A stretch of 64,000 nt of DNA from Candidatus Gastranaerophilales bacterium. GTDB lineage: Bacteria; Cyanobacteriota; Vampirovibrionia; Gastranaerophilales; Gastranaerophilaceae. The stretch covers positions 1-64,000 of the forward strand of contig CALUSQ010000001.1 of assembly GCA_944323475.1 (NCBI GenBank), written 5' to 3'. The notes under the pieces are model-generated. The model was given only the letters and a program-made list of their open reading frames with translations, made no database searches and was not told the DNA's origin. This document shows, in pieces, positions 1 through 64,000 of the stretch (positions are counted from its first letter, which is position 1; each line of letters opens with the position of its first letter). The translations under genes were made by a program, and so were the position numbers.

Positions 1-206
1 AGCATGATTATATTAGATCTGTATTTTTGTAAAATTCTGAAACGTTGTGTTACTTTTTCTGTTTTCTTATGTTACTTTACAACAATTTACCTTTTCAATT
101 TGCTTTTGCACAATATTATTAAAGTAAAATTTCAAATATAAGATAATCTATTTTAAATAGAAATTATTAAAAAATAATTAATTTTCGTATTTTTTTTCAA
201 ATTATA

Positions 207-233
207 AATAATAATAATAATAATAATAATAAT
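207..233. repeat. (AAT)9 microsatellite
   Basis: Nine perfect tandem AAT units lie in non-coding AT-rich DNA left of the accessory block. Such tracts vary in length by slippage. No promoter hexamers are clearly spaced around it, so a phase-variable role is not supported by what is visible. Confidence 0.85.
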
Positions 234-321
234 ATAAAATATACTTTTTCAATTAAATATTTTTATTACTTAATTTGTATTGTTTTCTAATAATATTGTT
301 TAAATTAAATTTATAAAATTA

Positions 322-348
322 AATAAAAATGAGATACCCCGAATCTCA
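322..348 (-). terminator. Possible orphan minus-strand terminator
   Basis: TGAGAT at 330-335 pairs with ATCTCA at 343-348 around a seven-base loop. Read on the minus strand, the stem is followed by TTTTTATTT. The nearest gene to its right (472) is on the plus strand, so no adjacent minus-strand gene ends here. It may be a leftover of the minus-strand operon that the 472-3254 block interrupts. The stem is short, so confidence is modest. Confidence 0.35.
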
Positions 349-471
349 ATCATTAATCTAAGCTTTGATAAGTTGTTAATTAAAATATTATAACTTTCAA
401 AGTCTTATAGAATGTAATTTTGAGAAAAGTAGTTGATGGTTAGATATTTAGACTTGGTTGAGGAGATAAAA

Positions 472-1269
472 ATGGAAGACAAAAAGGAATACCATATATT
501 AAGTTTAAGTGGTGGAAAAGATTCTACTGCTTTAGCATTTTTTATGAAAGAAAATATGCCTGAAATCTTTGAAAAACTCGAGCTCGTTTTTTGTGACACA
601 GAATGTGAACTACCTGAAACTTATGACTATCTAAACAAAATAGAAGTATTTTTAAATAAGAAAATACATGTAGTTAAGCCAGAAAAAAGTTTTGAGCACT
701 TGATTCAGATATATAAAAATCTACCTGCCCCACATAGACGATGGTGCACTGTGGAAATGAAAACTAAGCCTTTTAGTAAATATCTCCATTCGATTCATGC
801 ATCGGTAGTAAAAAATTTGTATGTAGGTATTAGAGCAGACGAAGCTCATAGAGCAAAACCAGAAAACTTTCAAGGAAAAAATATCAAGCAGCTATATCCG
901 TTTATTGAATATAGTATTAATAAACAAGATGTTGAAGAAATTTTAAAGAAATCAGGAATAGGAATCCCAGCTTATTATTCTTGGAGTGGTCGTTCCGGTT
1001 GCTATTTCTGCTTTTACCAACCGAAAATAAGTTGGCTTCGACTACATGAAAAGTATCCATATCTATTTAAAAAGGCTATGGAATATGAAATAGATGATGG
1101 AGTAAATAAAATTGGTTGGAATATGGATATGCTTTTAAGGGAACTTATTTTGCCTCAAAATATTGAAAAAATTAAAACAAGTTACCTGAAAAATAACAAC
1201 AAGAAACAAAATAAAAACGAGTGTCACTGCAATCTTATACAGTGTTATTCTGACCATCTAAGTCGATAA
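472..1269 (+). CDS. PP-loop protein, PAPS reductase-like (COG0175 type)
   Basis: A 265-residue protein with an N-terminal PP-loop, SGGKDS at residues 13-18. This marks the adenylating ATP-pyrophosphatase fold shared by PAPS reductases, DndC-like proteins and other thiolating enzymes. HRRWC (Cys91), a GIRADE-HR segment (119-127) and SGCYFC (Cys177, Cys180) fit the phage- and defence-associated PAPS-reductase-like branch. The C-terminus adds Cys251, Cys253 and Cys258. The start at 472 is chosen over 433 or 436 because AGGAG lies six bases upstream. No sulfate-assimilation genes are nearby, so true PAPS reduction is doubtful. Nucleic-acid or metabolite thiolation is possible but unproven. Its 3' end overlaps the convergent nuclease gene by 25 bases. 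Confidence 0.8.
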   Translation: MEDKKEYHILSLSGGKDSTALAFFMKENMPEIFEKLELVFCDTECELPETYDYLNKIEVFLNKKIHVVKPEKSFEHLIQIYKNLPAPHRRWCTVEMKTKPFSKYLHSIHASVVKNLYVGIRADEAHRAKPENFQGKNIKQLYPFIEYSINKQDVEEILKKSGIGIPAYYSWSGRSGCYFCFYQPKISWLRLHEKYPYLFKKAMEYEIDDGVNKIGWNMDMLLRELILPQNIEKIKTSYLKNNNKKQNKNECHCNLIQCYSDHLSR

Positions 1270-3254
1270 GCTTTAAAATAGTCAAACCCTGCACAATCAG
1301 GATCTTGAGCATCATATTTCCAATCGTGATCATTGTCTAATCCATCATTACAAGAATTGCCTGAATCTGGGCTTTCTGCTTTTGGTGTGCCTGTCAACCA
1401 CTTATCAGGAATATCATTCCATAATGTTTCAAAAATTTCTCTTGCTTGTGCTGCGTGTTTGTTACTTTCTATAAAAACAATATTCTCATCATTCTTTTCT
1501 GATGCTGTTTTGGTTGCATTCATTGAACCTACGGTTACTAATTTATCATCAATAATAATTGTTTTCATATGCATTTTACCAGTCCAATTCTCAACTTTTA
1601 GAGGAATACCCATTTCTCTTATTTTTGTATGTTTAGAGTATTTTTCATTAGCAGCAGATGCACATGTAATAACTTTTACATCTACGCCCCTTTGTTTTGC
1701 CTTTGAAAGTGCTTCGATAACTCTATCGTGAGTTAGAAAAAACATTGACACATAGACGTACTTTTCAGCAGAATCTATCTTATATACCAACTCATCGATA
1801 ATATCAGGATTAGGACAAAAATATACAGACAGAATAGAACCATCATCCAATTTTACATTTTTGATATGATAAGGGACTTTTGTGTAATGAAATTTCCCTG
1901 TGTACATCTGTTTGGCTTCTTGAATATATGCATAAGTAATTTCAGGAGAAACAATTAAGACATTTAGGTTGCAATTTAATCCGCCTGTACCAGAAGAACT
2001 CAAATTTGTAGATCCTGTCCATACTCTGTTTTTACCAAGAGTAACAAATTTATTGTGCATTATATTGCCATTGTAAGTTCCCCTTTCAGCACTCCTCCCT
2101 GCTGCTGTATCTTTAATAATTCTATCAGCGATAGCTCTATCTACTGCATAATCAGTTTTCCAACTTCCAAAATCTCTCATTGCATAAAATGTATCTTTAT
2201 AAACACTTCTATTATAGATATCAACATCTGCAATACCAAAGATTTTGTTCTTACGCTTTTGTGCTTTTATAAAAGCGTTAACTATTTCAGGTTGTTCTGC
2301 TATACCATAAGTCGCAAGGTAAATATCCTCACCTTTCAATTTATTCAATTCATCAATTAAAACCCTACCTGATATAGTTCTGGTTTTGTCTGAGGGAAAC
2401 ATATTGTATTGAATCGGGCTGTTGAATAGCAACATTACACTTGTTTTTATTTTTTGTTTTTTATTTGCATCAATATTAGGAACTATTTCTATCGAATGCT
2501 TATAAGGAGTTTGGTATATGTCAAAATCTTCTTTAAGTTCCTGGCTAATAGCATTTTTTTCACTATCTTTGCATTCAAAACAGCAACAGGATGGTTTGTA
2601 CTTTTTACTCCAAAAATTAGGTTGCTGAACTAATTCTGCTTTACTTGCCATCCAAGCATATTCACAAGTAGTTTTGTGATACTTGCCTGTTTTTTTATTT
2701 AATACAACCAAATTAAGCTTATGTGATTTTTTTGCATAGGCTTTTATTTTATCTATATTCTCATAAGGCTTTAATTGGTCAGCAATATTTGATTGTTGGT
2801 ATACAGTTGCAAGACCTGCTTTCAAAACCTCTTGCTCATAGTTTTTGCATTTACCGTTTCTGCTGCAGTCATAATAAATCGACATCAGATGTCTGTTATT
2901 TTTATCAAACTTTTCTTTTGCTGTATATTCTGCTTTTACGTATTTATTCAATAATTCTTTTTTTGCGAACTCTTTCCCATAATACCCAAGCCCTAAAGCT
3001 TCATCTTGAGTCAGGTTATAGTTTTTAATTTGATAATCTAAAAAAGCACCTGTTTTAGTTTCAAATGTATCAATGCCATTGATTCTTACTTTTTCGTTTT
3101 GCTCAGGTATTTCGTTGTCGTTAAAGTCAACGTATACAGTGTCGCCATCTATAATTTTGATTACCTTATGAGAAAGTGTTTGTGCAGTGGTTACGTTATG
3201 ACTTATTATGAATATAAATAATAGTAAGATTATTCTTTTTTTCATTCTTTTCAT
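1245..3254 (-). CDS. Exported SNase-phospholipase D fusion nuclease
   Basis: A 669-residue protein with an N-terminal signal peptide (about 1-24). A thermonuclease-like SNase domain spans about 28-165, with IDGDTV at 35-40, Arg58, Glu65 and Arg121 at the expected catalytic positions. Next comes a Cys/His-rich segment (about 183-228, HKTTC and PSCCCFEC) resembling the small metal-binding module that follows some secreted nucleases. Two PLD half-sites follow: H400/K402 with GS414-415 and N417, and H562/K564 with GS576-577 and N579. The tail carries a Cys-bounded Asn/Asp-rich motif (CNDGLDND, 635-642), probably calcium-binding. Two nuclease folds in one chain are unusual. The likely substrate is extracellular or periplasmic nucleic acid. 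ATG at 3245 is an alternative start. Confidence 0.85.
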   Translation of the reverse strand: MKRMKKRIILLLFIFIISHNVTTAQTLSHKVIKIIDGDTVYVDFNDNEIPEQNEKVRINGIDTFETKTGAFLDYQIKNYNLTQDEALGLGYYGKEFAKKELLNKYVKAEYTAKEKFDKNNRHLMSIYYDCSRNGKCKNYEQEVLKAGLATVYQQSNIADQLKPYENIDKIKAYAKKSHKLNLVVLNKKTGKYHKTTCEYAWMASKAELVQQPNFWSKKYKPSCCCFECKDSEKNAISQELKEDFDIYQTPYKHSIEIVPNIDANKKQKIKTSVMLLFNSPIQYNMFPSDKTRTISGRVLIDELNKLKGEDIYLATYGIAEQPEIVNAFIKAQKRKNKIFGIADVDIYNRSVYKDTFYAMRDFGSWKTDYAVDRAIADRIIKDTAAGRSAERGTYNGNIMHNKFVTLGKNRVWTGSTNLSSSGTGGLNCNLNVLIVSPEITYAYIQEAKQMYTGKFHYTKVPYHIKNVKLDDGSILSVYFCPNPDIIDELVYKIDSAEKYVYVSMFFLTHDRVIEALSKAKQRGVDVKVITCASAANEKYSKHTKIREMGIPLKVENWTGKMHMKTIIIDDKLVTVGSMNATKTASEKNDENIVFIESNKHAAQAREIFETLWNDIPDKWLTGTPKAESPDSGNSCNDGLDNDHDWKYDAQDPDCAGFDYFKAYRLRWSE

Positions 3255-3273
3255 TATACATTAAAATGAATTA

Positions 3274-3459
3274 TCAAATGCTTTCTTGAAATCTGTTCTT
3301 TTTTTTCAAAATTGTTAACCAAGACAATCTAGGTTGGAACAATTCCATAACAAGAAGCTCAAAAAGCTCTCTATCTTCATATTTTGGAATGCCACATTCT
3401 TCATCATGATATTTTATGTATATTTCGGAGTTTTCATCAACCCAGCTACATCTATACAA
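3274..3459 (-). pseudogene. tag: Truncated DNA-3-methyladenine glycosylase I (Tag)
   Basis: The 61 encoded residues match the N-terminus of Tag: RCSWV near the start, YHDEECGIP, LFELLVMELFQPRLSW and the LKKK-RF segment. Tag enzymes are about 185-190 residues with a helix-hairpin-helix region and zinc site in the missing part. The reading stops right after the segment equivalent to Tag residue ~60, and the exported nuclease gene begins 20 bases further on. The start is a TTG placed in frame 12 bases after the preceding gene's stop, with AAGG overlapping that stop. The gene is inactivated, apparently by acquisition of the neighbouring block. Confidence 0.8.
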
Positions 3460-3468
3460 AAAATAACC

Positions 3469-4092
3469 TTATCTTATAAAATTTGTTTTTATTTTGGCAT
3501 CTTGTTCAGGATGAGAAAGCCCGGATTTTTTTGCAATATCAATGCACTTTAAAATCCAAGCCATATTTTCGCCAAGATGTCGCATAATCTGCATTCCTTC
3601 TAAGTCTTGTACAACTTGTTCAGGAGTATTTCCATGCACCATGTTCCAATAAGATGAAGAAACAACAGGCATGTTGGCTATTGTTAAATACTTCATAATC
3701 ACATCCAAGGATGCAGTTGTACCGGCACGTCTAGCAGAAACAACAACAGAAGCCGGTTTAAAAGCAAAATTTTTCTTACCTGCATAAAAAGCCCTGTCCA
3801 TTAATGAAAGCAATCTTCCTGACGGGTGAGCAAAATATACCGGTGAACCGAAAACGAATCCATCAAAATCAGCGGCTTTAGCTATAAGTTCATTAACTAT
3901 ATCATCAAAAACACATCTGCCATCAAGTTTTGTGCATTCCAAACATCCGCAGCAATCTCTAATTTCAGGATTTCCGACTTGAAAAATTTCTGTTTCTACT
4001 CCATTTTCATTGAGTGCTTTTGCGACCTCACACAATGCAGTGTAAGTACAACCATTTTTGCGAGAACTTCCGTTTACCAAAAGAACTTTCAT
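3469..4092 (-). CDS. Flavodoxin-fold NAD(P)H-dependent oxidoreductase
   Basis: A 207-residue flavodoxin-like protein. The phosphate-binding loop NGSSRKNG (8-15), a GSPVYF segment for the isoalloxazine side and a Cys-rich DCCGCLEC region followed by DGRC identify the NADPH-dependent FMN reductase/iron-sulfur-flavoprotein superfamily. These enzymes bind FMN and reduce quinones, metals or other acceptors in the cytosol. Whether the Cys cluster holds an iron-sulfur centre cannot be told. It lies between the SPFH gene and truncated tag on the same strand, so all were probably one transcript. Confidence 0.8.
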   Translation of the reverse strand: MKVLLVNGSSRKNGCTYTALCEVAKALNENGVETEIFQVGNPEIRDCCGCLECTKLDGRCVFDDIVNELIAKAADFDGFVFGSPVYFAHPSGRLLSLMDRAFYAGKKNFAFKPASVVVSARRAGTTASLDVIMKYLTIANMPVVSSSYWNMVHGNTPEQVVQDLEGMQIMRHLGENMAWILKCIDIAKKSGLSHPEQDAKIKTNFIR

Positions 4093-4110
4093 AATAACTC
4101 CTTAAATATA

Positions 4111-4923
4111 TTATTTATTTTTAGAATTAAGATTAATAAATGGAATAGAATTACCCATCATATATTCAGGCAATTTGCCGTCCCATTTTTGAACAGCTTC
4201 ATATTCAACCAAAGCTTTATTTCTTGATAAAGCATTTGCCCTAATTGACATAGATTTTGCTTCAGCCTCAGCTGAAATCAATTTTTGTTTTGCTTCTTCT
4301 TCAATTTGTACTGTTTTATTTTTTGCTTTTAAAGCTTCTTGTTGAGCTGTAACTTTGCTTTCGATTGCTCTTTCGAAAACAGCAGAATAATTTATTGCAG
4401 TCATTTGAAAATCAGTAACATTAATATAATTATCAACTAAGTGTTTTTGCAATTTTGTTAGAATTTCTCTAGTAGCTATTTCTCTATTTGCAACTAAATC
4501 CTGCGCATTCCATTTACCGATAACATCTTTTATTGTACCTTCTACAACAGGCATCAATATAGTATCTTCATAGTGCATTCCAACTTCTCTATACATTTTA
4601 TGAGCATTATCAGGTTGCAAATTATAATTTATTACATATGTGATTTTCGCTTGTTGAATATCTTTTGTATAAACAGAAGTTTCTATAAATCTTTTTTGTG
4701 TTTTCACATCCATATTTTTTATTTTAGAAATAAATGGAGTAATCAAATGTATGCCTTCACCATAGCTTTCAGGTGATACTTTACCTAGGGTAACTTTCAC
4801 CCCTCTTTCACCAACACCTACCATAGCAATAGGATTACAAATAATTATAAAAACAACAAGTAAAACAACAATCAATACAGGAATCGCTAAATCCTTATTT
4901 TGAAAATTAAAAGGTGCAGACAT
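4111..4923 (-). CDS. SPFH/prohibitin-family membrane protein
   Basis: A 270-residue protein with one N-terminal membrane segment (about 12-35) followed by an SPFH/band-7 domain (VGVGERGVKVTLGKV, then RFIETSVYTKDIQQ) and an alanine/glutamate-rich coiled coil. The order matches prohibitin/HflC-like proteins, which form membrane-bound oligomeric rings that scaffold proteases or organise membrane domains. No FtsH or second HflK-type partner is adjacent. The start at 4923 is preferred because GGAG sits six bases before it; the upstream in-frame ATG overlaps that GGAG. A small two-helix membrane protein gene ends 15 bases upstream. Confidence 0.85.
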   Translation of the reverse strand: MSAPFNFQNKDLAIPVLIVVLLVVFIIICNPIAMVGVGERGVKVTLGKVSPESYGEGIHLITPFISKIKNMDVKTQKRFIETSVYTKDIQQAKITYVINYNLQPDNAHKMYREVGMHYEDTILMPVVEGTIKDVIGKWNAQDLVANREIATREILTKLQKHLVDNYINVTDFQMTAINYSAVFERAIESKVTAQQEALKAKNKTVQIEEEAKQKLISAEAEAKSMSIRANALSRNKALVEYEAVQKWDGKLPEYMMGNSIPFINLNSKNK

Positions 4924-4938
4924 ATTTTTCTCCATTTT

Positions 4939-5130
4939 CTATACTAATCCAACTATAGCTAATATTGCATAAACTACTGCAACTGTTAATGCAAAAATAC
5001 CAAAGCCATTTAAAATAGCTTTGCCATGAGTTTTGTACAAATTCACATTAAATATAAAACTAACAGCAAGTATAATAATATTTGCAAGAATAGTTAAAGA
5101 TAAAAGTAATAACAAAACTCTAAGTGCCAT
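4939..5130 (-). CDS. Small two-helix membrane protein
   Basis: A 63-residue hydrophobic protein with two predicted membrane helices (about 4-27 and 42-62) joined by a short basic loop. I recognise no family. It is the first gene of the minus-strand operon leading into the SPFH gene, 15 bases away, which suggests it acts with that membrane scaffold. The promoter at 5161-5190 lies directly upstream. Confidence 0.65.
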   Translation of the reverse strand: MALRVLLLLLSLTILANIIILAVSFIFNVNLYKTHGKAILNGFGIFALTVAVVYAILAIVGLV

Positions 5131-5160
5131 TTTTTATTCTTTCTGCTTTGATAATACTTA

Positions 5161-5190
5161 ATGTTATCTTTATGAGTTATTTTTTGTCAA
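5161..5190 (-). promoter_or_regulatory. Promoter of the SPFH operon
   Basis: On the minus strand a perfect TTGACA -35 (5185-5190) is followed after 18 bases by TAACAT (5161-5166). It precedes the start at 5130 and is back-to-back with the ompH promoter. Confidence 0.55.
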
Positions 5191-5213
5191 GATAAAAGTG
5201 TATTATAAAAAAC

Positions 5214-5241
5214 TTGTCATAATGATTTTTTTGTATAAAAT
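5214..5241 (+). promoter_or_regulatory. Promoter of the ompH-like gene
   Basis: TTGTCA (5214-5219) and TAAAAT (5236-5241) are separated by 16 bases. The hexamers precede a clear ribosome-binding site (AAAAGGAGA) and the start at 5271. Confidence 0.5.
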
Positions 5242-5270
5242 AAGCATATATAAGAAAAGGAGATTTATAT

Positions 5271-5732
5271 ATGAAAAATGGTGTTAAATACCTTGCATTG
5301 ACTTTAAGTGCATTCGTAATTGGTATGACAGTTAGCAACTATGCGATCTCAAATGTACCTTCAAAAATTGCTGTAGTTGACGTACAAAAAGTAGTAGCAT
5401 CTTCAGCACAAGTAAAAACACTTAAAGCTGATAGAGAAGCTAAAATCAAAGATCTTGCAAACTTTGTTAAAACAGCAAGAGCAAATGTAGCAAAAGAAAC
5501 AAATGCTACAAAGAAAAAAGCATTAGAAGACAAATATAACAAAGAACTAAATCAAAAAAGAAATGCTATTCAAAAAGACTATACATCAAAGCTTGCTGCT
5601 ATAGACAAAAGCATATCTAACGTAATTGCACAAAAAGCAAAAGCTGCTAACTATGATATAGTTATAGCAAAAGGTGTTGTTCTTTACGGCGGAACAGATA
5701 TTACTTCTGAAATTACAAAATCAGTAAAATAA
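5271..5732 (+). CDS. OmpH/Skp-family periplasmic chaperone
   Basis: A 153-residue protein with a signal peptide (about 1-27), then KIAVVDVQKVVASS typical of the OmpH/Skp start, a lysine- and alanine-rich coiled coil (about 50-125), and a C-terminal strand region (YDIVIAKGVVLYGGTDIT). Skp binds unfolded outer-membrane proteins in the periplasm and passes them to the BAM machinery. The length and order of parts fit the family. The gene has its own promoter and a strong terminator, so it is probably monocistronic. Its presence supports a diderm cell with beta-barrel outer-membrane proteins. Confidence 0.88.
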   Translation: MKNGVKYLALTLSAFVIGMTVSNYAISNVPSKIAVVDVQKVVASSAQVKTLKADREAKIKDLANFVKTARANVAKETNATKKKALEDKYNKELNQKRNAIQKDYTSKLAAIDKSISNVIAQKAKAANYDIVIAKGVVLYGGTDITSEITKSVK

Positions 5733-5755
5733 AAATAAACCTTATAAAAATTATT

Positions 5756-5796
5756 AAGAATAAAAGATTCTGCAATTTGCAGGGTCTTTTATTCTT
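5756..5796 (+). terminator. Intrinsic terminator after ompH
   Basis: A twelve-base outer stem (AAGAATAAAAGA/TCTTTTATTCTT) encloses an inner CTGCA/TGCAG stem. The 3' arm is T-rich. It separates the chaperone gene from the next gene at 5831. Confidence 0.8.
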
Positions 5797-5830
5797 ATGT
5801 ATAATAAGAAAAATTATTTAGGAGAAATTT

Positions 5831-6505
5831 ATGAAAAAACTCATCATAGTACTAACAATTTTCTTATTTTCCAATATAGTTTTTGCTTACGAATACAAAG
5901 CACCATTGATAAATGACATAAAAGACTCTCAATCAGTTGTGTATAATAAAGAAACACAATCATGGACAAAAGCTGCTATTGATATAAAGCAAGAAAATTT
6001 AAATGAAAATGAAATTCTGTTTACAAAATACACAACAAAAGGATCAGGCGGATACAGTGAATATGATTCTACTGACAAACAATATGACACTAATTCAACA
6101 TACGAATTTTTAGATGAGAATAATCTCATTGCGTACAATGCTCACTCGCTTAAATTCTACAAATTGAATTTTAATGGCGAAAAAATCACAACCCAAGAGT
6201 TAACCCCATCAGAAATTCAAAAATATTTTCCAGATGTTGAACTGGTAAAAATATCTGAATTTAAAAATAATAAAATTGAACTAAAAAAACCTTGGTTTAA
6301 ACAAAAAACTTTTATGCTTGTAAATGACACCAAAACTGATTTTTATAAATATCAGTTTGAAAATATAAAATCTTATCAAATAATAAAAGGGATATTTGAA
6401 ACGCAAAAAAATCAAATTTTCCCTCAAACTATTATATATTCTCATTTCCAATCCAGAGATAAGATGTTCCCTATTCTTGAGATAAAAATAAAAAATAGCT
6501 TGTAA
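5831..6505 (+). CDS. Exported protein of unknown function
   Basis: A 224-residue protein with a signal peptide ending near Ala19 (LFSNIVFA). The mature part is rich in Lys, Asn, Tyr and aromatic residues and reads like alternating beta strands, with no recognised catalytic motif. No lipobox is present, so it is probably periplasmic or surface-exposed. A GGAG site precedes the ATG. It stands alone between the ompH terminator and dnaK. No function is proposed. Confidence 0.7.
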   Translation: MKKLIIVLTIFLFSNIVFAYEYKAPLINDIKDSQSVVYNKETQSWTKAAIDIKQENLNENEILFTKYTTKGSGGYSEYDSTDKQYDTNSTYEFLDENNLIAYNAHSLKFYKLNFNGEKITTQELTPSEIQKYFPDVELVKISEFKNNKIELKKPWFKQKTFMLVNDTKTDFYKYQFENIKSYQIIKGIFETQKNQIFPQTIIYSHFQSRDKMFPILEIKIKNSL

Positions 6506-6662
6506 AATAATTAAAAAAATTACTAGCCAGATTGATCTTTTTTATATAAAAAAATAAAATATTAATTTTTTGTTTATTTTTTAATTTTTCCTTGAAATCG
6601 ATGGTATAAATTATATAGAAAAAATAACATGACAATATTAATTTCAAAGGAGAAATAAAACT

Positions 6663-8510
6663 ATGGCAAAAACAATTGGTATTGACTTAGGTACAACAAA
6701 CTCCGTTGTTGCAGTAATGGAAGGTGGTAAACCAACAGTTATTGCAAACGCAGAAGGTTCTCGTACTACCCCGTCAATCGTAGGATTTTCAAAAACAGGT
6801 GAAAAACTTGTAGGTCAATTAGCAAAACGTCAGGCTATCTTAAACCCTGATAAAACCGTTATCTCTATCAAAAGAGAAATGGGTACTGACTACAAGAAAA
6901 ACATAAACGGTAAAGATTACACACCTCAAGAAATTTCTGCAATGATTTTAAGAAAACTTGCCGATGATGCGTCTGCATATTTGGGCGAAAAAGTTACATC
7001 GGCAGTTATTACAGTTCCCGCATATTTCAACGATGCTCAAAGACAAGCAACAAAAGATGCAGGGAAAATTGCAGGTTTAGATGTTTTACGTATCGTAAAC
7101 GAACCAACTGCAGCAGCTTTGGCATACGGTCTTGAAAAAGATAAACCAGAAAAAGTTCTTGTATTCGACTTAGGTGGTGGTACATTCGATGTATCAGTTC
7201 TTGAAATCGGCGATGGTGTACATGAAGTACTTTCAACATCAGGTGATACACATCTTGGTGGTGATGACTTTGACCAAAAAATTATGGATTGGCTTGTTGA
7301 AGAATTTAAAAAACAAGAAGGCATTGATCTTAGAAACGATAAACAAGCTATGCAACGTTTAAAAGAAGCAGCTGAAAAAGCAAAATGCGAATTGTCTTCA
7401 GTGGTTGAAACAAACATCAACCTTCCGTTTATTACAGCTGATGCTAACGGTCCAAAACACCTTGATATGCAATTAACAAGAGCAAAATTTGAAGAACTTT
7501 CTCACGATTTGTTGGAAAGATGTAAAAAACCTGTTGCTGATGCATTGCAAGAAGCAGGACTTTCTAAAGGTGATATCGACGAAGTTGTACTTGTTGGTGG
7601 TTCTACACGTATCCCAGCTGTACAAGCTCTTGTAAAAGAATATACAGGCAAAGATCCTAACCAATCAGTTAACCCTGATGAAGTAGTTGCTGTAGGTGCA
7701 GCTGTTCAAGCCGGTGTATTAGCTGGTGAAGTTAAAGACATTGTATTGTTAGATGTAACGCCGTTAACACTTGGTATTGAAACATTGGGTGGAGTAATGA
7801 CACCATTGGTTCCAAGAAACACAACAATACCTGTTTCTAAGTCACAAGTATTCTCAACTGCTGAAAATAACCAAACTGCTGTTGATGTACACGTACTTCA
7901 AGGTGAAAGACCTATGGCTAAAGATAATAAATCATTAGGTATGTTCAGACTTGATGGTATTCCACCGGCAATGAGAGGTTTGCCTCAAATCGAAGTTACA
8001 TTCGATATCGATGCCAACGGTATTGTTAATGTATCAGCTAAAGATAAAGCAACTAACAAAGAACAAAAAATCACTATCACAAACTCTTCAAATCTTTCTG
8101 AAGCTGATATTGACAGAATGGTTAAAGAAGCTGAAGCAAATGCTGCTGAAGATAAAAAACACAAAGAAGAAGCAGAAATTAAAAATAATGCTAACAGCCT
8201 AATTTCTTCAGCTGAAAGAATAGTAAAAGATTTTGAAGGAAAAATCTCTGATGCTGATAAATCTAAACTTGAAGAACAAAGAAAAACTCTTGAAGAAGCA
8301 TTGAAAAATAACAAACCAGCTGACGAAATCAAAAAAATGTCAGAAGATTTGCAACAAACAATGTATGGTATTTCTCAAGCTGCATACTCTCAAGTTCAAC
8401 AAGAATCAGCAGCTAGTGATGCTGGTGCTGAAGGAACAGCAGATTCATCATCAGACTCAACAAATAATTCTGATGATGACGTAATTGATGCTGAATATAC
8501 TAAAGAGTAA
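6663..8510 (+). CDS. dnaK: Chaperone protein DnaK (Hsp70)
   Basis: A 615-residue Hsp70. The N-terminal ATPase domain starts [17 protein letters not shown] and contains [11 protein letters not shown], the phosphate-2 loop [10 protein letters not shown] and VGGSTRIP. The substrate-binding domain follows ([13 protein letters not shown]) and the tail ends DDDVIDAEY, the usual EEVIDAE-type end. It is slightly shorter than E. coli DnaK (638) but complete. It folds and refolds client proteins with DnaJ and GrpE, neither of which lies adjacent. AAAGGAGA precedes the ATG. A CTTGAAA element at 6591-6597 may belong to a stress promoter, but the -10 is not clear, and no CIRCE repeat is seen. Confidence 0.98.
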
Positions 8511-8526
8511 AACAACTTACCCTATA

Positions 8527-8556
8527 AAAAAGCCCTCAAAAATTTGAGGGCTTTTT
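8527..8556. terminator. Bidirectional terminator between dnaK and dnaB
   Basis: A perfect 14-base stem (AAAAAGCCCTCAAA and its complement) has a two-base loop, with T-runs on either strand. It lies between the convergent dnaK and dnaB genes and can serve both. Confidence 0.9.
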
Positions 8557-8598
8557 ATTTTAATAAAAACTGTAAACAGACAATTTATTAACTATTAA

Positions 8599-9963
8599 TT
8601 AAAATACATTTGTTTTAGCAATATTTTTAAATTTAGTAATTGCACCTTGGAATAACAAGTCAATCGAACCCACAGAGCCATTTCTGTGTTTTGCAATAAT
8701 AACTTCAGCTTTACCACGATTTTCAGTATCTTCTTTGTTATAATATTCATCACGATAAATAAACATTACAATATCAGCGTCCTGCTCAATCGCTCCTGAT
8801 TCTCTCAAATCAGAAAGCATAGGACGTTTATCGGTACGCTGTTCTACCGCACGTGAAAGCTGAGACAAAGCAATAACAGGAACACTTAGTTCTCTTGCCA
8901 GCATTTTTAATCCTCTTGAAATACCAGAAATCTGCTGGTTTCTATCGTCTTTATTGCCTGTCCCTTCCATTAATTGCAAATAATCAATTACAACAAGTCC
9001 AAGATTTTTTTCTTCCATCGCTAATCTTCTGCACTTAGCGCGAATATCCATAACAGTTGCACCAGCAGCATCATCAATGTATATTGGAGCATCAGCAAAA
9101 AGATTCATAGCGTTAGTAAGCTTTTCCCAGTCTTTTGATTGCATATTACCTGTTTTTAATTTTTGACTATCAACCTCAGCTTCAGAGCATAGCATACGTT
9201 GAATAAGCTGTTCCTTCGGCATTTCAAGTGAAAATATAGCCACTGCTTTGTTTGCTCTAAGACCGACATTTTGAGCAATATTAAGAGCAAAAGCTGTTTT
9301 ACCCATTGATGGACGAGCTGCCAAAACAATCAAATCTGATTTTTGCAGACCGGATGTCATTGCATCTAAATCATAAAATCCTGTAGGGACTCCAATAAGT
9401 TCTTCACGGTGCTCATATCTGTATGAAATTTGCTCATAACTTGTGATAACTAAATCTTTGACTGAAATCAAATCAGTTGAAGCTTTTTTCTGTGCAATAT
9501 TAAAAATCAATTTTTCAGCATTATCAAGTGTAGCCTCTGTTGTTTGATTATCATATGCCATTTCTACAATTTCTGAGCCCGCATTAATTAGTTCTCTTTT
9601 AATCGCTTTTTCTTGAACTATTTTGGCATAATATTCAACGTTTGCTGTTGTAATTACATTGAGGACTAAATCATTTATGTATGCCCTTCCGCCAACAAGT
9701 TCTAATTTATTATCTTCATTTAATTTTTCAGATACAGTAACAATATCTATAGCTTGATTTCTTGAAAAAAGATCTATAATTGCAGAATATATTTGTTTGT
9801 TAGCAGGTTTATAAAAGCTTTCCGGACGGATAATATCAGCAATTTTGTTCAGACAAACCGGATTTGACAATACAGCTCCAAGAATAGCTTCTTCCGCATC
9901 TATATTTTGCGGTGGTAACTTTTGTATTTTTCCTTCAGATGATTTTACCAGACTGTTTGCCAA
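8599..9963 (-). CDS. dnaB: Replicative DNA helicase DnaB
   Basis: A 454-residue hexameric helicase. The N-terminal domain (about 17-120, PPQNIDAEEAILGAVL) precedes the RecA-like domain with Walker A ARPSMGKT at 216-223, Walker B-type VVIDYLQLM, the SQLSRAVEQR segment and the DLRESGAIEQDAD motif. It unwinds DNA ahead of the replisome. No intein or insertion interrupts it. The start is a TTG with GGAAGGA seven bases upstream. An overlapping ATG closer to the site is out of frame. Confidence 0.97.
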   Translation of the reverse strand: MANSLVKSSEGKIQKLPPQNIDAEEAILGAVLSNPVCLNKIADIIRPESFYKPANKQIYSAIIDLFSRNQAIDIVTVSEKLNEDNKLELVGGRAYINDLVLNVITTANVEYYAKIVQEKAIKRELINAGSEIVEMAYDNQTTEATLDNAEKLIFNIAQKKASTDLISVKDLVITSYEQISYRYEHREELIGVPTGFYDLDAMTSGLQKSDLIVLAARPSMGKTAFALNIAQNVGLRANKAVAIFSLEMPKEQLIQRMLCSEAEVDSQKLKTGNMQSKDWEKLTNAMNLFADAPIYIDDAAGATVMDIRAKCRRLAMEEKNLGLVVIDYLQLMEGTGNKDDRNQQISGISRGLKMLARELSVPVIALSQLSRAVEQRTDKRPMLSDLRESGAIEQDADIVMFIYRDEYYNKEDTENRGKAEVIIAKHRNGSVGSIDLLFQGAITKFKNIAKTNVF

Positions 9964-10123
9964 TTTTCATTCCTTCCTGAAAAACATTATATGTGAATAA
10001 AAAATTTTATTCATCAATTTTTATAAATATCTATCGATAACTTTACAAAAAATTAAACACACGGGTGTTGAAAAATATTAAAAACACATAAAAAATTATT
10101 ATAAGTAAAAAACAAGGAGTAAT

Positions 10124-10429
10124 ATGTTTAAAAAAATTATTAATCCTATTGAGGAACTAAATTACAGACAAGATGGAATTGATAATAAATATCTAATAAA
10201 TGATGGACATAGAGCAATAGGATTATTCGCTGCAATAGCAGGAATGATTGTACCTTCACAAATATCTCCACAAGATGTATTATTTTATGTATTAGAAGGT
10301 AAAATAGAAATATCTATGGAAGACAAAGTATTTGAACTTAAAAAAGAAGAATTAATTTTAATTCCAAAAACCAGCGCATTTTCAATAAATTTTATTGAAA
10401 ATTCAAAAATATTTACTACTAGATTATAA
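10124..10429 (+). CDS. Small cupin-fold protein
   Basis: A 101-residue protein that reads as a single cupin barrel: VPSQISPQDVLFYVLEGKIEISMEDKVFELKKEELILIPKTSAFSI has the strand order and the Gly of cupin motif 1 and the Pro of motif 2. The usual metal-binding histidines are absent, so it may bind a ligand without metal. AAGGAG precedes the ATG. A better-preserved cupin is encoded at 23028-23336. Confidence 0.65.
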   Translation: MFKKIINPIEELNYRQDGIDNKYLINDGHRAIGLFAAIAGMIVPSQISPQDVLFYVLEGKIEISMEDKVFELKKEELILIPKTSAFSINFIENSKIFTTRL

Positions 10430-10515
10430 TCTAGCAAAAAATCATAAATTTAGCCCAATACTCCATTAAATGAGGAGCAAATGGAAGATGTTTCTTGTGT
10501 CTTTTAAATATTTTT

Positions 10516-11283
10516 TTAAGCAATACATTCAGTCTCATGATTTAAGCCTCTCTCTTTTAATTGAACAAATTGAGCGAATAAATCTGTATAAACCAGATAA
10601 ACATAGAAAGATATAAAAGGTATTAATAATGCAAAAATTTGAGCATTAATTAATATACCTGTTAAAATCAAATGTATTATCGCCAAAAATAAACAATTCA
10701 CAACAAGAAGTACAAAATTTGAAATATTATCTTTCAAATGAAAACATGCTCTTTTAAAATCAAAGAATGAACTCATTTTCAAATCTACAACAAAATTAAG
10801 TGCTACCATTATATATAAAAACGTATAAATAATATGCATAATAACAAGAACAATTAGAAATGGTATTATTTCTTTACTTAAAGTCATAGGAGTAAAAAGC
10901 AACAATAATAAACCAAAACACAAAAATGGCAAAGAAAGCACAATACCACCAATATATGCATTTAATCCAACCTTGAGGTATTTGTCAAAATGCAGCCAAT
11001 CCGGTAATCCTTCTTTATCATGAATAACTCTGTTATGAATCGTTTTAAAAAAGTAACCTGTTACGGCAACAGAAACAACTATTGTAAACATTACAAATAA
11101 AGCCAATAAAAAATAATTTACAGGATCAAAAATCATTCTTCTAATACCTGGGAAAACATAAGCAAATGTTGGACAAAACAAAAGGAGCCCGCCTATTAAT
11201 AATGTTCTAATCCATTTGTCATTTTTTGGCACAAAAAACATTGCCTGCTTCAGACTAATACCCATTAGCATGCTCCTAAACAA
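10516..11283 (-). CDS. DUF4013-like polytopic membrane protein
   Basis: A 255-residue protein with about six membrane helices. It begins with a segment where WIRTLLIGGLLLFCPTF leads into the first helix, and later has LPDWLHFDKYLKVGLNAYIGG. This matches the pattern of DUF4013 proteins (W-K-IL-GG-L, then LP-W-D--FV-G---), whose function is unknown. A homologous but shorter protein is encoded just upstream at 11387-12025, so the pair probably arose by duplication. A long inverted repeat lies between them. Confidence 0.7.
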   Translation of the reverse strand: MFRSMLMGISLKQAMFFVPKNDKWIRTLLIGGLLLFCPTFAYVFPGIRRMIFDPVNYFLLALFVMFTIVVSVAVTGYFFKTIHNRVIHDKEGLPDWLHFDKYLKVGLNAYIGGIVLSLPFLCFGLLLLLFTPMTLSKEIIPFLIVLVIMHIIYTFLYIMVALNFVVDLKMSSFFDFKRACFHLKDNISNFVLLVVNCLFLAIIHLILTGILINAQIFALLIPFISFYVYLVYTDLFAQFVQLKERGLNHETECIA

Positions 11284-11294
11284 TTCTAAATAAT

Positions 11295-11343
11295 AAACAC
11301 ACTATCATTGTAGCACTTTTTTATATAAAATGATAGTGTGTTT
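11295..11343 (-). terminator. 15-bp inverted repeat, probable terminator or attenuator
   Basis: AAACACACTATCATT (11295-11309) pairs perfectly with its complement at 11329-11343 around a 19-base loop. On the minus strand the stem is followed by TTTATTATTT. It lies between two tandem minus-strand membrane-protein genes, so it may end transcription after the first or limit expression of the second. Confidence 0.6.
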
Positions 11344-11386
11344 TATATGTTTTTTTAAATAAAATTTTAATTTATAAATCTGATAA

Positions 11387-12025
11387 TTAAATCTGTGATT
11401 TAATCTCTTCTAACTTTGGTGCTTCAGCAGCAAACTGACCAACCAGATTGTATACTGTCAGCAACAAAGCATAAGAAATAAATGGAAGTAATACAACTGT
11501 CACAATCAAAAGACAAGAAATAGCGAATAAAACAGCATAAACAATATATATTATAACCATATTGATAATTAAAGAAATTGTACCTGCTGTATTATCTTTA
11601 AATAATTTAATCAATCTTGAAAAATCAACCATTGATAATATTTTTTCATCCATTGCAAAACTTGCCAACATAATCATTCCTAAAAATCCTGCAAGAACTT
11701 CTATTACAAGAATCAAAAATGAGAGCAAAGCACCGGATTTGCTTAAACATAAAGTTAATGCAAATACTAAAATTACAAAAGGTAAAGCAAACAATATTGA
11801 ACCAACAAAAAGCTTAAACCCAAGAACAAATAAAGAACCCATATCATTGTATTCCGGTAATTTATCTTCCTTGTTAATAAAATTTTGCAAAGCTTTAACT
11901 AAATAACCTAATGTAATAAAGTTTGCGAAAGGAATACAAAATAAAATTGCACCAATAATCAACTTTACAACCCAATTTTGAGCCAAAGTAGGTGCCTTAA
12001 GTGCTTTAACTAAATCTAAACTCAT
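11387..12025 (-). CDS. DUF4013 family membrane protein
   Basis: A 212-residue protein with about five to six hydrophobic helices. The N-terminal LKAPTLAQNWVVKLIIGAIL, then ITLGYLVKALQNF and LPEYNDMGSLFVLGFKLFVG, follow the DUF4013 pattern closely (W-K-IIGA-L, GY----L, LPE--D-G-LF--G-K). The family's role is not known; polytopic membrane proteins of this size may be permease-like or help in membrane assembly. ribH lies upstream on the same strand after a 43-base gap. Confidence 0.75.
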   Translation of the reverse strand: MSLDLVKALKAPTLAQNWVVKLIIGAILFCIPFANFITLGYLVKALQNFINKEDKLPEYNDMGSLFVLGFKLFVGSILFALPFVILVFALTLCLSKSGALLSFLILVIEVLAGFLGMIMLASFAMDEKILSMVDFSRLIKLFKDNTAGTISLIINMVIIYIVYAVLFAISCLLIVTVVLLPFISYALLLTVYNLVGQFAAEAPKLEEIKSQI

Positions 12026-12068
12026 ACAAAAACTCCTAATATAACTACTTTTTGCTAATATTAAATTT

Positions 12069-12533
12069 TTATATAAGTTTTGTCAAGTTAGCCATTTCTA
12101 TAGCAGTTTTTGCCGCTTCTGAACCTTTGTTTCCTGCTTTTGTTCCTGCACGTTCAATAGCTTGTTCTAAATTATCAGTAGTTAAAACACCAAAAATAAC
12201 AGGAATTTCTGTTTCCAATGATACGTGAGCTATACCTTTTGAAACCTCAGCAGCAACAAATTCATAATGATCTGTCGAACCTTTTATAACAGCACCTAGT
12301 GTAATTATCGCATTGTATTTGCCTGTTTTTGCTGCTTTCTTAGCAATTACAGGAATTTCAAAAGCACCCGGAGTCCATATGACATCGATGGTTTCTTCTT
12401 TTACGCCGTGTCTTACAAGTTCATCAACAGCTCCAGATAGCAATTTTGAGCCAATAAATTCATTAAATCTGGAAACAATTATGCAAAATTTTTCTCCACT
12501 TGTAGTGAAATTACCTTGTATTACATTAGTCAT
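12069..12533 (-). CDS. ribH: 6,7-dimethyl-8-ribityllumazine synthase
   Basis: A 154-residue lumazine synthase of normal length. [22 protein letters not shown], the [14 protein letters not shown] active-site segment with its His, and [11 protein letters not shown] are all present. It condenses 5-amino-6-ribitylaminouracil with 3,4-dihydroxy-2-butanone 4-phosphate, the penultimate riboflavin step. The other rib genes are not in this window apart from ribF at 12808, and no FMN riboswitch is visible upstream. Confidence 0.96.
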
Positions 12534-12704
12534 AATATACTCCTATAAAATTATCTTTACTAAATCTTACAATATAAATAATTGTATTTAAAGAAATATT
12601 ACCTCTTTTTTACAAATTGCCCCAAATTTATTCAATCGGGTAATTTGATTGTTCAAAGATTCATAACAAAATTGAAAATGTAAAAATCATCTATTGGAGA
12701 AAAA

Positions 12705-12803
12705 ATGAAACATCTACAGAGAAACCCAAGGTTTTTTCTTAGTGCTGCATATATGTCTTTAATTTACTGTATTCTTGTAGCTTGTGTAACAAAAATCTTA
12801 TAA
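12705..12803 (+). CDS. 32-residue single-helix membrane microprotein
   Basis: An ATG at 12705 opens 32 codons ending in TAA at 12801-12803, with GGAG at 12696-12699. The product starts MKHLQRNPRFF and continues into one hydrophobic helix (about 11-29). It occupies the gap between divergent ribH and ribF and is oriented opposite to both. The good ribosome-binding site and clean membrane segment favour a real gene, but such a short frame could occur by chance. No family is recognised. Confidence 0.45.
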   Translation: MKHLQRNPRFFLSAAYMSLIYCILVACVTKIL

Positions 12804-12807
12804 TTGC

Positions 12808-13731
12808 CTACAATTTATTCTTCTCAAAAAATTCTAATGCAAAATTTTCATCTCTTACCAATTGTGACTTTAAATCAGGTAAAGATGCAAACTTTTGCTC
12901 ATCCCTAATTTTTTTTATAAATGAAATTTTTATGTCTTTATCGTAAATATTTTCATTAAAATCAATTAAATAAGTTTCAAGCAAAAGAGAATGTTCTGTG
13001 TCAATTGTAGGTCTAAACCCAAGATTCACAATAGAATGATAAGTTTTTCCATCAATTTCTGTATATGCAGCATATACACCTTTAGATAATTTTATAATAT
13101 CTTTAGGATATTTAATATTTGCTGTAGGAAATGAAAGAGTCCTGCCTATGCGGTTTCCAGTTATTACTCTGCCTTTAATATAAAAATATGAACCTAATAA
13201 ATCCGGCAACAATTCTGTTTCACCAACAGAAATCATCTGCCTGATTTTAGTACTACTAATTAATGTATTATTAAAAGTTATAGGAGGTATTTCATAAAAT
13301 TTATACCCAAATTCATCCTGATAAAAACGCAAAAAAGAAGCATCTCCCTGCTTGTTTGCACCAAAATAATGATTGAAACCTGTCGTTATAAATTGGGGAC
13401 TAAAATTCTTTATAATTATATTTTTCAAATAATCAATGGCAATTATATCTGCAATATTTTCGTCAAAATCCAGCACATAAACATAATCAATACCTTGCTG
13501 TTCAAACATTTTTAATCTGTCTTCAAACGAAATAATGTACTGTGGTGTTCTATTTTGAAGATAACAAAGAGGATGTTCTTTAAATGTTATCACAGCAGAT
13601 TTAATAGAATTTTGCTTTGCTAAATTAACAGCATTTTTCAAAACAACTTTGTGACCTTGATGTACCCCGTCAAAAAAGCCAAGGCACAAAGATAAATTAG
13701 GGTTATTATTCAACTCGAAAAATACTTGCAT
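12808..13731 (-). CDS. ribF: Bifunctional riboflavin kinase/FAD synthetase
   Basis: A 307-residue RibF. The N-terminal FMN adenylyltransferase domain has GFFDGVHQGHK and SSTKIR; the C-terminal riboflavin kinase domain has GNRIGRTLSFPTANI, containing the PTAN motif. It makes FMN and then FAD from riboflavin. The second in-frame ATG (13731) is preferred to the one at 13737. There is no Shine-Dalgarno, but TTGAAA (13761-13766), 17 bases, TAATAT (13738-13743) and six bases precede it. That places the transcript start at the codon, so the mRNA is probably leaderless. Confidence 0.94.
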   Translation of the reverse strand: MQVFFELNNNPNLSLCLGFFDGVHQGHKVVLKNAVNLAKQNSIKSAVITFKEHPLCYLQNRTPQYIISFEDRLKMFEQQGIDYVYVLDFDENIADIIAIDYLKNIIIKNFSPQFITTGFNHYFGANKQGDASFLRFYQDEFGYKFYEIPPITFNNTLISSTKIRQMISVGETELLPDLLGSYFYIKGRVITGNRIGRTLSFPTANIKYPKDIIKLSKGVYAAYTEIDGKTYHSIVNLGFRPTIDTEHSLLLETYLIDFNENIYDKDIKISFIKKIRDEQKFASLPDLKSQLVRDENFALEFFEKNKL

Positions 13732-13737
13732 AGTCAT

Positions 13738-13766
13738 ATATTATTTAATTTTAAGTATATTTTCAA
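13738..13766 (-). promoter_or_regulatory. ribF promoter, leaderless arrangement
   Basis: On the minus strand TTGAAA (13761-13766) and TAATAT (13738-13743) are 17 bases apart. The ATG at 13731 begins seven bases after the -10 hexamer, where transcription normally starts. Confidence 0.6.
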
Positions 13767-13914
13767 TATTTTTTTATATTGTTACAATCAAATAATTTAT
13801 TATTATAAAAAAAACATTATAATAAGTATAAAACAGTAAATATAATTAGCAAAAAATTTTATATTCATGTTTAAAATAAATTAGTCACTATATTTAGACA
13901 AGGAGAGATAAAAA

Positions 13915-14778
13915 ATGCAGCTAAACTCAGTTAATTTGATGGATGTTATGAAACAAAAACATCCAATGACTACAAATGAAAATAAAAAATCTATAACTGA
14001 AAACAAGCCGGCTGTTTCAACAAACAACAAATCAAAACTTCCATATGTAACCGGTGCTGTTATTTTAGCTGGACTTGGTATATGGGGCGGTAACAAATTA
14101 TACAAATCTATAAAAAACACTAAACTAGCAAAAAATACACAACAAGAATTTACGGAAAATATTGATAATATTTCTCAAAATATAAAAGAAAACATAGAAC
14201 AAGTAAAAGAAACTATAAAAAGTGAAATAGAAAATACTATTTCTAAAGGAACTGATAAGAAAAAAATTAACGCACAAGTCAGAGAAAGACTTCTAAATAT
14301 TACTGATGCACTTGAAAAAGCAGGTAACAGAAGAAAAGATTTTTATGCAATGTATGATTTTGGAATTGGCAGCGAAGGACTTAGAATTATAGAAGAAAAT
14401 ACCCACAATGGTTTTGTGAATGTTCCTGTACTTGAAAAAGTTGCGAGAGATTTTATTGCAGACAAAAACAGGAATAACTCAATAATCCAAGCTTGCTCCT
14501 TATTAGAAGAAACTTATACAAGAGCCTACGACAATATAATCAATAACTATGCAGTAGGAGGATTGGGCAACATTTACAATCGTATTACAAAAGAATCAAC
14601 AGCTCTTTTTGAAGTATATGAAAAGCTTCCTCGAGAAGAAGCTCTATTCAGAATTTTTAATTTTAGTAATAGAAAATTAGGTTCTGACTCTCTCACAAGA
14701 ATAGGAATGCAGGCAGAAGAATTTAGAGCAAAAACAGTTGCTGCTTTTAAAGAATATCTGCAAAAAAAGCATGGTTAA
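13915..14778 (+). CDS. Membrane-anchored coiled-coil protein, unknown
   Basis: A 287-residue protein. The first 40 residues are polar and disordered-looking, followed by one membrane helix (about 42-62, PYVTGAVILAGLGIWGG). A strongly charged coiled coil comes next (about 75-135, repeats of ENI-Q--KE). A helical C-terminal domain (about 140-287) contains the segments YAMYDFGIGSEGL and YAVGGLGNIYNRIT. I recognise no family; the layout suggests a lineage-specific structural or scaffold protein. AAGGAGA precedes the ATG. Confidence 0.7.
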   Translation: MQLNSVNLMDVMKQKHPMTTNENKKSITENKPAVSTNNKSKLPYVTGAVILAGLGIWGGNKLYKSIKNTKLAKNTQQEFTENIDNISQNIKENIEQVKETIKSEIENTISKGTDKKKINAQVRERLLNITDALEKAGNRRKDFYAMYDFGIGSEGLRIIEENTHNGFVNVPVLEKVARDFIADKNRNNSIIQACSLLEETYTRAYDNIINNYAVGGLGNIYNRITKESTALFEVYEKLPREEALFRIFNFSNRKLGSDSLTRIGMQAEEFRAKTVAAFKEYLQKKHG

Positions 14779-14892
14779 AAAGTAGCAAACTTCAAATTGA
14801 TTGTTTTTTAAGTATTAACGCAAATACTTACTAATATTGAATTTTTGGGGATTTAATTTGCTTAATATTCATTAACAAATCAGCAGATATAT

Positions 14893-15012
14893 TTGCATAA
14901 TATTAAAAAAAGTGTTATAATTATAATGTTATTAATGTTTCGGCTAGTGTAAAAACCTTACGAGGGTTGGGATGTAAAATCGAAAGAGATTACAAAACCC
15001 CTCGTTTTTTTT
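14893..15012 (+). ncRNA. Probable small RNA with own promoter and terminator
   Basis: TTGCAT (14893-14898), 17 bases and TATAAT (14916-14921) form a near-consensus promoter. An intrinsic terminator follows about 40 bases after the expected start: ACGAGGGTT (14960-14968) pairs with AACCCCTCGT (14996-15005) with one bulged C, then eight Ts. Inside it a TGTAA/TTACA stem is closed by a GAAA-containing loop. No open frame with a ribosome-binding site lies between. The RNA would be about 85 nt, starting near 14928. I recognise no known riboswitch or sRNA family. Confidence 0.5.
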
Positions 15013-15048
15013 GTCTTATTCTATGTCAAATTTATTTTAAATTTTCTG

Positions 15049-15134
15049 TTGCTAAAACACAAAAAATTTCTTATAATATAGTAGAAAGGTTATTAATTTA
15101 AGTATCTCATAATTAAGTTTGAGGTACTTTTTTT
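15049..15134 (+). ncRNA. Second probable small RNA in tandem
   Basis: TTGCTA (15049-15054), 17 bases and TATAAT (15072-15077) form a second strong promoter right after the first unit's terminator. AAGTATCTCA (15100-15109) pairs with TGAGGTACTT (15120-15129), followed by a T-run. The transcript would be only about 50 nt and has no convincing coding frame. It could alternatively be an attenuated leader of the gene at 15213. Confidence 0.45.
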
Positions 15135-15212
15135 ATTTTAAACAATAATTTTTATCATAAAATTTACCTTTTAATGATTTACAATTGTTGTATTTTAGCT
15201 AATAATAATTAA

Positions 15213-15935
15213 ATGTACAAACATTGCCAACTATTTCTAATTTTTATATTGTTTTCTATTTGTCCTCCTGTATTTGCACAACAAACAATAATTTCTGTAC
15301 CATCATCAGATATTCTGCCTGCTGGAGAAGTAATCTTAAAACAATCAAATAAATTTTCACCTTTTGGTAACGGATTTGTTTCATTAACCCCTCAAGCAAT
15401 TATTGGGACAGGGAAAGGTACAGAAATATCAGTTGGAGCCGGAACAACAATTGAAGACCAAACAAATGTAAAACTAAATCTTACAGCAAAAAAAGTTTTT
15501 AAACTTGGAAAAGCAACAAGATTTACAGTCGGAGGAACTTTAACACCTTCTTTAACAGAAGGTAAAAATCCAGACAGCATGATATATGCACACAGCTCAT
15601 TCCTTATTAAAGAAACAAGGACAACAATTACCGCAGGAGGCTTTGTCGGAGGTAAAGGAGAAATGCCATCATTGACAGGTGTAATGCTTGGTATTGACCA
15701 AACAATAATACCAAACAAATTACGTATAGTTGCTGATTGGATATCAAGAGATGAATCTTGGGGTGCTTTTGCTGCCGGCTTCAAAATAAGACCGGAGCCA
15801 ACAACATCTATAACCACTGCGGTAATTGTCCCAAATAACAATGAAGATAGGGTTGCGTTTTCTATATCTTTATCTAAATATATAGGAAAAGTTATACCAG
15901 AAAGAATTAAAGAAGATCAAAGTGATAGCTTATAA
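15213..15935 (+). CDS. Exported beta-rich, outer-membrane-barrel-like protein
   Basis: A 240-residue protein with a signal peptide (cleavage near PPVFA at 18-22). The mature sequence alternates short hydrophobic and polar stretches with many Gly and Thr (GKGTEISVGAGTTIE, KLGKATRFTVGGTLTPS, AFAAGFKIRPEP), as expected of an outer-membrane beta barrel of about ten to twelve strands. No named family is recognised. No Shine-Dalgarno is seen. TTTACA (15178-15183), 16 bases, TAATAA (15200-15205) and seven bases precede the ATG, so it may be leaderless. Confidence 0.65.
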   Translation: MYKHCQLFLIFILFSICPPVFAQQTIISVPSSDILPAGEVILKQSNKFSPFGNGFVSLTPQAIIGTGKGTEISVGAGTTIEDQTNVKLNLTAKKVFKLGKATRFTVGGTLTPSLTEGKNPDSMIYAHSSFLIKETRTTITAGGFVGGKGEMPSLTGVMLGIDQTIIPNKLRIVADWISRDESWGAFAAGFKIRPEPTTSITTAVIVPNNNEDRVAFSISLSKYIGKVIPERIKEDQSDSL

Positions 15936-15953
15936 TGAAGATTGGAGTTTAAT

Positions 15954-16376
15954 ATGAAAAAGATTTTGATTTCATTAACAATTCTATTTTCCACAATTTT
16001 AATGTCTTACTATGCATATGCAGAAAATTGTAAATTTGATCCAAATAAAAAAGACTATTCTGGAGCAGATTTAGAAGAATATGATTTCTCTGGAATGAAT
16101 CTTGAAGGTTTTAACTTTGAAAATGCAAAACTTGATGATACAAACTTTAAAAATGCGAATTTAAAAAATGCAAATTTTAAAGGAGCCGATATTGAAAAAG
16201 CTAATTTTGAAAATGCAAATTTAGAAAATGCATCATTTGAAAATGCAGACTTAGAAGAATCTTCACTTAAAAACGCAAATATAAAAAATACTTGCTTCAA
16301 AAACACAGAACTGGAATATGCAATCTGGGTAAACGGTAAAGTATGCGGAGCCGGTTCTGTAGGTTCCTGCTGGTAG
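15954..16376 (+). CDS. Exported pentapeptide-repeat protein
   Basis: A 140-residue protein with a signal peptide (about 1-23, ending YAYA). From about residue 40 to 125 it consists of tandem pentapeptides of the A(N/D)LxxxxF type, such as ANLKNANFKGADIEKANFEN, which fold into a right-handed quadrilateral beta helix. Cysteines near both ends of the mature protein may form disulfides. Secreted pentapeptide proteins have no uniform function. GGAG lies six bases before the ATG at 15954, which rules out the TTG twelve bases upstream. The gene follows 15213-15935 after 18 bases and is probably cotranscribed. Confidence 0.85.
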   Translation: MKKILISLTILFSTILMSYYAYAENCKFDPNKKDYSGADLEEYDFSGMNLEGFNFENAKLDDTNFKNANLKNANFKGADIEKANFENANLENASFENADLEESSLKNANIKNTCFKNTELEYAIWVNGKVCGAGSVGSCW

Positions 16377-16387
16377 CACAGCTGTTT

Positions 16388-17980
16388 TTATGCATTCAAT
16401 TTTATATATTTTGCACTTCCAATACCATCAATTGAAGATATTAAAGCGAGAGTATTATCGTCTACTTTACTTCCTGTATTTATAATCATGATAGAAATGT
16501 TGTCCTCACTAGATCTGTTTTGAGCAACATTCATTCTTGTAATATTAATATTTTTATCACCAAGCACTGTTGCTACTTTGGCAACCATGGCAGGTTTGTT
16601 TTCGTGAGGTACAAGCAACATATGTTTTTCCGGTTCTATACTAGCGTTATATCCATTAATTTTAACAATTCTTGGCATATCTTTTGCAATCAAAGCACCT
16701 GAAACTGTATTTGTTTGTGTATCAGTAACAAGTTTAAGAGTTATTGAACCAATATAATCAGTAGAAGTATTAGACTTTGTGGTTGATACATTTAAACCTT
16801 TATTTTTTGCAATTATAGGTGCATTAACATAGTTTACATCATTTACAAAAGATGAAAGAACACCTTTCACTACAGCAGTTTCCAAAGGTGAAACATCCAA
16901 ATCAGCTAATGAGCCTTTAACTGTAATATAAATACCTTTTAAACTGCCTGTGGACATTTGCATAGCCAATTCACCAATATTTTCAGCCAACTGCATATAA
17001 TCTTTTACTGGCTCAAGTTTTTCTGGTTTTAAAGAAGGGATATTAACAGCAGAACGAGCACTACCACCTAAAAGAACATCCTTAATTTGTTCAGCAACAT
17101 CAATTGCAACATTCAACTGGGCTTCTTCTGTGCTTGCACCAAGATGAGGCGTTAAAAGAATATCTCCTTTTGTATTAACCAAAACAGAATCTTTTATATC
17201 AGGTTCATTCTCAAACACATCGACAGCAGCCTGAGCTACTTGTCCTGATTCCAATGCTTCAGCCAAAGCATTTTCTTCAATTATACCACCTCTTGCACAG
17301 TTTATAAGACGAACACCTTTTTTCATCTTTGCAATAGTCTCTTTGTTAATCATATGCAAAGTATCTTTTGTCTTAGGTACATGAACTGTAATATAATCAC
17401 ACAATGGCCATAACTCATCCAAAGATTCAATATATTTTGCACCAAATTTTTCAACAACTTCTTTTGTAGTATAAGGATCATAAACAAAAATCTTCATACC
17501 CAATGCTTTTGCAGCTTCTGCTACGTGATGACCAATTTTTCCAAAACCAATAACTCCAAGAGTTTTACCAAAAACCTCATGTCCCGTAAATTTTGAACGT
17601 TCCCAAAGCCCCTGTTTTGTTGAAGCAGCAGCTTTAGCAATATTCCTTGACATAGCGAGCATTAAAGCAACTGTATGTTCTGCTGCAGCATTAGTATTTC
17701 CATCTGGAGAATTTACTACAATAATCCCATTAGCAGTAGCAGCGTCCAAATCGATATTGTCAACTCCGACACCTGCCCTACCAATAATTTTAAGATTTTT
17801 ACCTGCTTCAATTACCTTTTTTGTAACTTTTGTCTGACTTCTTACCATCAATGCATCATAATCTACAATTGTCTTGCACAATGTTTCTTCATCCATCGTA
17901 GGTAAAATATCAGCCTGTGCAGCCTCTGCAACAATATTTTTTGCTTTTTCATTTATTTTATCAGTAATTAAAACCTTCAT
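16388..17980 (-). CDS. serA: D-3-phosphoglycerate dehydrogenase
   Basis: A 530-residue long-form SerA. The substrate-binding domain comes first, then a Rossmann NAD domain (GVIGFGKIGHHV), the catalytic ARGGIIEE Arg, and the Glu-His pair in LLTPHLGAS. The intervening ASB-type domain and a C-terminal ACT domain (KPAMVAKVATVLGDKNINI) follow. It oxidises 3-phosphoglycerate to 3-phosphohydroxypyruvate, the first step of serine synthesis. In this family the ACT domain is where serine feedback often acts. The gene stands alone here. Confidence 0.96.
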   Translation of the reverse strand: MKVLITDKINEKAKNIVAEAAQADILPTMDEETLCKTIVDYDALMVRSQTKVTKKVIEAGKNLKIIGRAGVGVDNIDLDAATANGIIVVNSPDGNTNAAAEHTVALMLAMSRNIAKAAASTKQGLWERSKFTGHEVFGKTLGVIGFGKIGHHVAEAAKALGMKIFVYDPYTTKEVVEKFGAKYIESLDELWPLCDYITVHVPKTKDTLHMINKETIAKMKKGVRLINCARGGIIEENALAEALESGQVAQAAVDVFENEPDIKDSVLVNTKGDILLTPHLGASTEEAQLNVAIDVAEQIKDVLLGGSARSAVNIPSLKPEKLEPVKDYMQLAENIGELAMQMSTGSLKGIYITVKGSLADLDVSPLETAVVKGVLSSFVNDVNYVNAPIIAKNKGLNVSTTKSNTSTDYIGSITLKLVTDTQTNTVSGALIAKDMPRIVKINGYNASIEPEKHMLLVPHENKPAMVAKVATVLGDKNINITRMNVAQNRSSEDNISIMIINTGSKVDDNTLALISSIDGIGSAKYIKLNA

Positions 17981-18092
17981 AAAATCTCCCCTTAAATAAA
18001 ATATTGTCTATTATTATACACCTGATTACTAAATTTGTACAAATAATCCGGCAGCAAATAATATATGAAGCATTAAAAACAAACATACAAAG

Positions 18093-19934
18093 TTATTTTA
18101 AATAAATTTCTTCAATATTATGTATAACTCCACCCAACTCTGTAGGATGAACATTTCCAAATTTGTTTCTTATTGCTGAAATTCTTATTGGAGAATACAA
18201 GTATATGATTGGCTTTATATCATATACCAGTTGTTGATATTTTTCATAAAGTGCTTTTCTTTTATTAAAATCAAGTTCTAAAGAAGCTTCGTCAAATATC
18301 TTATTTAACTGTTTTTCCCAATCATAAATATCATTATTATCCTCTGGTCTCATTCTCATGTTAAATACATGAAGAGTACCATTTGAGTACCAAACATTTT
18401 TACCGCCATACGGTTCAAGAGGACTACCCGTAAATCCCATAATTACAGCATCAAAGTCATTTGTATTAACAAGCTTACTTACCAATGTATTAAACTCAAT
18501 TGGTTTAAAATTAACAGTCATACCAAGTTCTTCTAAGTCCTGTTTTACCATTACACCAATTGATTCTCTTTCTGTATTGCCTGCATTTGTATACAAATCA
18601 AATTCAACTTTATTGCCATCTTTATCATAAAGCTTTTTATTCTTCCAATAAAAACCTGATTTTTTCAAAAGTTCTTTTGCTTTCTGTATATCTTGAGGAT
18701 GTCCTTTAGAAATTTTTTCATTCAAATATATTGAAGACAAAGGCTCTGGAGTAAACAAAGGAGCAGCAACACCGCTTGCAATATTAAAAACCATATTTTC
18801 TCTATCTAACGCATAGTCTGTAGCTTTTCTAAAATTTATATCGTTAAACCACTTCTGTTTTTTAGGATTGACATAAAATTTACCTTTATCATTTTTTCTT
18901 GTGTTGAGATTATATGCAAAATACATAGTACCTGTATCAGGACCCAGATTGTATATTTTATAATCAGAGAATTTTTCCTTCTCTTTGAAAAGTGTAACAT
19001 TCGAACCTCGAAGACCAACGGTATCAAGCTCTTTTGATTTAAATTTCAAAAGTTCATTGTTTAAATCGCCGACTATTAAAATAATATATTTATCTAAATA
19101 AGGTAATTTTTGACATTTCTCATCCATTACATAATAATTAGGATTTCTTTCATAAACTAGCCTTTGCGCAGGAACATACTCTTTTAGTTTAAAAGCTCCG
19201 CTTGTAACAAAGTCCTTAGGATTAGTATTAGAACTCCAAAAAGAAGCAAAAGCTCTTTTTCCTTGCTTTGTAACAGGTTCAAGAACATGTTTTGGCGCAA
19301 TTGGCACTGAAAGCTGTCTTAAAAAAGGAGAAAAAGGTTTAGGTGTTGTAAATTTTACTGTATATTTATCAACTTTTTCTATTTTAGGCAAGTCTTTACC
19401 AATATACATTGCATCTCTGGTACTTGTATTTCCAAACCCACCAAAAACTATTGTATTCCATGTAAAGTAGACATCATCTGCGGTAATTTCTTTGCCATCT
19501 GACCATTTTAAACCATGTCGAAGCTCAATAATATATGTTTTATTATCAGGTAAAATTTTTATACTTTTAGCCAGTTTAGGTATAACTTCTCCCGTATAGG
19601 CATCTGTGGTAACTAAACCATCAAACATTATATCAGCTGCTAATGAAGATGTGGCATCCATCGAGTTCCAAGAGTTAAAAGTTTTGGGACCTTCTCCAAT
19701 TGTACTGGCAACTAAAATTCCACCGGATTTTCCAGCTGGAGAACGAGACAGCAGATAATCTACACCATTTATCGTTTTTGTTTTAAGCGGATATGGTTTG
19801 TATTCATCAGTAGAATATGAAGATATAGTTTTTTGAGTTGTAATATCATCTGGTCTGTCAACTCTAATACAACTTGTCAATAAAACAAAAACAAAAAGTA
19901 ATATAGAAATAATAAAAATAACTTTTTTCTTCAT
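18093..19934 (-). CDS. Peptide ABC transporter substrate-binding lipoprotein
   Basis: A 613-residue solute-binding protein of family 5 (DppA/OppA type). The N-terminus is a lipoprotein signal with lipobox LLTSC (Cys22). Family signatures include PKLAKSIKILPDNKTYIIELRHGLKWSDGKEITADDV and the later NFRKATDYALDRENMV and KAKELLKKSGF segments. It captures peptides or other large solutes at the outer face of the inner membrane for import. No permease or ATPase genes adjoin it, so its transporter is encoded elsewhere. Confidence 0.9.
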   Translation of the reverse strand: MKKKVIFIISILLFVFVLLTSCIRVDRPDDITTQKTISSYSTDEYKPYPLKTKTINGVDYLLSRSPAGKSGGILVASTIGEGPKTFNSWNSMDATSSLAADIMFDGLVTTDAYTGEVIPKLAKSIKILPDNKTYIIELRHGLKWSDGKEITADDVYFTWNTIVFGGFGNTSTRDAMYIGKDLPKIEKVDKYTVKFTTPKPFSPFLRQLSVPIAPKHVLEPVTKQGKRAFASFWSSNTNPKDFVTSGAFKLKEYVPAQRLVYERNPNYYVMDEKCQKLPYLDKYIILIVGDLNNELLKFKSKELDTVGLRGSNVTLFKEKEKFSDYKIYNLGPDTGTMYFAYNLNTRKNDKGKFYVNPKKQKWFNDINFRKATDYALDRENMVFNIASGVAAPLFTPEPLSSIYLNEKISKGHPQDIQKAKELLKKSGFYWKNKKLYDKDGNKVEFDLYTNAGNTERESIGVMVKQDLEELGMTVNFKPIEFNTLVSKLVNTNDFDAVIMGFTGSPLEPYGGKNVWYSNGTLHVFNMRMRPEDNNDIYDWEKQLNKIFDEASLELDFNKRKALYEKYQQLVYDIKPIIYLYSPIRISAIRNKFGNVHPTELGGVIHNIEEIYLK

Positions 19935-20014
19935 ATCAACAATTTAGCATAAATTTTAAAAAATTTTATACTGTCTTACAGACTAATAAAATTAAAAGCT
20001 ACACAAAAAATCAA

Positions 20015-21436
20015 TTAAAAACGAAAATCTCTTTCGCCCTGTTCAATTTTTATTAAATCCTCTGCTACAGCAGACTTTATTTTTTCTCCGCTTTCAAGAA
20101 TATCCATTTCATGTTGTATAAATTTTTCACCAAGTACTTTTGTTTCAGATGAAGCATAATCTTCAAGATATTCTTTTAATGTAATGATAGCATTTGGATG
20201 ACAGAAGTTGTGAATTTGTTGTTGTTTACAAACTTCCATAAATCTTTCACCTGTTCTACCTGCACGATAACAAGCAGTACAAAAACTTGGAAGATACCCA
20301 AGCTCCATAAGCCATTTTATAACTTCATCAAGAGGACGTCTGTCAGAAACATCAAACTGAGCAGAATCTTCATTATCAGGCATTGGTTTATAGTAGCCGC
20401 CTACACTAGTTTTTGAACCTCCAGACATCTGTGAAATTCCTAATTTTAAAAGACGTTCACGACAAGCTTCTGATTCTCTAGTTGAAATAATCATGCCTGT
20501 ATAAGGTGTTGCTATACGAATACAGGCAACAATCTTTGCAAAAGTGTCATCGTCAATGCCGTTGTCAAAAGCTGAAGGATCAATATCATCAGCTTTTTTA
20601 ATACGTGGAACACTTATTGCATGAGGACCAACCCCAAAAGTAGCTTCAAGGTGTTCTGCATGCATCATCAAAGCAGCAAATTCATATCTGTATAATTCAA
20701 GACCGAATAATACACCTAAGCTTACATCATCAATACCAGCTTCCATAGCTCTATCCATAGCTTCTGTATGATAAGCGTAATTGTGTTTCGGACCTGTTGG
20801 ATGAAGTCTTTCATAGGTTTCTTTGTTATATGTTTCTTGAAATAATACATAGGTGCCTATGCCTGCTTCATGCAATTTTTTGTAGTTTTCAACAGATGTA
20901 GCAGCAATATTGACATTTACACGACGTATTGCCCCATTTTTATGTTTAACAGAATAAATTGTCTTCAAAGACTCTAAAATATACTCAATAGGATTATTAA
21001 CAGGATCTTCTCCGGCTTCTATAGCTAGTCTTTTATGACCCATATCTTGGAGTGCAATTACTTCATTTTTTATTTCTTCTTGTGTTAATTTTTTACGAGG
21101 AATATGTTTGTTTTGATGATGGTATGGACAATATACACAACCATTCACACAGTAGTTTGATAAATATAAAGGTGCAAAAAGAACTATTCTGTTGCCGTAA
21201 TAATCCTGCTTAATTTCCATTGCGAGATCAAAAATTTCTTTATTTTTTTCCTCTATCTCACAGTCAAGTAATACCGCAGCTTCTTTATGAGTCAAACCTT
21301 TTTTTAGTTTTGCTTTTGCAAGAATTTTATCAATTACTTCAATATTATTTTTATTTTTTTCTGCATACTCTAAAGTAGCTAAAACTTCCTCATGGCAAAT
21401 AAATTCTTCAGCCTTATGTGATTTTGGGTTGTACAT
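20015..21436 (-). CDS. hydG: [FeFe]-hydrogenase maturase HydG
   Basis: A 473-residue radical SAM enzyme that cleaves tyrosine to supply CO and cyanide ligands for the hydrogenase H-cluster. The SAM-cluster motif is CVNGCVYC (Cys96, 100, 103). The C-terminal CX2CX22C motif (Cys386, 389, 412) that binds HydG's second cluster is intact and separates it from the related ThiH. The start at 21436 follows a strong GAGGAGAGAGG; an upstream in-frame ATG would place that site inside the gene. No hydE, hydF or hydrogenase gene is nearby. The enzyme indicates anaerobic hydrogen metabolism. Confidence 0.95.
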   Translation of the reverse strand: MYNPKSHKAEEFICHEEVLATLEYAEKNKNNIEVIDKILAKAKLKKGLTHKEAAVLLDCEIEEKNKEIFDLAMEIKQDYYGNRIVLFAPLYLSNYCVNGCVYCPYHHQNKHIPRKKLTQEEIKNEVIALQDMGHKRLAIEAGEDPVNNPIEYILESLKTIYSVKHKNGAIRRVNVNIAATSVENYKKLHEAGIGTYVLFQETYNKETYERLHPTGPKHNYAYHTEAMDRAMEAGIDDVSLGVLFGLELYRYEFAALMMHAEHLEATFGVGPHAISVPRIKKADDIDPSAFDNGIDDDTFAKIVACIRIATPYTGMIISTRESEACRERLLKLGISQMSGGSKTSVGGYYKPMPDNEDSAQFDVSDRRPLDEVIKWLMELGYLPSFCTACYRAGRTGERFMEVCKQQQIHNFCHPNAIITLKEYLEDYASSETKVLGEKFIQHEMDILESGEKIKSAVAEDLIKIEQGERDFRF

Positions 21437-21585
21437 AATAAACCTCTCTCCTCTTAACAACATTATATCACGTAGTTTTCTTATGACACATTAAAAATCC
21501 AAATTCAAAAAAAATAAACTAGATATACATAATTAGCCAACAAAGGTAGTTTTTTCATTTTCAAACAAGCTTTAGTATTTTAACT

Positions 21586-22509
21586 ATGAAAAAAGTTATT
21601 TATATTATTTTAACAATATTAGTTATTATTTTTATTAGCATTCGTGTGTACAAATCACTAACATACACACATATTAATGCAAAATTTAAAGAATTAAGAC
21701 CTTCACATGAAAAATTACCTATTTATTACAAAGGTATTAAAATAGGAGATGCAAAAGAAAAAAAACACACAGATGATTATCAACATACATTAATAAAAAT
21801 GGTTTTATATCCCAAAGACATAAATTTACCTGAAAACGTAAAAGTACTTTTGAAAAGCGAAAAAAGAAATGGCTTTGACAAAGATTATTTAGAAATAATT
21901 TATCCCAAAGAACCATCTAGGAACATACTAAAAAATGGAGCTATCATAGAAGGAAAATCAACTGTGGATTTAAATAACTATTTGAATAATCAAAATCCAG
22001 ATGATTTAGAAACTATCAGAGTAAATCTAACAGAAAGTTCGGAAAATCTAAACAATGCATTGGAAGGACTTGTTATAGTATTTGATTCTTTAAATGACAT
22101 CCTAAAAGAAAATCAAAAAAATATTTATACTTCTTCTGACAATTTAGCTACAACAACAAGAAATTTAAAACAAATTACAACAAAATTTGATAATGCAATA
22201 AAACAAAAAAATCTTAATTCAACAATGAATGATATAAATATTTCAGCTGATAATATAAAAGCAACAACACAAACATTGGAAAAACTAACAGAAAATTTTA
22301 ATAATACCGCAACAAATATAAACTCCGGAACAATGCCACAAGTACAATCAACTTTGTACCGAACAGAATGTCTTATTGCAAACGCAAATGAGATAACATG
22401 CGGAATTAAAAAGACATTAAAAAAACGATTTGGAGGTTTACGACTTCTGTTCGGTAAAGTGATTAATAATAATGATGTAAACACAAACCATTCTGAATGT
22501 TGCGAATAA
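21586..22509 (+). CDS. MlaD/MCE-family protein
   Basis: A 307-residue protein with one N-terminal membrane helix (about 3-22), a divergent MCE domain (about 28-125, IYYKGIKIGDA then VKVLLKSEKR and DYLEIIYP), and a long amphipathic helical tail rich in Asn, Leu and Thr heptads (about 130-260). This is the usual MlaD layout, in which hexameric MCE rings ferry lipids between membranes. No MlaE or MlaF genes adjoin it. Several Cys lie near the C-terminus. No Shine-Dalgarno is visible; TAGTAT sits seven bases before the ATG. Confidence 0.75.
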   Translation: MKKVIYIILTILVIIFISIRVYKSLTYTHINAKFKELRPSHEKLPIYYKGIKIGDAKEKKHTDDYQHTLIKMVLYPKDINLPENVKVLLKSEKRNGFDKDYLEIIYPKEPSRNILKNGAIIEGKSTVDLNNYLNNQNPDDLETIRVNLTESSENLNNALEGLVIVFDSLNDILKENQKNIYTSSDNLATTTRNLKQITTKFDNAIKQKNLNSTMNDINISADNIKATTQTLEKLTENFNNTATNINSGTMPQVQSTLYRTECLIANANEITCGIKKTLKKRFGGLRLLFGKVINNNDVNTNHSECCE

Positions 22510-22559
22510 CTTTTTATGATATATCATAAAAACATACAGCAATGAGGTAAAATGTTTTT

Positions 22560-22892
22560 ATGAAAATTAATGCTATCCCCTCTTTTAAAAATGCATCTGT
22601 TACAACAACTTCTCATAAAAAGCAAAGCTGGCTTGAAAAATTCCATACTGCAACAAAAAACTCTGCAGATATGACAGACACAATTGTTGTTCCAAGAACA
22701 ATCTTTAAAGGATACCTTGGCATAATGAGCGGCACAACTCTTGCAACTATAGGAACTTTGCTTGCAGCAAAAATGCAAAAAACAGCAAAAATACTTTCTA
22801 TATCCGGACTGTTATTATCTTTATACGGTACATATGCATTTGTTCGACCGTTTATAATAAAAGATGCACCGGGTGTTGATAAAACCAAATAA
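22560..22892 (+). CDS. Small two-helix membrane protein, unknown
   Basis: A 110-residue protein. A polar N-terminus (MKINAIPSF, then a Lys/Thr-rich stretch) precedes two hydrophobic segments (about 52-70 and 76-96). No family is recognised. The IPSF segment near the start recurs in the RelA/SpoT-like protein at 36544-37950. TAAAAT (22548-22553) lies exactly six bases before the ATG, suggesting a leaderless transcript. tRNA-Ser follows eight bases after its stop. Confidence 0.6.
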   Translation: MKINAIPSFKNASVTTTSHKKQSWLEKFHTATKNSADMTDTIVVPRTIFKGYLGIMSGTTLATIGTLLAAKMQKTAKILSISGLLLSLYGTYAFVRPFIIKDAPGVDKTK

Positions 22893-22900
22893 TTTAAAAA

Positions 22901-22988
22901 GGAGAGGTGTCCGAGTGGCTTAAGGTGCGGATCTCGAAAGTCTGTGTGCAGCAATGCACCGTGGGTTCAAATCCCACCCTCTCCGCCA
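22901..22988 (+). tRNA. tRNA-Ser (anticodon CGA)
   Basis: An 88-nt tRNA including an encoded CCA. The acceptor arms GGAGAGG/CCTCTCC pair perfectly and the discriminator is G. The anticodon loop CTCGAAA places CGA at 22935-22937. A long variable arm (GTGTGCAGCAATGCAC region) and the GTTCAAATC T-loop identify a type II serine tRNA reading UCG. Confidence 0.95.
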
Positions 22989-23027
22989 TATCTGTGCTAT
23001 TAAATAATAAATAAAAAAGAGTTAAAT

Positions 23028-23336
23028 ATGACAAATATAATCAATTTAAAAGATATTGAATATCTTGATAACACAAATAAAAAACTTATATTTGATAATG
23101 AACAAAGCTCATTAACCTTAATATCTTTTAAAGCAGGCTCTCAAAGAGCTATCCATACAGATGAAAAAGATGAAGTTGCGCAAATTATTGAAGGACTTGC
23201 AGATATAACTGTTGGAAAAAATTCATATCGTTTGAAAACAGGAGAAATGATTATAATGCCAGCAAAAATACCTCATGGTTTAAAAGCTATTGAAAACACA
23301 AAAATGTTACTTCTCCGGCCCAAACACGTACATTAA
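23028..23336 (+). CDS. Cupin-domain protein
   Basis: A 102-residue single-domain cupin. Motif 1 appears as SQRAIHTDEKDEVAQIIEGLADITVG and motif 2 as GEMIIMPAKIPHGLKA. His and Glu residues stand where the metal ligands usually are, better preserved than in the cupin at 10124. Stand-alone cupins of this type bind small metabolites or metals. It lies alone between tRNA-Ser and the MATE pump. Confidence 0.8.
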   Translation: MTNIINLKDIEYLDNTNKKLIFDNEQSSLTLISFKAGSQRAIHTDEKDEVAQIIEGLADITVGKNSYRLKTGEMIIMPAKIPHGLKAIENTKMLLLRPKHVH

Positions 23337-23408
23337 TAAAATAAAAACAAATAGCTTTTTGTTATATTTATATAGTAAAATAAAATCTGTAATAACAGGT
23401 TTTTACTT

Positions 23409-24806
23409 ATGGTTAAAGATAGAACAAAAGATATGACAATTGGAGAGCCGATGAAGCTCATCTTTTGGTTTTCTCTGCCTTTGCTAATCGGTAATATATT
23501 CCAACAATTATATAATATTGCAGATATTGTTATTGTTGGAAGGACATTAGGAATGAAAGCATTAGCCGCAGTCGGTGCAACATCTCCCATATTTTTCTTT
23601 TTAATGTTTGTGATTGTTGGCTTGACAAACGGTTTTTCAGTTATAACAGGTCAAAGGTTTGGCGCAAAGGATATTGTAGGAGTAAAACGTTCAACAACTG
23701 TTTCTACGGTGTTGAGTACAGTTTTTACTCTGGCATTTTCTCTTATCCTTTTGTTTTTTATGAATGTATTTTTAAAATACATGAATGTTCCACAAGACAT
23801 ATACAAAGATGCATACATATACATACAGATTGTTTGTGCAGGATTAATTGTTACCAATATTTATAACCTTATTGCAAATATAGTTAGAGCACTTGGTGAT
23901 AGTAAAACACCTCTTTATTTCTTAATTTTTGCATCTATATTGAATATATTTCTTGCATTACTGTTTATTTTAAAATTCCATTGGGGTATACCTGGATCAG
24001 CAGCAGCCGTAGTAATTTCACAAGCAGTTTCTGCTATACTTTGTCTTATATACGTAAAAAAGAAATTTCCTATTTTACATCTAAAAAAAGAAGACTGGTT
24101 TTTTGCAATAAGAAAAGAATCTATACCATTTGCTATTGAACATTTAAAAGTAGGTATTCCAATGTCATTACAATCTTCTGTACTGGGTATTGGAATATTA
24201 ATAATTCAAAGTGTATGCAATTCATTTGGTGCTGACATAATTGCCGCATTTACTGCGGCCTTGAGAATAGAACAAATTGCAACACTGCCAATGATTTCAT
24301 TTGGTATTGCATTAGCTGCATATACAGCCCAAAACTATGGAGCACTTAATTTCTCAAGAATAAGAGCTGGGGTTAATAAATGTTCTTTGATAAATATTAC
24401 ATTAAGTATAATAATGGCAATTATTATACATTTTTGGGGAAGCGATATTGTAGGTCTATTCATAGGTAAAAAAGAAACACATATAATATCAATAGCCAGA
24501 AGTTACCTTTGGATTAGTACAATTTTTTACTTCTTCCTAGGGCAAATATTTATTTTTAGAAATGCTCTACAAGGCATGGGAGAAGCCTTGCTTCCACTCA
24601 TTGCAAGCATAGGTGAGCTTTTGGTTCGTTCATTTGCAGCTATATACCTAGCTGTAAGATTTAGTTATTTTGGAATATTTTATGCAGGTCCAATTGCATG
24701 GATATTAGCTTCTACTATTATGGCAACAGGATATTATACAAAGTTTTTCAGTATTATGAAAAAAGCTCATAATAAAATTAGACAATCAAAAACTTATAAA
24801 AAATAA
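23409..24806 (+). CDS. MATE family efflux transporter
   Basis: A 465-residue inner-membrane protein with about twelve hydrophobic helices. The opening (DMTIGEPMKLIFWFSLPLLIGNIFQQLYNIADIVIVG) and the internally repeated second half are typical of bacterial MATE exporters, which drive out drugs or metabolites with Na+ or H+. The substrate cannot be deduced. A GH13-like protein gene lies 58 bases downstream with its own likely promoter. Confidence 0.92.
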   Translation: MVKDRTKDMTIGEPMKLIFWFSLPLLIGNIFQQLYNIADIVIVGRTLGMKALAAVGATSPIFFFLMFVIVGLTNGFSVITGQRFGAKDIVGVKRSTTVSTVLSTVFTLAFSLILLFFMNVFLKYMNVPQDIYKDAYIYIQIVCAGLIVTNIYNLIANIVRALGDSKTPLYFLIFASILNIFLALLFILKFHWGIPGSAAAVVISQAVSAILCLIYVKKKFPILHLKKEDWFFAIRKESIPFAIEHLKVGIPMSLQSSVLGIGILIIQSVCNSFGADIIAAFTAALRIEQIATLPMISFGIALAAYTAQNYGALNFSRIRAGVNKCSLINITLSIIMAIIIHFWGSDIVGLFIGKKETHIISIARSYLWISTIFYFFLGQIFIFRNALQGMGEALLPLIASIGELLVRSFAAIYLAVRFSYFGIFYAGPIAWILASTIMATGYYTKFFSIMKKAHNKIRQSKTYKK

Positions 24807-24864
24807 ATCTAATATTGTATTTTTGTCTAATGTCAAATTTAATATATTTTTCTATATTCAATTT

Positions 24865-26205
24865 ATGGAAAAAGAAATATCAAACTGCGTAAATAAACTT
24901 TTAAAAATTAAAGAAAATTCTATAATTCTAAATCCGGATAATTGGACTAAAGCATCTAAAATAAACGGAAAAAATAATGCGAATTTAAAACAATGGATTT
25001 CAAATATACTACCTTATGAATTATTAGAAAGAAGTTTAAAACAAAGCATTGAATCAATAGTCACATTATGCGAATGCACAAAGTTTTATAACATATTTCC
25101 TGATAATATAAAAACACCAGATTATGGAGATAAATGGGGACGTTTAGCCAATTATATAGAAATAAATAATAGAGCAATAGCAGAAATGTATCAGAATAAA
25201 TGCAAAAATGGTATATATAGTGCTATAAAAATACTACCAGCCATACCACCTTCTGCAAAAAGTTGGGCTAATTGCATAATACTATCACAAATTTGGCCCA
25301 ATATATATGGTGATGGCTATAATAAAGATGTAAACGAAGAAAATTCAATTTATGGAATAAAGCTAGGCATAGGCTATAGTCGAAACATAATTGACTACGA
25401 TATATCAGATAAAATTTCGCCTACAGAACAATTTAAGGCATTTAATGACCTAGCTCATTTCAGAGGTATCAAAACAGGATTTAGAACAATAATTTCTGAA
25501 GATCAATTAAAAATTTCACAGCCATACAAAGAAGATACAAACTTTAGATGGGATAATCCAGAACATGTTGAATTATATATTAGAGAAATGGTGAAAATTG
25601 TAAATACAGGATTTGAAGCAATTTTTGTTGATTCTGCAAAACATATAGGAGGATATGACATAGGAAATTATACAGGAGTAGGCGCACTGCCAGAATATTC
25701 ACAAATGCAATACATTACTCAAGAAATAAGAAAAAGGACAGGATGTACAACATTGTGCTTTGTTGGAGAGAAAAGTACTGATGATTTCAATAGATATAAA
25801 ATGATGGGACTAAATGCAGGTACAGGTTTTATTTCATCGGATAATATAGAAGATATAAAGTATTGGTCTAATAAACTAAAATATTCACGAGAATATGCAC
25901 CTGGAGTAGAAGTATCGAATGATAATACAGAAGGAGGAATTACGTACGAAAAGCGCTTAAATAGAATTTATAACTGTCTTTCAGGATTTGAATACGCAAG
26001 CGATAAATTGCCTAGCTTTATGCAAATGGATGATATATTTCCTTTAAGATATGACACAAACACGCATCATCTTATGATGACAAATCCTTCATATTCCCAA
26101 GATGGTACAGCATTAAGTCATTGGAAAGAACTTTTTACAAAAGATGATGGGCAAGATTACAATAAAAAAGTTAGCGAAATTTTTGCAAAATTAATTTTTT
26201 TATAA
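24865..26205 (+). CDS. GH13-like TIM-barrel protein, cytoplasmic
   Basis: A 446-residue protein without a signal peptide. Several segments resemble alpha-amylase-type (GH13) barrels: YSRNIIDYDISDKISPTEQF and LAHFRGIKTGFRTII in the first half, GFEAIFVDSAKH with a candidate nucleophile Asp256, FVGEKS with a candidate acid Glu302, and VEVSNDN with Asp353. The Cys-rich N-terminal ~100 residues are unassigned. The distance from classical members means the activity is uncertain. The ATG at 24865 is chosen. TATATT (24853-24858) sits six bases upstream and no Shine-Dalgarno exists. A TTG 42 bases earlier is less likely. Confidence 0.6.
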   Translation: MEKEISNCVNKLLKIKENSIILNPDNWTKASKINGKNNANLKQWISNILPYELLERSLKQSIESIVTLCECTKFYNIFPDNIKTPDYGDKWGRLANYIEINNRAIAEMYQNKCKNGIYSAIKILPAIPPSAKSWANCIILSQIWPNIYGDGYNKDVNEENSIYGIKLGIGYSRNIIDYDISDKISPTEQFKAFNDLAHFRGIKTGFRTIISEDQLKISQPYKEDTNFRWDNPEHVELYIREMVKIVNTGFEAIFVDSAKHIGGYDIGNYTGVGALPEYSQMQYITQEIRKRTGCTTLCFVGEKSTDDFNRYKMMGLNAGTGFISSDNIEDIKYWSNKLKYSREYAPGVEVSNDNTEGGITYEKRLNRIYNCLSGFEYASDKLPSFMQMDDIFPLRYDTNTHHLMMTNPSYSQDGTALSHWKELFTKDDGQDYNKKVSEIFAKLIFL

Positions 26206-26209
26206 AATT

Positions 26210-26246
26210 AAATCCGCTCCGAAGAAACTGAAGCGGATTTTTATTT
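26210..26246 (+). terminator. Intrinsic terminator after the GH13-like gene
   Basis: AAATCCGCT (26210-26218) pairs with AGCGGATTT (26232-26240) around a 13-base loop and is followed by a T-rich tail. Confidence 0.8.
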
Positions 26247-26295
26247 GGGTTGCATAATACGTAAAATGTAAGTTTTTAAAAGCCTTTGTTATTTA

Positions 26296-27045
26296 TTATG
26301 AAAATACTTTGAATGTTCTTTCAATGTTCTTTTCCATTACTTTTTTAACAGAGTCAATTTCTGTATCGCAAGCTTTTTGTTGTGTTTCAACTTGTTGCAA
26401 ATCCATTTGGAGTCTTTTTTCTTTAATTTGAATTGCAGCTGTTTTGCTTCTGTATTCTGCATCAGCTTTAGCATCATCTGCTGTATTGTATGCTACTGAA
26501 AAACCTGTTCCGTTGATTGCATCAACTTCTTGACCTGATGCTGTTACTATTCTCATTGTTCCGCCATTGATACCTTCAAGTATTTCTGGACCTGTGTAGT
26601 TATTTGTATAACTAATGTAATGTTTTCTGTAATTTCCTTGGTCTTCTTTAGAAAGACATTTCCATTCTTGATCTGTGATGCCGCCTTCTTTTTTAAGTTC
26701 TGGATCATCACCTCTATATTCATATCCATCTGTTTCTCCATTTGGAGTCCAATCCATCCAAACTGGATTACCATTTTCATCTTTACCACAGTATATTTGT
26801 AATTTCATACCTGTAGCAGAAAGGTCATATAAATTTGCTGCAGTGATTTCGATTTCTGTTGAATCAGAAGCATTGATATATTTCAAAGTTTGGTTAGAGA
26901 GTTTGTTTGAATATTCTCTTGCAACTTCTTCTGTTTGCATAGCTAAAATCATTTCACTGTTTGTGATTTGTTGTGCTCTGTATTCCAAATCTGATTTTCT
27001 TGCTGTTAATAATAATAATCTTGCTTGTGATGCTGCTAAACCCAT
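26296..27045 (-). CDS. Axial-protein-like helical-ended protein, unknown
   Basis: A 249-residue protein that starts MGLAASQARLLLLTARKSDLEYRAQQI. Heptad-rich helices lie at both ends (about 3-55 and 195-249) around a central, probably beta-rich insert with many Gly, Asn and Tyr. This layout resembles flagellar axial and hook-associated proteins, whose two terminal helices pair in a filament core, but no flagellar gene is in the window. It may be a lineage-specific filament or surface protein. AAGGAG lies before the ATG. Confidence 0.6.
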   Translation of the reverse strand: MGLAASQARLLLLTARKSDLEYRAQQITNSEMILAMQTEEVAREYSNKLSNQTLKYINASDSTEIEITAANLYDLSATGMKLQIYCGKDENGNPVWMDWTPNGETDGYEYRGDDPELKKEGGITDQEWKCLSKEDQGNYRKHYISYTNNYTGPEILEGINGGTMRIVTASGQEVDAINGTGFSVAYNTADDAKADAEYRSKTAAIQIKEKRLQMDLQQVETQQKACDTEIDSVKKVMEKNIERTFKVFS

Positions 27046-27236
27046 TTTCGGCTCCTTACTTACTTTTTACTTACACATATATAAAAACAAAATATTATTT
27101 CGATATTCAGTATATACGTTTTTTGTTACAATTCTTAATATATGTCCCTAAAAACCAATATTTTCATACATTTATACTTTTTAAAAATATATGTTGATGC
27201 TAAAATAAAGTTGTTATTCAAGGAGAAAAATATTTT

Positions 27237-28577
27237 ATGACTACAGCCAATCAATCAATAAAACCTATCACAACAAAAATAAATAAAGAAGGAAACCTTG
27301 AAATAGGCGGTTGCGACTTAGTAGAGCTTGCACAAAAATATGGCACACCATTGTATGTTTTTGATGAAGCAACAATAAGAACAATTGCAAAAGAATATAA
27401 AAAAGCTTTTGAAAAATATCCTAAAGTTAGTATGTTATACGCATCTAAAGCTTTTATGACAAAAGCTATAGTTAGAATATTAGATGAAGAAGGCTTCGGT
27501 TTTGATATGGTATCTGGCGGAGAGATTTATACCGCATCAACAGCTGGAGCTGATATGAAAAAATGTTTGTTTAACGGCAATAATAAATCTTATAGTGAAT
27601 TACAAATGGCTGTTGAACTTGGTATTGGATTGATATCTGTTGACAATTTTTTGGAATTAGCTCTTCTTGACAATGCAGCTAAAGCAGCAAACAAAACTGT
27701 AGATATTCTATTAAGGGTAACACCAGGTATAGAGTGCCACACTCATGAATATATACAAACAGGACACCTTGATTCAAAATTCGGATTCGATTTGACACAA
27801 ACTGATGAAGCAATAGAACAGCTTCTTGATGAATATAAAAATTTAAATCTTGTTGGTCTACATGCACATATCGGATCTCAAATATTTGAAACATCAATAT
27901 ATTATGATGAAGTAGAAGTACTATTAAAAGAAATGAGTAGAATTAAAGAAAAATATGGACTGAATTTATCACACATAAATCTTGGTGGTGGTCTCGGTAT
28001 AAAATATACAGAACAAGATTGTCCGCCATCAATAAATGAAATTGCCGAAAAAATAATTACTTCAGTAAAAGAAAATTCAAAAAAATACAATTTAGAAGAA
28101 CCTGAAATACACATAGAACCAGGCAGAAGCATAATAGGCACATCCGGTGTAACACTATATACAGTAGGCAGTTCAAAACAAGTTCCCAAAGGCAAAAAGT
28201 ATGTTGCTGTTGACGGAGGAATGGCAGACAATCCACGGCCGAGCCTATATCAAGCAGTATACACTGCGCAAGTAGCAAACAAACCAGAAGAACCACCTGT
28301 TGAAACAGTAACTATTGCAGGCAGATTTTGTGAGTCCGGGGATATTTTAATACAAGAAACAAAATTACCTGAACTTTTACCTGGTGACATTCTTTGTTTT
28401 TATGACACAGGAGCATATGGATATTCTATGTCAAGCAACTATAATAGAGTTGAAAAACCTGCTGCGGTACTTGTAAATAATGCACAATCTGATATTATTA
28501 TAAATAGAGAAAATTATGAACATTTGGTTTCTCTTGATGTAATTCCTGATAGATTTAAAAAAGAACAAGGTTATTAG
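27237..28577 (+). CDS. lysA: Diaminopimelate decarboxylase
   Basis: A 446-residue PLP-dependent fold-III decarboxylase that converts meso-diaminopimelate to lysine. LYASKAFMTKA carries the PLP lysine, HAHIGSQI and GGGLGIKY are the phosphate- and PLP-binding segments, EPGRSIIG follows, and GRFCESGD supplies the catalytic Cys from the partner subunit. AAGGAG precedes the ATG. The stop codon TAG shares one base with the GTG start of cdaA, so the two are translationally coupled. No lysine riboswitch is evident upstream. Confidence 0.97.
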   Translation: MTTANQSIKPITTKINKEGNLEIGGCDLVELAQKYGTPLYVFDEATIRTIAKEYKKAFEKYPKVSMLYASKAFMTKAIVRILDEEGFGFDMVSGGEIYTASTAGADMKKCLFNGNNKSYSELQMAVELGIGLISVDNFLELALLDNAAKAANKTVDILLRVTPGIECHTHEYIQTGHLDSKFGFDLTQTDEAIEQLLDEYKNLNLVGLHAHIGSQIFETSIYYDEVEVLLKEMSRIKEKYGLNLSHINLGGGLGIKYTEQDCPPSINEIAEKIITSVKENSKKYNLEEPEIHIEPGRSIIGTSGVTLYTVGSSKQVPKGKKYVAVDGGMADNPRPSLYQAVYTAQVANKPEEPPVETVTIAGRFCESGDILIQETKLPELLPGDILCFYDTGAYGYSMSSNYNRVEKPAAVLVNNAQSDIIINRENYEHLVSLDVIPDRFKKEQGY

Positions 28578-29500
28578 TGATTGGAGAAATAAAGGAAAGT
28601 TTAATAGCACAATTGAGTGCACTGCAATTGACATTTTCGTGGGTCAATATTATTGAAGTGCTTATAATTGTTATATTTTTACTTTTGCTTTATCAAAAAT
28701 TTATTAAAGGAACTCAATCAGAAAAACTGGTCAAAGGTATTTTTATACTTTTACTTGCTTGGTTATTTTCTGAAATGCTTATTAAATTAAATCTTCTGAT
28801 TCTTGGTGCTTTTTTAAAAACAATGGTAAGCATTATAATGTTTGGTGCTGTGATTATTTTCCAACCTGAAATTAGAAAATTTTTAGGATATTTAGGACAG
28901 TCCAATTTCTTTCATGCACATTTTAACCTTAGAAGAAAAAATCTACAAGAAGAACAAAAAGTCAACGTAATAAAAGAACTTATTGAGTCAGTTAAATACC
29001 TTTCTAAAACAAGAACCGGCGCATTAATTGTTTTAGAAAGAGGTGATGATGTACATATATATTCTGATGTAGGAACACAACTAGATGCAATATTATCTAC
29101 TGAACTTTTATTAACTATTTTCCATCCCAACACACCTCTTCATGATGGAGCAGTAGTTATTTCAGGAGATTCTATAAAATCAGCAGGAGTATTATTGCCA
29201 CTTACAGAAGACCCTAAACTTAGCTGGAAGTATGGAACAAGACACAGAGCAGCAATAGGGATGAGTGAAACTTCTGATTCAGCGTGTTTAGTTGTTTCTG
29301 AAGAGACAGGCGATGTATCAATTGCACTTGATGGAACGCTTAAAAAATATGATGATATAACAAAATTAAAAAAAGATCTTGAAATTCTTCTTGGATATGA
29401 AGACGAAGATATTATAGAAGAAAATAAAACTGTTTTTAATTTCATAAAAATAAAAACAAAAAAACAAATTGACCCAAAAAACGATAAGATGTCTAAATAA
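28577..29500 (+). CDS. cdaA: Membrane diadenylate cyclase CdaA
   Basis: A 307-residue enzyme making cyclic di-AMP from two ATP. Three N-terminal membrane helices (about 24-38, 53-70 and 75-95) precede the DAC domain with its two signatures, DGA (190-192) and RHR (222-224). The first is inside LHDGAVVISGDSI. The tail beyond residue 265 is charged and variable. It starts with GTG overlapping the lysA stop by one base; AAGG lies six bases upstream. Its stop overlaps the eda start by one base. Confidence 0.95.
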   Translation: MIGEIKESLIAQLSALQLTFSWVNIIEVLIIVIFLLLLYQKFIKGTQSEKLVKGIFILLLAWLFSEMLIKLNLLILGAFLKTMVSIIMFGAVIIFQPEIRKFLGYLGQSNFFHAHFNLRRKNLQEEQKVNVIKELIESVKYLSKTRTGALIVLERGDDVHIYSDVGTQLDAILSTELLLTIFHPNTPLHDGAVVISGDSIKSAGVLLPLTEDPKLSWKYGTRHRAAIGMSETSDSACLVVSEETGDVSIALDGTLKKYDDITKLKKDLEILLGYEDEDIIEENKTVFNFIKIKTKKQIDPKNDKMSK

Positions 29501-30108
29501 TGAATCCAATACAAGCCATTTATAAAAATAAAATAGTAGCTGTTATAAGAGCAGAAGAAGCTAATGAAGCCATAGAAAAAGCGAATGCATTATTTAACGG
29601 TGGTATTAATGTATTTGAAATAACTGTAGAAAAGAGCAGTTTAATGCCTGCAATAGAAGAACTTAGTAAAAATAAAAATATAACAGTTATGGCAGGAGGA
29701 ATAATAACATCTATGATGGCTCAAGAAGCAATTAATTTTGGTGCACAAACAATTATCTCACCTGTTTTTCAAGGCAGTTTACTAAAATTTTGTTTGGGCA
29801 AAAAAATACCTCATATTGCTACTGTTTCAACTCCAAATGAAGCCTACAATGCTTGGAAATCCAGAATACCTATAATAAAGATTTTTCCAGCAAAGCAAAT
29901 GGGTCAAGTAGAATATATAGAAGATATGCTTAGACCAATGCCATTTTTAAATCTTATGCCTTCTGGCGGAATAACAATAGAAGATTTTATGCAATACTTA
30001 AAAGCTGGTGCAACAGCTGTAGGTATTGGCAGAAGTTTCTACAAAAACGCAATGCTTAAAGAAATAACTGAAAGAGCAAAATTTGCAACATCTCAAATAA
30101 ATATTTAA
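29500..30108 (+). CDS. eda: KDPG/KHG aldolase
   Basis: A 202-residue class I aldolase of the Eda family, cleaving 2-keto-3-deoxy-6-phosphogluconate (or ketohydroxyglutarate) to pyruvate and an aldehyde. Glu40 in VFEITVEKS and the Schiff-base Lys127 in IIKIFPA are present, and PSGGI forms the phosphate-binding loop. The ATG shares one base with the cdaA stop. Its last four bases overlap the convergent glycosyltransferase gene. No Edd dehydratase adjoins it. Confidence 0.92.
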   Translation: MNPIQAIYKNKIVAVIRAEEANEAIEKANALFNGGINVFEITVEKSSLMPAIEELSKNKNITVMAGGIITSMMAQEAINFGAQTIISPVFQGSLLKFCLGKKIPHIATVSTPNEAYNAWKSRIPIIKIFPAKQMGQVEYIEDMLRPMPFLNLMPSGGITIEDFMQYLKAGATAVGIGRSFYKNAMLKEITERAKFATSQINI

Positions 30109-31226
30109 CCTATTATTGCCGCAATACTTTTTGCACGATCAGACCATTTGTGTTTTTCTTTAACTATTTTAGAAGCATTTAAAGCCATTTGTTGTCTTTC
30201 ATCATCATGTGAAAGATAATAATTTGCTTTTTCTGCAATATCTTCATATGTAACAGGATTGCAATAGCCAAAGACATCACCAAATTCTATTTTTAAAGTA
30301 GGATTATCTCCAGTCAAAATCATTGTTTCTATAGCAGAAGTGTTTAAAATTTTACTGCTTATTCCACCGGATTGATGGAAAGGTTGAGAATGTAGAACAA
30401 TTTTTGCTTTATTAATAATATCTACCCTGTCTTCAAAATTACTGTTTCGGATGACTTTAATATTACCCATAGCATACTTATCCCATGGACCATCTCCTAT
30501 TACTGTAACATTAAAATCTTTTAATGCCTGTATCATTTTTACTCTTTGTTTATATGTAATGATATAAGAAATACTCCTTGCCATTAAAACATATTGAGAA
30601 GCATCAAACTCTAGTCCTAATTGTTTTTTAAAGAACAAATAGATATCCCACAAAGACAAAACAGGATGAGATAAAGCAACCTCACAAAATTGCATCATTA
30701 GATTAAATACTAATTCCGGCATAATTTCTTTAAGCTTTTGTATTTGTGACTCATAATCATCAATTGCACCAAAGAAAACAATATCATATTCTTTTTTTAA
30801 ATCTTTTTTCTTCCAAAAATCCAAATCTACACCAACCGGGATATAACCTTGTACAAGTTCAGGAATATACTGTTTAATTGGCTCAGTATCATTAGGACAA
30901 GAATTAAACAAAACAAAATTTTTGAAAGAATGAAATTGTTTCACAATATCATAGTTTTGATAAAATATTGAATCAATTCCCCACATAATGTTCGTAATAC
31001 TTTTATTCAAATATTTTTGCCATATAGGCAGACCAAAAGTGTCAAAAGCTATTGCAATGTTTGGATAAATATCTCTAGCATGACATTCTCTTGTAGAAAA
31101 ACATTTAATACCTATTTCATTAAAACCTTTAATTAAACCATTAGAAAAATTGGTAAATAAATCATGGTTAAAAACATTTTTGTCATTATTGCTATGAACA
31201 GCAACTAGTATATTTTCCTTCTCCAT
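30105..31226 (-). CDS. Glycosyltransferase-like protein (CgeB/GT1-type)
   Basis: A 373-residue cytoplasmic protein built like a GT-B glycosyltransferase. The N-terminal half has GFNEIGIKCFST and the sugar-acceptor-side segments; the C-terminal half has YDIVFFGAI, VTVIGDGPWDKYA, and KIVLHSQPFHQSGGISSKILNTSAIETMIL with its Ser/Gly loop and Glu. The pattern fits CgeB/spore-maturation-type enzymes that modify glycans. Donor and acceptor are unknown. ATG at 31226 follows GAGG; the TTG just before it is less likely. Confidence 0.72.
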   Translation of the reverse strand: MEKENILVAVHSNNDKNVFNHDLFTNFSNGLIKGFNEIGIKCFSTRECHARDIYPNIAIAFDTFGLPIWQKYLNKSITNIMWGIDSIFYQNYDIVKQFHSFKNFVLFNSCPNDTEPIKQYIPELVQGYIPVGVDLDFWKKKDLKKEYDIVFFGAIDDYESQIQKLKEIMPELVFNLMMQFCEVALSHPVLSLWDIYLFFKKQLGLEFDASQYVLMARSISYIITYKQRVKMIQALKDFNVTVIGDGPWDKYAMGNIKVIRNSNFEDRVDIINKAKIVLHSQPFHQSGGISSKILNTSAIETMILTGDNPTLKIEFGDVFGYCNPVTYEDIAEKANYYLSHDDERQQMALNASKIVKEKHKWSDRAKSIAAIIG

Positions 31227-31307
31227 CAAAGCCTCTATTGATTACCTCTTAAAATAATAATTATACAAATTTTTTTATTTGTCTAATTGGCAATGTTTTT
31301 TAATATT

Positions 31308-31658
31308 TTAAGCAGATTTTAATAATTTTAAACGTCTATATATAATTGGTCGTTTTTTAGTAACAAAATCAGCCTCATCTAAATATATGTCAGCATAAGC
31401 ATCGTATTTAGAGATAAAGAGCATTAGATATGCATCATTTGTCAAATTATAAAGAGAAATTTTATTTATAGACGCAGCATCTTTTAAAAAGTCCAAAAAA
31501 TCATGCTTTAAGGTTTTTACATCCCCTAGATTCAAACCAATACGCTTTTTATTAGACCTTTCTTTAAAAAGATTCTTTAAATCTTTCAAGCTTGCCGTTG
31601 ATATAGAATCCTCTTCAACATCAACAATGCAAACACCGTTTACATCCTTGGTTTTCAT
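31308..31658 (-). CDS. STAS-like domain protein
   Basis: A 116-residue protein read as a single STAS-like fold: VCIVDVEEDSISTASLKDLKNLF, then KRIGLNLGDVKTLKHDFLDFLKDAA and ISLYNLTNDAYLML. The Asp-Val and helix order resembles anti-sigma-factor antagonists, but the usual phosphorylatable Ser (DSSG) is absent, being replaced by the KTLKH region. No kinase partner adjoins. AGGG lies seven bases before the ATG at 31658, while the alternative ATG six bases upstream is too close to it. Confidence 0.6.
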   Translation of the reverse strand: MKTKDVNGVCIVDVEEDSISTASLKDLKNLFKERSNKKRIGLNLGDVKTLKHDFLDFLKDAASINKISLYNLTNDAYLMLFISKYDAYADIYLDEADFVTKKRPIIYRRLKLLKSA

Positions 31659-31756
31659 TTTCATCCCTGACTATAATATATGTTTTCCCTAACATTTATA
31701 TGATATCAGTTTGAAATTTTATTTTAACTATATAAAAGTAGACAATATTTAAAACT

Positions 31757-32584
31757 TTAGTTTGAGATATTTTTGCCTTCTGAATTATACATTTTAGACC
31801 TAATCTCAGACAAAGACTTAATCTCTTCAATATAAGCATCATCTGTCAAAAGAGTTCTTGTCTGTTCAATTAACTCAATTAATGAAGAAGATATATTTAC
31901 ACTGTTCATTCTTATCATATCATTAGCCATTTGGACATTTGACATAGCCAGTCTTGTCATATCACGAAATCCACTAGATGCAACTTTCATAACATCAGGA
32001 TGTTCAATAACTGTTTTCATCAGTGCCTGAGAAATAAGCATTGGCATATGACTAACTAAAGCAACAGCTTTATCATGAGATATTGGGTCCATTTTCAAAG
32101 TTTTCGCACCCATTATTGATATAATATCTGTCAATTTACTAATATCGGTTTTAGAGCAATCATTTGAAGGTGTCAAAATCCATTTTACATCCTGAAATAA
32201 ATCAGAAAAAGAAGCATCAAAACCACTTTTCTCTGTACCAGCCATAGGGTGTGAACCAATAAAAGAGTAAGGTCTTTTTTTCTTCATGACAAATTCTTTT
32301 AAACTACAAACGTCAGCAACTATAGTTTGTTTCGGTACAATATTTTCTAACTTATCAAGGATTTCAATAGTTTTGCTCATTGGAGAACAAACAAAAATAA
32401 CATCACAACATTTTAAAGATGTCATATCATTAAAAACATTATTTGTATATTTTTTTGCTTTATTTATTGTATCTTCATTTCTTGTAACAGCATACAAATT
32501 ATAAGATTTTTCAAAGCTCAAAGATTTTAATATTGAACCACCAATCAATCCAAGAGACACAATACCAATATTTATTTGTTCCAT
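31757..32584 (-). CDS. tyrA: Prephenate dehydrogenase
   Basis: A 275-residue NAD(P)-dependent TyrA. The Rossmann loop is GLIGGSILK (11-19); VADVCSLKEFV, IGSHPMAGTEKSGF and the later VSHMPMLISQALM segments carry the conserved substrate-binding and catalytic His residues. It converts prephenate to 4-hydroxyphenylpyruvate for tyrosine. There is no ACT domain. GGAG lies five bases before the ATG at 32584, so the longer in-frame start at 32611 is rejected. aroA of the same pathway lies at 55513. Confidence 0.93.
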   Translation of the reverse strand: MEQINIGIVSLGLIGGSILKSLSFEKSYNLYAVTRNEDTINKAKKYTNNVFNDMTSLKCCDVIFVCSPMSKTIEILDKLENIVPKQTIVADVCSLKEFVMKKKRPYSFIGSHPMAGTEKSGFDASFSDLFQDVKWILTPSNDCSKTDISKLTDIISIMGAKTLKMDPISHDKAVALVSHMPMLISQALMKTVIEHPDVMKVASSGFRDMTRLAMSNVQMANDMIRMNSVNISSSLIELIEQTRTLLTDDAYIEEIKSLSEIRSKMYNSEGKNISN

Positions 32585-32657
32585 AGAAACTCCAATTATA
32601 TTTGTTCTCAAAATTATAATAATTAATTATACAACAAGTTAACATTTGTTTATAAAT

Positions 32658-32757
32658 TTGCACACTATAAGAAAAATTGTAATAATTAAGTATATTAATA
32701 GTCTAACCATTCCTTTCTTGACTTATGCGACTTTTGAAAAAAGTCGCATTATTTTTA
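32658..32757 (+). ncRNA. Third probable small RNA or attenuated leader
   Basis: TTGCAC (32658-32663), 16 bases and TAATAA (32680-32685) form a promoter between divergent tyrA and the kinase-like gene. ATGCGACTTTT (32725-32735) pairs with its complement (32739-32749) around a three-base loop, followed by TATTTTTAT. The transcript would be about 60 nt. No plausible frame with a ribosome-binding site lies inside. The unit resembles those at 14893 and 15049. A leader attenuator for 32833 is the alternative, though a second promoter-like pair (TTGTTT/TATTAT) follows at 32767-32796. Confidence 0.45.
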
Positions 32758-32832
32758 TCTTTGTTATTGTTTTATCCTTAATTATGGTAGTATTATAAAA
32801 GAGATATGGGGCACACTTGGAGTTGATAAAAA

Positions 32833-33981
32833 ATGAATATATTATCTTGGCTATTTAAAAAAAGAAGAAACAATGATGCACTAGGATATTACCCAGATGC
32901 AGTTCTTGTTATTTCTTTATCCGGTGAAATTTTATATGCAAATGAAAGATTATTAAACCTATTTAGACTTTCTGAAGATCAACTTTTTGAGATGGAGCTT
33001 CTTGACTTGTTTGATGGAGGATATAGCCTAATCAGCAATCTTGCAAAATCTGATGATTCAGCAGTTGTTCGCTCAAAATTGAATCTCGGAGAAGATTTGT
33101 TTTTTGAAATTAAAGCTTCTGAGTTTGAAGATATTGAAGACAAAATTATCATAACTATAAGAGATGTTTCAAACAGTCAAAAAATGCTTAACAAACTACT
33201 ATTTGAACATGAATATCTCAATAAAATTACAAAAAACAGAAATACATTCTTGTCTAAAATTTCAGGTGAGATAACCTCACCAATACACTCTATTAACGGT
33301 TTTTCTCAAGCAATTTTAGAAGGTCTTGGTGGGGATGTAAACGAAAAACAAGAAAAATACCTAAAAATTATAAATAAAAATTCAACTCAACTTTTAGAGC
33401 TAATTACGTCACTTATTGAGTATTCAAAGCTTGAATCAGGTATGTGGGATTACGAATTTAAGAATTTTGATTTTGTAAATCTCATGACAGGTTTATTCAA
33501 TGAATATAAACCGAAAGCAGAAGAGAAAAAGCTTATACTTAATTTTGATTTGAACAGCTTGGGAAAAAGAACTGTATACAGTGATGAAGCATCACTGAAG
33601 CGTATTATAGCGACCCTTGTACAAAACGCTATTAACGCTACAGAATCCGGTTCGATTCAAGTTGTTGTAAGTCATCCTGACAATGAGTTTCTTGAAGTAG
33701 CAGGTTTCAATGTACCGGAAAACATGCCTGAAAAAGCATACTTGATGATAAAAGTTAATGATACAGGCGCTGGTATTTCTGAAGCAGATTTAAACAATAT
33801 ATTTGAACCATATTCCAATATTGAGAGATATATTGCTAAAAAGACAGTTACAAAAAGTTTAGAATTAGGCATTATTTATAATCTTACAAAAATACTTAAA
33901 GGTAGAATGTGGGCTGAAACAGAAAGCCTAAAAGGCAGTACATTTGGCTTTATTATACCAATCGAAAGATTTACTATTTAA
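32833..33981 (+). CDS. PAS-histidine-kinase-like protein lacking the catalytic His
   Basis: A 382-residue cytoplasmic protein with a PAS domain (about 17-112), a dimerisation helix pair (about 128-205) and an ATPase-like C-terminal domain. In the H-box, where SHExRTP is expected, the sequence is SGEITSP (144-150), so Gly145 replaces the phosphoacceptor His. The N-box (LVQNAINAT) and G1 box (VNDTGAGIS) are good, but the G2 box is degenerate (KSLELGI). It may be a pseudokinase that senses through PAS and acts by binding. GGAG precedes the ATG. The ABC ATPase gene follows after nine bases. Confidence 0.8.
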   Translation: MNILSWLFKKRRNNDALGYYPDAVLVISLSGEILYANERLLNLFRLSEDQLFEMELLDLFDGGYSLISNLAKSDDSAVVRSKLNLGEDLFFEIKASEFEDIEDKIIITIRDVSNSQKMLNKLLFEHEYLNKITKNRNTFLSKISGEITSPIHSINGFSQAILEGLGGDVNEKQEKYLKIINKNSTQLLELITSLIEYSKLESGMWDYEFKNFDFVNLMTGLFNEYKPKAEEKKLILNFDLNSLGKRTVYSDEASLKRIIATLVQNAINATESGSIQVVVSHPDNEFLEVAGFNVPENMPEKAYLMIKVNDTGAGISEADLNNIFEPYSNIERYIAKKTVTKSLELGIIYNLTKILKGRMWAETESLKGSTFGFIIPIERFTI

Positions 33982-33990
33982 GGGGAAAAG

Positions 33991-35046
33991 ATGGCAAACG
34001 TCACTTTAAAAAATGTTGTCAAAAAATATGACACAAAAACAATAATCAATAATATATCTCTTGACATAAAAGACAAAGAATTTCTTGTTCTTGTTGGTTC
34101 TTCAGGTTGTGGGAAATCAACAATATTGAGAATGATAGCAGGTCTTGAAGATATTACCTCCGGTGAAATATACATCGATGACAAATGTGTAAATAACGTA
34201 CATCCCAAAGACAGAGATATAGCTTTTGTTTTTCAAAGTTATGCATTATACCCTCACATGACAGTGTATGAAAATATAGCATTTCCTCTAAAAATGAGAG
34301 GTCTAAAAAAATCAGAAATTGACCAAAAAGTAAAAGAAGCTGCAGAAATACTTAATCTAACAGAATATTTAAACAGAAAACCTAAACAGCTCTCCGGAGG
34401 TCAAAGACAGCGTGTAGCACTTGGACGTGCAATAGTTAGAAGCCCTAAAGTGTTTTTAATGGACGAACCATTATCAAATTTGGATGCAAAATTGCGTGTA
34501 CAAATGCGTTCTGAAATAAAGAAACTGCACGAAAAATTACAAACAACATTTATTTATGTAACCCATGACCAAACAGAAGCTCTAACAATGGGAGATAGAA
34601 TTGTTGTGTTAGATAAAGGAGTGATTCAACAGGTTGATGAACCGGAAAAAATATATTACCAACCTGCAAATACTTTTGTAGGTGGTTTTTTAGGCGCACC
34701 TTCAATGAATTTTGTGGATTGTGATATTTTTGATAAAAAAATTAAATTTAATGAAACAGAAATAGAACTAAGCCAAGAACAATTAGGTTTAATTGGTGAC
34801 AGAAAAAAAGTTATTGTTGGCATTAGGCCGGAAAAAATGGACAGCCTAAATCCAAATTTTGAATTTAGTGTAAAAGTTGATATTTCAGAAATGCTTGGAA
34901 GTGAAAAAATTGTCTATTTTGATATAAACAATTTAAAATGCTCTGCTAAGATAGATGCGCAAAAAGGTTTTAACGATACAATTACACTAAAAATTAATAC
35001 TAATGACTTTTTGTTTTTTGATATAGAAAAAAAAGAACGATTATAA
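33991..35046 (+). CDS. ABC transporter ATPase, MalK/UgpC type
   Basis: A 351-residue ATPase for import of sugars or similar solutes. Walker A is GSSGCGKST, the Q-loop FVFQSYALYPHMTV, the signature LSGGQRQRVALGRA, and Walker B VFLMDEPLSNLDA, with the switch His in VTHDQTEA. The C-terminal third is a TOBE/OB-type regulatory domain (KVIVGIRPEKM), usual for MalK, UgpC and MsmK. No permeases adjoin; the family 1 binding protein at 44999 could use it. AGGGG precedes the ATG. Confidence 0.93.
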   Translation: MANVTLKNVVKKYDTKTIINNISLDIKDKEFLVLVGSSGCGKSTILRMIAGLEDITSGEIYIDDKCVNNVHPKDRDIAFVFQSYALYPHMTVYENIAFPLKMRGLKKSEIDQKVKEAAEILNLTEYLNRKPKQLSGGQRQRVALGRAIVRSPKVFLMDEPLSNLDAKLRVQMRSEIKKLHEKLQTTFIYVTHDQTEALTMGDRIVVLDKGVIQQVDEPEKIYYQPANTFVGGFLGAPSMNFVDCDIFDKKIKFNETEIELSQEQLGLIGDRKKVIVGIRPEKMDSLNPNFEFSVKVDISEMLGSEKIVYFDINNLKCSAKIDAQKGFNDTITLKINTNDFLFFDIEKKERL

Positions 35047-35057
35047 ACCTAAAAAAT

Positions 35058-36125
35058 ATGGATAAAATTGATACAAATAAAAAAAGCAAAGTTGCTGTTG
35101 CCCTATCCGGAGGTCTAGATAGTAGTGTTGCTTGTTGGCTATTAAAACAACAAAACTATGATGTAATAGCTGTAACAGCAAAAATGTTAAATGACCAGAA
35201 ATTTGAACAAATTACAGAAAATGCAAAAAATGTTGCTCAAAAAATAGGCATTGCTCACTACGTTATAGATTTAAGCAAAGAATTTAAAAAAGATGTAATA
35301 GACTATTTTGAGGAATCATACAAAACAGGAAAAACACCAAACCCATGTATAATGTGCAATCGCACAATTAAATGGGGCAAACTGTTTGATTATGCAATAA
35401 ATGAACTAAAATGTGATTTTGTTGCATCAGGACACTATGCCAAAATAGTTGATGACAATGGCATAAAAAAACTTTATCCAGCAAAAGATATTTTAAAAGA
35501 TCAACAATATTACCTTTTTGAATTACAACAAAAACAGCTTAATAAAATTATTTTCCCTCTTTCTGAATATACAAAAGATGACATACGCAAAATTGCAATA
35601 GAAAATGATTTACCTTCAAAATCATCAAAAGAAAGTCAAGATATATGTTTTATAACAAAGCCAATGACGACAAAAAAATATATTTCACAAAAATTACAAC
35701 CTAAAAATGGTAATTTTATATTATCAACAACAGGAGAAAAGATTGGCACCCATAATGGTTTTTTTCAATATACAATAGGACAAAGAAAAGGTATCGGAAT
35801 AGCACACAGTGAGCCGTTGTATGTAACAAAGCTCGATGCAAAAAACAATATAGTTTATGTAGGGACAAAAGATGAATTATATACAGATAGTCTTGTTTTT
35901 AATGATTTGTCTCTTCAATATCCATTTAAAAAAAATGAATTTGATGCAAATGTAAAAATCAGATATAACATGTCAGCCAAAAAAGCAAAAGTGATTTTAG
36001 ACAGAAAAAATAATTGTGGAGAAATAAAGTTTTATGAACCTGTTTCTGCTATAACAGCAGGTCAAGCAGTTGTTTTTTACAGCTTAGATGACAATCATCT
36101 TGTCGGCGGAGGTTGGATAAAATAA
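35058..36125 (+). CDS. mnmA: tRNA-specific 2-thiouridylase MnmA
   Basis: A 355-residue MnmA that thiolates U34 of tRNAs for Lys, Glu and Gln. The PP-loop is SGGLDSS, the catalytic Cys pair sits in NPCIMCNR and SQDICFI, and the tRNA-binding segment GHYAKI and GQRKGIGI are conserved. The length is typical. It starts 11 bases after the ABC ATPase stop without a clear Shine-Dalgarno, so it probably depends on the upstream genes' transcription. Confidence 0.96.
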   Translation: MDKIDTNKKSKVAVALSGGLDSSVACWLLKQQNYDVIAVTAKMLNDQKFEQITENAKNVAQKIGIAHYVIDLSKEFKKDVIDYFEESYKTGKTPNPCIMCNRTIKWGKLFDYAINELKCDFVASGHYAKIVDDNGIKKLYPAKDILKDQQYYLFELQQKQLNKIIFPLSEYTKDDIRKIAIENDLPSKSSKESQDICFITKPMTTKKYISQKLQPKNGNFILSTTGEKIGTHNGFFQYTIGQRKGIGIAHSEPLYVTKLDAKNNIVYVGTKDELYTDSLVFNDLSLQYPFKKNEFDANVKIRYNMSAKKAKVILDRKNNCGEIKFYEPVSAITAGQAVVFYSLDDNHLVGGGWIK

Positions 36126-36127
36126 AA

Positions 36128-36541
36128 TTAAGCTACAAAGTCTTTTTCTGCTTGACGAATAAAATTCTTAAATTGTTCTATAGTGTTTGGGTTTTTAAGA
36201 GTTGACTCAATAGCAAATTTTGTACCATTTGCCAAAACTACAGATATTCCGCCACCCAGTTCTTCTGACTCTGCAATCATAGACAAAACTCTTGAACGAT
36301 AATCATCTTTAATGCGAGGACTTTCTATCTTCAACTTTGCTTCAGAAATTTTTGAATCTTTTAACGGATTAAGTATTTTTACAATAATAGGTTCATCTAT
36401 ACGTCCAATTTCATTAGTTTTTTCAAACATATTCAAAATCTTTTTCACAGCTTCTGCAAATTTATCTTTAACTAATTTTGAAGATTGAACTTTTCCAGAA
36501 ATCCTGCTCGCAGACATTAATGGGTTAAAAACAGTTCTCAT
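36128..36541 (-). CDS. Small protein paired with the RelA/SpoT-like gene, unknown
   Basis: A 137-residue soluble protein of mixed alpha/beta pattern. Basic residues dominate the first 45; the segment DDYRSRVLSMIAESEELGGGISVVLANGTKFAIEST (about 77-112) reads like a helix followed by two strands. No family is recognised. It begins two bases after the stop of the RelA/SpoT-like gene, with GGAG upstream of the ATG, so the two are one operon. It could be an antidote, regulator or partner of that protein, but there is no direct evidence. Confidence 0.65.
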   Translation of the reverse strand: MRTVFNPLMSASRISGKVQSSKLVKDKFAEAVKKILNMFEKTNEIGRIDEPIIVKILNPLKDSKISEAKLKIESPRIKDDYRSRVLSMIAESEELGGGISVVLANGTKFAIESTLKNPNTIEQFKNFIRQAEKDFVA

Positions 36542-36543
36542 AC

Positions 36544-37950
36544 TTATTTCTCCAATTTATTCCTTTCATAGTAACGTTTTTTAATTTCATTAGCTTTTTC
36601 ATCAATTCTTCTTAAAGAATCAAAACTTAATAGTCTCCAGTATTCTTCAAGCCCATATTCATGTAATCTCGGTTTGGGGTATTTTCTGCTATTATCTGTT
36701 TGGGTTTCTTTGTTTCTTACCCAATAATACATAGCTCTTTCGTAATTAAAATAATTCTGCTCTTTTTTCTTATCATTAAAAAGCTCTTTAACTGCTTTTT
36801 CTATACCTATTTTATCATAATATTCTTTTAATTCAGGTATACCTTTTGAAATATCTTTTTTCTGCAAAATATCGTAAATTAAATGTTCTACATCGCCAAT
36901 GTAATTTAACTCTTGAGTTCTAATTTGAAACTCCCCAAGCAAATCTTTTATTCCATTTTTTGTACTTATTTTATGAACAATATTGATTTGTGTAGTTGTA
37001 TAACCATTTTTCTTTCTTACTTCAGCAGTTTCAACAACTTTCAAACCGGGTATAATTTGTTTCCAAAGTTTTGCAGTATCGTGTTTAATATATGGCAGTA
37101 TATGGTTAGCATGGTAATTACTTACACGAGTCGGTAACAATTCTCCTTTTTTTATAGCTTTATCCAAATATTTTTCAACAAGTTCCAGCTCTTTTTTATC
37201 CCCTTTAGGCAAAATTAATCTTGTACCTACCAGATCCTTAATCCAATTTATTGACTCTATATGATCTCGACTGGTATGTTTAAATACTTGCACCATTTTT
37301 TGATAATCTTTAGAATCAAGTTTAATCTCACCATCTTTAATATAAAGTTTTAAAAGCTCTTTATCATCCTTGTCCAAATCATCCATTGAACAGCCAAAAA
37401 CTTTATTAGAAATAACAGACATTAAATCCGTATTAATCTTATTATCATTAAACTCTTTGATTAACTTGTCATATATTGATCTTCTGCCTTTTACACGGTA
37501 TGTAATATATTTCCCCAGTCCTTTTTCTCCGCCAAAAACATCTACCATTTGATCTGCACAAGTTTTTCCGTATTTTTTAGCATCTGTCTCAAGAGAAATA
37601 GCCAAATTTTTAAAATGAACAGCTTTTTTCATTGCAGCATCTATAACATTAGCTTGGCTGGGTGTAAAAATTTCTCTACCTTTTGCATCAATCTTAGGCT
37701 TTAAAAAATACAAAATATGCTCTGGTAAGATATTAGTCTTTTTTAATAAATTAAAAGTATTTGAAACAAACTGCATTTCTTGTTGGCTTAATTTACTTTT
37801 TTTTGTATTTATATAATTGCATTTTATAGCCAAAGAATCTTTAGATGGAGTACGTTCCAATTTATTGTCAGACTGTTGAGATAAACCAAAAGAAGGTATT
37901 GTCTGTTTAGGAAAAGAAATATAATTTTTTAAATTAATAGCGCTAATCAT
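36544..37950 (-). CDS. RelA/SpoT-domain protein (alarmone-synthetase-like)
   Basis: A 468-residue protein with a recognisable RelA/SpoT nucleotidyltransferase core. YRVKGRRSIYDKL (151-163) matches the R-K-SI--K motif, WIKDLVGTRLILP (236-248) has the metal-binding Asp239, NGYTTTQINIV (315-325) is the G-loop region, and GEFQIRT with VEHLIYD (339-360) supplies the catalytic Glu340 and EH. The domain is interrupted by a larger-than-usual insert between motifs, and there is no hydrolase, TGS or ACT domain. The N-terminal ~90 and C-terminal ~100 residues are unassigned. It may make (p)ppGpp or pyrophosphorylate another target. Confidence 0.75.
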   Translation of the reverse strand: MISAINLKNYISFPKQTIPSFGLSQQSDNKLERTPSKDSLAIKCNYINTKKSKLSQQEMQFVSNTFNLLKKTNILPEHILYFLKPKIDAKGREIFTPSQANVIDAAMKKAVHFKNLAISLETDAKKYGKTCADQMVDVFGGEKGLGKYITYRVKGRRSIYDKLIKEFNDNKINTDLMSVISNKVFGCSMDDLDKDDKELLKLYIKDGEIKLDSKDYQKMVQVFKHTSRDHIESINWIKDLVGTRLILPKGDKKELELVEKYLDKAIKKGELLPTRVSNYHANHILPYIKHDTAKLWKQIIPGLKVVETAEVRKKNGYTTTQINIVHKISTKNGIKDLLGEFQIRTQELNYIGDVEHLIYDILQKKDISKGIPELKEYYDKIGIEKAVKELFNDKKKEQNYFNYERAMYYWVRNKETQTDNSRKYPKPRLHEYGLEEYWRLLSFDSLRRIDEKANEIKKRYYERNKLEK

Positions 37951-38081
37951 TTTTTATTCCAATAACTTACTACTTAATCAAAACCATAAACAAAAAAATT
38001 TGTCATCAACCTATTTAATAACTGCAAAAATGAAATATTTTGTTACAAGCTTGTGTTTTAATTTCGTGTTAAAATTTCTTT

Positions 38082-38663
38082 ATGCAAAAAAGAAAAATAG
38101 CATACATAGTTATACTTTCTTTGATAGTTTTTGGCTGTTTGTGGGCTTTTATTTCAGCTGGTATAATAACTAAAAATTTTAAAAAAGATGCCTTAAATAG
38201 TGCTGGTGAAAAACAAAAACTGGATATCAAAGATTTATTAATTACAGAAACAAAAGACGATAAAAAATATTGGGAATTATATGCTGATTCAGGCTACTAT
38301 GACAGCCAAAACAAAGTCGTTATTTTATACAATATCATTGGTAATTTTTACAACAATGATGAAGTTGTACTTAGTATGGAATCAACAAAAGGAACATTTA
38401 ACGAAGAGTCAAAAAGAGTTGTTTTATACGAAAATACTTATATAATTTATAAAGATGGAACTAATGTTAGAGCCAATAGATTCACATGGCAAGGCAATGA
38501 CAAAGATATAGTTGCACAAGGTAATGTAATTATACAAAGAAATGGTGAAATAAAAACATTCAGCAATGAAGCCTATCTTGGCAATAGTATGAAAAATGTC
38601 AGAATAAAAGGACGTTCAAAAACAGAACTTTACAGCAAGGGGAATTTTAATGAAAAATTTTAA
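38082..38663 (+). CDS. lptC: LPS export protein LptC
   Basis: A 193-residue LptC. An N-terminal membrane helix (about 5-25) anchors a periplasmic OstA-like beta jellyroll (WELYADSGYYDSQNKVVILYNIIGNFY, later NRFTWQGNDKDIVAQGNVIIQRNGEIKTFSNEAYLG). It links the LptBFG transporter to LptA. There is no Shine-Dalgarno; TAAAAT (38070-38075), preceded by TGT as an extended -10, lies six bases before the ATG, so it is probably leaderless. It overlaps lptA by 14 bases. Confidence 0.88.
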   Translation: MQKRKIAYIVILSLIVFGCLWAFISAGIITKNFKKDALNSAGEKQKLDIKDLLITETKDDKKYWELYADSGYYDSQNKVVILYNIIGNFYNNDEVVLSMESTKGTFNEESKRVVLYENTYIIYKDGTNVRANRFTWQGNDKDIVAQGNVIIQRNGEIKTFSNEAYLGNSMKNVRIKGRSKTELYSKGNFNEKF

Positions 38664-39615
38664 AAATTTATTTTTTATAACAGTTTTACTCATTTCAACT
38701 ATAGGAATAGCTATAGCTGCTGATTTGTCAATTGAATCAGACAAACAAACCTTCAAAATGGAAGAAAATAAAGCAAAATTTGAGGGTAATGTCAGAGTAA
38801 AAATGGATGATATAAAAGCTACATCCCCGAGAGCTGAAGTTTATATTGACCCAAAAACAAAACAACTTACTGATGCTGTAATGTATGACAAACCATATGT
38901 TGTCCAAGTTCAACAAGCAAAAACTAATGAAATAAAAGCCAATATATTGAAAATGTCTCTATTAAAGAAAACTCTTAAAGGAGAAGGAGACACTCAAACA
39001 ACAGTAACAGAAACAGGGGCTTTAAAGCCAACTGTTGTTATAACCGCTGATGAACAAGAATATGATACAAATACAAAAACATTAACAGCAAAAGGAAATG
39101 TTATCATATACTACAAAGATGTTGAAACTTTCTCAAATATAGCCATAGCAAATCTTAACCAAAAAGGTGACTTACAAAAAATAACACTGATTGGTAATGG
39201 AAGACTAAAACAAAAAGACAGTGTAATAACAGCAAATAGATTTATTTATGACGCAGTAAAAGAAGTAGCCTATGCGTTAGGTTCAGCACACAGTGATGTT
39301 GATATGGATGGAACCAGAATCAATGTATGGTCAAATAGACAAGAATATTATAAAAAAACTAACATAATCCAAGCATCAGAAAGAGTCCATGTAACATACA
39401 AAGACTATGATGCAAGAGGACCTAAAGCTACTGTATACCCAGATCCTAAAACCAACAAACCGAATGAAATTGTTTTCTTGGGTCGTTCAACAATTACAGA
39501 GCAAATGAGATCTATTGAAGCTGATAGAATAAAAATGTTTATAAATCCTAAAAACTTTTTTGCTGAAGGTAATGTAAAAACTGTTATCAGAAATTTACAA
39601 CAAAATAAAAATTAA
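38650..39615 (+). CDS. lptA: LPS transport protein LptA (OstA family)
   Basis: A 321-residue periplasmic protein with a signal peptide (about 1-23, ending IAIAA). It consists of repeated OstA-type strands: FKMEENKAKFEGNVRVKMDDIKATSPRAEVYID, EYDTNTKTLTAKGNVIIYYKDVETF and RSIEADRIKMFINPKNFFAEGNV. It is longer than E. coli LptA (about 185) and may hold two domain copies, lengthening the bridge that moves LPS across the periplasm. The start overlaps lptC by 14 bases with AAGGGG upstream. The frame stays open for 36 codons past its stop. Confidence 0.9.
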   Translation: MKNFKNLFFITVLLISTIGIAIAADLSIESDKQTFKMEENKAKFEGNVRVKMDDIKATSPRAEVYIDPKTKQLTDAVMYDKPYVVQVQQAKTNEIKANILKMSLLKKTLKGEGDTQTTVTETGALKPTVVITADEQEYDTNTKTLTAKGNVIIYYKDVETFSNIAIANLNQKGDLQKITLIGNGRLKQKDSVITANRFIYDAVKEVAYALGSAHSDVDMDGTRINVWSNRQEYYKKTNIIQASERVHVTYKDYDARGPKATVYPDPKTNKPNEIVFLGRSTITEQMRSIEADRIKMFINPKNFFAEGNVKTVIRNLQQNKN

Positions 39616-39726
39616 AGCTTTAAAGATAAATTACAAACTGCATTGGATTTGTATGATGCTTATAGAAAATACAAAAACAATCAAACAAATCAAACACAGC
39701 CAATAAATCTTAGCACAACTGTATAA
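39616..39726 (+). other. In-frame 36-codon open stretch after lptA stop
   Basis: Immediately after the lptA TAA (39613-39615) the same frame continues open for 36 codons to TAA at 39724-39726. The encoded segment (SFKDKLQTALDLYDAYRKYK, then an Asn/Gln/Thr-rich end) has normal protein composition with an amphipathic helix. No start codon with a ribosome-binding site is present. It looks like a C-terminal extension cut off by a premature stop, or added by occasional readthrough. Confidence 0.45.
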
Positions 39727-39734
39727 ATAACAAA

Positions 39735-40778
39735 TTAAACAACTTCGACCCTAAATGTAGGTGTTTCTTTAAGACGTTGTTCCATCTTTGCAAAAGACAA
39801 AAATCCTTCCTGTGCTCCAAAATGAGAAACAACTGATGCAGCATTTACTGATGCAAGCATCAAAGATTTTTCAATATTCCAATTTGTATATTCCAAAGCA
39901 GCAGTAAAAGTTGAAGACAAAGCATCACCTGCTCCGAGAGTGCTTACCACTTTAGCAGGGAATTCCGGACATCTGTAGTATTTTTTACCATCATAGGCAT
40001 AAACACCATTTTTACCATCTGTAATAATAACGACCTTGGCATCTGTTGATTTTAATTTATCCAACATTGATTTTATATCAGGATGTATAGTTTCAGAAGA
40101 AAAACATTCAGTCTTTGTATCTGGTCGCACCTCTATTTTTGTAACGAGAGAGGCTTCCTCTTTGTTCATAACAACAACTTCAGCTGTAGATAGAATTTTT
40201 TCAAAGTATTTGAGTCCTTTTTTCAAACTTGAGCTGCCGGGATTTATTGCAACATTAACATTATGTTCTTCTGCAAACTGTGCCAATTTATCCAAAACTG
40301 CACCTGATTGACCATTTAAAGGAGCAATATAAAGCCACTTAGAGTTTTTAATTGCTTCAAAATTAATCTCTGACTCTTTGACTGTACCATTTGTTCCTCT
40401 ATGAGCCAAGACTGTTCTATTACCTTCAAAACTCAATAAAATAATTGAAAAACCTGATGTTTCTTTATCAGTTTCAATTATATTTTCAATATCAACACCG
40501 GCAAGTTTAACTTTATGTTTAATGTTTTTACCTTGAAAATCATCACCAATTTTAAAAATAGCAGATGTTTTCAAGCCCAAATTTGCAAAATTTGCTGCCG
40601 CATTCAATCCGCCACCACCTACAGCAGTTCTAAAGCTATCAATTTCAACTTTTGCACCATAAGGAAAAGCCATAAACTCTGTACTGGCGTGTTTTGTTGA
40701 TACAGATACAATATCAGCCGCATCACTTTCAACAAAAGCATCTATTGTTGCACTACCTATTGTTATTATATCATACAT
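39735..40778 (-). CDS. PfkB-family carbohydrate kinase
   Basis: A 347-residue ribokinase-like sugar kinase. The N-terminal GSATIDAFVE and GGGGLNAAANFANLG segments bind the sugar; the C-terminal STLGAGDALSSTFTAAL has the GAGD anion hole and catalytic Asp. Sugar or nucleoside specificity cannot be inferred. GGAG precedes the ATG at 40778; a longer in-frame start at 40820 would run into the recombinase gene. Its gene lies 16 bases after xer, so they are likely cotranscribed. Confidence 0.9.
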   Translation of the reverse strand: MYDIITIGSATIDAFVESDAADIVSVSTKHASTEFMAFPYGAKVEIDSFRTAVGGGGLNAAANFANLGLKTSAIFKIGDDFQGKNIKHKVKLAGVDIENIIETDKETSGFSIILLSFEGNRTVLAHRGTNGTVKESEINFEAIKNSKWLYIAPLNGQSGAVLDKLAQFAEEHNVNVAINPGSSSLKKGLKYFEKILSTAEVVVMNKEEASLVTKIEVRPDTKTECFSSETIHPDIKSMLDKLKSTDAKVVIITDGKNGVYAYDGKKYYRCPEFPAKVVSTLGAGDALSSTFTAALEYTNWNIEKSLMLASVNAASVVSHFGAQEGFLSFAKMEQRLKETPTFRVEVV

Positions 40779-40794
40779 ATTTCTTCTCCAATTT

Positions 40795-41709
40795 TTATGC
40801 TCTCGGATGTGTACTATCATACACCGCTTTTAATCTTTCTGTCGATACATGTGTATAAATCTGTGTATTTGAAATTGAAGCATGACCCAAAAGCTCTTGC
40901 ACAACTCTCAAATCAGCACCGTTTTCTAAAAGTTTTGTTGCAAAGCTATGTCTAAAAACGTGGGGAGTAACTTTTTTAGGTAACTCAATTTTTTTTACAA
41001 TATCATTCAATGCTGATCTAATAGATTGAGTTTGAAGACGATATCCTGTTTTATTTATAAACACAGGACTATTTTCAGACTCAGAAAGCTCACATTTTTC
41101 TTCCGGAATCATTGAACGAACAGTATTTATATATTTTTCCAAAAATTCTTTTGCTCTTGTAGAAACTAAAACAATACGTTCTTTTGAACCTTTACCCAAA
41201 ACTGTAATTTCGTTTTCCTCAAGATTTAAATTGCCAAAATTCAGATTGCTCAACTCTGAAACACGCATACCTGTAGCATACAACAATTCCAAAATGGTCC
41301 TGTTTCTATATCCAGCTGGTGTATCTATTTTTATGTTATTAAGAATTTGCTCAATTTCTGTATTTGAAAGAAATTTGGGCAAACTTTTGTTTCGTTTTGG
41401 AGAATGAATACTGTTTGCAGGATTTGAATCAATTATTCTTTCTCTGTACAAGTATCTATAAAATGTTCTTATTGCAGCAATTTTTCGAGATAGAGTAGTT
41501 TTTGAATAGTTAAATTTTTGAATAAAAATCAAATAATCTTTAAGTTTTTCATGATTAGTTTCTTCAACAGGCGTAGTATCAAGCCAAATTAAAAAACCTA
41601 AAATATCAGAGTTATAAGCACGAACGGTATGCTTGGAAAAGTTTTTTTCAACTTCCAAATATATAAGAAAATTTTTTAAATAACTTTTTGTAAGTCCACT
41701 TAAAGCCAT
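40795..41709 (-). CDS. xerC: Tyrosine recombinase XerC/XerD
   Basis: A 304-residue tyrosine recombinase of Xer length that resolves chromosome dimers at dif. The N-terminal SAM-like domain (FLIYLEVEKNFSKHTVRAYNSD) precedes the catalytic domain, with Arg in ATGMRVSEL, the HVFRHSFAT His-Arg and LGHASISNTQIYTHV with the nucleophile Tyr. The paralog (XerC or XerD) is not determined. No Shine-Dalgarno precedes the ATG at 41709. TATAAT (41716-41721) lies six bases upstream with TTTATA 17 bases before it, so the mRNA is probably leaderless. Confidence 0.9.
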   Translation of the reverse strand: MALSGLTKSYLKNFLIYLEVEKNFSKHTVRAYNSDILGFLIWLDTTPVEETNHEKLKDYLIFIQKFNYSKTTLSRKIAAIRTFYRYLYRERIIDSNPANSIHSPKRNKSLPKFLSNTEIEQILNNIKIDTPAGYRNRTILELLYATGMRVSELSNLNFGNLNLEENEITVLGKGSKERIVLVSTRAKEFLEKYINTVRSMIPEEKCELSESENSPVFINKTGYRLQTQSIRSALNDIVKKIELPKKVTPHVFRHSFATKLLENGADLRVVQELLGHASISNTQIYTHVSTERLKAVYDSTHPRA

Positions 41710-41777
41710 ATTTTTATTATACACATTTAATTATTTTTTATAAAAAGTGTTAAAAAGATTAAAATATATAAAATAAT

Positions 41778-41805
41778 TTGAAAAATTCGCTTGATATTGT
41801 ATTAT
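41778..41805 (+). promoter_or_regulatory. Promoter of the lpxI-lpxB operon
   Basis: TTGAAA (41778-41783), 16 bases and TATTAT (41800-41805) precede the lpxI start at 41853, leaving a short leader with GGAGAGAG. Confidence 0.5.
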
Positions 41806-41852
41806 TAAGTAACAGGCACAATGTCTGCGAATAAAAACAAAGGAGAGAGAAA

Positions 41853-42668
41853 TTGTCTATTGTGTTAGATAAAAAACAATGTTTGATAGCTGGAGATGGC
41901 GAGCTCCCTGTTGCAATGGCAGAAGCAGCTCAAAAAAACGGTTTTGAAGTAGTTGCAATTTCTTTGTCCTCAGATAACAGAAATAGATTGAAAAAATTCT
42001 GTACAAAAGTTTATAATTTTGGTCCTGGTGAAGTTTTAAAAATAAAACAAACACTAATTGATGAAAAAATCACACAGCTAACTTTTATCGGCAAAGTTCA
42101 CAAAGGTCTTTTGCTTAGACGTCCAAAGCTTGATATGGAAGCTATACGTCTCATGAAAGAAGCTCAAAGACTTAATGATGATGCTGTTATGCTTATCTTG
42201 GTTGATCAATTAGAACAAATGGGCATAAGAGTATTGGATCAAACAATTTTTATAAAAAATTTGATGGCACCTCCTGGAGTTCTCGGCGCACATGAACCAG
42301 ATGAAGAACAATCTCTTGATGTTGAGTACGGCTATTGGTTGGCAAAAGAGATGGGAAAACTTGATGTTGGACAGTCTGTAGTAATCAAAAATAAAATGAT
42401 TATGGCAGTTGAAGCTATCGAAGGCACAGACAAATGTATTGAAAGAGGTTGCAGACTTGGTGGTAAAGGCATTACTGTTGTTAAAGTAAGCAAACCTACT
42501 CAAGACAAACGTTTTGATATACCTGCAATTGGTTTAAACACACTTAAAACAATGCACAGATATGGCGCAAAAATTCTCGCCATAGAAGCAAATGAAACTA
42601 TTATTGTTGATCAGAAAAAAGTTATTGAATTTGCCGATAAAAAAGGCATCATTGTAATGGCAATATAA
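41853..42668 (+). CDS. lpxI: UDP-2,3-diacylglucosamine pyrophosphatase LpxI
   Basis: A 271-residue LpxI (formerly DUF1009), which hydrolyses UDP-2,3-diacylglucosamine to lipid X in lipid A synthesis. Characteristic stretches are IAGDGELPVAMAEAA, TFIGKVHKG, APPGVLGAHEPDEEQ and VVKVSKPTQDKRFDIPAIGLNT. LpxI replaces LpxH in many bacteria, including those outside the gamma/beta-proteobacteria. The start is a TTG nine bases after GGAG. It is the first gene of an operon with lpxB. Confidence 0.93.
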   Translation: MSIVLDKKQCLIAGDGELPVAMAEAAQKNGFEVVAISLSSDNRNRLKKFCTKVYNFGPGEVLKIKQTLIDEKITQLTFIGKVHKGLLLRRPKLDMEAIRLMKEAQRLNDDAVMLILVDQLEQMGIRVLDQTIFIKNLMAPPGVLGAHEPDEEQSLDVEYGYWLAKEMGKLDVGQSVVIKNKMIMAVEAIEGTDKCIERGCRLGGKGITVVKVSKPTQDKRFDIPAIGLNTLKTMHRYGAKILAIEANETIIVDQKKVIEFADKKGIIVMAI

Positions 42669-42719
42669 TTTCAAAGTCTTTTGACTACGCTGAATAATAT
42701 TCAGAGTTACGGAGCAATT

Positions 42720-43850
42720 ATGACAAAAAAATTATTTATTATAACAGGCGAATTATCAGGAGATAAACATGCCTCTCTTGTTGTACAAAATTTATTAGAG
42801 ACAAGAAAAGATATAGAAATTGAAGCTATAGGCGGAGAAAATTTAAAAAAGCTTGGAATAAAGCTTTTTGTTGATCATTCCAAGGCACACATGTCGGCTA
42901 TGGGACTCACACCCAAAATCTTATTTGATCATCTGACTCTTGGTAAAAGAGTTGTGGACTACCTAAAAAAAGACTACAAACCTGATTTGGTTTTACTTAT
43001 TGATTATGGCGGATTTAATTTAAACATATCGAAGTTTTTGAAAAAAGCAGGTATTAAAGTTTTTTATTACATACCTCCACAAATATGGGCATCAAGAAAA
43101 TGGCGTTTAAATACAGTTAAAAAAAATATTGCTAAAGTTATGACAATATTCCCTTTTGAAAAACAAATGTATGAAAGTGTTGGAGTTGATGCACAATTCG
43201 TAGGACATCCGTTAATTTCTCAAATGCCGCCCAAAGCAGATAGAAATGTAGTATTTGAGAAATATGGACTTGATAAAACAAAAAAATTAATATCTATTTT
43301 CCCCGGAAGTCGTATTTTCGAACTCCATAATCTTATGAATGTTTTCTTAAAATCTGCAGACATAATCAAAACGAAAAGAAATGATGTTCAATTTATCATA
43401 GCTCAAGCAGACAGTTTAAAAGATGAAACATTCAAAAAATACCTCGGAAATTCTGATATAAAAGTTGTAAAAAATGCAAACTATGAGCTTTTGAGTGTCT
43501 CAGATGCTCTAATGTTGGCATCAGGAACAGTCGCTCTTGAAGCAGCATTATATAATACACCTATGATAATCAGTTATAGAGGCCCTTGGATTGCATATTT
43601 TGTATACAGGATTGTAAGATGTATCAATAGAGTTTGTTTGCCTAATATTATTATGAATAAAGACATTGTACCTGAACTACTGCAAGCTGATTGTAATCCT
43701 AAAATTATATCAAAATCTATTTTAAAAATTCTTGAGGACGACAAATACAGAAATCAGATGATATCTGAGCTGGCAAATGTTAAAGAGATTTTATCAAAAC
43801 ATGAAGCAGCAAAAGAAGTTGCACAAATAATAAACACTGAATTAAAGTGA
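42720..43850 (+). CDS. lpxB: Lipid-A-disaccharide synthase
   Basis: A 376-residue GT19 glycosyltransferase joining UDP-diacylglucosamine and lipid X, the step after LpxI. Conserved segments include ITGELSGDKHA, LIDYGGFNLNISKFLKKAGIKVFYYIPPQIWASRKWR, FVGHPL, ISIFPGSR and ASGTVALEAALYNTPMI. GGAG lies five bases before the ATG at 42720; the earlier in-frame start lacks one. The lpxI gene ends 51 bases upstream. Confidence 0.96.
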   Translation: MTKKLFIITGELSGDKHASLVVQNLLETRKDIEIEAIGGENLKKLGIKLFVDHSKAHMSAMGLTPKILFDHLTLGKRVVDYLKKDYKPDLVLLIDYGGFNLNISKFLKKAGIKVFYYIPPQIWASRKWRLNTVKKNIAKVMTIFPFEKQMYESVGVDAQFVGHPLISQMPPKADRNVVFEKYGLDKTKKLISIFPGSRIFELHNLMNVFLKSADIIKTKRNDVQFIIAQADSLKDETFKKYLGNSDIKVVKNANYELLSVSDALMLASGTVALEAALYNTPMIISYRGPWIAYFVYRIVRCINRVCLPNIIMNKDIVPELLQADCNPKIISKSILKILEDDKYRNQMISELANVKEILSKHEAAKEVAQIINTELK

Positions 43851-43855
43851 ATTAA

Positions 43856-44443
43856 ATGACAAAAAAAATTACATTTTTAAAATTATTTTGGATATTTTTT
43901 AAAATAGGACTTGTTCTTTTTGGCGGAGGATATGCTATTTTGCCATTTTTAAAAGCTGAAATGGTTGATAAAGAAAAAATCTGTACAATGGAAGAAATCA
44001 CAGATTTTTATGCACTAAGCCAATGTCTGCCGGGACTAGTTGCAGGGAATATTTCAATGTTTACAGGCTACAAAGCAAAAGGAGTTTTTGGAGCATTGTC
44101 TGCATTGGCAGGAGTCTGCATGCCTGCATATCTCTCTATTGTAATAATTTTTAGTTTTCTTTCAATTATAACAGGCTACCCTATTATACAAAATATATTT
44201 GAGGTTTTAGATATTGCGGTATGCGTATTAATTTTTCTCACAATTTTAGAACTATGGGTATTTTCTGTTTTTGACAAATTTACAACATTTATTTTTATAC
44301 TTGCATTAATTGCATCAATTTTAAAAATATCACCTTTTATCGTTGTAATATCAGCCGGTATGCTTGGAATAATAAGACACATACTATTCCCTAAAGAAAA
44401 AATTCCATCAAATTCAAATGCCCAAGGAGGCAACAATGCATAA
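43856..44443 (+). CDS. Chromate transporter-family protein, first half
   Basis: A 195-residue membrane protein of the short-chain CHR type. FKIGLVLFGGGYAILPFL and the ALSQCLPGLVAGNISMFTGYKAKG segment are the family's N-terminal signatures, followed by about six helices. Short-chain CHR genes come in tandem pairs whose products work together; the partner follows. They export chromate or import sulfate-like anions, but physiological substrates are often unknown. It lies five bases after lpxB. Confidence 0.88.
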   Translation: MTKKITFLKLFWIFFKIGLVLFGGGYAILPFLKAEMVDKEKICTMEEITDFYALSQCLPGLVAGNISMFTGYKAKGVFGALSALAGVCMPAYLSIVIIFSFLSIITGYPIIQNIFEVLDIAVCVLIFLTILELWVFSVFDKFTTFIFILALIASILKISPFIVVISAGMLGIIRHILFPKEKIPSNSNAQGGNNA

Positions 44444-45002
44444 TATTTTTGTCCTTGCATTTGAATACTTCAAAATAGGAACAGTAGCAATAGGTGGTGG
44501 GTATACAGTTATTCCTTTTCTATATTATCTTGTTGAAAAATACAAATGGTTTAATGTTGCAGAAATAACACAAATGATTGCAATATCAAATCTTACACCA
44601 GGACCTATTGGCATAAACATGGCAACATTTGTAGGCATAAAAGTTGGGGGAAATATAGGTGCAGCACTAACAACAATAGCCTTTTTAATACCATCAATGA
44701 TAATCGTATGCTCATTATCTAAATTTTTAAAAAATAATAAAGAGAATAAATACATAAACAGCATAATGTATGGTCTAAGACCTGCTGCAGTTGCTCTAAT
44801 TGGGGTAGCAGGTTTAAAAATAATGAATACGACTTGTTTTAATCTTCAAGCATTCAAAATTTCTCATAATCTTTGGGATTTTATTTCATTAAAATCACTT
44901 ATACTTCTTGCCGTATTCAGCATAATAGGTTTAAAATTAAAAAAGAATCCTATGATACTTATTGCAATAGCAATATTAGTTGGTCTGGTGGTTAAAATAT
45001 GA
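44436..45002 (+). CDS. Chromate transporter-family protein, second half
   Basis: A 188-residue homolog and partner of the preceding protein, with FKIGTVAIGGGYTVIPFL and ISNLTPGPIGINMATFVGIKVGG. AAGGAGG precedes the ATG at 44436, which overlaps the previous gene by eight bases; an in-frame ATG 18 bases earlier lies too close. Its TGA overlaps the next gene's ATG (ATGA). The tight overlaps imply coupled translation of the pair. Confidence 0.88.
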   Translation: MHNIFVLAFEYFKIGTVAIGGGYTVIPFLYYLVEKYKWFNVAEITQMIAISNLTPGPIGINMATFVGIKVGGNIGAALTTIAFLIPSMIIVCSLSKFLKNNKENKYINSIMYGLRPAAVALIGVAGLKIMNTTCFNLQAFKISHNLWDFISLKSLILLAVFSIIGLKLKKNPMILIAIAILVGLVVKI

Positions 45003-46243
45003 AGAATTTAAAAATTATAGCAATCATTGTAATCGTGACAATTACATTAATTACTACTGTATATAGAATAACATCCCCCAAAAAAGAAATAAAAAACAAA
45101 AAAGAAGAAGTTATTTTCTGGTCCTTGCAAATGGGTACATTCGGGGAGTATATGACTCCTTTAATTCAAGAATTTGAAAAAGAAAACCCTAATATAAAAA
45201 TCAAATGGATAGATGTACCATATTCAGAAGGCGAAAAAAGAACACTAGCCTCTATATTGAGCAATACGCCACCTGATTTAGTCAATTTAACTCCAGATTT
45301 TTCGAGTGTTTTAGCACAAAAGCAGGCTTTAGAATACATAGACTGCAAAAAGTTGTCTAATTATAACCCACAGATTATTGAAATGCTGAAACAAGATGGG
45401 AAATGCTATGCCGTTCCATTCTATGCTACTTCATCCATAACTTTTTATAACAAAGATATTTTAAAAAAAGCCGGCATAAAAAACATACCTCAAACCTATG
45501 ACGAGCTATTTATGATAGCCCCTAAAATTAAGCAACAAACAAATAAATTTGTAACAATGCCGACATTGACAGAAAATGACACATTTTTGAAAATTTTAAA
45601 TAAATACGATGTTAATTCTTCTGACAAGTTAACATCACAACAAAGTTATGAATTATTTAAAAATTATAAATCACTATATACTAAAGACCTTATTCCTAAA
45701 GAATCAATTACACAAAATCACCAAGAAGCACTTGAAAAATATATGTCAGGACAAATAGCTTTCATACAATCCGGTGCAAATTTCTTAAATATAGTAAAAG
45801 AAAATGCTCCTCAAATCTATAAAATTACAGATGTTTCACCTCAATTTACTGGCATTAACGGCAAATTTGATGTTTCTGTAATGAATTTGATTATTCCTGT
45901 TCGTTCAAAGCATAAAGAAGCTGCTTTGAAATTTGCACTTTTTTTAACAAACGAAAAAAATCAAACAAATTTGGCAAAACTTACAACAATACTTCCAACA
46001 AACAAATATTCTCTTAAAGACAAGTATTTTACCGTATACGACAATACTGATACTATTGCCAAAGCTAGATATATCAGTGCAAAACAATTGGATAATCTTC
46101 AAACACCTGTTGAATTCAAAAATAACAAAAAAGAAATCATAAACCTTTTGAATACAACTGTTCAACAAATTATTCTTGATAAAATTACAATAAATAAGGG
46201 CTTAGAAAATACAAAACAAATGTGGCAAAAATTAGAGAATTAA
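44999..46243 (+). CDS. Family 1 extracellular solute-binding protein
   Basis: A 414-residue sugar-type ABC binding protein. A single N-terminal hydrophobic segment (about 5-24) has no lipobox Cys, so it is membrane-anchored or cleaved. VIFWSLQMGTFGEYMTPLIQEFEKENPNIKIKWIDVPY, NTPPDLVNL and YAVPFYATSSITFYNKDILKKAGI are characteristic. It probably delivers a sugar or oligosaccharide to permeases elsewhere; the MalK-like ATPase at 33991 is a candidate partner. ATGA overlap with chrA couples translation. Confidence 0.88.
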   Translation: MKNLKIIAIIVIVTITLITTVYRITSPKKEIKNKKEEVIFWSLQMGTFGEYMTPLIQEFEKENPNIKIKWIDVPYSEGEKRTLASILSNTPPDLVNLTPDFSSVLAQKQALEYIDCKKLSNYNPQIIEMLKQDGKCYAVPFYATSSITFYNKDILKKAGIKNIPQTYDELFMIAPKIKQQTNKFVTMPTLTENDTFLKILNKYDVNSSDKLTSQQSYELFKNYKSLYTKDLIPKESITQNHQEALEKYMSGQIAFIQSGANFLNIVKENAPQIYKITDVSPQFTGINGKFDVSVMNLIIPVRSKHKEAALKFALFLTNEKNQTNLAKLTTILPTNKYSLKDKYFTVYDNTDTIAKARYISAKQLDNLQTPVEFKNNKKEIINLLNTTVQQIILDKITINKGLENTKQMWQKLEN

Positions 46244-46244
46244 A

Positions 46245-46901
46245 ATGATATTTGCAGATATTGAATTAAAAATAAATACAAAAAACGGTAATGAAATATT
46301 ACTACTAAAAAGACAACCCAAAGAATATAAACATACAATACTTATTATCGGTGTTATGCACGGTGATGAACCTGATGGAGAATATCTCATAAACAGATAT
46401 CTCCAAGACAGGAATGATACCCAAAATAGATTGTTATTCATTCCTTGCTTAAATCCTGACGGTAAAAAATTAAAAACAAGAAAAAATGCCAATGGTGTAG
46501 ATTTAAACAGAAATTTTCCGACTAAAAATTGGTTAAAAACAGATTCAAATGACGATTACTTTGGAGGAGAAACCCCAGCAAGTGAAACAGAAACAAGATT
46601 TTTAATTTATGTCTTAGAAAAATACAAACCTGATTTGATAGTTACGCTTCATGAGCCGTACAAAATAGTCAACTTTGATGGACCTGCAAAAACTTTTGCC
46701 CAAAAAATTTCAGACATAACAGGATACAAAGTCGCAGAAAATATTGGTTACCCAACCCCAGGTAGTTTTGGTACTTATTGTGGCATTGAACGAAACATAC
46801 CAACAATAACACTGGAATTGCCGGAAAATGAAAACAAAGAAATTCTCTGGAATACAAACAAAGGATTATTCAACTTTATTTCTTGTGAACAGGTGTTTTA
46901 G
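46245..46901 (+). CDS. M14 zinc carboxypeptidase-like amidase
   Basis: A 218-residue cytoplasmic metallopeptidase of the M14 family, closest in style to MpaA-type murein-peptide amidases. Zinc ligands His39, Glu42 (HGDEPDGE) and His136 (VTLHEP), the NGVDLNRNFP substrate-binding loop with Arg89, and the general base Glu191 (TLELP) are all present. It may trim cell-wall peptides during recycling. The gene starts one base after the binding-protein stop. It overlaps the convergent GH13 gene by 26 bases. Confidence 0.85.
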   Translation: MIFADIELKINTKNGNEILLLKRQPKEYKHTILIIGVMHGDEPDGEYLINRYLQDRNDTQNRLLFIPCLNPDGKKLKTRKNANGVDLNRNFPTKNWLKTDSNDDYFGGETPASETETRFLIYVLEKYKPDLIVTLHEPYKIVNFDGPAKTFAQKISDITGYKVAENIGYPTPGSFGTYCGIERNIPTITLELPENENKEILWNTNKGLFNFISCEQVF

Positions 46902-48510
46902 AAGGTGATTTTTCATTAACATTCTGTTTTGTTTGTATATTTTGAGATTTATCTTGTTTACTAATCAAAAATACAATTGATTCACCAGGTGCCATATTTA
47001 AAATCAAATTTTTCTTTTTAAAAGTAGGCATAGATGTATTTTTTAAAGGAACTATCATATCATCAATATCATAATCTTTTAATGTAATTTTGCCTGCACT
47101 TTGATATACCAAATCCTTATTTATAATTACCAAAATCATTGAATATCTATATTTGATTATATATGCAAAAATATTTGGATTGCCTGTGTTCAAAAAACTT
47201 AAATCACCTCTATTTATAATTTCAGATGACATAAGTTTTAATTTGTTACCCATTTTAAAATCAGCTAACAAATCAGTATTAGGTCCTCCGGGTTTTCTGG
47301 AATAATTGAATATATCAATTTTACCTTTATGAACATAGTAATAATCATCATCAGTATATGTTTTAGATGCTTTTTGATTTGCATATTTATACTGATAAGC
47401 ATCACCTGTTTGGAATCCATCAACATAATATGAATTTAAAGGCAATGTGGATTGCAACCAAATAACCATATTAGAATAAGGCATTCCACCAGTATTTATT
47501 GGTGACTCAACATCATGCGTAGCAAAACTGCCTATAACAGCTTTAGGTTGTTTTTTCATAACAAAATCTTTTCTTATATTGCTAATCAAAGAAAGCTGTT
47601 TTGAAAAATTTTCTACACTATCACAATCTTTGAAATCAAAAAAACTACCATACCAACCGTCAAAACCTGCTTCCAAAAGTTGGTGATATGGAGTAAACGG
47701 AACACCTTTAGCTATTGGTTCATTCCAATTTTCAGAAGCTTCTGCCAAAAACATAAACTCTTTATCATTCCTTTTTGCATATGAAATGAGATTTTGCCAA
47801 AATTTAAAAGGTTTTGATGTTGCAACATCAGCTCTAACACCATCTGCACCAATTTTTTGAACCATATCTATATAGCTTTTATAGAGAAGATAAACATCAT
47901 CATTTAACGAGCCATCCGCATTTTGAACTTTAAAAACTCTTACATCTGTCCAATCTGCAGGAACCAAAGGTTGACCTTGTGAATCAGTCATAAACAAATT
48001 AGGATTTGCCAAAAACATATCATAAGAGCCGCAGCTTGGTAAATCAAAAATAACTCTTATATTTCTTTTATGACATTCTTTAACAAACAATTTTGCTTCA
48101 TCATAAACACTTAAATCATTAGATTTGTCATCTAGTTGAGGATTTAGTTTAGTAAAATCAGAAATAGCATACAAAGAGCCTGCTGTACCAATAGCTTTAA
48201 CCTTTCCAACAGGAGTAACAGGTAAAAGGTGAATAGTATTAATACCTAAATCTCTTAACTCATCCAAACGTTGAATAGCATTAATAAAAGTACCAGGCAT
48301 TTCACCTTTTTCTATTTCAACAATATCATTTTTATTTTTATCATTAGCATTAAAAGTCCTAATATTAACAGCCATGATCACTGCTCTATTATTCAAAAAT
48401 AAAGAGCGCATATCATTTACCCACACCCCGTTTCTTAATACAGCAAAAGCCGGTGAAGAAAACAATAATACAGATAATATGATTGAAAAATTTATAACTA
48501 ACCTCTTCAT
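46876..48510 (-). CDS. Exported GH13 alpha-amylase-type enzyme
   Basis: A 544-residue secreted glycoside hydrolase. A signal peptide (1-23, ending PAFA) precedes a GH13 barrel with candidate nucleophile Asp228 (GVRADVA), acid Glu257 (FLAEASE) and His332-Asp333 (SFATHDVESP). The first conserved motif (usual DxVxNH) is modified to FDLPSCGS. A beta-rich C-domain and a Lys/Gln/Pro-rich tail follow. It likely acts on alpha-glucans outside the inner membrane; the exact bond is uncertain. GAGGAG lies before the ATG at 48510, ruling out a start 21 bases upstream. Confidence 0.88.
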   Translation of the reverse strand: MKRLVINFSIILSVLLFSSPAFAVLRNGVWVNDMRSLFLNNRAVIMAVNIRTFNANDKNKNDIVEIEKGEMPGTFINAIQRLDELRDLGINTIHLLPVTPVGKVKAIGTAGSLYAISDFTKLNPQLDDKSNDLSVYDEAKLFVKECHKRNIRVIFDLPSCGSYDMFLANPNLFMTDSQGQPLVPADWTDVRVFKVQNADGSLNDDVYLLYKSYIDMVQKIGADGVRADVATSKPFKFWQNLISYAKRNDKEFMFLAEASENWNEPIAKGVPFTPYHQLLEAGFDGWYGSFFDFKDCDSVENFSKQLSLISNIRKDFVMKKQPKAVIGSFATHDVESPINTGGMPYSNMVIWLQSTLPLNSYYVDGFQTGDAYQYKYANQKASKTYTDDDYYYVHKGKIDIFNYSRKPGGPNTDLLADFKMGNKLKLMSSEIINRGDLSFLNTGNPNIFAYIIKYRYSMILVIINKDLVYQSAGKITLKDYDIDDMIVPLKNTSMPTFKKKNLILNMAPGESIVFLISKQDKSQNIQTKQNVNEKSPSKTPVHKK

Positions 48511-48641
48511 ATTAGACTCCTCTAACAACATAAATTCTATAAATATTTTAACTTTTACTAAAAATAATGTCCAATTAAGTTTTTTTATAAGAATTTACTC
48601 TAATACAATAATGAATAGATTATACAAAAGTCATCTAGTCA

Positions 48642-48670
48642 TTGCAACTCAATAAAAGATGAGGTATACT
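48642..48670 (+). promoter_or_regulatory. hpf promoter
   Basis: TTGCAA (48642-48647) and TATACT (48665-48670) are exactly 17 bases apart. GGAGG and the ATG at 48701 follow. Confidence 0.65.
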
Positions 48671-48700
48671 TAGAAAGTATCATTTTATTGGAGGCAATAC

Positions 48701-49078
48701 ATGCGCATTCACGTAAACGGCAAAAACATTGAAATCACAGATGCAATCAAAGCATACGCAAAAGAAAAAATCGGCAAAGTAGCTGCCCACTATGACCAGA
48801 TTGAAGCTATTGATGTTATGTTAACAGTAATCAAAAATCCAAGCGTAGCAGAAAACCATACAGCCGAAGTTACATGCAAATTGACTACAGGTTCTGTACA
48901 CGTAGCAGAAAATGCAGAATCAATGTATGCTAGTATTGACCTTGTTTCTGACAAGTTAGCAAGACAAGTAAAAAAATTCAAAGATAAAAATCTTGGTAAA
49001 TCTAAATTAGATTCAATCAGAACTGTAAATCTTGAAGAAAAAATAGAAGAAACTGAAGAAGAAACAGTATCTGAATAA
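48701..49078 (+). CDS. hpf: Ribosome hibernation promoting factor, short form
   Basis: A 125-residue HPF/YfiA-type protein. MRIHVNGKNIEITDAIKAYAKEKIGKV and VAENAESMYASIDLVSDKLARQVKKFKDK are family hallmarks. It binds the decoding site of 30S subunits and silences ribosomes in starvation. It lacks the C-terminal dimerisation domain of long HPF; only a short acidic tail (about 105-125) follows. It is monocistronic between its promoter and a terminator. Confidence 0.93.
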   Translation: MRIHVNGKNIEITDAIKAYAKEKIGKVAAHYDQIEAIDVMLTVIKNPSVAENHTAEVTCKLTTGSVHVAENAESMYASIDLVSDKLARQVKKFKDKNLGKSKLDSIRTVNLEEKIEETEEETVSE

Positions 49079-49092
49079 ATAAAGTTAAAAAT

Positions 49093-49124
49093 AAAAAAGC
49101 CCTGATATAATTCAGGGCTTTTTT
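49093..49124. terminator. Bidirectional terminator between hpf and dnaX
   Basis: AAAAAAGCCCTGA and its complement form a 13-bp stem with a six-base loop. T-runs lie on both strands. The stem touches the dnaX stop codon, so it serves both convergent genes. Confidence 0.9.
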
Positions 49125-51070
49125 TAATCTACATATTTACCATTAAACAATTCCATAACCATTTTTGCATTATCCGACAAATTCTCTTTTATAACAGTAT
49201 TATCTTCTAAATTATTATCAACATGAGGAGTCAATTCATCTTTTAACATTTGAAGATTTTCTTCTTCATAAAGTGGAATTTCTTCTTCCTTTTTTGTCTG
49301 CAATAGAGGTTTTCTTTCAATTTTTTCTAGAGATTGTTTAGATTTTGACAAATCAGGTGTATTTTCATCTGCAAGTCTTATATGAATATTTATATCAGGA
49401 ACATTAAAAAATTCCATTGCAGCTTTTTTTAACGGTGCATTTTTTGTTGGTTCTTTAGCCTGTTTTACAAATATATCTTTCATAAATGCAATTTCTATAC
49501 CATCTTTGTTCAAAGAAACAGGTCTGGACAGATTATAGAAAAACATACGTGACGGCACACTATCAATATTTTGTAAAATACTGTGCCATATTGAAGCAAT
49601 GTCATCATTTGACGTTTCATTTGTTTGTTTATTTTCCAAAAACTCTTTTTCTTCCTTGGATGTATCTTCAATATCTTGAGATTCATTATGAGATATAGTT
49701 GAAACATCATTTTTTTGTTCTACTGTTTGAGTAACAGGCGTAGAATCTATAACTTGTAAAACATCAGTCTCTACTGACTTAACTTCATCCGGACTTTCTT
49801 TTTGCAATGGTTTATTTATACTATTAGACGGCTCTTCTTTTTCTTTTAATTGTGGCATTTTAAACATAGAAGAATGTTTTTGCGTATTTGAAGAAAATTC
49901 ACCTGATGCTATTTGAGATTCTATTTTCACAAGTCGTTTTAAAAGATCTGAATACGAACTATATTTGATATTTGAAGAAAGTTCTATAACACAAAGTTCC
50001 AGCCACAAATATCTGTTTGTTGTCTCTTTTATCTCCTTAGAATAAAAAGCTAATCGTTCTATGATATAAAGAATTTGTTCTGCCTCAATATTTTCAGACT
50101 GTTCTCTTAGTTTAAGTATGTGAGCTTCACTAAGCTGTGTAAGCTCTGCTGCTATTTTTCTATCCGAACAATTTTTCACAACCAGCATATTTCTAAAATA
50201 CAGAATTAGATTAGATATTATTTGGAAAGGTTCATTCCCTTTGTTATAAACACTATCCAAAAGAGTCAATGCATCTTGTGTTTTTGATGCAATAACGCTG
50301 CTACTAAAATCAAATAGAACATCAAAAGAAAGACGGCCTAATATATCATTAACATCATCAGAAGTAATTTCTTTGTCTGCATCTAATACACTAATTTGAT
50401 CTAACAAAGCCAGAGAATCTCTCATTCCGCCTTGAGAGCTTCTTGCTATTGTATATAAAGCATCTTCGGTTATTTTAATTTTTTCTTGTTCACATATATA
50501 TTTTAATCGACCGACAATATCCTCTGTAGTAATACGTCTAAAATCAAAACGCTGACATCTTGAAATTATAGTATCCAAAACCTTATGCGGTTCAGTTGTA
50601 GCAAGAATAAAAATTACATTTTCAGGTGGTTCTTCTAATGTTTTTAACAAAGTATTAAAAGCTTCAGTAGTCAGCATATGAACTTCATCAATAATATAAA
50701 TTTTGAAACGTCCATTTACCGGAACAAACTGAATTTTTTCCAAAATGTTTCTTGCATCTTCGACTTTTCTGTTTGAGGCAGCATCTATTTCAATAACATC
50801 AATTGGAGTAGAATTTGCAATATCTTTACAGCTTGGGCATTTTCCGCAAGGCTCTAAAGTAGGACCTTCTGCGCAATTTAAGCACTTTGCAATAATTCTT
50901 GCAGTAGTAGTTTTTCCTGTTCCTCTTGGACCGCACAAAAGATAAGCATGCGAAATTTTATTCAAATTTATTGCATTTGACAATGCTTTTACAATATTTT
51001 CCTGTCCTATCAAGTCTTTAAAAGATTGCGGACGATATTTTCTGTATAAAGGTAAGTATCTTTCTGCCAA
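49124..51070 (-). CDS. dnaX: DNA polymerase III subunit gamma/tau
   Basis: A 648-residue clamp-loader ATPase. Walker A GPRGTGKT (47-54), the zinc module with Cys66, Cys75, Cys78 and Cys81, DEVHML (Walker B), the SRC motif ISRCQRFDFRR and GGMRDSLALLDQ sensor-2 region are complete. Domain III follows, then a long low-complexity acidic linker (about 390-500) and a tau-type C-terminal domain. I see no clear A-AAA-AAG slippery site in the linker, so a separate gamma form is not indicated. Confidence 0.95.
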   Translation of the reverse strand: MAERYLPLYRKYRPQSFKDLIGQENIVKALSNAINLNKISHAYLLCGPRGTGKTTTARIIAKCLNCAEGPTLEPCGKCPSCKDIANSTPIDVIEIDAASNRKVEDARNILEKIQFVPVNGRFKIYIIDEVHMLTTEAFNTLLKTLEEPPENVIFILATTEPHKVLDTIISRCQRFDFRRITTEDIVGRLKYICEQEKIKITEDALYTIARSSQGGMRDSLALLDQISVLDADKEITSDDVNDILGRLSFDVLFDFSSSVIASKTQDALTLLDSVYNKGNEPFQIISNLILYFRNMLVVKNCSDRKIAAELTQLSEAHILKLREQSENIEAEQILYIIERLAFYSKEIKETTNRYLWLELCVIELSSNIKYSSYSDLLKRLVKIESQIASGEFSSNTQKHSSMFKMPQLKEKEEPSNSINKPLQKESPDEVKSVETDVLQVIDSTPVTQTVEQKNDVSTISHNESQDIEDTSKEEKEFLENKQTNETSNDDIASIWHSILQNIDSVPSRMFFYNLSRPVSLNKDGIEIAFMKDIFVKQAKEPTKNAPLKKAAMEFFNVPDINIHIRLADENTPDLSKSKQSLEKIERKPLLQTKKEEEIPLYEEENLQMLKDELTPHVDNNLEDNTVIKENLSDNAKMVMELFNGKYVD

Positions 51071-51132
51071 AACTTTACTCCAACTAGATTCGTATACTAT
51101 AATTATACGGTAAATGCAAAGAAAAGGACACT

Positions 51133-52050
51133 ATGGATTTATTAATACCTAAAAAACTAAAAAAAGGCGATACTATAGGAATTCTTTCAGTTTCCGGAGT
51201 AATTGAAGATAAAGAAAAACTTGAGAAAGCGAAAATAGAGCTTGAAGAAAAAGGTTATAAAGTTAAAATCTCACAAACATCATATACTCAAAAAGATTAT
51301 CTTTGTGCAGAAGATTCAAAAAGAGCAGAAGAATTAAATAACTTTTTTAAAGATAAATCTATTAATGCAATATTGGCAACAAGAGGCGGATACGGTGCTA
51401 TAAGAATTTTAGATCTTATTGACTATGAAGCTATAAAAGAAAATCCTAAAATTTTTGCAGGATACTCTGATATAACAGCTCTATCAATTATGTTATACAG
51501 AAAAGCAGGTCTTGTTACATATAATGCACCTATGGCATATTCTGATTTTGCATCAGATATTAGTGAATTTACTAAAAACTCGTTTTTTAATACCTTAGAA
51601 AACGGTATAAGTGAAATATCTATAGAAAATAATCCAAAAACATATTATAGCGGAATAGCATCAGGTATACTATGGGGGGGAAATCTTTCTACACTTCAAT
51701 CCTTGTGCGGATTAGATTTTATACCTGATGAGAAATTTATCCTACTCATAGAAGATATCAATGAGCCTGTTTATAAAATAGATAAAATGCTAACCCAGTT
51801 ATTAAATATTCCTAAATTTAAAAACAAACTAGGAGCTATAGTTTTTGGAGATTTTTCTAATATAGACAATGAAAATTATTTTGAAAATCTTATATCAGAA
51901 TTTGCAAACAGATTAAAAATTCCAACTATAAAAGGATTAAAATTTGGACACGAAAAAGACAAATTGACATTTCCTATAGGAATAAATACAACACTGGATA
52001 CAAATTTAAATAAAATAATATTAAATAAATATGAAAAAGCCTGTGATTAA
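51133..52050 (+). CDS. ldcA: LD-carboxypeptidase (muramoyltetrapeptide carboxypeptidase)
   Basis: A 305-residue S66-family serine peptidase that removes the terminal D-Ala from murein tetrapeptides during recycling. Conserved segments are PKKLKKGDTIGILSVSG, ILATRGGYGAIRILDLID, the nucleophile-Ser motif FAGYSDITAL, GGNLSTLQSLCGL and the C-terminal FPIGINTTLDTN with flanking FGHEKDKLT. No signal peptide is present, so it is cytosolic. AAAGGA precedes the ATG. Confidence 0.93.
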   Translation: MDLLIPKKLKKGDTIGILSVSGVIEDKEKLEKAKIELEEKGYKVKISQTSYTQKDYLCAEDSKRAEELNNFFKDKSINAILATRGGYGAIRILDLIDYEAIKENPKIFAGYSDITALSIMLYRKAGLVTYNAPMAYSDFASDISEFTKNSFFNTLENGISEISIENNPKTYYSGIASGILWGGNLSTLQSLCGLDFIPDEKFILLIEDINEPVYKIDKMLTQLLNIPKFKNKLGAIVFGDFSNIDNENYFENLISEFANRLKIPTIKGLKFGHEKDKLTFPIGINTTLDTNLNKIILNKYEKACD

Positions 52051-52063
52051 AATCACAGGCTTT
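52036..52063. terminator. Bidirectional terminator between ldcA and rplA
   Basis: AAAGCCTGTGAT and its complement form a 12-bp stem with a four-base loop that includes the ldcA stop codon. It lies between convergent ldcA and rplA. Confidence 0.8.
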
Positions 52064-52082
52064 ATATTAGAATTAATTTCTA

Positions 52083-52805
52083 TTAAACATGCTCTTTAAC
52101 TTCAGCAGCTAAGTTTTTAGTATCTAATTTGATACCAGGACCCATTGTTGTAGTCAAATAAGCTGATTTAACGTATACACCTTTAGCAACAGATGGTTTT
52201 GCTCTCAAAACAGCATCTGCAAGTGTAACATAGTTTTTCATCAAGTCATCGAAAGAAAATTTAATTTTACCAATCGGACAATGAATCATACCTTGCTTAT
52301 CAGCACGGAACTCTACTTTACCAGCTTTAGCATCTTTAACTGCTTTTGCTACATCAAGTGTAACTGTACCAGTTTTTGGGTTTGGCATTAAGCCCTTTGG
52401 ACCAAGGACTTTACCGAGTTTACCAAGCATACCCATACAATCAGGTGTAGCAATCAATGTATCAAATTCAAACCAACCGCCTGCGATTTTGTCAATAATT
52501 TCTTCAGCACCAGCTTCTTCAGCACCTGCAGCTTTAGCTTCATCTGCTTTAACACCTTTTGCTATAACGCAAACTCTAACATCTTTACCAAGACCTGCAG
52601 GAAGAACAACAGTAGAACGTATCTGTTGGTCTGCTCTTTTTACATCAATACCCAAGCGCATGTGGCATTCAACAGTTTCGTCAAATTTAACAGTTGCTTC
52701 AGATATTTCTTTTAATTTTTTAAGTGCATCGGCCGCTGATGATGGTTGAACAAAACCTTCAAGCATTTCAGCCTGTTTTTGTTGTCTTTTTGTTAATTTA
52801 CTCAT
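52083..52805 (-). CDS. rplA: Ribosomal protein L1
   Basis: A 240-residue L1 of normal length, forming the mobile L1 stalk near the ribosomal E site. [30 protein letters not shown], the [12 protein letters not shown] signature, and the C-terminal [16 protein letters not shown] are diagnostic. In many bacteria L1 also represses its own operon by binding mRNA. ATG at 52805 is preferred to 52811, which leaves almost no space after GGA (52813-52815). A long stem-loop lies just upstream. Confidence 0.97.
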
Positions 52806-52820
52806 TTTCATTTCCTTTCT

Positions 52821-52887
52821 GTGGTGATATCGGGTTCTAATCCGTTACGGACCAAAAAGGTGTGTCCCTTACGGCATCCCCTTCCAC
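52821..52887 (-). promoter_or_regulatory. Long structured element between rplK and rplA
   Basis: The intergenic RNA can fold into one long hairpin. Nested stems are GTGG/CCAC (ends), GGG/CCC, CCGT/ACGG (52842-52845 with 52871-52874) and GGACC/GGT-GTCC at the tip around a run of As. The element ends close to the rplA ribosome-binding site. The outer GTGG/CCAC and adjoining AGGG are shared with the element before rplK, suggesting a common ligand such as L1 or a processing signal. Confidence 0.5.
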
Positions 52888-52893
52888 TTTTTG

Positions 52894-53319
52894 TTATTCT
52901 TCTACTGTAACACCCATTGCTCTTGCAGAACCTTTAAGCATCTTAACAGCTGCTTCCATGGTAGTTGCATTTAAGTCATTCATTTTTGTTTTTGCAATTT
53001 CTTCAAGTTGTGCAACAGTAATTTTTCCAACTTTTGTTTTGTTAGGAGCAGCAGAACCTTTAGGAAGGTTGATTGCTTTCTTAATCAAAACTGCAGCCGG
53101 AGGACTTTTGATGATAAAAGAAAAACTTCTATCTTCATATACATCAATAATTACAGGAATAATATAACCTGCTTGTGATTCTGTTTTCGCATTGAATTGC
53201 TTACAGAAATCCATGATGTTAACACCATGTTGACCCAAAGCAGGACCAACCGGTGGTGATGGATTTGCTTTACCTGCTTCAATTTGAAGCTTGATTTTTC
53301 CTACAATTTTCTTTGCCAT
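52894..53319 (-). CDS. rplK: Ribosomal protein L11
   Basis: A 141-residue L11 of the GTPase-associated centre. The N-terminal [35 protein letters not shown] and the C-terminal GSARAMGV are diagnostic, and the proline-rich thiostrepton-binding region is intact. It sits 90 bases after nusG and precedes rplA. AAAGGAG lies five bases before the ATG. Confidence 0.98.
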
Positions 53320-53333
53320 TTTGTTCTCCTTTC

Positions 53334-53363
53334 GTGGTCTGGCGGGAAAAAATTCCCTTCCAC
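53334..53363 (-). promoter_or_regulatory. Stem-loop before rplK
   Basis: GTGG (53334-53337) pairs with CCAC (53360-53363), and GGGAA with TTCCC encloses an A4 loop. On the minus strand it starts AGTGGAAGGG, the same ten bases that open the element before rplA. It lies between nusG and rplK, just upstream of the ribosome-binding site. Confidence 0.5.
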
Positions 53364-53409
53364 TATCTATTGTTTTTCATTTTTCGGCTATTAAATCAAA
53401 TTTGGTTTT

Positions 53410-54075
53410 TTAAACTTTTTGAATTTGTTTATATTCAAGTTCTACAGGAGTTTCACGTCCAAAAATAGAAACCATAGCTCTAAGTTTAGACTTGTCAGGA
53501 TAAACTTCTGTAATATCTCCAATAAAGTCAGAGAATGGTCCGGAAATAATTCTAACCTTGTCACCAACTTTAACATCAAGTTCAATTTTTGTAGTTTGAG
53601 TTTGTACTCTATGAATAATTTTCTTGATTTCGGAATCTTTTGCCGGTATAGGCTTTTTAGATGTACCAACAAATTTTGTTACACCTGCTGTATGTCTAAC
53701 AACATACCAGCTGTCATCATCCATTATCATTTCAACAAGTACATAACCAGGGAAGATTTTTTCTTCTCTATCTTGCTTTTTACCATCTTTAACTTTAGTA
53801 ATGGTTTTTTGAGGAACTTCTACGCGAAAGATTTTATCTCCCATGTTCATATATTCAATACGTTTTTCAAGATTAACTTTAACCTTGTTTTCATATCCTG
53901 AATAAGTATGAACAATATACCATTTTTTTTGAGGTTCTTTGCTGTGAGAAGCTTGAATATCAGCTTTTAACTTTGCATCTTTTTCTTCAACAATTTGATG
54001 TTTTTCATTGTTAAAAACCTCAATATCATTTTGAGCTTCATTTACTTGCATTTCATCATTCATTTCTTCTGTCAT
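53410..54075 (-). CDS. nusG: Transcription termination/antitermination factor NusG
   Basis: A 221-residue NusG. The NGN domain begins at KKWYIVHTYSGYENKV (about 50) and includes KIFPGYVLVEMIMDDDSWYVVRHTAGVTKFVG; the KOW domain (GDKVRIISGPFSDFIGDI) is C-terminal. It couples RNA polymerase to Rho or ribosomes. The first 50 residues are an acidic, Asn/Glu-rich extension absent from E. coli NusG (181). It follows secE after 41 bases, the standard order. Confidence 0.96.
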   Translation of the reverse strand: MTEEMNDEMQVNEAQNDIEVFNNEKHQIVEEKDAKLKADIQASHSKEPQKKWYIVHTYSGYENKVKVNLEKRIEYMNMGDKIFRVEVPQKTITKVKDGKKQDREEKIFPGYVLVEMIMDDDSWYVVRHTAGVTKFVGTSKKPIPAKDSEIKKIIHRVQTQTTKIELDVKVGDKVRIISGPFSDFIGDITEVYPDKSKLRAMVSIFGRETPVELEYKQIQKV

Positions 54076-54116
54076 TATATTAATTCCTGCTTTATTAATA
54101 ATAAACCTTTTAACAA

Positions 54117-54335
54117 CTATTTTAAATGTAACGCTTTAAAAATAACGTCAAAAATTGTATCCAGAGCTAAAACACCGATTGTAAAAACTGCAGTAATAAT
54201 TATTACATAAATAGTTTCAACAATGACTTGTTGTTTACCGGGCCAAGTGATTTTACCCCATTCAAGTTTTACACTTTTAAAATAAGCCATTGCAGCTTCT
54301 TTAAAATTTATGTTTTCTTTTGTCTGGTTAGCCAT
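54117..54335 (-). CDS. secE: Preprotein translocase subunit SecE
   Basis: A 72-residue SecE with the one-helix form common outside enterobacteria. The amphipathic segment AYFKSVKLEWGKITWPGKQQV (12-32) is the signature, followed by a membrane helix (about 36-58) and a short tail. It clamps SecY in the inner-membrane translocon. GAGGA precedes the ATG. It lies between tRNA-Trp and nusG. Confidence 0.95.
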   Translation of the reverse strand: MANQTKENINFKEAAMAYFKSVKLEWGKITWPGKQQVIVETIYVIIITAVFTIGVLALDTIFDVIFKALHLK

Positions 54336-54357
54336 ATTTTCCTCTGTTTACTTAAAT

Positions 54358-54430
54358 CGCGCCCTGAAGGACTCGAACCCTCGACATCCGGTTTTGGAGA
54401 CCGACGTTCTACCAACTGAACTAAGGACGC
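54358..54430 (-). tRNA. tRNA-Trp (anticodon CCA)
   Basis: A 73-nt cloverleaf on the minus strand. Acceptor arms GCGTCCT and AGGGCGC pair with one G-T. The anticodon loop CTCCAAA places CCA opposite 54395-54397. The T-loop GGTTCGAGTCC is standard and the discriminator is G, as in bacterial tRNA-Trp. CCA is not encoded. It lies between rpmG and secE, a position common in bacteria. Confidence 0.95.
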
Positions 54431-54463
54431 TCTTTAAAGTTTAAATTGCGTTAATTAGTAAAG

Positions 54464-54631
54464 TTATTTTGTTTCTTTGTGAACTGTATGTTTATTGCAT
54501 CTTGGGCAATGTTTTTTAAGTTCCAATCTTTCTTTTTGAGTTTTTTTGTTTTTTGTAGTTGTGTAGTTTCTTTCTTTGCATTCTTCACAAGCGAGAACTA
54601 CCATTTTATCTACTTTTCCTTTGATTCCCAT
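54464..54631 (-). CDS. rpmG: Ribosomal protein L33, zinc type
   Basis: A 55-residue L33 from ATG at 54629-54631 to TAA at 54464-54466. CEEC near residue 16 and CPRC near 43 form the paired CxxC zinc site of the C+ form. The basic middle ([16 protein letters not shown]) is typical. AAGG lies upstream. It is the first gene of the rpmG-tRNA-Trp-secE-nusG-rplK-rplA transcript. Confidence 0.95.
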
Positions 54632-54679
54632 TTTGTACCTTCTTATCTAGTTTACTGATTATTTTTACAAGCAAGATCT

Positions 54680-54707
54680 ATAGAATGCGTCTTTTCCCTC
54701 ATTCTAT
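54680..54707 (-). promoter_or_regulatory. Leader stem-loop of the rpmG operon
   Basis: ATAGAATG (54680-54687) pairs perfectly with CATTCTAT (54700-54707) around a twelve-base loop in the presumed rpmG leader. No T-run follows, so it is not a terminator. It could stabilise the RNA or bind a regulator. Confidence 0.4.
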
Positions 54708-54732
54708 TCTTCCCAGCAAATTTAGTTGTATT

Positions 54733-54762
54733 AATATATTACAATAAACATAAATTTTTCAA
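54733..54762 (-). promoter_or_regulatory. Candidate promoter of the rpmG operon
   Basis: On the minus strand TTGAAA (54757-54762) and TATATT (54733-54738) are 18 bases apart. They would start a leader of about 95 bases before rpmG. Confidence 0.4.
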
Positions 54763-54783
54763 AGCATAATTTAATATTTCTTA

Positions 54784-55191
54784 TTAAATCAAGTATTCAT
54801 CTAACATAAAATAATAAGTTTGAGGGTTATTAACAAGAGTTCTTTTAGACAGAGAATTTACTCCGCAAGAAGCAGCAACAAATGAGATATTGTATGTTGC
54901 AGAAATAAAAACAATAGGTACATTTTTGTACTGTGGAATTTGTTTTATATTTTCAACAAACCATTCTCCTGCAAATTTTGGTAAAAAGTCTGTTTCCATC
55001 TGCAAATCCGAAAGCACAAGATTATATGGATTTTCTATATTTTTATTTATTAATTCCAAAGCATCACGAGCACTTGACGCAATATCAAACATAAGCTCTA
55101 CTTTGTCATATTCCTTCAATAAAGATGCATGAAACTTCTGCCACTCTGGGCTATCTTCAGCTATTAAAATTCTTTTTAATGTTTTAGTCAT
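54784..55191 (-). CDS. Stand-alone response-regulator receiver protein
   Basis: A 135-residue single receiver domain. The acid pair Glu12-Asp13 (ILIAEDS), phosphoacceptor Asp62 (LVLSDLQM), the Ser of PIVFISA and Lys of NSLSKR are all present. There is no output domain, so it acts through protein contacts. No kinase is adjacent; the kinase-like protein at 32833 cannot phosphorylate by itself. The ATG at 55191 has no Shine-Dalgarno. TATAAT lies exactly six bases upstream, suggesting a leaderless mRNA. Confidence 0.88.
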   Translation of the reverse strand: MTKTLKRILIAEDSPEWQKFHASLLKEYDKVELMFDIASSARDALELINKNIENPYNLVLSDLQMETDFLPKFAGEWFVENIKQIPQYKNVPIVFISATYNISFVAASCGVNSLSKRTLVNNPQTYYFMLDEYLI

Positions 55192-55300
55192 ATTTAGATT
55201 ATACAAAAATTTGTCTCAACAGGTAAGCTGATTTAATTATTTTGTATAATTACAAGCCGAACATTCTTTGTAATGATATCTAAGTAAGTTAAAAGAACAA

Positions 55301-55516
55301 ATGGAGATTTATTTCAAAATGGATCTTTTAATATCACTAAAAAAACTAATAAAACGAATAGATGAAATTGACAAACGTTCAAAACAAATGTCAGAAAACA
55401 CACATTACGCTTCAAATCCTTTTGCAATAAATGAAAACAAAACCTATGTCTGGATAGAAAAAGTAAAAGATTTTAACAAATGTGATTTATTTAATAAAAA
55501 AACAAAAAATAATTAA
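55301..55516 (+). CDS. Small hydrophilic protein, hypothetical
   Basis: A 71-residue charged protein, helical at the start (MEIYFKMDLLISLKKLIKRIDEIDKRSKQM), with no recognised family. AAAAGAA precedes the ATG weakly. An internal ATG at 55319 has GGAG twelve bases before it. It overlaps the aroA 3' end by four bases. It may be real, since its composition is like its neighbours', but evidence is limited. Confidence 0.4.
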   Translation: MEIYFKMDLLISLKKLIKRIDEIDKRSKQMSENTHYASNPFAINENKTYVWIEKVKDFNKCDLFNKKTKNN

Positions 55517-56793
55517 GCTTGCAATATATCCATAAATTTTAAAAATTCAGGGAATGAAATATCAACCCATTGAAACTGATTAATAACAATAGGCTTTTGA
55601 CAAATTAGTCCTGCAATATACAAACTCATAGCAAGCCTATGATCATGATAGCATTCAGTTTCACAACCGCCTTCTAGTTTTGAATTAACATTTCCTTCTA
55701 TAACAAAGCCATCTTCTGTCTCTTCAATTTGAACACCAATTTTTTTGAGTTCAGAAACAAGACATTTTATCCTGTCTGATTCTTTATTTCTTAAATCAGA
55801 TGCATCTTTAACAATAGTAGAACCGCAAGCTTGAGAAGCCAAAACGGCTATAACAGGTAACTCATCTATTAATCTTGGTATTATTTCACCCTCAATTGTT
55901 ATTCCTTTTAATTCAGAAGTTCTTACTCTTATATCCCCAACTTCTTCATTACAGATTAATTTTTTATCTAAAATTTCAATATCTGCTCCCATTTTCTGCA
56001 TAACATCAACTATACCTGTACGAGTAGGGTTTAAACCGACATTTTTAATAAGTATATCTGAGTTTGGCACAATAGCTGCAGCAACCATAAAAAATGCAGC
56101 AGAAGAAATATCGCCACAAACTTTTAGATTTTTAGGTGTTAATACTGATTTACGAATTTTAGATATATTTTGACTATATTCAATATCAGCGTCTAAATAT
56201 GCCAGCATCCTTTCTGTATGGTCTCTTGAAAGAAATGGTTCTGTAACTTTAGTTTCACCATATGTATTTAGACCGGCCAACAAAATACAAGATTTGACTT
56301 GTGCAGATGCCACAGGAGTTTTATAATCAATAGGAAACAACTCTTTTCCTTTAATAACAAGAGGTGCTTTATATTGATTATGTTTAAATTTTGCCCCCAT
56401 TAATTCCAAAGGAATTATTATTCTTTTCATCGGCCTTTTTGAAAGACTCTCATCACCATATAATCTTGCTTCCAGATCTCTTGATGCAAGAATACCGGAA
56501 AACAATCTCATAGAAGTGCCTGAATTACCGCAATCCAAATTATATCTATCTTTTTTAAAAGCATTTTGAGCATTTATTTTAATGCGATTTTCTGAAATAA
56601 AATCAACCTCACACCCCAAAGCTTTTATTATATTTAAAGTACTTATACAATCTGCACCTAAAGAATAATTATCAACCTCTACAATACCATCTGTCAAAGC
56701 ACTAAACATTGCAGCCCTATGACTAATAGACTTGTCGGGAGGGATAATAAATTCTCCATTTAAACCTGATGATTTATAAACAGTAAGGTTCAT
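55513..56793 (-). CDS. aroA: 5-enolpyruvylshikimate-3-phosphate synthase
   Basis: A 426-residue EPSP synthase, transferring enolpyruvyl from PEP to shikimate 3-phosphate. PPDKSISHRAAMFSAL, LDCGNSGTSMRLFSGIL, ASAQVKSCILLAGL, RDHTERML and DHRLAMS are the conserved blocks. Alanine occurs in the GNSGTSMR-type loop's neighbourhood as in class II enzymes, but class is not decided here. The start lies five bases after the symporter stop, so the two share a transcript. Confidence 0.95.
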   Translation of the reverse strand: MNLTVYKSSGLNGEFIIPPDKSISHRAAMFSALTDGIVEVDNYSLGADCISTLNIIKALGCEVDFISENRIKINAQNAFKKDRYNLDCGNSGTSMRLFSGILASRDLEARLYGDESLSKRPMKRIIIPLELMGAKFKHNQYKAPLVIKGKELFPIDYKTPVASAQVKSCILLAGLNTYGETKVTEPFLSRDHTERMLAYLDADIEYSQNISKIRKSVLTPKNLKVCGDISSAAFFMVAAAIVPNSDILIKNVGLNPTRTGIVDVMQKMGADIEILDKKLICNEEVGDIRVRTSELKGITIEGEIIPRLIDELPVIAVLASQACGSTIVKDASDLRNKESDRIKCLVSELKKIGVQIEETEDGFVIEGNVNSKLEGGCETECYHDHRLAMSLYIAGLICQKPIVINQFQWVDISFPEFLKFMDILQA

Positions 56794-56798
56794 TATAC

Positions 56799-58145
56799 TT
56801 AAATTATATCTTTATATGATTCAACATTGGTGAGCATATCATAATTCAGCTCATTTTCATTGTCAGCAATAACTGCCGTAACAACAGCATCGGAAGTAAT
56901 ATTTAACATTGTTCTAAACATATCAACTATTCTGTCAACAGCAAACAAGAAAGCAAAACCTTCTACCATTTGAGTAGGTGTTAAGCCTAAACCGTTCAAT
57001 ACTAATGCTATTGTAATAATACCACCGCCAGGGATACCTGCACAGGTACTTGATGCAACAATTGCTAGTATAGCTATTTGGAGAACATGTAGAGGTTCGA
57101 CAGTTATTCCGTATGCCTGTGTCAAAAACAGAACAGCAATAACTTGAAACATTGCAGTTGCATCAAAATTAAGCGTTACCCCAAGAGGTAATACAAAACT
57201 GCATACTTTGTGAGAAATACCTCTTTTTTCACAACAAGCAATAACCAAAGGCAATGTAGCAGAGCTGCTTGCAGTTCCGAAACCTACCATCATAGCTTCT
57301 GCAATTGCAGCGAAGAAAAGCCTTACAGGTACTTTAGAAAATACTTTCATTATTATCGGATAAACAACAAACAGTTGTATTGCAAAACCTATAAATATAG
57401 CAAGGAAATACTTTGAAATACTAGTAAATACCGATATACCAAATGAAGAAATCGCAGTAGCAGTCAAAGCAAATATACCTGGTGCAGCAAGATACATAAT
57501 ACCATCAGTAACTTTCATTGTGGCAGCAAAAATAGATTCAAAGAACGACACTACTGGTCTGTTAATTTCTCCTACTTTTGCAAGTGCTATAGCAAAAATC
57601 ATTATGAAAATAATAATAGGAATCATTTCACCTTTAGCCAATGCTTCCATCGGATTAGCCGGTATCAGATTAATAAACATTTCTGATAAATGACCTTTTT
57701 GATCAGCTATAGCTTGACTAACAATCTGTTGTGTTTCAACAGCAGACTCTTGACTAATAAATGACTGAACTCCATCACCAGGATGCAACGCAAAAGCTAG
57801 CGCAACACCTATAATAACTGCAGCAATTGATATAATAGAGTAGTAAGTTACCATCTTAATACCAAAAGCGCCTAATTGTTTGTTATCACCAATACTGGAA
57901 ATGCCTATAACTATTGCACTAAAAACTAATGGTATTATAACCATTTGTATCAATCGGATGAAAGCTTGTCCTATAAAATTCAAAACTGAATATATTACAC
58001 TATAAACTGTAGATGACTCATGCGATACTTGAAAAGCATGCATTGCAATTCCAAGAATAATACCTGCTATCAAACCAAGAAAAATGTGACCATTACGTTT
58101 GATACCTAAACCTAACGCAATTAAAATTTGCATATGTAATTTCAT
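56799..58145 (-). CDS. Dicarboxylate/amino acid:cation symporter (DAACS)
   Basis: A 448-residue inner-membrane transporter of the GltP/DctA family. FGTASSSATLPL is the serine-rich re-entrant loop and GIPGGGIITIALVLNGLGL the second hairpin, with NFDATAM preceding helix 7. It takes up glutamate, aspartate or C4-dicarboxylates with Na+ or H+. Substrate is not determined. AAAGG precedes the ATG. aroA follows after five bases. Confidence 0.93.
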   Translation of the reverse strand: MKLHMQILIALGLGIKRNGHIFLGLIAGIILGIAMHAFQVSHESSTVYSVIYSVLNFIGQAFIRLIQMVIIPLVFSAIVIGISSIGDNKQLGAFGIKMVTYYSIISIAAVIIGVALAFALHPGDGVQSFISQESAVETQQIVSQAIADQKGHLSEMFINLIPANPMEALAKGEMIPIIIFIMIFAIALAKVGEINRPVVSFFESIFAATMKVTDGIMYLAAPGIFALTATAISSFGISVFTSISKYFLAIFIGFAIQLFVVYPIIMKVFSKVPVRLFFAAIAEAMMVGFGTASSSATLPLVIACCEKRGISHKVCSFVLPLGVTLNFDATAMFQVIAVLFLTQAYGITVEPLHVLQIAILAIVASSTCAGIPGGGIITIALVLNGLGLTPTQMVEGFAFLFAVDRIVDMFRTMLNITSDAVVTAVIADNENELNYDMLTNVESYKDII

Positions 58146-58264
58146 AAAAAAAGCCTTTCTACATAAGATTATAGTTTGACAAGTATAGTTATTTTACTAT
58201 TTTTAATCAGATATGACAACAATGTATATGTATGAAATTAGTCATAATTAACTATATATAAATT

Positions 58265-59182
58265 CTATCTGATTTTTAATTCAATAAACTTAGTATCATC
58301 AGGTTGATACTTTAAAATTTGTTTGTAATAATGCCTAGCTTCAGATTTTTGATTAAGTTTTTCAAAACATTCTGCTACACCCTTATTGGCATTATAATGA
58401 TATGGCTGTACTTTAAGAGCTTTTTTATAACAAAAAATAGCTTTACTATATAACTTCCGAGATTTATATAAATCTGCCAATTCCATATAAATCTCTACAT
58501 TTCCTGTGCAATTTATTCTTTTATCACATTGAGAGTTAATTAAAGATTTATAAATTTTTTCAGCGTCTGAATACCGTTTTTGTTTTGTCATAACATAAGC
58601 TTTTGTTAGTAACCGTTTTTTTAAGCTTATAGAATTGTCTATCATGCATTTATGTAAATATGAATTTGCTTGTTTGTTATTATTAGCTAATGCATAGTAT
58701 TTTGAACAATAACACAAATCCGTTTTATTTGATTTTTCAAAATATTCATTAGCTTTTGCATAATCACCTTTTTCAAAATAAATTTCTGAAATAATTGAAT
58801 TTTTATCAATCGTTATATCGTTATTAGAAAAAACCGATACCAAACGGCAAATAGAACGATTTATAGGTGATTTGTACAGTACACAAAAACCATAATCCTT
58901 GTCTTTCTCATAAGAATTTACAACCCTAATAGCATCATCGAACCTTCCAATTTGTTTGTAAACAATAGATAACATACGCATACTTGGCATATGATACTTA
59001 ACTGTTACAGGATTATCATAATTTTTAATAAATCCATTTATATCTTTATTGGTATAATCTTTTAATCCAACTTTTTCACTAAGAAATGCTTGATATTGTT
59101 TATCATATGGATTATACGAAACAACAAGAAAAACAAAAATAAAAAAAATAAATGAAAATAAAACCGATAAATATAACTTCAT
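58265..59182 (-). CDS. TPR-repeat protein with N-terminal membrane anchor
   Basis: A 305-residue protein with a signal or anchor helix (about 3-23) and tetratricopeptide repeats through the rest, clearest at the C-terminus (YSKAIFCYKKALKVQPYHYNANKGVAECFEKLNQKSEARHYYKQILKYQPDD). A Cys-rich middle (about 140-185) may form disulfides in the periplasm. TPR proteins serve as assembly scaffolds; the partner is unknown. It lies 13 bases after queF on the same strand. Confidence 0.85.
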   Translation of the reverse strand: MKLYLSVLFSFIFFIFVFLVVSYNPYDKQYQAFLSEKVGLKDYTNKDINGFIKNYDNPVTVKYHMPSMRMLSIVYKQIGRFDDAIRVVNSYEKDKDYGFCVLYKSPINRSICRLVSVFSNNDITIDKNSIISEIYFEKGDYAKANEYFEKSNKTDLCYCSKYYALANNNKQANSYLHKCMIDNSISLKKRLLTKAYVMTKQKRYSDAEKIYKSLINSQCDKRINCTGNVEIYMELADLYKSRKLYSKAIFCYKKALKVQPYHYNANKGVAECFEKLNQKSEARHYYKQILKYQPDDTKFIELKIR

Positions 59183-59195
59183 TCAAAACTCCAAA

Positions 59196-60092
59196 TCACT
59201 GTTTGATACCATTTCTTGCATACTTAAATAAATCAATAATAGCCAATGTATCTGATATTTCACAATTTTTACTCATCCGTACAGGCCAAATATCAATCCC
59301 TCCTCTGCGTGTATAAAGAATACAAACTGACAATTTATCATCATTGTCAAGTAAATCATAAAGCCTTTTGTAGACCATTTCGCAACACTCTTCATGAAAA
59401 TGATATTCAGAACGAAACGAACATAAATATTTAACTAAATTATCTTCTTTTATATGTTTCTTGGATTCATAACTAATAAAAATATCACCAAAATCAGGCT
59501 GATGAGTAACTCTGCAATTTGAACGCAATGCATCAAAGCTCAAAAAATATCTTTTCTTTTCTTTGCCTTCGTCAGATTGCAAAAGTTCTGGCGCTTCTTT
59601 AAATTTATCTATTTTTAAATTTGATAAATCAATAAAATCTAAAATATTTTTATAATTTTCAAAAATTTTAATACGTTGTGAATTATTATCAAAAAAAGAA
59701 ATAAATACTTCTGTTTTAAGCAGTTTCGACAAATCATTAGAAATTGTATTCTTACAAATTTCCAAACATTCTTCAATTGAATCGCCAAACTTTGACATAT
59801 TAAACGAATTTAAATACAACTTTAAAGATTTTGACTCAACAATAAACTCACTCTCACAGCTATATCTCATCTTCATCAACCTAGTAACCGGCAAGCCACT
59901 TTTTGTCATAACCGAAAATTCGTAAGCATGCCAAACATCAAAACCATAAAAAGGAAGTTTTTCATTATTTATTCCATACTGTTTTCTATTCTCAAATCTA
60001 GGCACAGCAACTAGCAAAGATGGGTCGTATAATTCACTGCCCACTGACTTTTTACCGAGATGTTTTGAAGCTGCTAAATCTGTATTGTTCAT
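59196..60092 (-). CDS. queF: NADPH-dependent 7-cyano-7-deazaguanine reductase
   Basis: A 298-residue type II (bimodular) QueF, reducing preQ0 to preQ1 for queuosine. Landmarks are LYDPSLLVAVPRFENR, the ESKSLKLYLNSF motif (86-97), catalytic Cys193 and Asp200 in SNCRVTHQPDFG, FHEECCE and YTRRGGIDI. The overall length is like E. coli QueF (282). No other que gene adjoins. A hairpin covering the ribosome-binding region lies just upstream. Confidence 0.94.
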   Translation of the reverse strand: MNNTDLAASKHLGKKSVGSELYDPSLLVAVPRFENRKQYGINNEKLPFYGFDVWHAYEFSVMTKSGLPVTRLMKMRYSCESEFIVESKSLKLYLNSFNMSKFGDSIEECLEICKNTISNDLSKLLKTEVFISFFDNNSQRIKIFENYKNILDFIDLSNLKIDKFKEAPELLQSDEGKEKKRYFLSFDALRSNCRVTHQPDFGDIFISYESKKHIKEDNLVKYLCSFRSEYHFHEECCEMVYKRLYDLLDNDDKLSVCILYTRRGGIDIWPVRMSKNCEISDTLAIIDLFKYARNGIKQ

Positions 60093-60097
60093 AAAAA

Positions 60098-60134
60098 ATT
60101 ACCTGTAATTAAATTAATATAAATCACAGGTAAT
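60098..60134 (-). promoter_or_regulatory. Hairpin over the queF ribosome-binding site
   Basis: ATTACCTGT (60098-60106) pairs perfectly with ACAGGTAAT (60126-60134). On the minus strand the stem ends in TTTTTT directly before the queF ATG and contains the only AGG there. It can act as a terminator for the upstream peptidase gene or hide the queF ribosome-binding site. Confidence 0.5.
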
Positions 60135-60160
60135 TACAATTAAGTTATAAAAGATATTTA

Positions 60161-61264
60161 CTAAATAACAAATTTTCCGTCCTTATAAATAAGAACATCA
60201 TCAGCATATATTTCAGAGCCGTTTTTCATATTCTTTATCAAATCCCAATGCAAACCGGAGATATTTTTACCTCCTGCCTCCGGATAAGATGCCCCAAGAG
60301 CCATATGGATTGCGCCACCAATTTTTTCATCAAATAAAATATTTCCGGTAATTTCTTGTATCATAGAATTTGTACCGATAGCGATTTCACCAACAAAACG
60401 AGCACCTTCATCCATGTTTATCATGTTCAAGAAGTATTCTTCTCCTTTTTCAGCACTTGCTTCAACAACTTTACCGTTTTCTAGTTTTAATCTTACTTTA
60501 TGAGATTCGTTACCTCTGTATATTTGAGGAAAATCAAAGTAAATAGTACCATTTGCACTATTCTCAACAGGAGATGTATAAATTTCACCATCAGGGAAAT
60601 TGCACTGTCCTGAACAATTCAGCCATTTTCTGCCTGTTGTATCAAAAGTTATATCAGTTTCTTCACCAATTATATGAAGTTTTGTTGTTTTGTTAAGATA
60701 ATCAGCAAGTCTTTGCTGTTCTTTATCAATTTGCTCCCACTTTTCAATAGGATTATCCAAATGCAAATAACAAGCCTTTATTAAAAATTCTGTATAATCT
60801 TCAAGCGACATTTTTGCCTCTTGAGCCAAAGCATTTGTTGGAAAATCTGCGATTACCCATTTCAAAGAACCTTCAGCAGAACGTTTTAGCATTTTATTTG
60901 ACAATTCTCTTGTTGCAGCTGAACGTTTTGCCATTTTTTTAGAATCAGCTTTTGCCATTGACTTTGTATTTGTAGGAGCACCGACAGATATTAAAACATC
61001 AGCTTTGTCATATTCAACTTCTGTCATAGGATCGATATAAGAAAGTTGTTCATCATTTGCATATTTGATAAAAGTTTCAGAAAGTCCATCCATCATAGTT
61101 TTTACAACAGGATTTGCCCCTTTTAAAAGCACCTGCTTATAAATTTCTTTTACCAAAGGTTGAGCCTCACAACTTGTTGCTCGAATCACAACTAAATCGT
61201 CTTTTTTTACTTTAGTTGAATAATCAACAAGAACTTTGGCATATTTTTCCCATAATGTATTCAT
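60161..61264 (-). CDS. M29-family aminopeptidase
   Basis: A 367-residue thermophilic-type (M29) metallo-aminopeptidase. The N-terminal region WEKYAKVLVDYSTKVKKDDLVVI and PVVKTMMDGLSETFIKYAND precede the C-terminal metal-site region, with EIYTSPVENSANGTIYFDFP, FVGEIAIGTN and GGAIHMALGASYPEAGGKNISGLHWDLI holding the Glu, His and Asp ligands. It releases N-terminal residues from peptides in the cytosol. Its stop lies 27 bases before the queF hairpin. Confidence 0.92.
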   Translation of the reverse strand: MNTLWEKYAKVLVDYSTKVKKDDLVVIRATSCEAQPLVKEIYKQVLLKGANPVVKTMMDGLSETFIKYANDEQLSYIDPMTEVEYDKADVLISVGAPTNTKSMAKADSKKMAKRSAATRELSNKMLKRSAEGSLKWVIADFPTNALAQEAKMSLEDYTEFLIKACYLHLDNPIEKWEQIDKEQQRLADYLNKTTKLHIIGEETDITFDTTGRKWLNCSGQCNFPDGEIYTSPVENSANGTIYFDFPQIYRGNESHKVRLKLENGKVVEASAEKGEEYFLNMINMDEGARFVGEIAIGTNSMIQEITGNILFDEKIGGAIHMALGASYPEAGGKNISGLHWDLIKNMKNGSEIYADDVLIYKDGKFVI

Positions 61265-61354
61265 AAAAAAACTCCTTTAATTAATCTGACTTTTAGTTAA
61301 TTATAATACTATTTTAGCGTTTTTAAAAACATTACCTATATCTACATATTTTAT

Positions 61355-61390
61355 AAAAAAAACACCTACTGGAATTAAGCAGGTGTTTTT
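61355..61390 (-). terminator. Terminator of the lpx operon
   Basis: AAAAACACCT (61358-61367) pairs with AGGTGTTTTT (61381-61390). On the minus strand eight Ts follow the stem. It lies 20 bases after the lpxA stop. Confidence 0.85.
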
Positions 61391-61410
61391 ATAAAATTTT
61401 ACAAAAAGCA

Positions 61411-62199
61411 TTAGCACATAGTATTTTCAGCTTTTCTAAGAGTAATGCCTCTTTTTGATTCACGTATAAACTGAACAAATTTTCTCACGTATTCATCTTG
61501 AGGAATTTCTTGTTCAATTACATCACAAGCTTTTGAAATAAGATATTTTTCTGATTTCAATATTTTCAATGCTTCTTTCAGATGTTCTCTTGATTCAGGA
61601 GCTATACCTCTTCTTTTCAAACCAATAGCATTAATACCATGAGGGATTGGAGGTCTGCCTTCGCCTTTTACATATGGAAGACAATCCATTCTTGCAGCGG
61701 AAAATCCGCTTATTATACACATTTCACCAATTCTCAAGTTTTGGTGAAATACGCTCATACCACCTAAAAATGCGCCAAAACCAACATGGCAATGACCGCC
61801 TATTGTAGCAAGATTTGCCATAATAACTTCATCTTCCAATACACAATTGTGTGCAACGTGCGAAGATGTCATTAAAAGGCATTTATCACCTACAATAGTT
61901 ACGTTTCCTTCACCTGAAGCACGATTTACTGTAGCATATTCTTTAATAATACAATTTTTACCAATAATCGATTTTGTCGGTTCATTTTTGTAACCCAAAT
62001 CTTGAGGCGCTGTACCAATACTCGCAAATGGTGAAATAATTGTACCATCACCTATTTCACAATATTCAAGGTATGCATTTGGCATAATTGTAACATTATT
62101 GCCAATTTTTACGCAATTACCAATCACCGCATTTGCACCTATTGTTACATTTTCACCAACAATAGCGTCGTCTGCAATTATCGCTCTTTTATCAATCAT
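61411..62199 (-). CDS. lpxA: UDP-N-acetylglucosamine acyltransferase LpxA
   Basis: A 262-residue left-handed beta-helix acyltransferase, the first enzyme of lipid A synthesis. Hexapeptide repeats run through residues 1-190 (IIADDAIVGENVTIGANAVIG); FGAFLGGMSVFHQNLRIG carries the catalytic His region, and the helical C-terminus has REHLKEALKILK. It is the last gene of lpxD-lpxC-fabZ-lpxA. Confidence 0.96.
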   Translation of the reverse strand: MIDKRAIIADDAIVGENVTIGANAVIGNCVKIGNNVTIMPNAYLEYCEIGDGTIISPFASIGTAPQDLGYKNEPTKSIIGKNCIIKEYATVNRASGEGNVTIVGDKCLLMTSSHVAHNCVLEDEVIMANLATIGGHCHVGFGAFLGGMSVFHQNLRIGEMCIISGFSAARMDCLPYVKGEGRPPIPHGINAIGLKRRGIAPESREHLKEALKILKSEKYLISKACDVIEQEIPQDEYVRKFVQFIRESKRGITLRKAENTMC

Positions 62200-62218
62200 T
62201 TATCAACCTTTCATCAAG

Positions 62219-62674
62219 CTATACAACAGAAAAGATCATGTCTGCTGACATTGCCAACTGTCCGTCAACCATTGCTTTACCTTGTGATTTGATAATAGGT
62301 CCTTTAACTTTAACAAGTTCAACTTCCATATCAAGTCTGTCACCAGGACGAACAATTCTTTTAAATCTGCAATTATCAATACCTGCATACACCACCAATT
62401 TACCTTTGTATTCAGGCATAGTCATTAATATACCAGCTCCAAGTTGAGCAAGAGCTTCTGCCTGTAACACTCCAGGCATAATAGGGTTACCTGGGAAATG
62501 ACCTTGGAAAAATGGTTCATTAAATGTAAGGTTTTTATAACCTTTTGAATATTTACCAGGAACACATTCTGTAATTCTATCAACGAGAAGGAAAGGATAA
62601 CGATGAGGAATCATGCTCATTATTTCCATCACATCAAATTTTAAAGCTTGTTCATTAGTATTTTGTTCAGTCAT
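62219..62674 (-). CDS. fabZ: 3-hydroxyacyl-ACP dehydratase FabZ
   Basis: A 151-residue hot-dog-fold dehydratase of fatty-acid elongation. IMSMIPHRYPFLLVDRI, catalytic His in FQGHFPGNPIMPGVLQAEALAQ and its Glu are intact. It sits between lpxC and lpxA as a separate gene, in contrast to the fused LpxC-FabZ of Bacteroidetes. The neighbouring lipid A genes draw on the same 3-hydroxyacyl-ACP pool. Confidence 0.97.
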   Translation of the reverse strand: MTEQNTNEQALKFDVMEIMSMIPHRYPFLLVDRITECVPGKYSKGYKNLTFNEPFFQGHFPGNPIMPGVLQAEALAQLGAGILMTMPEYKGKLVVYAGIDNCRFKRIVRPGDRLDMEVELVKVKGPIIKSQGKAMVDGQLAMSADMIFSVV

Positions 62675-62700
62675 CTATAACTCCTCTTTATATCTTATTA

Positions 62701-63516
62701 CTAACTCTCTTTTATTATTTTATCTTTCAAAAGCTTAGCTACTTTTACATGCACAGCGTGACCTGCTTCTTTTACAATCACTTCTGCTTTCAAGTCCAAA
62801 GGATTGAAACCTGTCAAATAAAAATCACCGATTAAATCTAAAATTTTATGTTTTACTGGCTCAAAATCACTTTTTAGCTCAGTAGTATAACCGGTATCTG
62901 TCATACCAACAGTATTTTCAATACTTACACCTCTGGCATAACCTGCAGCCTGCAACATTTCCAATTCTTTTAAATAACCAAATGTTCTAGCTTCGATAAT
63001 CTCATTAAGTTTGTCTTTTTCTAAAGAAACCCATCTGTGATTTAGTTCCTGATGATTAAAGTTAACGCTATATGTAACTTTAAATTCATCAGATGGTAAA
63101 ACTATCAAATGAGTTTTTCCATTCACATAAGTAACCGGTTCTTCAAGAACATATGACTCATTTGGTTCATTTTTAGCTTCTTTAAAAATTTCAACCCACT
63201 CTGCTGAACCACCACCAAGAATTGGCATTTCAAAATGCGACAAATAAACATCTATCGCTTCAATATGACAAATTGCACAAGCAGCCATGAAATGCTCAAT
63301 CAACATAACCTTTATGTCTTGATTTCCGATAACTGTACAATGTTCGGTAGAAACAACATTATCAACTGATGCTTCAACTACTTTGTCACCAACATGAAAA
63401 CGTATACCTTTCTTGTCAGAAGGGACAAGTCTTGCAGTACAATCCATGCCTGTCATCAAACTTTTTGAAGACACTTCTGTTTCTTTGAGTATTGTATTTA
63501 ATAATGTCATATTCAT
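62701..63516 (-). CDS. lpxC: UDP-3-O-acyl-N-acetylglucosamine deacetylase LpxC
   Basis: A 271-residue zinc amidase that commits flux to lipid A. VLIEHFMAAC holds the first His ligand, HKILDLIGDFYLTGF the second His and Asp, and AGHAVHVKVAK the catalytic His. The start overlaps the lpxD stop (TAATG), so the two are translationally coupled. ATG six bases further in is an alternative. Confidence 0.95.
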   Translation of the reverse strand: MNMTLLNTILKETEVSSKSLMTGMDCTARLVPSDKKGIRFHVGDKVVEASVDNVVSTEHCTVIGNQDIKVMLIEHFMAACAICHIEAIDVYLSHFEMPILGGGSAEWVEIFKEAKNEPNESYVLEEPVTYVNGKTHLIVLPSDEFKVTYSVNFNHQELNHRWVSLEKDKLNEIIEARTFGYLKELEMLQAAGYARGVSIENTVGMTDTGYTTELKSDFEPVKHKILDLIGDFYLTGFNPLDLKAEVIVKEAGHAVHVKVAKLLKDKIIKES

Positions 63517-64000
63517 TAATTGTCTCCTTGCTCAAAAGAATCAAGCAAATGCTCATATTTTTTAAACTTAGCAACTGCTTCCTCAGCAGATTTAAGCATT
63601 TTTAATTGTTTAATAAAATCTTTTCTTGGAACAGCCGGTGCTCCAATGATAATTGATTTTTCAGGAAATGATTTTGTAACACCAGCTTGAGCCATGACAA
63701 TAGAATCTGAACCAATTTCCAAATGGTCAGCAAGACCAGCTTGTCCTGCAATAACAACTCTATCACCAATTTTGCAGCTTCCTGCAATACCTGCTTGAGA
63801 AACAATCATACAAGCACTGCCAATTTTACAGTTGTGACCAACTTGAACAAGATTGTCCAATTTAGTTTGAGAACCAATTACAGTATTTTCAATTGTACCT
63901 CTATCAATACAAGTATTTGCACCGATTTCTACATCATCTTCTATTACAACACCACCAATAGAAGGGATTTTATACACTTTTTGTTTTGTATTAGATTCTT
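63516..64000 (-). CDS. lpxD: UDP-3-O-(3-hydroxyacyl)glucosamine N-acyltransferase LpxD, partial
   Basis: The C-terminal ~160 residues of LpxD; the gene continues past the right edge, since the frame stays open with [33 protein letters not shown]. Hexapeptide beta-helix repeats ([27 protein letters not shown]) and the C-terminal helix ([19 protein letters not shown]) are typical. It N-acylates the UDP-acyl-glucosamine. The apparent GTG start at 63977 is internal. Confidence 0.93.

Follow-up and report, generated by a model that had tools for sequence, protein, structure and literature searches.

The window analysed here, a 64,000-nt stretch of a Candidatus Gastranaerophilales genome, holds two adjacent minus-strand genes that suggest a previously undescribed poison-and-guard pair: in this lineage of gut bacteria, RelA-like domains, known from enzymes that synthesise the stress signal ppGpp, nearly always come with one small partner family, also where they lie within giant proteins. 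The upstream gene (36544..37950) encodes REL, a 468-aa RelA/SpoT-fold protein and presumed pyrophosphokinase, recognised from its ORF, Pfam/NCBIfam scans, an AF2 model, fold matches and conservation. The downstream gene (36128..36541) encodes a 137-aa protein, here called the partner, recognised from its ORF, a family alignment, AF2 and linkage. On balance we lean towards reading the pair as a lineage-specific toxSAS-like module, in which a RelA/SpoT-fold pyrophosphokinase is neutralised by its partner. We infer that REL is catalytically active and harms the cell producing it, and that binding by the partner neutralises it. REL would move pyrophosphate from ATP to an acceptor 3'-OH, that of a nucleotide or of a tRNA CCA end, the co-translated partner would bind the RelA domain and keep it inactive, and a trigger would free REL from this hold. 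For the giant relatives of REL the hold would last until arrival in another cell. Precedents for neutralised toxSAS are known (PMC11782079, PMC12226406, PMC12691689). The initial annotation had pointed to toxSAS pairs and suspected a new variety of system; our analysis favours a toxSAS-like pair, and the new partner family, the altered acceptor motif and protein sizes from 320 to 4094 aa back the new variety as well.

Gene pair, fold and active site of REL

The layout of the two genes is operon-like. As had been described from the sequence, the 137-aa ORF follows REL after a 2-nt gap (36542-36543). A Shine-Dalgarno-like GGAG (36550..36553, minus strand) lies within the last codons of REL, 8 nt before the partner ATG, so the two proteins are likely co-translated. 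The mnmA gene (plus strand) converges on the pair from one side and lptC (plus strand) diverges on the other. PADLOC gave no match for the pair. Chance is ruled out as its source because the pair is kept across many genomes.

Sequence profiles matched REL weakly. Pfam RelA_SpoT gave a borderline 23.2 bits (cut-off 27, E 8.7e-5) and NCBIfam YjbM gave E 1.4e-6, far under its cut-off. RelA_SpoT was the sole domain matched, and the same Pfam/NCBIfam scan found no HD, TGS or ACT domain, in agreement with the earlier statement that hydrolase and regulatory domains are lacking; REL thus does not have the HD hydrolase and TGS/ACT architecture of long RSH proteins. Despite the weak sequence match, the AF2 model (pLDDT 86.3, pTM 0.80) predicts a clear RelA/SpoT synthetase fold, with VIA Z of about 11, which bears out the fold expected in the initial annotation. 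The model matched CapRel at Z 11.2 (rmsd 5.0, 232 aligned), SAS1 and SAS2 at 11.1 and RelP at 10.9 (rmsd 3.2-3.5, ~180 aligned for these three), exported SaEAS at 10.9 and Tas1 at 7.8; matches within 1 Z count as tied, which gives CapRel no special standing. The long ends and insert noted earlier were also found, as a disordered stretch at residues 1-39, a helical N-terminal region and helices at ~163-236 inserted between the first two motifs.

Every synthetase landmark named in the initial annotation is present, with Glu340 correctly numbered. All the motifs lie on the minus strand. Syn1, the ATP site R152-x-K154-x3-S158-x3-K162 (37465..37497), has spacing equal to that of R64-K66-S70-K74 in FaRel2 (PMC11782079); R152 seems to be missing from some members of the genus, which we read as an artefact of aligning a short insertion (ARNKNG..SSKDSISIYNK). 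In Syn2, D239-x2-G242-x-R244 (37219..37236), the presumed metal-binding D239 is kept in 106/110 partnered RelA domains and R244 in 107/110. A lineage signature, N278-Y279...P286-Y287 (37090..37119), follows, with N278 in 110/110 and Y279 in 109/110. Syn3 is the acceptor loop G316-Y317-T-T-T-Q321-I-N323 (36982..37005), Syn4 is E340-x-Q342-x-R344 (36919..36933) and E355-H356 lies at 36883..36888; none of Y317, Q321, E340, Q342, R344, E355 and H356 varies among the 110 partnered domains. REL therefore combines the synthetase fold with the conserved ATP-site and catalytic residues (RxK..S..K, D, G-loop Tyr, ExQxR) of the RelA/SpoT (RSH) SYNTH superfamily, and this combination of fold and conserved active site favours the toxSAS-like reading.

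The acceptor loop of partnered domains is mostly Y-T-[TA]-x-Q, GYTTTQ in the window. The guanosine-recognising YxSxH loop of (p)ppGpp synthetases is not found in these domains, the H position being Q in 110/110, and the window has TTQ in place of the GxN acceptor motif of the Apk2-type (p)ppApp synthetase (PMC12226406). The loop thus departs from both, and REL may either make an alarmone or modify tRNA.

Linkage of the partner to the RelA domain

The partner was matched in 20/23 genomes of the genus and in 84/155 genomes of the family, mostly as a single copy. Across the family it lies downstream of 110 of the 121 distinct RelA-like ORFs (320 to 4094 aa), a set that is partly selected, since ORFs downstream of RelA served to build profile A1 and the partner was the criterion for picking loci L092-L131; 4 of the 11 partnerless ORFs stop at or near a contig edge. 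Two less circular counts gave the same picture. The partner was present at 33/36 RelA-signature loci unused for A1, the other 3 ending at contig edges, and a RelA-like domain was directly upstream in 38 of 40 loci picked by partner alone. The genes thus do not separate freely, so that this objection named in the initial annotation falls away, and like toxSAS they form a bicistronic unit with a cognate small protein that is kept as a pair.

The linkage is strong but not absolute. At L129 the partner sits near a contig start and is preceded by short ORFs only, with no significant RelA match. L096 carries an orphan partner (1152-1547), around which all six frames of 11.5 kb showed no remnant of RelA. 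Beside it lies a gene that comes after the partner in L057 and L061 too. This orphan would resemble retained immunity genes, which favours the toxSAS-like reading. Against that reading stand four RelA proteins with the Y-x-x-x-Q loop for which no partner was detected (L029, L206, L207, L224), three of which keep R344. An idea drawn from seven solo proteins, that all solo forms have an altered active site, was weakened by these cases (both Q321 and R344 are retained in L206, L207 and L224) and by a GYTRxN clade that has its own partner.

The position of the RelA domain varies between N-terminal (residues 140-440 of 2844 in L110), central and C-terminal, and the partner still follows. Downstream of 12 large proteins (746 to 3022 aa; L226-L237) that share N-terminal modules with the RelA giants and lack RelA, no partner-like gene was found; a 104-aa ORF after L234 matched the partner profile at E = 1 only. 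The partner therefore tracks the RelA domain and not protein size or the N-terminus. This strong and specific linkage favours the toxSAS-like reading. L110 also has tandem partner genes (10005-10382 and 10458-10829) ~1.45 kb past its 2844-aa RelA-carrying ORF.

The partner family was not recognised by Pfam or NCBIfam, and no partner-RelA fusion was seen. The AF2 model of the partner (pLDDT 83.9) is alpha-4beta-2alpha with residues 1-23 disordered. Its structural matches are weak, the best being Pur-alpha (VIA Z 6.2) followed by an integrase arm-binding domain and Whirly proteins, and imply no function. Known toxSAS neutraliser folds, Tis1-like included, were absent among the matches listed, which excludes nothing. 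The YxxY neutralising motif of tRNA-targeting toxSAS with a pseudo-zinc-finger antitoxin is not a feature of the family, as any YxxY occurs in 10/110 partners. A motif of the 'I-[SN]-F-[KGSQ]-[GA]' type was seen in N-terminal tails, both in partners and in several proteins unrelated to them, such as L090:2043-2384 and L083:810-4604. As a shared 'ISFxx' sorting motif it was too weak, occurring in 9/109 partners against 1.4 expected from shuffles and in 12/425 proteins of an own-genome sample.

Relatives of the pair and alternative readings

Sequences of the window type form a clade of 26 (461 to 618 aa, support 0.998), all partnered, in the locus order XerC-PfkB-LptA-LptC-REL-partner-MnmA. LptA-LptC flank REL in 24/24 named loci of the genus and sister genus, and the outer genes are present in most (mnmA where contigs reach). 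REL and partner diverge far faster than their neighbour genes, with identities of 29-64% and 33-65% respectively against 63-93% for the flanking proteins. Pairwise dN/dS values of ~0.07 (REL) and ~0.055 (partner) mark both as functional proteins kept by purifying selection, which we count in favour of the toxSAS-like reading. RelA proteins of a second clade (GYTRxN, ExQxG, 305-365 aa) are followed by a 119-138-aa partner of their own, whose profile is marginally similar to that of the first partner (hhalign probability 33%, E 4.5e-4). A third clade (GYxAxH, ExQx[MVLI], ED replacing EH) has no partner. The window's own genome encodes a second RelA-fold protein, L225 (G000:C31; 337 aa with a GYTRTN loop; 1938-2951, minus strand). 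A separate 121-aa partner is encoded downstream of it (1492-1857, minus strand), and a TlyA-like gene adjoins the two.

Genomes with the family are almost all Candidatus Gastranaerophilales or gut and rumen MAGs; a few are labelled Acinetobacter or Brachyspira and are perhaps mis-binned. In the class sample the partner profile matched in the same family only. A mobile phage or plasmid toxin-antitoxin system was rejected, since phage, plasmid and viral collections gave no match to the pair at the sensitivity used. Literature searches found no paper naming both Gastranaerophilales and RelA SpoT, or both Melainabacteria and alarmone synthetase.

Within the genus the pair is passed on vertically at a single locus and is under strong purifying selection. 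Toxin-antitoxin modules do not usually behave in this way, which counts against the toxSAS-like reading. A physiological small alarmone synthetase acting in normal growth control, with the partner as a regulator (activator or sensor) and not an antitoxin, would account for this core-gene behaviour, the main point in its favour, and the locus kept across genus and sister genus, the low dN/dS and the lack of matches in the phage, plasmid and viral collections all fit. We nevertheless consider it unlikely, as the SxH guanosine-recognition loop is replaced throughout the partnered domains, relatives are built into giants with toxin-like domains, and a canonical long Rel with YRSLH is already encoded elsewhere in the window's genome, a point that also favours the toxSAS-like reading.

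Other members of the RelA family sit inside these giant multidomain proteins. In L191 (2-8878; 2959 aa) an ADP-ribosyltransferase exoenzyme domain (786-922) lies just before the RelA domain (998-1294), and L122 has a calpain-like C2 protease; these toxin-like domains favour the toxSAS-like reading. LysM was found in L182 and HD domains in the giants L055, L097 and L186. Two N-terminal modules of ~55 aa occur on many RelA giants, also head other large proteins and may act as sorting signals. Pfam/NCBIfam scans of the window protein and 21 giants found no known export signal or secretion-recognition domain. The resemblance of the large relatives to multidomain effectors with common N-terminal modules, and the fact that small downstream genes often encode chaperones, could point to the partner as a chaperone that helps RelA-carrying effectors to fold or to be exported, and not a neutraliser. 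This appears quite improbable, given that the partner also accompanies short 320 to 618-aa forms and is retained as an orphan in L096; a general chaperone of giants is likewise not favoured, since the twelve RelA-less giants with the same N-terminal modules have no partner. It is reasonable to suppose instead that the RelA domain is the payload that would harm its producer, and that this is why only this domain keeps a partner. Lastly, the altered acceptor loop, long insert and weak Pfam score could suit a RelA-fold protein that has lost catalysis and is retained for binding, but this is very hard to reconcile with invariant E340, Q342, R344, E355, H356 and Y317 and near-invariant D239 and R244.

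If the toxSAS-like reading is true, RelA-fold toxins would also occur in a gut lineage that is uncultured and sister to Cyanobacteria, and a partner family that Pfam and NCBIfam miss would be added. The partnered, orphan, solo and giant forms would be natural sets suited to testing the basis of acceptor specificity and neutralisation. The findings also indicate that Gastranaerophilales have a repertoire of giant effector-like proteins that has so far gone undescribed. More tentatively, the family may be a new, lineage-specific pyrophosphokinase toxin class with a new acceptor specificity (YT[TA]xQ) and a new neutraliser family, occurring as short chromosomal modules and as a payload in giant Gastranaerophilales effectors sorted by their N-terminal modules.

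Comparison with known synthetase systems

Like the toxSAS FaRel2-ATfaRel2, FaRel, PhRel and CapRel, the pair joins a RelA/SpoT synthetase domain free of hydrolase or TGS/ACT domains to a small protein; in CapRel the two are fused. Among VIA matches of REL, CapRel ranks first (with SAS tied within 1 Z), and REL and FaRel2 share their ATP-site spacing. The likeness would be to toxSAS in general. Unlike in toxSAS, the REL partner has no detectable sequence relationship to the known small proteins, YxxY, which ATfaRel2 and CapRel carry, is rare among partners, REL has a long insert and a YTxxQ acceptor loop, and the family was confined to Gastranaerophilales-type genomes in the searches made.

The giants resemble the exported or polymorphic-toxin synthetases Tas1/Apk1, Apk2, SaEAS and AaEAS in carrying a RelA domain within larger effector-like proteins, and in many such synthetases a small immunity gene lies next to the synthetase gene (PMC12691689, PMC12226406). 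They differ from these in that the Pfam/NCBIfam scans detected no known secretion-recognition domain, the RelA domain often lies away from the C-terminus and the partner belongs to one conserved family; the [TA]xQ loop further differs from the GxN of Apk2. With RelQ/YjbM and RelP/YwaC, REL shares the fold (Z 10.5 to 11.1) and the syn1, syn2 and syn4 motifs, and it differs from them in being ~2x the size, in its replaced SxH and in its dedicated partner gene.
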